From: Planctomycetota bacterium
Lineage (GTDB): Bacteria > Planctomycetota > GCA-002687715 > DRQF01
Assembly (NCBI GenBank): GCA_024275615.1
Contig: JAJRYU010000388.1
Span: forward strand, 1-37,906
DNA: 37,906 nt
Direction of reading: 5' to 3'
Part shown: in pieces, positions 1 to 37,906 of the stretch
Numbering within the stretch: position 1 is the stretch's first letter
Layout of the letters: every line of letters starts with the position of its first letter
Translations under genes and position numbers: made by a program
Notes under the pieces: model-generated
Seen by the model: only the letters and a program-made list of their open reading frames with translations
The model's database searches: none
What the model was told of the DNA's origin: nothing

Positions 1-1
1 A

Positions 2-559
2 ATACCAGCACGAGCAACGATTCGCGGGCAAGACATCGTGAATTCCATCAACAAAAAGGAAAGAGACGGCCCCATAGCCACGTCATTTCAACTGGCGCTG
101 CGCACCAACCAAAGAGAGCTAGACCCCAACGAGTGGTTCACTGCCGAATGGCAGGGGACGATTCCGCTCATGCTGGCACCAGCCCTTCATTTCGTGGGTA
201 TTAAGAGAGAATCACTCAGTGCCCTTCAAGCCGACCTTCACTTGCAGCTCGAGTTGGACAACCCCAACACCTATGCCATTCATCTTCGCTCGCTCGCCAT
301 CGAACTCGAGATCAATGGTCTTTCATTTGGCCGCATTGAATCAAAGGAAATTGACCGCGGGATTCCAGGTGGCGAACGCATTCAGGTCAAAGTCTCTCAT
401 TCCTACCGTCTGTCAAATGAAGGAAGCGAGATCTTTAAGATCTTGGCCCATTCCGAGACTTTTCGAGTTGTCGTTGTCGGTGAAGCGGAACTGGCGTTCG
501 ACTCGCCTCTGTCGCCAGTCAAGGCTAACCTCTCCACCGATGGAACCGCACGGCCTTAA
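2..559 (+). CDS. LEA14/WHy-domain-like protein, 5' partial
   Basis: The frame stays open upstream of the listed start (38) to the window edge. The protein has the LEA_2-like pattern 'LQLELDNPNTYAIHLRSLAIELEINGLSFGRIESKEIDRGIPGGERIQVKV', with a preceding segment that may be the end of another such domain. Confidence 0.6.
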   Translation: MPARATIRGQDIVNSINKKERDGPIATSFQLALRTNQRELDPNEWFTAEWQGTIPLMLAPALHFVGIKRESLSALQADLHLQLELDNPNTYAIHLRSLAIELEINGLSFGRIESKEIDRGIPGGERIQVKVSHSYRLSNEGSEIFKILAHSETFRVVVVGEAELAFDSPLSPVKANLSTDGTARP

Positions 560-789
560 AGTCCGCGCAAGAATAACTTCCTGTCTTGGCCACAGATTTG
601 GGTCCGATTCGGTTTGGGCGATTGAGCGGGGACCGCAGCAAACTCACTGTACTCGAGGATTCACGCGATTGAGCACAGATCGTAGATGGCCTGAAGAGGG
701 GACTCAAAACAGGGAGTTATTTTTGCGTGGACCCTTAGTGCAATCTCTGCAAGGCGAGCAGAAGCGCTAAGGCGCACAACCACCCAGGG

Positions 790-832
790 CTCCTTGCGAA
801 GTGAACGAGTGTTGGACGTCAGTCCGGCATCT
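790..832 (+). repeat. Dispersed REP-like hairpin element, copy A
   Basis: ctccttgcgaagtgaacgagtgttggacgtcagtccggcatct. Alignable over about 40 bp (roughly 6 mismatches and small indels by eye) with the reverse complement of 4263-4304; contains the hairpin GTTGGAC-GTCA-GTCCGGC. Confidence 0.65.
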
Positions 833-869
833 CTTCTTCTTGTTCTTCTTCAGCTAGCCTGGACCGGCC

Positions 870-1928
870 TCATTTCTTGTCGGACATCGGACCGATGTAT
901 TTGGTCGCGACAACCAAGTTGTCGAAGTAGACGATGTTCTTGTCAGCCTTGCCTCTCTTTGCCGCTCGACCGGACACGTACCATTGCAGCATGGCGCGAT
1001 TGATCTGCAGGCGTTTGTCTGTTCGCCAATTGAATCCTTCGAACGGTTGCGGATTCTTGTACCACGTGCCCTTGGTCACAAGTCGGTCTCTGATCCAGGC
1101 ACTCATGGGGCGACCGGGACCGTAATGCCCCACTTTCTTGCCGTCGATCCAAAAAGCTTGCTCGCCGTCGTGTTTGCCGATCTTGTTGAGTTGCACCATG
1201 AATTCGAGACAAATCCACTTTTCGCGACCAACGAATGGACGTTGGTCATCCGGCATGAAACTGTTGCCATAGTAAGCATTGGGGCGGCCATCGGCTTTGC
1301 CTCCGGGTGTCTGCCAACTTCGCATCTCGTGCCAATAGGTGTAGAACATCCACCCTTTCCGGCCCTTGGGCGCTCGATCCAAGTTAGGTGGCTCAAGAGT
1401 CGTGCCGAATTTGCCGTTCTCGCCACCCGGTGGCCTGATGCCCGCACCTCCCCCGAAGCGGTACTTGTAGGTCGGCATGTGCCCGCTCATGTTAATGAAG
1501 TGGTGCGGCGTCACTGTGTTCTTGTCAAAGCGGCAATAGACTCGAAGGTAGCAGCGGTCGACGCCTTTCCTCCATGTCAATTGGAGATCGCCACCGGCAT
1601 CGACACCCCTTGTTGCTCTGATTTTCGCACAAGCCCTCCCAGAGCGAGCCAACTTCTTGCTCTTGAGAATCTCAACACCCTTCCGCCTTTTCTTAAGATC
1701 GCCTTCAATGCCACTCTCAAAACCAGTGGCGTAGATAACTGCTGGATTCTTCTCGATGCCACGGTCTTGGGAATACCGAGCAGCTAACCCCGGTCCAGAT
1801 TCGTCAGCTCTCTTTTGCCCCGTGCGACGGAGACCTTGGCCTTGGAGTGCAGCCGGAGCAAGAAAAAGGAAAAGGAGAATTCCGGCAAGAACGCAGTTCC
1901 TGGGCTCAGATGCGACAGTCAATTTCAT
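870..1928 (-). CDS. Secreted polysaccharide-lyase-like / ConA-like (jelly-roll) fold protein
   Basis: 352 aa with an N-terminal hydrophobic signal (CVLAGILLFLFLAPAALQGQ), a Trp/Tyr/Gly-rich beta-sandwich-like body and a terminal 'YFDNLVVATKYIG' motif. Fold call is by eye. Confidence 0.65.
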   Translation of the reverse strand: MKLTVASEPRNCVLAGILLFLFLAPAALQGQGLRRTGQKRADESGPGLAARYSQDRGIEKNPAVIYATGFESGIEGDLKKRRKGVEILKSKKLARSGRACAKIRATRGVDAGGDLQLTWRKGVDRCYLRVYCRFDKNTVTPHHFINMSGHMPTYKYRFGGGAGIRPPGGENGKFGTTLEPPNLDRAPKGRKGWMFYTYWHEMRSWQTPGGKADGRPNAYYGNSFMPDDQRPFVGREKWICLEFMVQLNKIGKHDGEQAFWIDGKKVGHYGPGRPMSAWIRDRLVTKGTWYKNPQPFEGFNWRTDKRLQINRAMLQWYVSGRAAKRGKADKNIVYFDNLVVATKYIGPMSDKK

Positions 1929-2108
1929 GTGATCTCAGTTCTCTTGAGAGAAAGGTGCGCATGGGCGACATTGTCCATGATCTTATGAATGGGGCGGTTC
2001 AGGCAAGACCAGATAAAGCTCAAAGCCCAGTTTCTGTCAAGTCTATACTGCATTTCGCCACAAACTCGTGAACTCGGCTGGCTGACCAACGTATCATGGA
2101 GGAGCGAG

Positions 2109-2126
2109 ACCGCGGTTCACCGCGGT
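2109..2126 (+). promoter_or_regulatory. Tandem 8-bp palindrome/hairpin directly upstream of Shine-Dalgarno
   Basis: ACCGCGGT-tc-ACCGCGGT, 3 nt before AAAGGAG and 16 nt before ATG 2143. Confidence 0.5.
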
Positions 2127-2142
2127 GGCAAAAGGAGAAGCA

Positions 2143-4134
2143 ATGGATCCCTCGACAAGACGAGTTTTTGCCCTGGGCACTTTCTTGCTTATTGCAGTGG
2201 TCGCCGCTTTTCTTTGGCAATCGAAGGCCTCCTACTCGGATGTCGAACTTGGGCAAGGCGCTGACCCATTAGGATTCGATCACGAAGGCCCAAGGCGCGA
2301 CGTCAGGAATCCACTTTCCACCTTGGAGATCCCGGAAGGAAACACCCCAGGCCCAAATATCCAGAAACAGCCTGATTTGGAGTCCGCCGCGAGACTCTAC
2401 ACTGGGCCAATCCACTTTGAAGGCGAGGTCAGCGACAATGCTGACTCTGAAATCCCTATCGCCAATGCGAAGGTCAGTCTTTTTGCGGACTTTGACGATG
2501 GCTCTTTGGTTTTCCTCGTTTCCACAACAACAAACCAAGAAGGCGAGTTCTCAGTAACGACCTTGGCGCTAGCTGGATATCGGGAATGCGCCATCAACAA
2601 GACAATGCTACGCTGCATGGCAACGGCTGACGGCTTCATTCCGGATTGGGAATGGGGCTCCATCACGACAAGAACAACGAATTCAGTGATGATCGGTCTT
2701 CAACGTGGCCAAGGAGTACGTGGGCGTCTTGTCGATCATCGAGGGCAGATCGTCTCGAATGGCACGGTCACGGCTCTTCAGTGGAGCGAAAGTCAAGGCT
2801 ACTATGATGACTTGAATTCAGCCAAAGTACTGCCCGATGGTTCTTTTGGTCTTTCGATCGACGTAGAAGGCCCAGTGATTCTTGAGTTCAACACACCCCA
2901 AGGCGCCGCCCGTTTCCCAGACGTATCCCCAAGAAATGACACGGTTGTTGACCTGGGGGAGATCGTTGTCTCCGAGCTGGGTGTCATTGAGGGTGTGATG
3001 GTGGATAAGGTGGGATCACCTGTTCCTTTCCTTCCTTTCTACATTTCCTTGGTCGACTACGATGACAAGACCCCCTACGAGGAGCCCGGCTTGGAGGAAG
3101 GACGCGTCCATACTGACAAGCAAGGCAAATTCAGAGTCATCGGACTGAAAGTGGGACGACGGTACTATTTTTCCTACGCAGGTTCATTGGGGCAATCAGA
3201 TAACCACATGGCAACGACAAGAGATCTGCGACTGGTCAATACGGAGAGTCGCCTCCTTGTCCATGTCGAAGATGAAAATGGACAGCCCATCCGGGGGGTC
3301 GATCTACAACTTTTGGTCGAACGCAAAGACCCAAGAAACAAGATCTTCTACCAGACCAAGGACCGTATGTTCACGATGTCCACCAAGGCCTACGCTGTTT
3401 TCGATCTCGCGCTCGACGAGAACTACGCACTGAGGGCGTCCTTGAACAACCAAGCAACTTACTACGCTGTTGACAGACCTGTTCCCAAGCCCGTCGTCGG
3501 TACGCAAATGATGAAAATCGTCATGCCCACGGCGCCGGCGGAGAGATGGTTGGAACTGCGGGTTCTGCAGGCGAAGAACGGCAGAACAACGGATTTCTCG
3601 GCCCAGCTCCTATCGGCAAGGACCGAAGAGCCAGCCCAAATATTCACGTTCGGAAAAGGAGGCCGTGAGAGGATCCGAGTCGCTCCTGGCAAATGGATTC
3701 TTGAGGTCTTCCCTAGACGAAGAGATGGCTGGAGAACACGCGCGCCCAGTTTTGCCGTCGGTCACCGCGAGACGATCGACGTCCCGACGACAGGAACGAT
3801 TCGCAAAGACATCCACCTTCGAATCGGTGGACGTTTGGCGATAAGAGCGGCACGTCTGAACGAAAATGTCACGAACGGTCCGATCACCATGGTCGCCGTC
3901 GCTCGGTCAAATGGCGCCAACCACTTATTTCGATTTGCAGCCTGTCGCTCACGGGGGAGAGAAGATTTCGCAAGCCTGGGAAACAACTGGAAGTGGTACC
4001 GGCAGGCCTTTCTCCCAGGGGTATACGATATTGAGTTCAGCTCCCCTTGGCACCAGACGATCCGCAGAACGGTTACAGTTGAATCAAACAAGATGACACT
4101 CGTGACGATCATCCTGGAGAACAAGGAAAAGTAG
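2143..4134 (+). CDS. Membrane-anchored carboxypeptidase-regulatory-like domain protein
   Basis: ATG at 2143 is preceded by AAAGGAG; the listed start at 2125 is a GTG upstream. N-terminal TM segment 'VFALGTFLLIAVVAAFLW' is followed by repeated beta-sandwich segments (e.g. 'IPIANAKVSLFADFDDGSLVFLVSTTTNQEGEFSVTTLALAGY'). Confidence 0.7.
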   Translation: MDPSTRRVFALGTFLLIAVVAAFLWQSKASYSDVELGQGADPLGFDHEGPRRDVRNPLSTLEIPEGNTPGPNIQKQPDLESAARLYTGPIHFEGEVSDNADSEIPIANAKVSLFADFDDGSLVFLVSTTTNQEGEFSVTTLALAGYRECAINKTMLRCMATADGFIPDWEWGSITTRTTNSVMIGLQRGQGVRGRLVDHRGQIVSNGTVTALQWSESQGYYDDLNSAKVLPDGSFGLSIDVEGPVILEFNTPQGAARFPDVSPRNDTVVDLGEIVVSELGVIEGVMVDKVGSPVPFLPFYISLVDYDDKTPYEEPGLEEGRVHTDKQGKFRVIGLKVGRRYYFSYAGSLGQSDNHMATTRDLRLVNTESRLLVHVEDENGQPIRGVDLQLLVERKDPRNKIFYQTKDRMFTMSTKAYAVFDLALDENYALRASLNNQATYYAVDRPVPKPVVGTQMMKIVMPTAPAERWLELRVLQAKNGRTTDFSAQLLSARTEEPAQIFTFGKGGRERIRVAPGKWILEVFPRRRDGWRTRAPSFAVGHRETIDVPTTGTIRKDIHLRIGGRLAIRAARLNENVTNGPITMVAVARSNGANHLFRFAACRSRGREDFASLGNNWKWYRQAFLPGVYDIEFSSPWHQTIRRTVTVESNKMTLVTIILENKEK

Positions 4135-4262
4135 AGGCGTGAGAGTTCTTGAGAAATTGTGCGCAGCAACGGAAGTGAAGGGGACCACCGAACGTCGAGA
4201 GGCTTGGCGCGGCCCTTGACATTTCCACCGCATGGCAACGCAAAGAAGAAAGAAAAGAAAAA

Positions 4263-4357
4263 ATGCCGAACTGACGTTCAGCGCTCCCGATCGCTTCGCA
4301 AGAGTTTTCTGTGTGGCCGGGACCACCGAACGGGAGCGCCGAACGTCAGTTCGGCAT
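4263..4357. repeat. Inverted pair of REP-like hairpin elements (27-bp arms, 41-nt spacer)
   Basis: Left arm 4263-4289 atgccgaactgacgttcagcgctcccg and right arm 4331-4357 cgggagcgccgaacgtcagttcggcat are reverse complements with one mismatch. Lies between convergent genes and could also act as a bidirectional terminator. Confidence 0.85.
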
Positions 4358-4422
4358 CTTGGCTTTTCGTACATAGACACATCGTCGCCAACAGTGTTGC
4401 TTTTCTGTGTGAACCCAAGTTC

Positions 4423-6288
4423 TCACGCATCCATGCCGACTTTGTCCTGAGATTGATAGAGGCGGGCGTAGACACCTTGGACTTGAATCAGCTCGGCGTG
4501 ATTTCCTTCTTCCACGAGCCTACCTTCTTCAATAACCAAAATTTTGTCGGCATCGACGATGGTCGAAAGTCGGTGGGCGATGACCAAGGCCGTCCGGCCT
4601 TTGAGAAGGTTCTTCAGAGCTTCCTGAACTGTCCTCTCCGACTCTGTGTCCAGGCTACTGGTCGCCTCGTCGAGTATGAGGAAGGAAGCATCTTTTAGGA
4701 TGGCCCGAGCGATGGTCACGCGCTGCAATTGCCCCCCAGACAAACTTGCCCCGCGCTCACCCACAAGAGTGTCATAGCCTTCGGGAAGACCAATGATAAG
4801 TTCATGGATGTGCGCCGCTTTCGCTGCAGCCTCGATTTCAGAATCGCTGGCATCAATCCGACCGTAGGCAATATTCTCGCGAATCGTCGTGTTGAAGAGA
4901 AACGGTCTCTGACTGACGACGGCCATCTGACTGAGCAAGCTTTCGCGGGTGATTTCGGTGGCAGGATGATTGTCAAAAGTGATTCTCCCGGCACAAGGTT
5001 CGTGAAAGCGAAACAGAAGGTCGGCAATGGTGGACTTTCCAGCGCCAGATGGACCAACCAATGCGACGGTCGTGCCGCAGGCGATCTCGAAACTCAGATC
5101 GCGCAAGACGGGGATCGATGAACCATCTTCGTCCAAGTAGGAGAAGCTCACTCGGTCAAAGGAGATAGAATCGACAATGGGCCCAATGCTGATGGCGCCC
5201 GGTACGTCGGGAACCTCCACTTCTCGATCAATGATCTCAAAGACACGCGCCGTGGCAGCCATGGACTCTTGCCAATCATTGTAGGCCACAGAAATGCGTC
5301 TGAGCGGACGGTAAGCTGTGGCCATGGCAATCAGAAAAGCCATGAAAGTCGAAGCATTCAATCCCCACATTTCATTGATCGTGAGCCAACCGCCTGCACC
5401 CATGATCAAAGCAAGAGTAATTCCATAGACGACGTCCATGATACCCCGCCCCGCCGCCTTGGCTCGGATGAGTGACGACTGACGTTTCAACCAGCGCCGA
5501 TTGACTTCACGATAACGCGCGGACTCAAGTTTCTCAGCGCGAAAAGCCTTGATGACACGCAGGCCCGATAGGGCCTGATTGATGGCTTCCATGCTCTCCC
5601 CCAAAGACACAAGGCTCTGACGACTACGCTTGCGCACTTTCTTGCCAATAATGGCAAGAGGAAGAACAATAAACGGCCCGACGATGAGAGTCACCAGCGT
5701 CAGGCGCCAGTTAAGATTGAGAGCGACCAAGAGCGCCAAGGCAAAAATCAACGGTTGTAAGACAAGGATGAGCAGAAAAATGCGCACGGCGTTATAGGTA
5801 ATCTGAACGTCAGTCGAAAAACGTGACACCAAATCTCCGACTTTGCGCTTGGTGTAGAATGCTACCGGAAGATCAAGAATCTTGTCCATCAATGAACAAC
5901 GCAGATCAACGACAATGAGCGCTGACAGGTAACGTCCAAAGAAGGTGTTGGCGTAGGTGGCGGCTGCCGAGACGATACCCAGAAGAACAAGGCCTACAGT
6001 GATGAAGACAAGAGCTGCAGGGCGAACATCATCAAGGGCGTAGCCGAAGAACGCTGCGAACGAGGAGCCGACTTCCGCGCACCATTTTTGAACCGCAGTC
6101 GCCTCCGCGCCTTGATTTGGAAAAAGAACGTCAATCGCTGCCTTTGCCAAACCGATGGGAGCTATTTCGGCGATAGCCGCCACAACCATCGCCACTAAGG
6201 TGGCCAACAACGTCCCCCGATGGCCTTTGATGCGCCTGAGGAGTCGTAAGGTTTGGGCGAGGCTATTGTCCAGTTTTTCGGCACCCAT
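4423..6288 (-). CDS. ABC transporter, fused permease/ATPase, MsbA-like exporter family
   Basis: 621 aa with Walker A 'GPSGAGKST', signature 'LSGGQLQRVTIARAIL', Walker B 'FLILDEATSSLD', H-loop 'VIAHRLSTI' and an N-terminal multi-TM region. Confidence 0.93.
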   Translation of the reverse strand: MGAEKLDNSLAQTLRLLRRIKGHRGTLLATLVAMVVAAIAEIAPIGLAKAAIDVLFPNQGAEATAVQKWCAEVGSSFAAFFGYALDDVRPAALVFITVGLVLLGIVSAAATYANTFFGRYLSALIVVDLRCSLMDKILDLPVAFYTKRKVGDLVSRFSTDVQITYNAVRIFLLILVLQPLIFALALLVALNLNWRLTLVTLIVGPFIVLPLAIIGKKVRKRSRQSLVSLGESMEAINQALSGLRVIKAFRAEKLESARYREVNRRWLKRQSSLIRAKAAGRGIMDVVYGITLALIMGAGGWLTINEMWGLNASTFMAFLIAMATAYRPLRRISVAYNDWQESMAATARVFEIIDREVEVPDVPGAISIGPIVDSISFDRVSFSYLDEDGSSIPVLRDLSFEIACGTTVALVGPSGAGKSTIADLLFRFHEPCAGRITFDNHPATEITRESLLSQMAVVSQRPFLFNTTIRENIAYGRIDASDSEIEAAAKAAHIHELIIGLPEGYDTLVGERGASLSGGQLQRVTIARAILKDASFLILDEATSSLDTESERTVQEALKNLLKGRTALVIAHRLSTIVDADKILVIEEGRLVEEGNHAELIQVQGVYARLYQSQDKVGMDA

Positions 6289-6291
6289 CCG

Positions 6292-6972
6292 TCAGATTCT
6301 CTCAAAGACAGCGTAGCGGGTTTCGCGCAAAAACCCGGTGCCATAGACGGCAACGAGCTTTAGACCTTCAGGGTTCATCTGCTTCGCCAACCATCCCGTG
6401 GTGTTGGAATAGCGGTTCGACGGTTCGCCACCCACCATTTTGCGGGCGATCCCCAAGAAGCTACGCTCAAGGTAATGAAGAGCGAAGGGATGAAAAAAGG
6501 TGACGATAAGGAGGCGATCGGTAATACGTGCCAACTCCCTCAACACTCGAGATCGGGTTTGCGTGGGCAGGTGGTGAAGGAAGCGGAGGGACAATGTCGT
6601 GTCAAAGACACGAGATCCGAATGATGCATGCTCAAGATCGCAGCGCAAGAGCTTGTGGCTTAGATCTCTTTGACCAAGTCTCTCTCGAGCTTTGAGAAGC
6701 ATAGGGACTGAGAAATCCGCGCCGAAGTAGCGAATGCCACTGCCATCCAATAAGGCGCCTACTCGGCCGACACCACAAGGAGCATCCAAGAGCGGTCCCC
6801 GCACTTCGAAGCGATCGAGGATCTGAATCAAAGTGGCGTTTTCACGCCCCCGACGGCCTTCCGATTTCTTAAGATAATGCTCAGCCATCGAATCTGTGTA
6901 CTTGACCCGACCAGTGTAAGATTCGGGTTCATGTCGCTGTTTGTCGGTAACTGTGCCCATCGGCTTAGGCAT
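6292..6972 (-). CDS. Class I SAM-dependent methyltransferase
   Basis: 'LLDAPCGVGRVGALLDGSGIRYFGADFSVPML' SAM-binding motif. The ORF opens at 7146, but an internal ATG at 6972 or 6960 (MPKPMGTV...) avoids overlap with the upstream gene ending at 7076. Confidence 0.82.
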   Translation of the reverse strand: MPKPMGTVTDKQRHEPESYTGRVKYTDSMAEHYLKKSEGRRGRENATLIQILDRFEVRGPLLDAPCGVGRVGALLDGSGIRYFGADFSVPMLLKARERLGQRDLSHKLLRCDLEHASFGSRVFDTTLSLRFLHHLPTQTRSRVLRELARITDRLLIVTFFHPFALHYLERSFLGIARKMVGGEPSNRYSNTTGWLAKQMNPEGLKLVAVYGTGFLRETRYAVFERI

Positions 6973-7075
6973 CTCCCAGATAGTGAATATCAGGCGTCGG
7001 AGCAGGGCTCCTTGAGATCGCTTATACCAAGATGACGCGGGAGCTAATAGGGCTGGCGAGGACAGTCGGAAACCT

Positions 7076-7837
7076 TCAAGTTCGCGTGCAATAGTGAATG
7101 ACCCCGCCAGCTGTAACCAGCCCCAAGCGAGTTCTCTCACTCTCATCGATCAGATCGGCTATTGTCGTCGCTTCGACATGAAATCCAACTTCCCGCAGTC
7201 TGTCAGCATAATCAGCGCCGTAGATTCTAACATGGTCCTCTTTGCCGAAATGTTTGAGTCGTTCCAGCGGATCAACGATGCTTGGATCCTCGTAAGTCGG
7301 GCGCTTGTCGATCGGCACCAAAAGAATAGCCCAACCGTCTTTCTTCAGAACTCGAAGAAACTCACTCATGGCCAAACGATCGTCCAACACATGCTCCAAG
7401 ACATGACTGCAATAAATCACGTCAAAGGACTCATCCGGATATTCGATGTTGGTGATGTCCATCTTGACCATGGCACGACTGTTGTAGAGGTCTGCCGTCA
7501 AGTATTGGTCACCGAGTTTCTCACGAAAGGCGGGTTCGAAACAAGATTCTGGGGCAACATGAAGCATTCTCTTGGGAGTGTCGGAGAACAGGTCAGTTTT
7601 TTTGGTCAAGAAATGCCACAAGAAGCGATGCCGCTCCAGGCTGCCACAGAACACACATTGGGCACCCTCACGGCGATTGATTCCATACGCACGGAACTTG
7701 CGAGATGTCTTATTGCAGATGGGGCAATAGCGCCCTTCTCCCGCGTAGGGTAACTGCTTGACAAATTGGGTGAGCCCGGAAACGGGTTTCCTAACCCAAT
7801 CAGGCAGCAAGGATCTTGCGGTCGACATGACAATCAT
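7076..7837 (-). CDS. SAM-dependent methyltransferase with N-terminal zinc-ribbon-like CxxC...CxxC
   Basis: 'CPICNKTSRKFRAYGINRREGAQCVFCG', then 'DESFDVIYCSHVLEHVLDDRLAMSEFLRVLKKDGWAILLVP', a typical methyltransferase post-II/III region. Confidence 0.87.
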   Translation of the reverse strand: MIVMSTARSLLPDWVRKPVSGLTQFVKQLPYAGEGRYCPICNKTSRKFRAYGINRREGAQCVFCGSLERHRFLWHFLTKKTDLFSDTPKRMLHVAPESCFEPAFREKLGDQYLTADLYNSRAMVKMDITNIEYPDESFDVIYCSHVLEHVLDDRLAMSEFLRVLKKDGWAILLVPIDKRPTYEDPSIVDPLERLKHFGKEDHVRIYGADYADRLREVGFHVEATTIADLIDESERTRLGLVTAGGVIHYCTRT

Positions 7838-8085
7838 CCCTCGTTCGGCACTAGACGTTTTCTACCTCTTGTACCAGCTCTGACAAGAATGTCCTGCTTT
7901 GCTCGCCATTTTTCGCCATTTCTGACCCTGACGAGATCCTCCGGCGCAGACGGCAAGATACGAAGGTGTAGCTTGCGCAAGGGTGTCCTACGATTCATGA
8001 CGTTGCGGCCATCAACGGTAGAAAAGCCGACAGAATTTGATCGGATTTCCGGTTTACTTGTTCTCCGTAATACCGATAAGACACG

Positions 8086-9582
8086 GTGAAGCCGCATAGA
8101 AGAAATACCATCCCCGGGTTCTGGGCCCTGAGCTTGGGGGGCTTGGCCTTCTGCATCGCTGCCTTCGTCTGGTTGTGGAATGCCAGTTTGCAAGGTGATG
8201 TTCCAAGCAATGCCTATCACGGTGCCAGCCGCATGATCAACGGCGCATTCGGCGCCTGTATGATCTCCATAGTCTTGATCGTAACCTTGGTTTCGAATCT
8301 CTACACGCCAAGACTGGTCAAGTTGCTGGTACGGCATCCCTTTGTCATCGGCGGGCTCATTTTCACGACGATGACCAATCTTCTCATCGTCTTAGGCGAT
8401 CTCATCTCGCCCACTCATCCTCTCCACCACAACATGCTCTTTTTAGTGTTCTCGGCAATCATCTTGTCGGCGGCAGGACTCATCCCTTTCCTCTACTTCA
8501 TCAGCCAGTTTCTCAGGCCGAGCTATTTCTTGCCCGTGTTGAGAACAAGTGCGCTTAAGAATCTCAGAAAAATCCGCGGCAACGCTCATGAAGAAAAATA
8601 CTACTCCGGCCTCTTCGAAAACATCGACATCATCGCCAACATCGCATTGACCGCTGCTAACCGAGACGATCGACAGCTCATGGGACTTTCTTTGCGAATG
8701 CTCCATGAAATACTCTTAGAAATGATCTCCAAAGAAGAAGGGGAATGCTCAAGGTGGCGTAAAACCAACCACCGATTCCTGACCGGAATATCCTTGGAAG
8801 GTAGAGACTTCCTTGCCGAAGAAACGACTTGGCCAGAAGCCTACTTGCTCGGAAGTCAGCTGCGCGTCCTACGCGGCATCCCGCCAAAGCAGAACGAAGT
8901 CCAGGCCGAGTCCTGCCAACAATTGCGAGATTCATTGACTAAGGCCATCGACTTGGGGAACTGGCGGGTTGCAGATTTACATCGAACTCTGCTCAACTCC
9001 TACATGCGATTGGCGATCGATAAGCGCGACTTGGAACGCTACCAAGGGCTTTCGTACACCTACCGGCTCATCCTTGATGCGGAATGCGCTCGTAGTGAAG
9101 ATCTTCACCCACTTGCACCTTGGTTTGCGAGTTGGGAGTACTACGCATTCTACGCTCATGATCGTGGCTTGACATTCGGATGCGCAACGACGCTCTATGA
9201 TTCTGGAAATCTTCTTATCAACCTGAGTCGGAAAAACGAACAGGTGGCGATTGATGTACTTGGCAACTTTGTTGCCGCGACATGGAAGTTGGGCGTCGGC
9301 GCCGAAGGAAGATTGCAACGGGCCGCGCTGCGTGTCGTTGTACAGACCTACTGGAAGGCCAAGGCCGCAGGCAATGAATTGCTGGCGTCTGAAATCGAAA
9401 GGCGATTCTTGCCAGACGCAGAAATCCACGCTCGGATATTGGATGACATTTTCAGCAAGAGAACGGGTCGGCACTCGGAGTTCAATGATCGATTCCTACG
9501 CTTCACATACCTACCAGACAACGTCCTCAGCCGTTGCCAGTCATTTCATGCTGAACACAGCAAGACTCCGGTAATGACCTAG
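8086..9582 (+). CDS. Multi-TM membrane protein, DUF2254-like
   Basis: GTG start; four N-terminal TM segments including 'MISIVLIVTLVSNLYTPRLVKLLVRHPFVIGGLIFTTMTNLLIVLG', which resembles the DUF2254 core, followed by a long soluble helical C-terminal half. Confidence 0.65.
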   Translation: MKPHRRNTIPGFWALSLGGLAFCIAAFVWLWNASLQGDVPSNAYHGASRMINGAFGACMISIVLIVTLVSNLYTPRLVKLLVRHPFVIGGLIFTTMTNLLIVLGDLISPTHPLHHNMLFLVFSAIILSAAGLIPFLYFISQFLRPSYFLPVLRTSALKNLRKIRGNAHEEKYYSGLFENIDIIANIALTAANRDDRQLMGLSLRMLHEILLEMISKEEGECSRWRKTNHRFLTGISLEGRDFLAEETTWPEAYLLGSQLRVLRGIPPKQNEVQAESCQQLRDSLTKAIDLGNWRVADLHRTLLNSYMRLAIDKRDLERYQGLSYTYRLILDAECARSEDLHPLAPWFASWEYYAFYAHDRGLTFGCATTLYDSGNLLINLSRKNEQVAIDVLGNFVAATWKLGVGAEGRLQRAALRVVVQTYWKAKAAGNELLASEIERRFLPDAEIHARILDDIFSKRTGRHSEFNDRFLRFTYLPDNVLSRCQSFHAEHSKTPVMT

Positions 9583-9616
9583 AATCGAAAACTGTGAGGC
9601 TGATCGCCCACAGGCC

Positions 9617-11215
9617 TCATGGTCCGAAAAGCAGTTCAACGGCACTTGTTGTGGTGGGCACTGTTCCCAAGACACCGTACTGGACATAGACCTGGACTCC
9701 CGCTAACCCTGGCTGTGCCAGGTTCACAAAGTCACGGTGCTCGCCTACAGCATCTGTGACGAAGCTAAACAAGCCAAAAATGTCACCAGGGGCGTTCGAA
9801 ACAAACAGGGGCAAATTCGTTCCCGGCACGAAGCCGTTGTCGGGAGCGAAACTTACGATGCCGACGATCGAAGTGAGTGGCGGGGCGCCAGTCAAGGCTA
9901 GAGCACCATTTGCGGGAATGAAATTCCCTGTTTCCCAGTGAAATGAAAGCGTGCCTTGAGAGATGCTGTAGCCATACGACAAAGCGCCCAACATCGTGGT
10001 TGTTTCGAATCTTGTCTGCCCAAGAGCAGGTTGATTAGCAGTAAATGAAGCGAAATCGTCGATGCCATCATTGTTCAAATCACCTACAGGCGTCTCGGTC
10101 GCTGATAGGATAAAGAGCGCAAGCCCATTGATTCCCGAACGCATCTCGCGCCGGACAAGGGCCGACGTGACGTTTTCGATTGTCACGATGAAATCTTGAA
10201 ACCCATCGCCGTTGTGGTCCTGCGCTTTTGTCAGTCCAATAATTCTTTCTCCAAGCGCCGGTAGTACCTCCACCACGAGAAAACCGAACCCTGTTGAGAA
10301 GATCCTAACGCGCCCCGTATCCACACCGACGATATCTGCACCTGGGCTGAAGATCGCCACTTCTCTGGCTCCATCACCGTCGATGTCGCTGAGGCCGACC
10401 ATCTTTGCGCCCAAAGCATCCCCTGCTTGTCCGAACCAGCTTCTAAGGGCTTGTCCTGTTTGGCCAGAAAAGACTGTCGCACTCCCGCCTTGGGGTGCAA
10501 TGACCGACGTCGCACCTGAGCTTGCCGCAAGATCAGGAAAACCGTCACCGTCAACATCTCCGATGGCGACTAAACCGCCAGGAGTAAGAACAGCGTTGTT
10601 GTATTGCACAAGATTCGTCGCTTGAAAGCTCGCACCATCAATGACGTCAATAGACGTCACCGGAGTTGAGGTCCAGTAATTCAGGGCAATGAACTCAACC
10701 CGCGAAACCGCCCAATCACTAATTCCATCCCCTGTGACGTCGCCCAACGCCACGGCAAGGGGTTTCACTGAGCTGCTTGGACCAAGAACCGTATTCCCTA
10801 TCAGCACATTTGATGAACCGGAAATCACCCGCATTTCGTCAGTGACCCCCGGCGCAAACCCTACTTTCTCAAGGTAGCAAATCTCAGCACTGCTATCGCC
10901 ATCGAGGTCGGGGGTCTTGATGAACTCCAAGGGACCAGTTTGGGTGATCGCCCAGGGTTGCAAACCATGAATGACCGACCCCGAACGACCGGTGATGATT
11001 GTGACCTTCTTTTGAAGGGTTGAGGTGTAAGCGATGAGGGCGATATCGTTGAAACCATCACCGTTCACGTCGCCAACATCGTAGGCTTCGGCATTGGTAA
11101 CGACTTTCGATTCATCATGATGTGCGATGACCGGAAGACTCTGCGAAAAAACTGAACTCATCGTGCCAATGAACAACCAACACCAGCATATTCGATTCTT
11201 CATTAGACCCCTCAC
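9617..11215 (-). CDS. Secreted FG-GAP/integrin-alpha-like beta-propeller protein
   Basis: Signal peptide plus seven D-x-[DN]-x-D-G-type Ca-binding motifs (DVNGDGFND, DLDGDSSAE, DVTGDGISD, DVDGDGFPD, DIDGDGARE, DHNGDGFQD, DLNNDGIDD) and a C-terminal beta domain. Confidence 0.85.
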   Translation of the reverse strand: MRGLMKNRICWCWLFIGTMSSVFSQSLPVIAHHDESKVVTNAEAYDVGDVNGDGFNDIALIAYTSTLQKKVTIITGRSGSVIHGLQPWAITQTGPLEFIKTPDLDGDSSAEICYLEKVGFAPGVTDEMRVISGSSNVLIGNTVLGPSSSVKPLAVALGDVTGDGISDWAVSRVEFIALNYWTSTPVTSIDVIDGASFQATNLVQYNNAVLTPGGLVAIGDVDGDGFPDLAASSGATSVIAPQGGSATVFSGQTGQALRSWFGQAGDALGAKMVGLSDIDGDGAREVAIFSPGADIVGVDTGRVRIFSTGFGFLVVEVLPALGERIIGLTKAQDHNGDGFQDFIVTIENVTSALVRREMRSGINGLALFILSATETPVGDLNNDGIDDFASFTANQPALGQTRFETTTMLGALSYGYSISQGTLSFHWETGNFIPANGALALTGAPPLTSIVGIVSFAPDNGFVPGTNLPLFVSNAPGDIFGLFSFVTDAVGEHRDFVNLAQPGLAGVQVYVQYGVLGTVPTTTSAVELLFGP

Positions 11216-11330
11216 TCATATCGATACGCCCATCCATTCCACAGTTTAAGGGCGGAACTCCTATTTTGCCTAGGAAAATCTGAGTTAATCGTGGGTCCAG
11301 CGTGACTTCAGGCAAGGCGCGCCTTGGCGC

Positions 11331-12446
11331 TCACACGCTGAGGCATCTCAGCAGTTCTGTCATTTGCTCAGCGGCTCGTTGCCAGGAGAAGGATGAAGCT
11401 CGAGACAGGCCCCGTGATATGAGTGCTGGGCCGGATTGGGCATCCTCCATCGCCTTGATCCGCGTCAACCAAGTTGCGATGTCAAGGTCGACACAAAAGT
11501 CAGAGCCGAGAGTCTCCACATGGGGAGGAATGTTGGCGACAACGGCAGGTGTACCCAGGGCGAGCGCTTCTAGAGGTGTCATGCTGAACCCTTCAACAAG
11601 GGAAGGCATGAGAAAGCAACGAGCACCTCGGTAAAGTGCTCCCAAGTCCTGGTCAGTTGGAGATGGACAAAGAACAATGCCGGGCACCGAAGCGAGGGTG
11701 CGTTTGATTCTCAGACATTCGCTGAGCTCGGGACGATCATGAAATGCGAAGACGAGCTTCCTCGAATCTCCTTTACGCTGCAACTCTTGATGAAGCTTGA
11801 TGAGGAACAGCGGATTTTTTCGTTTTTCCAAATGACCGATGAATAGACGGTAGTTGTCGTCAGTGAGGCCATGCCGTTTGAGGAAGTCAGCATCGTCACC
11901 GCCGGCGAAGTGTGAGACATCAATGCCATTGGCGACGACAAAAAGTCGCTTGGGATCGATCTTGGTGACTTGCAAGACAAGGTTGCGCATCGACTCCGAA
12001 ACCGTGACAAGAGGCGTGATTGAATGCCGATAACGTGTGCGAAGAAAAGAATGCAAAGCAAGCCTTCGCCACCATGAGCTCATTCCCTGGGCTGTTGCCC
12101 GCAGATCATGAATAGTCAAGATCGACCGGTCGCCGCAGCGTAGGAGACCATCTTGATGGATCCAGTCGAATCCATTCTCAACGACAATCTCTGATAGCCT
12201 CGGATTAAGAAGTTTGTCTCGTACTTTCGGCCCCACACCGAAGTCTCTGACAACAAAGATCTCGTGTCCGGCAAAATGACAGCGCAATTCTTCGACCATG
12301 AAGTCATAAGTAACGAATCCAAGCCGCAGATCAGGATTCATCTCTTCCACACGCTGCCAGAGATTGACGAGGCGCCTGGCCACACCGCTGTGCATGTCTC
12401 GGACTTGAGTGGCGTCCACCAAGAGAGAAAGTCCGAGGTTGCTCAT
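11331..12446 (-). CDS. Glycosyltransferase, family 1/4-like (GT-B)
   Basis: C-terminal 'ARCFLMPSLVEGFSMTPLEALALGTPAVVANIPPHVE' (the EGF..PLEA GT4 motif) and 'LFIGHLEKRKNPLFLI'. Confidence 0.88.
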   Translation of the reverse strand: MSNLGLSLLVDATQVRDMHSGVARRLVNLWQRVEEMNPDLRLGFVTYDFMVEELRCHFAGHEIFVVRDFGVGPKVRDKLLNPRLSEIVVENGFDWIHQDGLLRCGDRSILTIHDLRATAQGMSSWWRRLALHSFLRTRYRHSITPLVTVSESMRNLVLQVTKIDPKRLFVVANGIDVSHFAGGDDADFLKRHGLTDDNYRLFIGHLEKRKNPLFLIKLHQELQRKGDSRKLVFAFHDRPELSECLRIKRTLASVPGIVLCPSPTDQDLGALYRGARCFLMPSLVEGFSMTPLEALALGTPAVVANIPPHVETLGSDFCVDLDIATWLTRIKAMEDAQSGPALISRGLSRASSFSWQRAAEQMTELLRCLSV

Positions 12447-13561
12447 GAAACCTCTCTTTCACTGGCTTGCCGCCACACAGCCACAGTCGCTTCAGCGCAC
12501 CGACGCCATGAAAGTTCATTGGCTCGAGCTTTCCCTCTTGCACCTAAACTCTCACGGACGGACGCATCGCTGAGAAGGAAGTCGAGTGCATCGGCGATCT
12601 CTTCTGTATTCGTGGGATCGACAAGGCAGGCCGCATCTCCCGCAACCTCCGCCGTTGCACCGACGTTCGCAGTGAGAACCGCTCTCCCGGCCGCCATACC
12701 TTCCACCACGGGTAAGCCAAATCCTTCCCACAAAGAAGGATAGGCGACAATTGAGCATTCGGCCATGGCAGCCATGAGATCATCTTCATTGGCGTCGCGG
12801 TGCCAGACCACAATTCCCAAGCTTTCGAGACGATTGATTTGGCTGACAACATCTTCATCCAGCCAACCGCGGCGACCGACAATGACAAGTCTTGAATCTG
12901 GGTGGCGAGCTGAAACTTTTTCAAAAGCGCACAAGAGTCGCGCATGGTTCTTGCGTGGTTCCAAAGTGCCAACCATCAAGATTTGCGGCGCACCAACCGG
13001 AGGTGACGGTACGTCGAAGAACTCCCTACTTGCCCCTAGGAGCGTGGCCGAAACGAGATTCGGGTCAACGGCAAATCTCTCAATCAGATCGACCCTTGAT
13101 GCCTCGGAGACGGTAATGAACGATGTGCTCCGAGCAACCAGTTGTTTAGTGACTGATTCAAGACGTCGCTGATTGGTCGACGAATACCAGCTTGGCTCCC
13201 GTAAGAAACCCAAGTCATAGATGGTAGCGATCCGGTTCGGTGAGCGAATCGGCAGTTCGACGAAGTCCGTCGCTTGAAACAGGTCTACTGGACCGGTGAA
13301 CGTCTCTGCCGCCATGACCTTCATGCGTCCTAAGACCTGCAGAAGCCTCCCCGGAAAGCGAGGCGCAAAAAGTTCTGCACCCACAACCTGATTCGGCAGA
13401 ACTCTGGGCCCGATCCCCTTCCAGAATGCCGCGAAGAGGGCCAAGTCAATTTCCCCCATGACCTCGGGAAGCGCTTCGACGAGTTGTCGAACATAGCGTC
13501 CGATTCCTGTGTGCCCCAAAAGAGCTGGCCGATAATCAATACCCACGCGCAAGCGACTCAT
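12443..13561 (-). CDS. Glycosyltransferase, family 1/4-like (GT-B)
   Basis: 'QILMVGTLEPRKNHARLLCAFEKV' and 'SIVAYPSLWEGFGLPVVEGMAAGRAVLTANVGATAEVAGDAACLVDP'. Overlaps the downstream gene by 4 nt. Confidence 0.92.
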   Translation of the reverse strand: MSRLRVGIDYRPALLGHTGIGRYVRQLVEALPEVMGEIDLALFAAFWKGIGPRVLPNQVVGAELFAPRFPGRLLQVLGRMKVMAAETFTGPVDLFQATDFVELPIRSPNRIATIYDLGFLREPSWYSSTNQRRLESVTKQLVARSTSFITVSEASRVDLIERFAVDPNLVSATLLGASREFFDVPSPPVGAPQILMVGTLEPRKNHARLLCAFEKVSARHPDSRLVIVGRRGWLDEDVVSQINRLESLGIVVWHRDANEDDLMAAMAECSIVAYPSLWEGFGLPVVEGMAAGRAVLTANVGATAEVAGDAACLVDPTNTEEIADALDFLLSDASVRESLGARGKARANELSWRRCAEATVAVWRQASEREVS

Positions 13562-15006
13562 GAGGCCTCCTCCTCAATAGCTTTGCGCGCCTCGAAACGA
13601 TGTCTCAAGGATCTGGCAACACCAACCAGCAAATGGGTCGCCGCAGCCGTCACTGCCAGCCCTGACGCCAAAAGTAGTTTCGTATGCTGAGAATCGGGCC
13701 AGACCGCCAAGTAGATGGCCAAAGCGACAGCCCCCGGTGCCATGGCTGCAAGAAAAGCCCCTCCCACTTCAGTCGAAGAGAAGTCTGAACTTGCCCGTGC
13801 TCCAAATCTTTGGCTCACCAGAGCAAGAACGGCAATGAGTACCTCGGTACAAACTGTGGCTCTGGCCGCTCCATCACCGCCCAGGTCCGGAATCCACAGC
13901 CAATTGAGCAGGAGGTTCGTGACTAGCCCCAAAAGCGTGATGGCTGTCCATGATCGGTACCGCTTTGCCATGATCAGGGCTGTCGAATAGGCCATGCCAA
14001 GCACCATGAAAGGAACAGCTGTTGCCAGCATGGCCAGAGCCGAAGCGGCAGGTTCGCTCTTCTCGCCACTCACAATGTAGACGATAGGCATTGATTGCAA
14101 GAGCACCATGCTTAGAGGCAGCATGGCACCCAAGCAAGCGATGGCCGTCAATGCGACGTCGTTGGGGTGAGGGTTTTGCCGCTCCTTCAAGCGACCGCTC
14201 AAAAATGGCAGATAGGGAGCAAGAAGCAAGGAAGCCGCAACCACGACTGGCCCCAACACTCGCACAGCAAGGCCATAATCAGCCACGGCCTGAACGTTGG
14301 ACATGGCACGCAACATGAAGACATCAATGTGAAAGTAGGCGGCACTAAACATGGTTGCGGCTGCGAGGAAAGCCAATCCGCGAACCGGAGAGGCGACGGT
14401 GCTATCCGCTGCAAGCGTGGCAGGCGAAAACCACCGCAGCATCACGCATGGATAGACGGACATGACAATTTCACGGCCAAGAAATGCGGTCAAGACAAGT
14501 GCCAGCACGTCGCCGTCTCTTTGGACAATGGCAGCGATCAAGGCACAGAACACACCGCGGATGGCAAGTCCGCCCCACGCCGTCACTCGATTCCTGCGAT
14601 TGGCGGCAAAATGAGCCGCCATGGTGCGCAATGGCAAACATAGAATCGCTGCGGCGAAGAGCCACCATTCAAGCTCCCGGGGCAACAAGGATGCGGCGGC
14701 CATGGCCATAGAAATTGCCACCAACGCCAAAATCAGCCTTTGCCTCACGACGCGATGCAAAAAAGCGACGCTGCTGGCCTGATTCTTCGACAATTCGGCG
14801 ACAACAGCGGGCTGTAATCCGGCATCCACCAGCTGGCTTGCGAGGGCCAATGCTCCAGAAACCAAGACGAACGCCGAGAATCCTTGGGCATCCAAGCGGC
14901 GCACCAAGAGAAACGTGATGAGCAGCCCCAAAGTGAGGCCAATCGCATGTGCCACAAGAAGAACCACTTGGCTCTCAATAATTGATTCTCGTCTTAATCC
15001 TCGCAT
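13558..15006 (-). CDS. Polysaccharide/oligosaccharide flippase (Wzx/MATE-like)
   Basis: 482 aa with about 12-14 hydrophobic segments, consistent with the MurJ/Wzx/MATE class, and coupled to two glycosyltransferases. Confidence 0.82.
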   Translation of the reverse strand: MRGLRRESIIESQVVLLVAHAIGLTLGLLITFLLVRRLDAQGFSAFVLVSGALALASQLVDAGLQPAVVAELSKNQASSVAFLHRVVRQRLILALVAISMAMAAASLLPRELEWWLFAAAILCLPLRTMAAHFAANRRNRVTAWGGLAIRGVFCALIAAIVQRDGDVLALVLTAFLGREIVMSVYPCVMLRWFSPATLAADSTVASPVRGLAFLAAATMFSAAYFHIDVFMLRAMSNVQAVADYGLAVRVLGPVVVAASLLLAPYLPFLSGRLKERQNPHPNDVALTAIACLGAMLPLSMVLLQSMPIVYIVSGEKSEPAASALAMLATAVPFMVLGMAYSTALIMAKRYRSWTAITLLGLVTNLLLNWLWIPDLGGDGAARATVCTEVLIAVLALVSQRFGARASSDFSSTEVGGAFLAAMAPGAVALAIYLAVWPDSQHTKLLLASGLAVTAAATHLLVGVARSLRHRFEARKAIEEEAS

Positions 15007-15135
15007 CTGTTCAGAACTCTATCCGATCCCTGTACTTGTGGCGAATCATTGCTCCTTCGACGCCATCAATAACTCTCGACTTGCCAAGATTTGAGCTGTT
15101 TTCGCACCGACTCTTTGAGGTTAGTATCTCGCACC

Positions 15136-16659
15136 ATGATCATAGACGGACAAGATATTCAGCTCAGTGAGCTCGACGGTTTCTTATCTACCCATCCACC
15201 TCAGGTTAGCCTGGGCGAGAAAGCCAAGGCCGCGATGAAGGAATCGCGAGACACGGTCGAGGCCATTCTCAAGCGGGAGCAGGTGGTCTACGGCATCAAC
15301 ACCGGGTTTGGCAAGCTTGCCAACACCGGCATTGCTGCCTCAAGACTTGAGGAGCTTCAGCGCAATCTCATTGTCTCTCATGCGGTCGGTGTCGGCACGC
15401 CCTTGCCACCCACCGTGGTTCGCTTGGCCATGCTACTGCGGGCTAACGCTCTTTCTCGAGGCCACAGCGGTTGCCGCGTCAAAGTTGTTGAGACTCTGCT
15501 TGCCCTGCTCAACGAAGACTGTTTGCCCATGATCCCGGCTCAAGGATCTGTTGGTGCCAGTGGTGACCTCGCGCCATTGGCCCACATGGCTTGCCTCCTC
15601 ATCGGCGAAGGTGAAGCCTACCTCCATGGCGAACGCATGCCTTCAGCCCAAGCTCTGGTGGAGGTCGGCATCGAACCCATTGTCTTGCAGGCCAAAGAAG
15701 GGCTGGCCCTCATCAACGGTACACAGATTTCAGCGGCCATCGGACTCCAGGGTTACATAGAATCGACCCGACTTCTATCAACTGCTGATATCGCTTGCGC
15801 CATGACCTTGGAAGCACTCAAAGGTTCAATTAGGCCTTTCGATGAGCGCGTCTGGAAAGTCCGCCCCCATCCCGGGCACAAGGAAGTTAGCGCCAACCTG
15901 CGCGCACTCATGGTGGGCAGCGAAATTCTGGAGTCACACAAAGACTGCAACAAAGTCCAAGACCAGTATTCCCTACGCTGTGTCCCCCAAGTTCACGGTG
16001 CCGTCCGCGACGCGTTGCGCCATGTTGGCGAGGTGTTGCAAAGAGAAGTCAACGCGGTCACCGACAACCCTCTCATCTTTCCTGCTGATGACGATGTCAT
16101 TTCCGCTGGGAACTTTCACGCCGAACCCCTGGCTATTCCCTTCGATTACGCCAGTGCTGCCATGAGCGAGTTAGCCAACATCAGCGAAAGACGTTTGGAA
16201 AACATGGTTAACCCTGACTTGTCCGGCTTGCCTGCTTTTCTGGCAAACGATTCTGGCGTCAATTCAGGTTTTATGATCGCCCAAGTCACCGCCGCAGCCT
16301 TGGTCAGCGAAAACAAATGCCTAGCCCATCCAGCCAGCGTCGACAGCATTCCGACTTCCGCTAACAAGGAAGACCATGTGAGCATGGCACCCATTGCTGC
16401 GAGGAAGTTTCGCGCCATCGTAGAAAACGCCGCCAATGTCTTGGCCATCGAGCTCATGGCCGCATTCCAGGCCATCGGTTTCGGCGAGGGGCTCAAACCC
16501 GGAGTTGGCGTCGAAGCGGCTATGAACATCATTGGCAAGGACCTCGCTCCCCTCAAGCAAGATCGTTATTTAAAAAAAGACATCGACATCGTTCGCAATA
16601 TCATGGACCAAGGGATGCTTCTTGCTGCCGTAAAAACCGCAGTACCCGAATTGATTTAG
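15136..16659 (+). CDS. hutH: Histidine ammonia-lyase
   Basis: MIO-forming ASG in 'GSVGASGDLAPLAHMACLLIGEGEA'; 'YGINTGFGKLAN'. Likely ATG at 15136 (MIIDGQDIQLSELDG). Confidence 0.95.
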   Translation: MIIDGQDIQLSELDGFLSTHPPQVSLGEKAKAAMKESRDTVEAILKREQVVYGINTGFGKLANTGIAASRLEELQRNLIVSHAVGVGTPLPPTVVRLAMLLRANALSRGHSGCRVKVVETLLALLNEDCLPMIPAQGSVGASGDLAPLAHMACLLIGEGEAYLHGERMPSAQALVEVGIEPIVLQAKEGLALINGTQISAAIGLQGYIESTRLLSTADIACAMTLEALKGSIRPFDERVWKVRPHPGHKEVSANLRALMVGSEILESHKDCNKVQDQYSLRCVPQVHGAVRDALRHVGEVLQREVNAVTDNPLIFPADDDVISAGNFHAEPLAIPFDYASAAMSELANISERRLENMVNPDLSGLPAFLANDSGVNSGFMIAQVTAAALVSENKCLAHPASVDSIPTSANKEDHVSMAPIAARKFRAIVENAANVLAIELMAAFQAIGFGEGLKPGVGVEAAMNIIGKDLAPLKQDRYLKKDIDIVRNIMDQGMLLAAVKTAVPELI

Positions 16660-16671
16660 AAAGAAGACGTC

Positions 16672-18321
16672 ATGACATACCAAGAAATCCACGCGCCAAC
16701 GGGAAACACACTGAGCTGCAAGTCTTGGCTAACTGAGGCGCCCATGCGAATGCTCATGAACAATCTCGACCCCAACGTCGCCGAGGATCCAGAAAACCTC
16801 ATCGTCTACGGGGGTAGTGGCAAGGCAGCAAGAAACTGGAATTGCTACCATGCCATCATCAAGGAACTGCAGAGACTGGAAGCTGATGAAACTCTCTTGA
16901 TTCAATCAGGAAAACCAGTCGCTGTTTTTCGTACCCATGAGGATGCCCCGCGCGTTCTAATTGCCAATTCGCACTTGGTCCCGGCGTGGGCAACCTACGA
17001 GTATTTCCGCGAACTCGAAAAGAAGGACCTAATCGCTTACGGCCAAATGACCGCGGGCTCATGGATCTACATTGGTAGCCAAGGCATCATCCAAGGAACC
17101 TATGAGACTTTTGTTGCCGCTGGCCGCAAGCATTTTGGCGGCGACATTGCTGGCCGCTTGGTCGTGACAGGGGGACTCGGAGGCATGGGAGGCGCTCAGC
17201 CACTAGCAGCGACCATGGCCGGAACCACCTGTTTGGTAGCCGAGATTGATCCTCACCGCGTCCAACGCCGTCTGGAAACCAAGTACCTCGATGAAGCCTA
17301 CGAAGACCTTGACGACGCTATTGATCGCGCCGTCGCATACGCCAAAGACAAAAAGGCTTTGTCGGTTGGCTACACGGGCAACGTCATTGACCTCTTAGCG
17401 CGTTTGAAAGAGCGCAACATCGTCCCAGACATGCTCACCGATCAGACAAGCGCCCACGATCCACTCATGGGCTACTTCCCTGAGAATCTGAGCTTTGAGG
17501 ATGCTCTCGCTCTGAGGGCGGCCGACGAGAAGGCCTACATCGATTTGAGTCTCGCCGCCATGGGACGCCACGTCCAATTGATGCTTGATCTCATGGACGC
17601 CGGCGCCGTCACTTTCGACTATGGCAATAACTTACGTGGCCAGGCGAAGTCACAAGGTGTCAAGAATGCCTTTGATTTTCCGGGATTTGTCCCAGCCTAT
17701 GTCCGTCCTCTTTTCTGCGAAGGTCGCGGGCCGTTTAGGTGGGTGGCTCTTTCCGGAGATCCAGCCGACATTCACAAGACTGATGAACTCATCCTCAGAG
17801 AGTTCGCGGACAACGAAGATCTTTGCCGTTGGATCAAGATGGCCAACGAGAGAATCGAGTTTCAGGGCCTACCCAGTCGGATTTGTTGGTTAGGTTATGG
17901 TGAACGCGATCGTTTCGCATTGTTGCTGAACAAAATGGTGCGGGATGGGGAACTTTCTGCTCCTATCGTCATCGGCCGTGACCATCTCGATTGTGGCAGC
18001 GTTGCCAGCCCCAATCGTGAGACAGAAGGAATGAAGGATGGCAGTGATGCCATCGCCGATTGGCCACTTCTCAACGCCCTGCTCTCTACTGCCGGTGGTG
18101 CCACATGGGTGTCGCTCCATCATGGAGGTGGCGTCGGTATCGGCAATTCTATTCACGCCGGGCTTGTAATCGTCGCTGATGGTACCGAAGCCGCCGACCG
18201 TCGCATCAAGCGGGTTCTTACCAACGATCCCGGCCTTGGTGTCGTACGTCATGTCGATGCGGGGTATGACAAGGCCATTGATTTCGCAAAAGGCACCGAC
18301 CTCAACATTCCTATGGTGTAG
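16672..18321 (+). CDS. hutU: Urocanate hydratase
   Basis: 549 aa with '[20 protein letters not shown]', '[14 protein letters not shown]', '[14 protein letters not shown]' and '[19 protein letters not shown]'. Follows hutH by 12 nt. Confidence 0.96.
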
Positions 18322-18349
18322 CGCCTGGGTAAATATCACTGATTCCCCT

Positions 18350-18390
18350 GGACCAGTCGCTGATTCTAGTTCAGCAATCTGGTCCTTTTT
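18350..18390 (+). terminator. Rho-independent terminator after hutHU
   Basis: GGACCAG-tc-GCTGA-ttctagt-TCAGC-aat-CTGGTCC followed by TTTTT: 12 paired bases plus a U-tract, 29 nt after the hutU stop. Confidence 0.85.
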
Positions 18391-18634
18391 CTATGTTGTC
18401 GCCCCTGTCGCAGGAGCCACTCCAGCAGCAACGGGGCCCTCTACTGCTCCTGTGCCGCATTCTAAGACGTCGCAGAATCCGACAACAGATTCCCGAAGTA
18501 TACCGCCGATATATGAAAAAGTGAGCATCAAGCGCTCTGCATGACAATTCGTATCGCTTGGGTTGGAAGCGACTGGAATTGCAGCAGTGGTTGAAACGGG
18601 AATCGCTCGCCACCGCCGGAGGAGGGCAACATCA

Positions 18635-19909
18635 ATGATCAAGAGCAACAGCAATCAGGGGCAATCAAACAGGTCCTTTTTCAGAACAATCCTCCCCTAT
18701 TGCAACCTCTTGGTTGCCGCTGGCCTCACCTTCAGCCTCGCGGGTGTGACTCACCGCATTGGCAGCAGTGAGTTAGAAAATCAAACCTTGGAAGCTGAGC
18801 TATCATCGGCGCGCCGAGATTTGTCGATCATAAGAAACGAAAGCCGTGAGCAGTTCGGAAAACTCTCGCATCAAGGAGAGTTGACGGCAGACGAATACCG
18901 ATCCCGTGTTGAGTCCTACTCAGACGTGCTGGACTCGATGGAGTCCCGTCTTGAACGCATGGAATCATCCAGTCAGTCAACAACCAGTCGCACTGACGAA
19001 ACCGTATCAGCGTTTCGTGGAGAATTGGCTGAACTTCGAGCTCGACTACGAGATCAAGCAAAACCGAAGAAAAGCACAGCGCAGGTTTTTCGAGAATTCG
19101 AAAAAGATCACCGCGATGGTGTTGTCCTGATCTACACAGAGTTTGACTATCGCCGTACCGGCGGCACGAAAAAGGCGATCAAGACAGTCACTGGCTGGGG
19201 AAGCGGATTTTTCCTCACTAAGAACGGCTATATCGCAACCAATAAGCATGTCGTGCAACCGTGGAAGTTCGATGCGGACTTGGCGGCCATGTCGGCTCTC
19301 GGCGAGATTGAAATCCTCAAGGACACTCTTCGCATTGCTTGCTGGCAATCCGGTTGCAAAGCGTTCGACAAAAATGGTGATCCACTGACATCCGTTGGTT
19401 TCAACACCTGGAAACTCAAGAACCTGAGAATCGCACTTCAGGCCAAAGACAGCATGCGTGAAAGGGAGATGGACTTCGGCGGCTTCGGGCCGACACTGAA
19501 AATCCATGCTCTTGACAACAACGACGTCGTTGTACTGCAGGCGGAAGGCAATGATTTCCATCCTCTTCCTCTCAAGATTGGACCAGGCTGCGGCATCCAA
19601 AAACTCGACTCCGTCATGGCACTTGGTTTTCCTCGGGGACAAAACGGACTGGAAGCTGGATTGGTAGAGAGCTCACCTTCCATCGGTACCGTGCGCAAAG
19701 TGGAAAATACCATTCACGTCACAGCGTCGATCATTCCTGGCAACAGCGGCGGCCCCTTGATCGGTCCTGATGGCCGGGTCGTGGGCATGGTTACACGGGT
19801 CTACTCGGAAACTCTCGGCATTTGCCTCAAACTCGACCACGTCTTGAAACTTGTCAAGAAACTTGAAGCAGCGGAAAAAACAGCGGCCATCGCTTCCGCC
19901 AAGCAATAG
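18635..19909 (+). CDS. Membrane-anchored coiled-coil trypsin-like serine protease
   Basis: ATG 18635 with upstream GGAGGAGG; N-terminal TM, Glu/Arg-rich coiled coil, then His in 'GSGFFLTKNGYIATNKHVV', Asp in 'ALDNNDVVVLQ' and Ser in 'IIPGNSGGPLIGPDGRVVGM'. No PDZ is apparent. Confidence 0.82.
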   Translation: MIKSNSNQGQSNRSFFRTILPYCNLLVAAGLTFSLAGVTHRIGSSELENQTLEAELSSARRDLSIIRNESREQFGKLSHQGELTADEYRSRVESYSDVLDSMESRLERMESSSQSTTSRTDETVSAFRGELAELRARLRDQAKPKKSTAQVFREFEKDHRDGVVLIYTEFDYRRTGGTKKAIKTVTGWGSGFFLTKNGYIATNKHVVQPWKFDADLAAMSALGEIEILKDTLRIACWQSGCKAFDKNGDPLTSVGFNTWKLKNLRIALQAKDSMREREMDFGGFGPTLKIHALDNNDVVVLQAEGNDFHPLPLKIGPGCGIQKLDSVMALGFPRGQNGLEAGLVESSPSIGTVRKVENTIHVTASIIPGNSGGPLIGPDGRVVGMVTRVYSETLGICLKLDHVLKLVKKLEAAEKTAAIASAKQ

Positions 19910-20003
19910 CGAATCAGCCCCTTCGCGAGGATCGCTGGTGTCCCTGCCACCTGATCAGCTCTTGTTTCTTTTCGAACCCATGAATCCCCCCCCGCAATTC
20001 GTT

Positions 20004-20477
20004 TCACTCAGACCTATCTGATCCATCGGCATGCAGTCGCATGAAGGTGACTGGCCTCAATTCAGAAGTGAAACCCCAACGCTCATAGTACGGGACCATG
20101 TTCTCAAGACAGTAAAGCTCAAAGTGCCCCACTTTCTTGAAGTCATCATGTTTGAGAATTCTTTCCATCAGTTCCTTGCCGAGTCCAGAATCACGGTGGA
20201 GAGGATGAACCACTACGTCCATGATCAATGCCTTAAACACCCAGTCACTTAGTACGCGAGCGAAGGCAATGAGTTCCTCACTTCCATCTTCGATCAAAGC
20301 AAAAATGAAGTCGGTGTGCTTAAGCATCTCCTCTACATCGCCAAGATCTCGCGTGTTAGTCCACCATTCATTCTGGAAGAGCTGGTGGAGCTTTCGAATC
20401 TGCTTGGGTGACAGTTGGTCGACGCTGTGATGCGACATGATTTCTCCAGGCAAGAGCGTTTTTCTCTTATCGGACAC
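20004..20477 (-). CDS. GNAT family N-acetyltransferase
   Basis: 'IMDVVVHPLHRDSGLGKELMERILKHDDFKKVGHFELYCLENMVPYYERWGF' matches GNAT motif A/B. Confidence 0.9.
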   Translation of the reverse strand: MSDKRKTLLPGEIMSHHSVDQLSPKQIRKLHQLFQNEWWTNTRDLGDVEEMLKHTDFIFALIEDGSEELIAFARVLSDWVFKALIMDVVVHPLHRDSGLGKELMERILKHDDFKKVGHFELYCLENMVPYYERWGFTSELRPVTFMRLHADGSDRSE

Positions 20478-21228
20478 TCAGACCCAAGGTGTAAGACAAG
20501 ATGGCAGCGGCAGCTGTAACATTGAGCGACTCCGTCTTCCTGTCCATCGGTATCGTGACATCGATGAGGGTAAGCCCCTCTGAACCATCTCGAGGTCCAT
20601 GAGCTTCGTTGCCCAACCACAACCCACGTCGCTGGGGAACATCTAATTGAGCCGCTTGCACCCCACCTCTCGCAACCGCCCGAAAAAATGTTGGCCAGGC
20701 ATGGGCGGGATCGAGAAACCCTTGAGCGACCTGAAGCCGTAGAAGAGCACCCGCCGAGGCTCGCAAGGACTTGGGAGAATAGGGATCGGCGCAGTCCGGG
20801 CTGAGAACTAGAAGATCGCAACCAAAGGCGGCGATGCTTCTAGCGATTGTTCCCAAATTTCCAGGATTGGCGATGTGATCGAGATAGACAACAAATCGAC
20901 TTTTCTCAACTTCGCAATCGTCGCACACCAGGTCAATCAACCGAGGCGCGTTCGCGACGGCGACAACGCCAAAGGAGGACTTCACGTCGCAGAGCTTGTG
21001 AAAATACTCATGAGAGCAAGGGGTCACAGGGATCTCGTTACCCGCGAGCTTTCCTATCTGAGCCCCTTCGACGCCTTCACAAAGGATCAGTTCCTCCACC
21101 AAACCCAAGTTCACCCCCTCGGTGACGAGGGGTTTGGAATCCAAGAGAATCTTGCCTTCTAAGCGCCGACCCTTGGTGGTTAGCAGTTTCGCCAAGCGCT
21201 TGGCTCTATCTTTGCCCAAAGGCTCCAT
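20467..21228 (-). CDS. TrmH/SpoU family RNA 2'-O-methyltransferase
   Basis: 'VYLDHIANPGNLGTIARSIAAFGCDLLVLS', 'LRASAGALLRLQVA', 'WLGNEAHGPRD' and 'VTIPMDRKTESLNVTAAAAILSY' match the knotted MTase motifs. Confidence 0.93.
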   Translation of the reverse strand: MEPLGKDRAKRLAKLLTTKGRRLEGKILLDSKPLVTEGVNLGLVEELILCEGVEGAQIGKLAGNEIPVTPCSHEYFHKLCDVKSSFGVVAVANAPRLIDLVCDDCEVEKSRFVVYLDHIANPGNLGTIARSIAAFGCDLLVLSPDCADPYSPKSLRASAGALLRLQVAQGFLDPAHAWPTFFRAVARGGVQAAQLDVPQRRGLWLGNEAHGPRDGSEGLTLIDVTIPMDRKTESLNVTAAAAILSYTLGLSVR

Positions 21229-21317
21229 GTTCTATCTCCGGAGTAGTCGCGAGGTACAATCTACTCGCTCGGATGCGTCCGGAGAAGGTTTCAAGGCCAA
21301 GAGAAAGCGGCTCGGCC

Positions 21318-21977
21318 TCAAGTAAGACACGCCCGCAAGCGATTTTCCACCGCAGCCCAGTTGATGTGATCAGTAAAGGCGTCGACATAATCTCCTTTGC
21401 GATTCTGGAAATCGAGGTAGTACGCGTGCTCGTACATGTCAACAACAACCAGAGGCACACCAGAACACGCGAGCCCGTCGTCATGGGAATCAGTAGCAAC
21501 ATTGTAGAGTTTCCCGTTCACAGGGTGCCAGGCCAACATGGCCCAACCACGGCAAGACTTGGCTGCCGATCGAAAGTCCTCTAACCAGCGATCGGTGGTG
21601 CCAAAGCGTTTCTTGATCAGCGCCCCCATTGTCTTCTCAACACTCTGTTTCTTGGCGGTCATGTTTTCGAAATAGAGTTCGTGCAACAGGACACTATTGG
21701 CCTTGGCGATACGCTGGCGTTGGTTGCCGAAGAGCCCCTGGTCCAACTTCACAAACCCTCTCAGTGCCCCGCCGTAGTGTGACTCATGGTGCCAACGCAG
21801 CTGCTCTTTACTTAAGAACTTGCCAAGTTCCTCGTAAGGAAGAGGCACGGGTTTGCCGGTTTTCAATCCAGACGAGACTGATTCCGTCGCCCGTCTGCCA
21901 GTCAAGCATAACGGCAACCCAACTCCCGCTCCGGTTACGGCTGCATAGCCCATGAACTTTCGGCGTGAGACTTTCAT
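21318..21977 (-). CDS. Fe/Mn-type superoxide dismutase family protein with Tat-type signal
   Basis: N-terminal 'SRRKFMGYAAVTGAGVG'; ligand-bearing motifs 'LRWHHESHYGGALRGFV', 'LLHELYFENM' and 'VVDMYEHAYYLDFQNRKGDYVDAFTDHINW'. Confidence 0.88.
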   Translation of the reverse strand: MKVSRRKFMGYAAVTGAGVGLPLCLTGRRATESVSSGLKTGKPVPLPYEELGKFLSKEQLRWHHESHYGGALRGFVKLDQGLFGNQRQRIAKANSVLLHELYFENMTAKKQSVEKTMGALIKKRFGTTDRWLEDFRSAAKSCRGWAMLAWHPVNGKLYNVATDSHDDGLACSGVPLVVVDMYEHAYYLDFQNRKGDYVDAFTDHINWAAVENRLRACLT

Positions 21978-22072
21978 GACTTTTCTCCTTCAATTTTGGC
22001 AAGAACATTGTCGGCGGGCCGAGCCAAACTCAGATTTTCCGTTGGTGTGGAATTGTCGAGTCAGCCGGACTT

Positions 22073-22630
22073 CTACTTCAGTCGGCAAAGGTAGATTTTG
22101 CGATCTTTGCCGGTGAGATTCAGCTTGAATATGCTGTCACCGATTTTCCCCAAGCTCTTGTGGGCACCGTAGAGAATAGCCTGGGGGGTGCCATTTCTGG
22201 ACTTTGAGACTTTCGAAATGATGGCAGAGTGGCCAAACCATGTGCCGTCTTTTTTCTTCATCCAATACTGAATGAAGTCGCCTGCTTGCGCTTTCTTCGG
22301 CTCAACAACTTTGCCCAGTTTGAGAATGTCCACAACGGCTCGCTGGATACCCTTCGTCTTGGCGTCGTTCTTCTCAACCGACTTAGAGAGATCTTTGAAC
22401 TTGTAATTGATGAGAACAGCCAATCGGACGTCCTTCTTGAGTGTCCGCTTGGTTTCTTTCTCCAGCACGGCGAGAACAAACTGAACGCAATCAACTTGCT
22501 TTTTCGACGCTGAAGAACCATAGGTCCAACCGTCGAATTTCGTAGCAGCCAACTTCTTGGCTGTGTCCAAGGGAGTCTTTGCAACTCCGGCTATTGCGAT
22601 CAGGACAAGAGAAACAGCAAGTGTCTTCAT
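22073..22630 (-). CDS. Secreted NlpC/P60-like (papain-like) protein
   Basis: Signal peptide 'MKTLAVSLVLIAIAGVAKT'; Cys in 'VDCVQFVLAVLE', 'AGDFIQYW', His in 'FGHSAIISKV'. ATG at 22630 preferred over the listed start at 22681. Confidence 0.65.
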   Translation of the reverse strand: MKTLAVSLVLIAIAGVAKTPLDTAKKLAATKFDGWTYGSSASKKQVDCVQFVLAVLEKETKRTLKKDVRLAVLINYKFKDLSKSVEKNDAKTKGIQRAVVDILKLGKVVEPKKAQAGDFIQYWMKKKDGTWFGHSAIISKVSKSRNGTPQAILYGAHKSLGKIGDSIFKLNLTGKDRKIYLCRLK

Positions 22631-22782
22631 GAAAATCTCCAGCCCGACAACCACAATCGGCAGCGCTCGATCATAGCACAACTGAGACGTACAGAAGGTC
22701 GTCCAAGGGCTCAGTCTCTATCTGGTCAGTGACACGACTCGTGGCTGCCAACGCCACCATGACCATAATCATCGAGAACAGT

Positions 22783-24585
22783 TTACTCCGCCTTGTAGAC
22801 CACCATATTCGTGGGCACATAGACCCCCGGTGCCTCTTCAACAACTCCTTGGAAGGTGAGTGTCAAAGGAAAGAGGATTGCCGGGAAGGGAATCGAAACC
22901 CAAGGTGTTGGAGTGGAAACGACAAATTGGGGACAGAAACTCCCCAAATTATTGGTCAAGGTAAAGAGGCTGGGCAAGAAGGGAAACAAGGGACAAGGAG
23001 CGAACGTCATCTCGCCAATGCCCAATGGCACGGTGGTGATCGATTGCTCGGTCGCCTCTCCGAATAGGCCAAAAATCGCGAAGCCGGCCGGTGAAGCAAG
23101 ATTCGGTGGCTGCAACATCGACACGGTAGAAGAAGTTCCCAAAGGAACCGTGACCGTGCGAAAGGCGTCTCCAGAGGAACCATTCACTTGAAGCACGTCA
23201 AGAGGGCCGTTGCTATTTGCCCCGACCTGTCCCCAGGATGATGGGTGATAGCTTATGTGCTGGCCCTCGTAGCAGCCTAGGTCGACCTCGCTGTATCGTA
23301 CCCGCGGTACTCCATCGAGTTCATTTGTTGTGGCAAAATTGGGGGATGGCGGGATTAGGTTCACCGACGTTCCACCATCAACTCCAACCGTTCCAGGCTT
23401 CAAACGGTAGTTTCCGTTTACAGCGTCGATAAATTCTGGTTTCACGAGAGTGGCTGAATTGGCGATCGTCTCTACAATGGAGTTCGTTAGGACCGTGGTC
23501 GCTCCATTGGCCAGGAATACACCATCAACCGCATTACCAAACGCATCAACATTATTCACGAAAATACTGTTCTCGATTTGCAAGGCCGAGGCCAGTCCTG
23601 CCTGTCCGCTGAAGGTCACAACACCAAAGGGAGAAACATCCATTTGGTTGTCGACAAAGGTGCAATTTCGGATGGTGCGCGAACTACCGCCACCAAAACC
23701 GAGAACAAGAGCCCCTCCGAAATTCTGGGCAAAGAGACAATTCTCGATCACAGTTGGAAAGACACCACCAACCCAAAGAGCAGAAGCTGTGGGCAAAAGG
23801 CAAGTGCCGCTGACAAATGAACAATTCCTCACCCTCATGTCTATGGGTATGCCATTGGCGTTAGAACCGTTGAGATAGATGCCCGAGTAGGCTAGGACAG
23901 AGTTGTTCAAGAAATCAGTGCGGGCAAAGTCGCCACTGCAATTGTTCAAGCCAACTACGGCAAAAGCTGCGGGTACATTGTGATTCTCGATGAGACTCTT
24001 GCGAACGATAATTTTCGTGTAGCCGTCGGCTCCGTGAATGGCGGCTCCTAGGGGCAAGGGATCTGTGGCATTGTTGTTGTGAATGTGGCAATTCCAGAAA
24101 AACACATTGCCACCGTAGCGAACATAGGCGCCCCCGCCGTCGGTGGCGGTGTTCAAAGTAATCTCGCAACTATTAAACCTTGGAGAAATGAGCGGACCGA
24201 ATTGGCCGAGGCTGTTATTGATGTAGATCGCGCCGCCAAACTTGCTCACGCCAGGCCCTTCTCCAATCCCATTGGTCAAAGTGAATCCTTCGATCACCAT
24301 AGCGTTGGTCACTGGGCCTTGTAGAAATTTGATACACGAGGCGGTTTGATTGCCATCAATAATGCTCAAGCCCGATCCCGCACCCAGGAGAAGGAAATTC
24401 TTCGCAGGAAAAACGAGGTTCTCAAGATAGGTTCCGGCAGCCACCAGCACTGTGTCGCCCGCTGCGGCCCCGTTGATGGCGGATTGAATCGTCGAGTAGG
24501 ACGCACTGGGGACGTTCAAAGTTGCTTGAGACAGAAGCGGCAAGGCAAGAGCAAAAACAAAGCACAAGACAGCGATCATTCTCAT
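22783..24585 (-). CDS. Secreted right-handed beta-helix (pectate-lyase-like) repeat protein
   Basis: ATG 24585 with upstream GGAGAG; signal peptide; 'YSTIQSAINGAAAGDTVLVAAGTYLENLVF' and repeated beta-helix coils with 'LDGVPRVRYSEVDLGCYEG' at the end of the helix. Confidence 0.85.
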   Translation of the reverse strand: MRMIAVLCFVFALALPLLSQATLNVPSASYSTIQSAINGAAAGDTVLVAAGTYLENLVFPAKNFLLLGAGSGLSIIDGNQTASCIKFLQGPVTNAMVIEGFTLTNGIGEGPGVSKFGGAIYINNSLGQFGPLISPRFNSCEITLNTATDGGGAYVRYGGNVFFWNCHIHNNNATDPLPLGAAIHGADGYTKIIVRKSLIENHNVPAAFAVVGLNNCSGDFARTDFLNNSVLAYSGIYLNGSNANGIPIDMRVRNCSFVSGTCLLPTASALWVGGVFPTVIENCLFAQNFGGALVLGFGGGSSRTIRNCTFVDNQMDVSPFGVVTFSGQAGLASALQIENSIFVNNVDAFGNAVDGVFLANGATTVLTNSIVETIANSATLVKPEFIDAVNGNYRLKPGTVGVDGGTSVNLIPPSPNFATTNELDGVPRVRYSEVDLGCYEGQHISYHPSSWGQVGANSNGPLDVLQVNGSSGDAFRTVTVPLGTSSTVSMLQPPNLASPAGFAIFGLFGEATEQSITTVPLGIGEMTFAPCPLFPFLPSLFTLTNNLGSFCPQFVVSTPTPWVSIPFPAILFPLTLTFQGVVEEAPGVYVPTNMVVYKAE

Positions 24586-24726
24586 GAAATCTCTCCAGCA
24601 CTCGGAGTCTTCACATAGTTGGCCTGTGCCACTGATTGTAGCGGCAATGAAACAGAGAGTATCAGGCCGCAACGGCACCGCAAAGTACATAGTGCATTGT
24701 TCAGTAAGAAACTATGAAACGCCGTG

Positions 24727-26505
24727 TCACGGCGCCATTTTGACCATAAGCAGTTTCTTCTTGCGAGCCTCAATGACGAAATCGAGCTCTTCGACGACAT
24801 CCTTAGCTGCGATTCTCAGATGATAGGTGCCCGGGGCCAAGAGGCTCGAGGTGATGGTGCTTATGAAAGCTCCCTGTGCGACTTCGGCGTCGAAGTAGTC
24901 TGGGTCAGCCCCCACGCCCGCTCGAAAAACGACCTCGCGTTTTCTGTCGACGATTTCAAGCATCGTTTCAAACACCGAGATCTGTTCTGAGTCAACCTCG
25001 ATTTCGACCCGACCGCCGTCACGGGTCAGGGCGGTCACAGGGTATTGTCTACTGTTCTCAAGCTCCAATTCGACAACTTCAAAATAGAGAAACCTCGTTG
25101 TTTCATCGCGCAGAGCGGGCTTGATTTTCAGAAGAAAAGGCCCTTCTTTGAGAAGAGGCACCGTCACACGAAAGAGGCCGTCGATGTCTTTCTTGGCCCG
25201 GAATTTCATTGTCTCGGCGACACTTAAAAGTGTATCGGCCCGCATATCCGCGAGAACACCACGATTGGAGTATCGCTTGGCAAGATCGTCGCCAGCGTTC
25301 TTGGCGAAACCTCCTACACTCGCCGGTAAGATCGCAACGCGGAGAGTATCGAGTCCTTTCCGCAACCCTTCCGGAACACTCAAGACAAGCTCGGCTGTTT
25401 TCGCACTTGTGAGTCTTGCCGTGAGCTCAATGTTCTGTCCTACCTGTGGTGAAAGAGCGCGCTCGGTCCAGACGTCAAAGAAGGGATGCGTGATGGTCAC
25501 TTCGAAGGACGTGTTTGGACGCACATAGGCGCTCATGAAATTGTATTCATTAATGACCTGCTTGAGTGTGGTTTGCGACCCAAGATCGAGAATCTCAACT
25601 TTGGCACCAGCCGCGACAAGGCCCAGAGTATTGACAGAAAGATGCAACATCGAAAAGTCGAGGTCGAAACGAACATCATGATCAGGAGCTTTGATCCTCT
25701 TTTCAAGGACAACGTCTAGTCCCGGATGAGCTTCGCGAAAACGGAAACCGTCTATCGTCACACGATGCGTGCCCGCGGCAAGTCCAACTAAGACGAAGGA
25801 ACCGTCCGACAAGGAAGTGGCCTTGGCATGCTTGTTTTCGGCTTTGCCGTTGAGCCAGAATATCTCCTCTCCACATCCAAGAAGTCCAGATGTGCCAAAA
25901 CGGAGATCGGATGAGATGCCTTGGGCGAAAGAGGCTCGGCCGCCGGCGAATACAAATCCTTCTATCTTCTTGCCGACGGTGAGTTGCAAGATCAAATCGC
26001 TGAACACTTCACCTTTTGGGGCCACGAAAGTCGCAGGGCGCCAATTCTCATGCCTGGCAATGACCGCATATGACTCAAACGTCTGAAACACGGAGCTGGC
26101 TATCGTGAAGAATCCCAGGTTGTCAGTCTGAGTGAAGAAGATCGCATGCTGGCGTGGTGTTTCCCCTTCCATTTGGAAGATGGCAACGAAGGCATTTTCG
26201 ACGGGACGACCTTGGGGGCCAACGACATGACCGCTCAGTGAATCCTTGACTTTTCCAGGAAGAACTTCAGTGACTCCGAGTTTCTTCTCATTCGCGGCAA
26301 GGGCCAAATGGGGAGTGTCGTTTCTCCTAGGAATGGCAGGGATGATCTGATCCTCTGATCGTCCATCCGGGGAAACAACGAGCACAGACACGTCGTCGTC
26401 AAACTTTCCCAAGAGAAACGCTGGACCGAGAAGACAAATAGCAACGAAGAGGAAGATCGTCGCCAAGAATCGTTTTCTTCTCTTATGTCCCTTTTCTATC
26501 TGCAT
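24727..26505 (-). CDS. Membrane-anchored carboxypeptidase-regulatory-like domain protein
   Basis: N-terminal TM 'RFLATIFLFVAICLLGPAFLL'; 'SLSGHVVGPQGRPVENAFVAIFQMEGETPRQHAIFFTQTDNLGFFTIAS'. Start assigned to internal Met (26505), listed start 26541. Confidence 0.7.
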   Translation of the reverse strand: MQIEKGHKRRKRFLATIFLFVAICLLGPAFLLGKFDDDVSVLVVSPDGRSEDQIIPAIPRRNDTPHLALAANEKKLGVTEVLPGKVKDSLSGHVVGPQGRPVENAFVAIFQMEGETPRQHAIFFTQTDNLGFFTIASSVFQTFESYAVIARHENWRPATFVAPKGEVFSDLILQLTVGKKIEGFVFAGGRASFAQGISSDLRFGTSGLLGCGEEIFWLNGKAENKHAKATSLSDGSFVLVGLAAGTHRVTIDGFRFREAHPGLDVVLEKRIKAPDHDVRFDLDFSMLHLSVNTLGLVAAGAKVEILDLGSQTTLKQVINEYNFMSAYVRPNTSFEVTITHPFFDVWTERALSPQVGQNIELTARLTSAKTAELVLSVPEGLRKGLDTLRVAILPASVGGFAKNAGDDLAKRYSNRGVLADMRADTLLSVAETMKFRAKKDIDGLFRVTVPLLKEGPFLLKIKPALRDETTRFLYFEVVELELENSRQYPVTALTRDGGRVEIEVDSEQISVFETMLEIVDRKREVVFRAGVGADPDYFDAEVAQGAFISTITSSLLAPGTYHLRIAAKDVVEELDFVIEARKKKLLMVKMAP

Positions 26506-26541
26506 TTCCAGCTTCTTCGTATTGCCGCGATAACACGCCAA

Positions 26542-26574
26542 GATTAGGCCCGTTCACGTTAGCCTAATCGGGCC
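26542..26574. promoter_or_regulatory. Overlapping inverted repeats in a divergent intergenic region
   Basis: GATTAGGC (26542-26549)/GCCTAATC (26562-26569) and the overlapping GGCCCG (26547-26552)/CGGGCC (26569-26574). Confidence 0.5.
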
Positions 26575-26698
26575 AAGAACCACAAGAGGCCCCACGATTG
26601 TCGCCTACTTGCGGACAAGATCTCTGTGATTCAAGTTGGCCCAGCAAGTAGGATCAACGTGTTTCCATGAAATGAACGCCCTATGATAGAATCAAGCT

Positions 26699-27703
26699 AT
26701 GGCCAAAGACCTATCAAAACACCTTGAGGAAGTGCGGTTCTTCGCCAAACAAGAAGACTGCGATCTGCGCCTCGATCACTTCCTGGTTGACAAGGTCTTC
26801 TGGCGATCTCGAAGCGACATCCAAGAGCGCATCCGAAAGGGGGGCGTTCTACTCCGCGGCGTCAAGAGCAAACCATCGGCGAGGCTCCGCCTTGGCGATG
26901 AAGTCGTGGTCATCGTGCGTGCGGAAGATCTCCCCGACCAAGACCCGCAAGATATTCCCATTGCCCCTCTTTTTGAGAACGACAGCATCATCGTTGTCAA
27001 CAAGCAAGCCGGCATTTTGGTCCACCCTAGCGGACGCCACGTCTACGACACTTTGATTAATGCACTTCATCTTCGTTTCAAGAAGGAAAGAGGTTCCGCC
27101 GACGCCCACGTCGTCCATAGGCTCGACCGTGACACCAGCGGCGTCTTGGTCGTTGCCAAGACACAAGCGGCCAAGCAATACCTCCAGCAGGTCTTTCAGA
27201 ATCTACATCCTCGCAAGGAGTATTTGGCGATTGTCGAAGGCAGGATGACTCAGGACGAAGGCGAGATTACCGCAGCCATCGGCCCAGATGACAAGGCCGA
27301 AATTCGCATCAAGATGTGCATACGTGATGATGGCCAAAACTGTCGCAGCATTTGGAATGTCGAGGAACGATTCGAAAACCACACTCTGGTGCGAGTCCGC
27401 ATCGAGACTGGCCGACAACACCAAATTCGCGTCCATTTGGCACACATCAGCCATCCTATTGTGGCTGATCCTCTCTATGGCAATCCCATGAGTGTTGGTG
27501 TTCTTGGTGAAGCGCCGCTCTTGGAGCGCCAAGCCCTTCATGCAGCGTTCTTGGCCATAGAAATCCCCGGAGCATCCGGTATGCAGGAATTCCGGGCACC
27601 TCTTCCCAAAGACATGCAAGCTACAGTTGATCATCTGCGATTGGGGGGCGACCTTGTCGGATTGCGGGACATCCAATCGGCACGATGGCAACGAAATGAG
27701 TAA
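26699..27703 (+). CDS. RluA family pseudouridine synthase (with S4 domain)
   Basis: Catalytic 'VVHRLDRDTSGVLVVAKT', 'GRQHQIRVHLAHISHPIVADPLYG', and an N-terminal S4-like region. Confidence 0.94.
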   Translation: MAKDLSKHLEEVRFFAKQEDCDLRLDHFLVDKVFWRSRSDIQERIRKGGVLLRGVKSKPSARLRLGDEVVVIVRAEDLPDQDPQDIPIAPLFENDSIIVVNKQAGILVHPSGRHVYDTLINALHLRFKKERGSADAHVVHRLDRDTSGVLVVAKTQAAKQYLQQVFQNLHPRKEYLAIVEGRMTQDEGEITAAIGPDDKAEIRIKMCIRDDGQNCRSIWNVEERFENHTLVRVRIETGRQHQIRVHLAHISHPIVADPLYGNPMSVGVLGEAPLLERQALHAAFLAIEIPGASGMQEFRAPLPKDMQATVDHLRLGGDLVGLRDIQSARWQRNE

Positions 27704-27724
27704 GTTTGGAGTCGCCTTAAACAG

Positions 27725-28219
27725 TCACGCCAGATGTTCGTTGGCATAGCGGACGTAACGAGCTGCGTCGTATTTGATTCGAGCCACCTCCTCGTCAGTT
27801 ACTTGACGCACGATGCGCCCTGTGACCCCCATGACCATCGAACGTGGCGGAATTTTGGTCCCTTCGGGCACCAAGGCACCGGCAGCGATAATGCACTCTT
27901 CGCCAATCTCACTGCCGGTGAGAAGGACTGCTTTGATGCCAATGAGACAGGAGTCCCCCACCTTGGTGCAATGAATGACAGCACCATGGCCAATAACAAC
28001 CCCGGAGCCGACCTCAACGTCTTGCTCGTGCATGGGGTGAATCATGACTAAGTCCTGAACGTTGGTTCTGGCGCCAATACGAATGGCCGCCACATCACCC
28101 CTTATCACTGTCCCATACCAGACCGAGCAGTCTTCACCCAATGTGACATCGCCGACGACTGTACAGTTGTCGGCAAGAAAGGCACCGCCCTTTTTGATGA
28201 GATGTGGCTCACTACGCAT
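27725..28219 (-). CDS. Gamma-carbonic anhydrase family (left-handed beta-helix hexapeptide) protein
   Basis: Hexapeptide repeats; 'SVWYGTVIRGDVAAIRIGARTNVQDLVMIHPMHEQDVEVGSGVVIGHGAVIHC' with the three His positions. Start 28219 or 28231. Confidence 0.9.
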   Translation of the reverse strand: MRSEPHLIKKGGAFLADNCTVVGDVTLGEDCSVWYGTVIRGDVAAIRIGARTNVQDLVMIHPMHEQDVEVGSGVVIGHGAVIHCTKVGDSCLIGIKAVLLTGSEIGEECIIAAGALVPEGTKIPPRSMVMGVTGRIVRQVTDEEVARIKYDAARYVRYANEHLA

Positions 28220-28949
28220 CGATTCCCCCACTGACGATGAAGATGAATGTGATCAAGTTGTGCAATGTGTGAATCATCCAAGGCGCCCAAAACCCACGGG
28301 TTTTTTCGTAGACAACGCCCAGCAAGAGCCCCAAGCAAAAGACGGGAACGTAGACGGCACGTTCGTGAGCCAACATGAAAAACGCAGCAACAACTGGAAT
28401 GGCAATTCGGGCCGGAAATGCCCGACGCATCGCACCCTGAAAGAACCCCCGAAACAGAAACTCCTCAAACAGAGGAGCCGCGACGACCAACCCAAAGAAC
28501 ATGGCCGCCTTGGGAAAAAACGCATCTTGCGCTACGAGGTCCACGATTGCTTGCTGATCGGCATTCGGTTGCACGACGAACATCAATGGTAAAATGAGAA
28601 CATAGATAGCGATGCACAAAAGTGCAGTCCGGAGATCTTGTGGGCGCCAAGTGTGCATCGGATCCAGATCATGAACCATGGTTTTCAAGATGAGCAAGAA
28701 AACACCTACGCAGAAAAGACGAACACCTCCCACAGCCAAGTGCAGCAGAGCGAGGTTTCCCTCCAGTTTTGGAGACACAAAACTGACGGCAAACGCGTAA
28801 CCGAAATAGATAAGAAGCCCGAGAAGACCAAGAAGGACGGGTTCACCGTCAACCGGCCATTCCCCTGGCCACTTGTCGCGGCGCCACAGAAGGAACACGC
28901 CACCGGACGCCAATAGGACAGCGCCAACAAGCAACAGATCATGCCCCAT
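28212..28949 (-). CDS. CPBP family intramembrane glutamic endopeptidase
   Basis: 'APLFEEFLFRGFFQGAMRRAF' (EExxxR), 'FMLAHERAVYVPVFCLGLLLGVVYEKTRGFWAPWMIHTLHNLITF'; multi-TM. Confidence 0.9.
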   Translation of the reverse strand: MGHDLLLVGAVLLASGGVFLLWRRDKWPGEWPVDGEPVLLGLLGLLIYFGYAFAVSFVSPKLEGNLALLHLAVGGVRLFCVGVFLLILKTMVHDLDPMHTWRPQDLRTALLCIAIYVLILPLMFVVQPNADQQAIVDLVAQDAFFPKAAMFFGLVVAAPLFEEFLFRGFFQGAMRRAFPARIAIPVVAAFFMLAHERAVYVPVFCLGLLLGVVYEKTRGFWAPWMIHTLHNLITFIFIVSGGIDA

Positions 28950-28952
28950 GAT

Positions 28953-29759
28953 TCAACTATTCCGCGGCGAAGGTGCCATGAGGCCATCCGTTGGCGAGGA
29001 TGCGTTGGCATAGAGTTTCTTGGGAATTCGCCCGGCAAAAGCAGCGCGGCGCCCAGCAGTCACGGCATCGCGCATGGCCAACGCCATGCTGAGTGGGTCC
29101 CCAGCACAAGCAACAGCCGTATTGAGAAGAATGCCGTCGACACCGAGTTCCATGGCAAAAGCCGCATCAGAAGCTGTGCCAACACCAGCATCAATGACAA
29201 TGGGAACATCAACCGTCTCAAGGATGATGCGAATATTGTTGGGGTTCAGAACACCCTGCCCAGAACCAATAGGCGAACCTGCTGGCATGACACATGCGAC
29301 ACCGACATCAGCCAAGCGACGTGCCATGATTGGATCGTCGGAAGTGTAGACCATCACGGTGAATCCTTCTTTGACCAAGATCTCGGCTGCTTCCAAGGTT
29401 TGAATCGGTTCAGGTAGGAGCGTTTTCTGGTCGGAAAGGACCTCCAACTTGACAAGGTCGCTATCCAAAGCTTCACGCGCTAGTCGCAAGGTCCTTAAGG
29501 CATCGGTCGCCGTATAGCAGCCAGCCGTATTGGGCAAGAGCTTGTATTTGCTGAGATCAATATGATTCAGGAACGAACTGTCTGACTTGTCGCCGAGGTC
29601 GACCCGTCGCACAGCAACTGTCACGAGCTCGGTCTTGGACGCCGCTAAGCAGTCCACCATGAGTTCATTGGTTTCATATTTGCCGGTTCCCAAAAACAAG
29701 CGGGAACCGAAACTGTAGGCACCTATTTTGAGGGGTTCTTCGGCAGGATGCATGGTCAA
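28953..29759 (-). CDS. thiG: Thiazole synthase
   Basis: '[34 protein letters not shown]', '[41 protein letters not shown]', 'PIGSGQG'. Confidence 0.96.
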
Positions 29760-29959
29760 CCTCCACCAACAAAGGACACCACTTCAATGTGGTCGCCCTC
29801 CTGGATCACTGTTGTTGCGAAACTTGTCTTGGGAATCACGTCTTCGTTGAGTTCAACAGCAAGTCGTTGATGCTCAAGTTTCAGTTCGGCAAGAAGCTCG
29901 GCCAAAGTCAGAGACTTCTGCCCTTCTCGATCTTTGCCGTTGACTTGAAAAGAGATCAT
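29756..29959 (-). CDS. thiS: Sulfur carrier protein ThiS
   Basis: 67-aa ubiquitin-like protein ending in '[10 protein letters not shown]', directly upstream of and overlapping thiG. Confidence 0.94.
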
Positions 29960-31386
29960 GAGTCCTGGTCCTTGTCGTCGCTCTTAATCTTCTCAACACG
30001 ATACTGCAATGAACGCCTGGTCATCCCCAACTTTCGAGCAGTTTGGGAGACATTTCCTTCGCACCGTTCAAGCGCCATAAGGATAATTCGTCTTTCCAAT
30101 TCGTCGAGGCTCATATCCGTGGTGATGAGCTGCTCAAGGAGGCTCTCAATGCCAGCGGCGGTTCGCTCCGCAGTAAAGTGAAAATCCTCCGCTTGCAATT
30201 CGCTGCCCTTAGCGAGGACAACGGCGCGTTCGATGCAATTTTCCAACTCACGGACATTTCCGGGCCAGTTGTAGCCCAGAAGCTTGGCCGAAGCCGACTT
30301 GCCAATAGCTGTGATATCTCTGCCATTGCGTTCGGAGAATCGAGATAGGAAGTGCTCAGCAATCGGCAACACGTCTTCCATCCTCTCTCTCAGAGGGGGT
30401 AATTGAACGGGAATGACATTGAGTCTGTAGAAAAGGTCAGAACGAAAGTCGCCTTCTTTAACCATCTCTTCAAGATTGCGATTGGTAGCAGCAATGACAC
30501 GGACATCGACCTTGATGGTCTCAGTTCCTCCGAGTCGCTCAATTTCACGTTCTTGAAGTACGCGCAGAAGTTTCGGTTGCAAATGAAGCGGCATTTCGCC
30601 GATTTCGTCCAAGAAGATCGACCCATCGTGGGCAAGTTCAAACTTGCCAAGTCGTCTCTTGACCGCACCTGTGAACGAGCCAGCTTCGTGGCCAAATAGC
30701 TCGCTCTCTAATAGATTCTCAGGAATCGCTGCACAGTTAACCTTGACGTAGGCCCCGGCCGCACGCGGACTGTCAGCGTGGATCGTCTTGGCAATAAGTT
30801 CTTTGCCAGTGCCGCTTTCGCCTTCGACCAAAACTGTGGCGACGCTATCTGCGATTTGCGTTACTTGGGAAAGCACTTGGTCCATAATCGCCGACTTGCC
30901 GATGATCTGTGGCTTTTTCGCTAGATCGGCAATCTTCTCTTTTAGCCGCGTGTTCTCAGACTCAAGGCTTTGATAATTAAGGGCCTTCTTGAGTTTGATG
31001 ACTAGCTCATCCGTGTCAATCGGCTTGGTAAGAAAGTCGTGCACTCCCAAGCGCAAGGCCTCGACTGCGGTTTCAACCGTCCCAAATCCCGTTACCAGAA
31101 TAAACAGCATGTCTTCATGGATAGCGCGGACTTGGAGGTAGAACTCCAGACCATTGACCGCTCCCATGCGCAAATCTGAAACAATGGCATCAGGCTTGCG
31201 CTCATGGATGGCTTTCATGGCTTCTTCTGGGGAAAACGCACAATCGGCGCGAAAACCATCTAGGATCAGGACGCGCCTCAGCGAATCAGCCTGACCAGGG
31301 TCATCGTCGACAATAAGAATGCGGTTTTCGTTCACTTGGGTTCTCGTGTGCTTCTTTTCCATCCTCATGATACGGACCTGAGCCAA
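29956..31386 (-). CDS. Sigma-54-dependent response regulator (NtrC family)
   Basis: REC domain 'ILIVDDDPGQADSLRRVL...DAIVSDLRMG', AAA+ 'VEGESGTGKELIAKTIH', 'GSFTGA', and a Fis-type HTH 'NVSQTARKLGMTRRSLQYRVEKI'. Confidence 0.96.
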   Translation of the reverse strand: MAQVRIMRMEKKHTRTQVNENRILIVDDDPGQADSLRRVLILDGFRADCAFSPEEAMKAIHERKPDAIVSDLRMGAVNGLEFYLQVRAIHEDMLFILVTGFGTVETAVEALRLGVHDFLTKPIDTDELVIKLKKALNYQSLESENTRLKEKIADLAKKPQIIGKSAIMDQVLSQVTQIADSVATVLVEGESGTGKELIAKTIHADSPRAAGAYVKVNCAAIPENLLESELFGHEAGSFTGAVKRRLGKFELAHDGSIFLDEIGEMPLHLQPKLLRVLQEREIERLGGTETIKVDVRVIAATNRNLEEMVKEGDFRSDLFYRLNVIPVQLPPLRERMEDVLPIAEHFLSRFSERNGRDITAIGKSASAKLLGYNWPGNVRELENCIERAVVLAKGSELQAEDFHFTAERTAAGIESLLEQLITTDMSLDELERRIILMALERCEGNVSQTARKLGMTRRSLQYRVEKIKSDDKDQDS

Positions 31387-31418
31387 TCTCTAAACCCCGA
31401 CCTGCCATTGATCTTTGC

Positions 31419-32813
31419 TCAAAACTCCTTCGGCAGAGTGATGGTCACCAAGAGACCGCCGCCAGGAGCAGCCGTGGCCTGAATTCGGCCACCATGAGAC
31501 TCGATGACGGTCTTGGCCAAGGTCAAGCCCAATCCAAGTGATGCACTGCGTGTGGTGAAATAGGGATCAAACATGTTTTTCATCACTTCATCGTCGGGGG
31601 TTGCACCGTGATTGCGAATAGCGAGGCAAACAAGGTCGTGGCTCCCTGAAAGTTCGAGGTCAATGGTCTTCTCATTGGCTTGATCCAAAGCATCGATGGC
31701 GTTCTCAAGCAAGTTCGTCAACACTTGGGTGATTTTCGGACGGTCTCCCGCGAGTTCAAGATCGCCGGAATCGTCACGATTGATGGTAACCCCTTCCTCC
31801 GTCGCACGTGCCTGCAGATCCTGCAGGCATGCGCTAACTGCATCTCCCATGGACCATCGGGTAATAGCTAAGTCTCTGGACTTAGCGAAGTTGACGAAGT
31901 TATCGATGACTTTACGGAGCTTGCCCAACTCGCGGTATATTCTCTGGTAGTCCCCAGGCTGGGGTGTGTGCCCGGTCTTGTCTGCCAACTTCTCCAAGTA
32001 TTGGACATTGAGGGAAATCGCGTTCAGAGGATTGCGCACCTCATGGGCAATGCCCTCAGCCACAGATGAAATCGCCTTCAAGCGAATCGACTTTTCCTTG
32101 GCGGAAAGCGCCAGCTTCATTTGCCGCCTGCCGAGCCGAAAAACAAAGATAAAGAGCAGATAGATCACCGCCAAATAGACAATGACGAGTAAGGCGGCGT
32201 AAGTCGTACCCCGACCCGTCACGAGATGGAAAGGGCGAAATTCCAAGACAAGGTGGAAACGCAGCGAATCACCGATCTCCGGCCCGACCTTGTCAACAGG
32301 CCCATCCACGACCACCTCCACGAGTTCCGACCCCGAAAGAACTGCCACGTCGAGGCCAGAGTCTTGATCATGACGAAACGACCTGCCTGGGGGTTCTCGG
32401 TCGAGACCCTTGCCGATAGGCGCCGCAGTCTGAAACGGACCATTCCCTTTCTTGAACAAGAGGGCAATCTGGCGAGGTCTGAGAGTCGGATTTCGGCGGA
32501 ATTCGGCGTCAAAGTAGTGCAGAAAGGAGCGATCGAGGTTTTCTCGCCAGTTTTCGACTTCAAAGGGTTGAGCACTGGCAAGAAAACGGTTGGTTTGGCT
32601 GCGAATCCGCCGTTGAAACTCTTTCCCCCAGTTGATCCCCTGCTCGCGAAAATACTCCGGTTCCAGGCCTTCGACGTAGTTCTTCCAAATCATCACGAAA
32701 AGAAGACCAACCAAGGCGCTTGCCATGGCGGCCGTGCCCAAAAAGGCAAAGGCCCTGCGTCGCGCCAAGCGATCGGGGTCAACAATGAGCTTCGAGGGCG
32801 CTGCCACTCTCAA
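31419..32813 (-). CDS. Sensor histidine kinase
   Basis: Two TM segments flanking a periplasmic region; H-box 'VAEGIAHEVRNPLNAISLNVQYLEK'; ATP-binding 'TNLLENAIDALDQ', 'DPYFTTRSASLGLGLTLAKTVIESHGG'. TTG start or GTG at 32807. Confidence 0.94.
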   Translation of the reverse strand: MRVAAPSKLIVDPDRLARRRAFAFLGTAAMASALVGLLFVMIWKNYVEGLEPEYFREQGINWGKEFQRRIRSQTNRFLASAQPFEVENWRENLDRSFLHYFDAEFRRNPTLRPRQIALLFKKGNGPFQTAAPIGKGLDREPPGRSFRHDQDSGLDVAVLSGSELVEVVVDGPVDKVGPEIGDSLRFHLVLEFRPFHLVTGRGTTYAALLVIVYLAVIYLLFIFVFRLGRRQMKLALSAKEKSIRLKAISSVAEGIAHEVRNPLNAISLNVQYLEKLADKTGHTPQPGDYQRIYRELGKLRKVIDNFVNFAKSRDLAITRWSMGDAVSACLQDLQARATEEGVTINRDDSGDLELAGDRPKITQVLTNLLENAIDALDQANEKTIDLELSGSHDLVCLAIRNHGATPDDEVMKNMFDPYFTTRSASLGLGLTLAKTVIESHGGRIQATAAPGGGLLVTITLPKEF

Positions 32814-32857
32814 ATAACACCTCTTAAGTCTTGATATAGAATCACTTTATGGTAGAT

Positions 32858-33078
32858 GCGGGAGGCCCGCTGGATCACGGATTATACCGAGAATCCGGGT
32901 TACGCACAGTGGTGAATAAGGACTTCTGCCGCGTCTCAACAAGAAAGTCGAGGTTTCCGGCCTTCGGGTCAAGAGGATTCACTTCGAGTGCTGGCCTTTC
33001 TCAGCCTACTTCGTTAACTTCGTCCTGCAAGCCGGATGACCGTCACCGATCGCGGGGACTGTCGACCCCGGCTTTTTG
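32858..33078 (+). ncRNA. Candidate structured transcript/leader module 1, with terminator-like 3' end
   Basis: No credible ORF. Hairpins GCGGG-agg-CCCGC (32858-32870) and CGGATT-ataccgag-AATCCG (32878-32897), then CGGGG..CCCCG (33053-33070) followed by TTTTT (33073-33077). By-eye folding only. Confidence 0.4.
33053..33077 (+). terminator. Weak rho-independent terminator-like hairpin
   Basis: CGGGG-actgtcga-CCCCG-gc-TTTTT. Confidence 0.45.
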
Positions 33079-33112
33079 TTACGGCCGATGTAGGTCGTTT
33101 TTCCTTCGGGAT

Positions 33113-33288
33113 GATGCGGTCCGGGGTAGTACCTTGGATTGGGCACGCTGGAGACCACCATGCGCTGAACGATTGTGGAATTCCCCAATCAAGATGGCTC
33201 AACAATGGAGACCCCTGGTCTCTTGAGCCAGAAGCGCTGGCCTCGTTGCAGCCGCACCGCATCAAAAGTGGGTTTACCCACTTTTTTT
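33113..33288 (+). ncRNA. Candidate structured RNA module 2 (nusA leader or stand-alone sRNA)
   Basis: Closing stem GATGCGGT (33113-33120)/ACCGCATC (33256-33263) encloses several hairpins and is followed directly by a strong terminator at 33264-33288. Confidence 0.5.
33264..33288 (+). terminator. Strong rho-independent terminator upstream of nusA
   Basis: AAAAGTGGG-TTTA-CCCACTTTT (perfect 9-bp stem) ending in a run of seven T (33282-33288), 70 nt before the nusA ATG. Confidence 0.85.
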
Positions 33289-33358
33289 CGTTGGCTGCTT
33301 TGTAAGCGGCGCGTCGTTCCACATAGGTTCGACAGTTTTTGGGTGGAGATCCGCAGAC

Positions 33359-34690
33359 ATGAGCGGTGGACCTGAAGTGGTCAAACTCGTCAATGCCATG
33401 GCCAAGGAAAAAGGCATTGAGTCCAGCATTGTCTTCGAGAGCCTCGAGATCGCCATGATGGCGGCGGCGCGCAAGCGCTACGAGGACGCCGAAGAAATTG
33501 AAATCACCGTCGATCGACTCGACGGGGAATTCAGTGGCTTTGTGGACGAAGACGAAATCGAAGAAGGGGTTCTGGAGTCGCTCGGCCGCATCGCCGCCCA
33601 GACCTTCAAACAGGTCATGATCCAAAGGCTCAGAGAAGCCGAACAGGACGTGGTCTTTAACGAATTCGAAGGCAGAATTGGGGAATTGGTCGTTGGCACG
33701 ATCCAACGTTTCGAGGGTGACAATGTCATCATCGATATCAACAACTCGGAAGCCATCATGCCCAGGCACGAGCGCGTCCGTACTGAGACGTACCATGTCG
33801 GAGACCGTGTTCGCTGCGTGATCTTTGATGTCCGAAGAGTTGGGCATCGCGTCCGCATCGTCTTGTCACGGACTCACCCAGATCTCATTCGCCGACTCTT
33901 TGAGCTGGAAATTCCAGAAATCGCGGACCACGTCATTGAGATCAAGGGCTTGGCTCGCGAAGCTGGCTTCCGCACCAAGCTGGCCGTCGTTTCTTATGAC
34001 TCCAAGGTCGACTGCGTGGGCGCCTGCGTCGGCATTCGGGGCTCAAGAATTCGCAATATCATTGACGAATTGAACGGTGAGAAAATCGACATCATTCGTT
34101 GGAGCGAGTCTCCCGAAGTCCTCATCATGAATTCACTTAAACCGGCAGAGATTCAGTCCATCACCATGGATGACGAAACCGGTGAGGCCATCGTGCAAGT
34201 TGCAGAAGATCAACTTTCTCTGGCCATCGGCAAGCGCGGACAAAATGTACGCTTGGCGGCACGGCTGACCAATTGGGACGTCAACATCCAGGGTGAAGGT
34301 GTCAACAAGCTTTCCGGTGGCGGTGGCGGTGCCGGTCTCAACGAAGCTGAGCAACGGATTTTGGAACACATGAAGACTGGAGCGGAATTGGACGAGCCGC
34401 CAACGACGGCACCAGCCAAGCCCATGGCAGTTGAAGACTCTGCAAAAGCAGAAAGTGATCCTCTTCTGGCAATGGCACGAGAACAAATGGCCCTCGACGA
34501 GGAGGCCTCTGAGACTTCAGAAACCCAAGAAACGGCTCCGGTTGAGCCACAAGCGGATTCGGACGACAGCGAAGAAGATCCGCTCTTGGCCATGGCAAAA
34601 GAGGCCGCCGCACGCGGTGACCTCGATGATGTCGGAACATCTTCGGAAGATAGTGACGACGACGACGATAGTAGCGAGCAAAAGTCTTAG
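33359..34690 (+). CDS. nusA: Transcription termination/antitermination factor NusA
   Basis: NusA N-domain, S1 'GELVVGTIQRFEGDNVIIDINNSEAIMP', KH domains 'CVGIRGSRIRNIIDELNGEKIDIIRW' and 'QLSLAIGKRGQNVRLAARLTNWDVNI', plus an acidic C-terminal tail. Confidence 0.96.
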   Translation: MSGGPEVVKLVNAMAKEKGIESSIVFESLEIAMMAAARKRYEDAEEIEITVDRLDGEFSGFVDEDEIEEGVLESLGRIAAQTFKQVMIQRLREAEQDVVFNEFEGRIGELVVGTIQRFEGDNVIIDINNSEAIMPRHERVRTETYHVGDRVRCVIFDVRRVGHRVRIVLSRTHPDLIRRLFELEIPEIADHVIEIKGLAREAGFRTKLAVVSYDSKVDCVGACVGIRGSRIRNIIDELNGEKIDIIRWSESPEVLIMNSLKPAEIQSITMDDETGEAIVQVAEDQLSLAIGKRGQNVRLAARLTNWDVNIQGEGVNKLSGGGGGAGLNEAEQRILEHMKTGAELDEPPTTAPAKPMAVEDSAKAESDPLLAMAREQMALDEEASETSETQETAPVEPQADSDDSEEDPLLAMAKEAAARGDLDDVGTSSEDSDDDDDSSEQKS

Positions 34691-34776
34691 GACTTCGCTG
34701 CCGGGGGTTGAGGATGTTCTCGACTCCCGTGAGTAACAGACGACGACAGAGATGAGCGAAACCAAGAGTTCAAGGC

Positions 34777-37473
34777 ATGCCGATTCGAGTATACAAACTG
34801 GCAAAAGAACTGCGTGTCACTTCGAAGGACATCATGGGCGAAGCCCTGAACCATGGCATCGAAGTACAGAATCATATGGGTTCTTTGACTGAGGCTCAGG
34901 CCAACGTCATTCGTGCTTTCCTTTACGTGCCACCTCCACCCGAAGAAAAGAAACCAGCACCAAAGAAAAAGCCGGCCAAGAAAAAAGCCATCAAGAAGAA
35001 GGCCAAAGCCGACGAAGAGGTCACCTCACCTGAAAAGGAAACCGAAGCGGCCGAAGTCGAGATGATCGAACTGAAGCCCGTCACACCTCCTGGTGCGCGC
35101 TACACTGCACCGGAGCCTGAGGTTGTCGCTGAAGCCGAAGTCGAAGCTGAAGTGGATATAGCTGCAGAGGAAGAAACTCAAGAAGAGTCAACGCCGGAGC
35201 TTCAGGTTTCCATGGGTAACATCGGTTCGGCAATCGTAAACCCGCGAGCCGCCGAGCCAACGATTGCAGCGCCAGAAGAAGCCGGCGAGGAAACCGACGA
35301 AACTGTCGTTCGTGAAATCAAGGTAGCACCGGGCACAGCCAAGGTCCTAACCTCGAAGACTTTGTCGCACATCGACGAAAGCAAACCAACAAAAGAATTG
35401 CCTAAACGGCGTCAAGCAACAATTCTTGGTCGCCGGGAGTTGCCCAAAGCAAAGACCGATTCAGGGCCGAAGAGCCGGGATCGCAACGCACCTGCTGCAG
35501 CACCCTCCGAAGCGGAAGGTCTCACCCAAACAAAATCAGTCGGCTCAAAGCGAACATTCGTTCGTTCACCTCACCGTGGCGGTCGAGGCGGAGGACGAGG
35601 CGGTGGCTACGGTAGTCCCGGCGGTGCATTTGGAAATCGTGGTGGTGGCGGCGGTCGCCGTGGCCAATTCCAACGCCCACAAAAGAAATCGTCGAAACCA
35701 GTCGAACGCCCAGAGAGCATCGAGATTCAGTTGCCAATCACCGTCAAGGATTTGTCCTCGGCTATGGCTCTGAAATCTGCTTTGATCATCGAGCAGCTCA
35801 TCAAGAACCACGGCATCTTGCCCAGCATTAACACGATGCTAGACAAAGAAACTGTTGAGCTGATCGGCATCGAATTTGACTGCGAGATCAAAGTCACCGA
35901 AAAGGACTTGGAACAAGAGTTCACGCAGGATGAAGTTGAAGTTTGGGAAGGTGAAGAGAGCGATCTCATCAACCGTGCCCCCATCGTCACTTTCTTGGGA
36001 CATGTTGACCACGGCAAGACTTCTCTGGTCGACTTCATTCGGACAACCAGGGTTGCGGAAAAGGAACACGGCGGCATCACTCAACATGTGGGTGCTTATC
36101 GTGTCGAAAAGGATTCGGGAGCCTTGGTCTTTCTCGATACTCCTGGGCACAAAGCTTTCACTGAAATGCGAGCTCGTGGGGCCCAGGTGACCGATGTGGT
36201 TGTTCTTGTGGTCGCAGCCGACGACGGTGTTATGCCGCAAACGGAAGAAGCCATTAGCCACGCCAAGGCTGCGGACACAGCAATTGTTGTGGCAATCAAC
36301 AAGTGTGACAAGCCGGATGCCAACGTCGCCCAAGTAAAACAGCAACTTTCCGGACTCGGTTTGCAGCCGGAAGACTGGGGTGGAGCCACGGTTTGTGTCG
36401 AAGTATCCGCCCTCACAGGCCAAGGCATTGACGACCTACTTGAGTCGATCAGCTTGGTTGCTGAGATTCTCGAGCTCAAAGCAAATCCAAAACGGCCAGG
36501 AATCGCAACTGTCATCGAATCCCTGCAGAAAAAGGGCGAAGGCAACGTCGCGCGGGTTCTGGTCACGGACGGGACATTGAAACGCGGCGACAGCTTCTTG
36601 TGCGGTCATGTTTTCGGCAAGATCAAGTCACTGCGTTTGCCTGATGGTAAAACTGCGAAAGAAGTTGGTCCAGCATGGCCAGCTGAAATCAGTGGCCTGG
36701 CTGAACTTCCAGCTGCCGGTGATCGTTTCTTCGTTGTCAAGGATTTGGCGAAGGCCAAGTCGCTGGCGGACGAACGTCAAGAACGCCTGCGCGAAGATCG
36801 TCTGGCCGCACGCCAGAACACCAACCTTGAGAATCTTCTCAAGAAAGCCAATACCGATCAGTTCAATTTGATCCTGAAGACTGACACGGTCGGCTCACTG
36901 GAAGTTCTCAAGAAAGAGATCATTGCCCTGACCCATGAGGAAGTCGAACCAAAAATCATCCACGCAGCCGTTGGCGGTATCACTGATACGGATGTGACCT
37001 TGGCTGATGCCTCGGACGCCGTCATTATGAGCTTCTGCGTGACCGACAGCGCAACGGCACGCCGCTTGGCAGATGAACGCGGCGTCGAGATTCGGCACTA
37101 CAATGTCCTCTACAATCTGCTGGATGACATCAAAGAAGCCATGGAAGGCAAACTTGCTCCAGAACTAAAAGAGACCATCACAGGTCACATCGAAGTTCTC
37201 AAGACCTTCAAGATCTCCCGTGTCGGCACCATCGCTGGCTGTACGATCTTGGACGGTCTCATCAGGAGTACTGCAATGATCCGAGTCACCCGTGATGGCA
37301 TCCTGATCCACGAGGGCAAGCTGGCCTCACTGCGTTACATCAAAGATGATGTCAAAGAAATCAAAGAAGGTTCCGAATGCGGCATCAGGCTGCAGAACTA
37401 TGATGACGTCAAGGTTGGCGACATTTTTGAGCCATACGAAATTGAGAAGATCAAACGTAGTCTCGACGACTAA
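34777..37473 (+). CDS. infB: Translation initiation factor IF-2
   Basis: G1 'GHVDHGKTSLVDFIR', G3 'DTPGHKAFTEMRARGAQVTDVVVLVVAADDGVMPQT', G4 'NKCDKPDAN'; IF2N-like N-terminus 'MPIRVYKLAKELRVTSKDIM'. Confidence 0.98.
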   Translation: MPIRVYKLAKELRVTSKDIMGEALNHGIEVQNHMGSLTEAQANVIRAFLYVPPPPEEKKPAPKKKPAKKKAIKKKAKADEEVTSPEKETEAAEVEMIELKPVTPPGARYTAPEPEVVAEAEVEAEVDIAAEEETQEESTPELQVSMGNIGSAIVNPRAAEPTIAAPEEAGEETDETVVREIKVAPGTAKVLTSKTLSHIDESKPTKELPKRRQATILGRRELPKAKTDSGPKSRDRNAPAAAPSEAEGLTQTKSVGSKRTFVRSPHRGGRGGGRGGGYGSPGGAFGNRGGGGGRRGQFQRPQKKSSKPVERPESIEIQLPITVKDLSSAMALKSALIIEQLIKNHGILPSINTMLDKETVELIGIEFDCEIKVTEKDLEQEFTQDEVEVWEGEESDLINRAPIVTFLGHVDHGKTSLVDFIRTTRVAEKEHGGITQHVGAYRVEKDSGALVFLDTPGHKAFTEMRARGAQVTDVVVLVVAADDGVMPQTEEAISHAKAADTAIVVAINKCDKPDANVAQVKQQLSGLGLQPEDWGGATVCVEVSALTGQGIDDLLESISLVAEILELKANPKRPGIATVIESLQKKGEGNVARVLVTDGTLKRGDSFLCGHVFGKIKSLRLPDGKTAKEVGPAWPAEISGLAELPAAGDRFFVVKDLAKAKSLADERQERLREDRLAARQNTNLENLLKKANTDQFNLILKTDTVGSLEVLKKEIIALTHEEVEPKIIHAAVGGITDTDVTLADASDAVIMSFCVTDSATARRLADERGVEIRHYNVLYNLLDDIKEAMEGKLAPELKETITGHIEVLKTFKISRVGTIAGCTILDGLIRSTAMIRVTRDGILIHEGKLASLRYIKDDVKEIKEGSECGIRLQNYDDVKVGDIFEPYEIEKIKRSLDD

Positions 37474-37483
37474 GAAGTGAAAC

Positions 37484-37511
37484 CGCCGCGCTCATGTAGA
37501 TGGGCGCGGCG
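37484..37511 (+). other. Intercistronic 12-bp GC-rich hairpin between infB and the DUF503 gene
   Basis: CGCCGCGCTCAT-GTAG-ATGGGCGCGGCG; 12 bp with a single G-U wobble, no T-tract. Confidence 0.7.
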
Positions 37512-37526
37512 AACTCCTCCAATCCC

Positions 37527-37808
37527 ATGTTGATTGCCGCGATCCAGATCGAGCTTTCAATTCCTTGGGCGATGAGCCTCAAGGATAAGCGTCATGTTGT
37601 TAAGGGACTCAAAGAAAAGATTCGTCACCGTTTTCACTGTTCCACAGCAGAAGTAGCAGACAATGAACTCTGGCGAAGCGCCGTCATCGGCATTGCGGTT
37701 GTTGGCAACGACGCCAAGTTCTTGCAAAGCGTGGCACAGAAAATCATAAACTTCGCTGAGGAGTACCCCGATGCCAATGTCGAGGACTTCAGCATCGAGA
37801 TAATCTGA
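37527..37808 (+). CDS. DUF503 (YlxP-like) protein
   Basis: 'MLIAAIQIELSIPWAMSLKDKRHVVKGLKEKIRHRFHCSTAEVADNELWRSAVIGIAVVGND', DUF503 pattern in the nusA-infB operon context. Start at 37527 rather than the listed 37500. Confidence 0.87.
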   Translation: MLIAAIQIELSIPWAMSLKDKRHVVKGLKEKIRHRFHCSTAEVADNELWRSAVIGIAVVGNDAKFLQSVAQKIINFAEEYPDANVEDFSIEII

Positions 37809-37815
37809 GAAGAAC

Positions 37816-37906
37816 ATGGGTTACAAGATCGAACGCCTGCAACAGGTCATCAAGTTCAAAGTTTGCCAAGTCATCCAGCGTGACCTGTCCGACCCGCGCA
37901 TCGGTA
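37816..37906 (+). CDS. rbfA: Ribosome-binding factor A, 3' truncated by window
   Basis: Translated from 37816: MGYKIERLQQVIKFKVCQVIQRDLSDPRIG. RbfA N-terminus pattern and operon context after infB/DUF503. Confidence 0.82.
   Translation, partial: MGYKIERLQQVIKFKVCQVIQRDLSDPRIG

Follow-up and report, generated by a model that had tools for sequence, protein, structure and literature searches.

The hairpins at two gene ends in this stretch of DNA probably belong to a dispersed REP/REPIN family of the TIR type, restricted to its own species among the genomes searched. The family is new as a family and ordinary as a kind, i.e., of a kind with the known bacterial REP repeats. The window (the whole stretch of DNA analysed, 37,906 nucleotides from a planctomycete contig) holds members of it at two sites. 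An earlier note had described three hairpins with a GTCA loop, and all three are present. Read directly from the sequence, the core of copy A, GTTGGAC-GTCA-GTCCGGC, occupies 811-828 on the plus strand; the right-arm core of the second site, GCCGAAC-GTCA-GTTCGGC, occupies 4338-4355 on the plus strand; and the left-arm core, GCTGAAC-GTCA-GTTCGGC, runs from 4282 to 4265 on the minus strand, within the 4263-4289 originally given for it. The two sites and their flanking genes comprise the following features.

38-559, plus strand: flanking gene of the first site, with a weak LEA_2 match just under cut-off
791-851, minus strand: copy A, a solo left half-unit, 85% identical to the unit; covariance-model match at 803-837, 50.3 bits
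811-828, plus strand: hairpin core of copy A, read directly; terminator-like site at 809-830, tail CTCTTCTTCT
829-852, plus strand: T-rich tail 3' of the copy A hairpin, from the sequence and the tail census
870-1928, minus strand: flanking gene of the first site, with no Pfam or NCBIfam match
2125-4134, plus strand: flanking gene of the second site, with a CarboxypepD_reg domain
4189-4254, plus strand: companion 5' module of about 70 nt (88% identity, E 1.6e-17)
4252-4368, no strand assigned: complete inverted pair (REPIN-like unit), a long hairpin when folded as one strand
4252-4293, minus strand: left arm of the complete unit, in the inverted repeat; model match 60.2 bits, terminator-like; box CGGGAGC, hairpin 4282-4265, minus-strand tail ATTTTTTCTTTTC
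4327-4368, plus strand: right arm of the complete unit, in the inverted repeat; model match 60.4 bits; box CGGGAGC, hairpin 4338-4355, tail ATCTTGGCTTTTC
4423-6288, minus strand: flanking gene of the second site, an MsbA-like ABC exporter below the family cut-off

At the second site, 4252-4293 and 4327-4368 form a 42-nt inverted repeat that is 88% complementary, its halves 33 nt apart. The whole 117 nt of 4252-4368 fold as DNA at -41.2 kcal/mol (z -8.9 versus shuffles), and RNA of the minus strand over 4248-4368 reaches about -74 kcal/mol and has a T-rich end. The companion module (window 4189-4264) finishes in a purine-rich run, the complement of which is the left arm's T-rich tail. At the first site, copy A begins about 20 nt past the stop codon of the gene at 870-1928 on the minus strand, and the RNA fold of 803-860 has a z of -2.5. 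Homology beyond the hairpin, which the earlier note had also claimed, was borne out: copy A (791-851, minus strand) matches the left half of the repeat unit at 85% over about 61 nt (E 4.8e-10).

The typical unit of the family is an inverted pair of arms spanning about 110 bp, and nine complete pairs were aligned. Each arm has a (C)GGGAGC(GC) box, then a 7-bp hairpin whose 4-nt loop is usually GTCA, and then GCAT and a tail; in the 36 arms read, the flanking bases are AGC(GC) and ATCTTGG or ATTTCTT. Like REPs, the arms are short palindromic hairpins (37 nt in the covariance model), dispersed in multiple copies, and the nine pairs, like the window copy at 4252-4368, have the organization of REPINs, i.e., an inverted REP doublet with a spacer. 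Units stand in tandem on contig C30, and many arms are solo, including solo left arms at several sites. The companion module was found at eight places in the genome, always adjoining arms.

The two arm types differ in their tails. T-rich tails follow 17 of 19 left arms and 1 of 17 right arms, compared with 5% of random positions; naming the types by their tails makes this split in part a matter of definition, whereas the T-richness of the left group is no product of the naming. The tail of the right type is ATCTTGGCTT. A G+C-rich hairpin followed by a T-rich tract, the hallmark of intrinsic terminators, is found in both window hairpins of the left type, and a terminator scan flagged both. The earlier suggestion of a reused terminator cassette is therefore borne out in part, about half of the arms having terminator-like T-rich tails. 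The REP-family and terminator readings are compatible.

The source genome is a planctomycete assembly of 5,133,611 bases in 820 contigs, 83% complete and 5.7% contaminated. Its NusA protein places it in Planctomycetota, with HyVt-576 as the nearest named relative at 62% identity. Within this genome the degenerate 17-mer RACGTCAGTYCGGCATC has 13 exact matches, compared with 0 for a reversed control, and a 203-nt unit used as a BLAST query has 27. A one-arm covariance model trained on 29 distinct arms matched 38 times at E <= 0.01, or 39 times at E <= 0.1, at about 24 sites, and 0 times among 58 other genomes, which included one congener (G001) and one further family member; the arms used in building match by construction, and the match-free genomes are independent of that. 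The weakest matches (on C213, C732 and C294) are uncertain. The genome probably holds more copies than this, because the assembly is incomplete and contig C185 starts inside a copy. A search of GTDB genome contigs with an exact 21-mer returned nothing beyond the genome itself. One BLAST match of 22 nt in G057 (E 6e-4) was put down to chance, and a loose pattern, GGGANCGC-N-GCATCTT, run on 59 genomes, gave mostly chance-like matches outside the source genome (G000) and was used for that genome only. The earlier note had set beforehand that a genome-wide search returning only the two window loci would count against a dispersed family; with about 24 sites recovered and a RAYT in the same genome, the REP-like reading is supported.

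The paired state of the stem exceeds chance expectation. Among the 29 distinct arms, 98.0% of paired cells are complementary, compared with 94.6% in shuffles (0 of 500 shuffles as high), and 13 cells are altered on both sides. These changes centre on one pair, columns 15/24, which is G-C in 14 arms, A-U in 13 and unpaired in 2; in the second and third pairs one side alone varies (U.G/C-G), and three pairs are invariant. The states mostly track arm type. One exception is the left arm at 4265-4282, which combines the A-T state with a T-rich tail, and both arms of the complete window unit (4252-4368) are in the same state of the compensatory pair. Independent covariation events are few, because one base pair only is involved and its states largely follow arm type. 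That is, the compensatory changes proposed earlier are genuine and both-sided at columns 15/24, but confined to that one pair.

Both window sites lie between convergent genes, as previously noted: 38-559(+)/870-1928(-) and 2125-4134(+)/4423-6288(-). For gene context, genes were called by codon usage with the window as the training set, which allowed 20 of the 24 sites to be classified: 16 are convergent, 3 unidirectional and 1 divergent. Of the four sites left unclassified, two overlap a called gene. As expected of REPs, the family is extragenic and sits mostly between convergent or unidirectional genes. The convergent share, 16 of 20 sites, compares with 5 of 29 window junctions (Fisher P 1.5e-5, the baseline being one window only), and without the window sites it is 14 of 18 versus 3 of 27 (P 8e-6). 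Pfam confirms genes on both sides at four sites, the pairs being kinase/GGDEF, CarboxypepD_reg/transketolase-type, ribosomal protein S20/cyclase-like and MGDG synthase/class II tRNA synthetase.

A REP-associated tyrosine transposase (Y1_Tnp), which it had been suggested to look for, is present. The one Y1_Tnp match in the genome is a 270-aa protein on contig C551 (L057:6836-7648, minus strand), assigned to NCBIfam NF047646, REP-associated tyrosine transposase, at 84.8 bits versus a cut-off of 80. It is flanked, in inverted orientation, by gcgggcg-TCCC-cgcccgc ATCTTGG and CTGGGACC-gcgggcg-TCCC-cgccccc ATCTTC. Compared with the window family, these hairpins have a similar box and tail and a different stem. 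No RAYT was found beside a copy of the window-family stem type. The neighbours of the C551 gene, named by eye from their translations, are a TetR-like regulator and an old-yellow-enzyme-like gene.

Several relatives of the C551 RAYT in the phylum are bordered by inverted box-plus-hairpin pairs. Across 30 RAYT loci, box-plus-hairpin matches number 16 within 400 bp (36 kb) and 4 further out (60 kb), compared with 0.7 in shuffles; most of the 30 loci are without one. With the genome's own RAYT left out the enrichment has a P of 2.8e-4, a value that is descriptive because the box expression was written after several of those loci had been seen. Of 294 planctomycete genomes, 7 match GGGANCGCNGACGTNNCGTCNGC, a pattern for hairpins with the box of the family and other stems, in up to 17 copies and with 0 control matches. 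The hairpins beside this one RAYT group suggest a common plan: a GGGANCGC box, a variable stem and a GCAT tail.

Further hairpins were observed along the way. Some in the same genome share the GGGAGCGC box of the family, with other stems and mostly T-rich tails (contigs C338, C479, C763, C149, C593 and C714; loci L245, L246, L247, L248, L249 and L250), and are apparently sister families. The relative G168 (L252 and other loci) carries 17 copies of the box-plus-hairpin pattern and is a better genome for studying the class. In G020 (L197:1920-2200), four ggcggaca-TTCG-tgtccgcc hairpins, spaced at about 90 nt, adjoin a distant RAYT relative.

The same observations can be read in other ways. The copies might be intrinsic terminators that have become alike through duplication and gene conversion, never having been mobile as an element. 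The tails of the left arms, the place of both window hairpins near the top of the terminator scan, the convergent bias and the solo left arms all agree with such an origin. However, right arms are without T-rich tails, and the box, tail and companion module are conserved outside the hairpin, where termination does not need them; moreover, the congener G001 has no copies, and RAYT genes are surrounded by a similar plan. We consider this origin unlikely. A MITE, i.e., an element derived from a DDE-type insertion sequence, non-autonomous and with the arms as its terminal inverted repeats, would account for the 42-nt inverted repeat in the window, but not for the internal hairpin in each arm or the many solo arms, and no transposase bounded by these arms appeared in the loci read. 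It is a very improbable origin, and the MITE-like label used in the earlier note is not needed.

We give still less credence to a structured 3' untranslated RNA element with a regulatory role for the flanking genes, for which there is barely any room: the stable folds and G.U-tolerant pairs are what such an element would show, but nothing in Rfam matched the window at the gathering threshold, no function is common to the flanking genes, and the feature is absent from the 58 relatives. Integron attC sites were considered and dropped. Their core consensus is RYYYAAC, which the core GCYGAAC does not fit.

In the REP/REPIN reading that we favour, the copies would once have spread as single-stranded hairpins through the action of a RAYT of the C551 group, either the C551 enzyme or a relative that has been lost or was left unassembled. 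That copies remain chiefly between convergent genes may be due to insertions doing no harm there. Transcription of one neighbour could be terminated by the T-tailed arm, or by the entire folded pair when read from that side, which might also protect mRNA 3' ends. In the window, the tail at 4264-4252 would serve the minus-strand ABC exporter gene, and the tail at 829-852, terminator-like on the plus strand, would serve the plus-strand gene ending at 559. A more far-reaching proposal makes the unit a mobile element that acts as bidirectional punctuation. On this view a RAYT spread an inverted pair of which one arm became specialised as an intrinsic terminator while its partner retained a recognition tail, and new copies would thereby equip convergent gene pairs with terminators. 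This is a speculative proposal, and we regard it as rather unlikely.

With this family, Planctomycetota gain a set of hairpins restricted to one species, in a phylum with reported but little-described REPs. If the T-tailed arm does terminate transcription, the family would offer a clear case in which to ask if terminators between converging genes come from transposable hairpins.

Among known systems, REPINs and BIMEs (Bertels and Rainey 2011, PMC3116915) resemble the window family in pairing two inverted hairpin arms across a spacer, in being present many times per genome at extragenic places, and in their mosaic and tandem arrangements. Unlike them, the window family has about 39 arms and no dedicated RAYT that was found, and the GTAG tetranucleotide that classical RAYT-mobilised REPs have at the hairpin foot is absent from the 36 arms read. 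Di Nocera et al. 2013 (PMC3733652) describe REPs with stems of 6-9 bp, complementary stem variants and homo- or heterodimers, located between convergent and unidirectional genes. The CGTC-tagged REPs of that study likewise form heterodimers with complementary stem changes between arms, lie between convergent genes and have no dedicated transposase known. The arms of the window family differ from them in being without the terminal CGTC tag and in having a 7-bp stem, not one of 8-9 bp, without A-T pairs at its first two positions.

The same study reports RAYT-like genes flanked by TIRs, some of them self-complementary and forming moderately abundant families. These repeats, of TIRtrons or TIRYT genes, probably correspond to RAYT subclass 2.1 of PMC6006769, where TIRYTs are equated with that subclass; PMC8266576 deals with how TnpA_REP recognizes REPs. 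The window family differs from the TIRs of TIRtrons in that its stem is not the one beside its own genome's RAYT and in the T-rich tail on one arm type, and its box, GGGA[GC]CG, resembles without equalling the published TIR motif GGGGWSAS. Like those repeats, a kind that flanks tyrosine transposase genes, it is self-complementary, is organized as singles, dimers or clusters, and has a moderate copy number. In structure and location the window family fits the repeats of PMC3733652, apart from the missing GTAG and CGTC tags, and it is the TIR class that it most nearly resembles.
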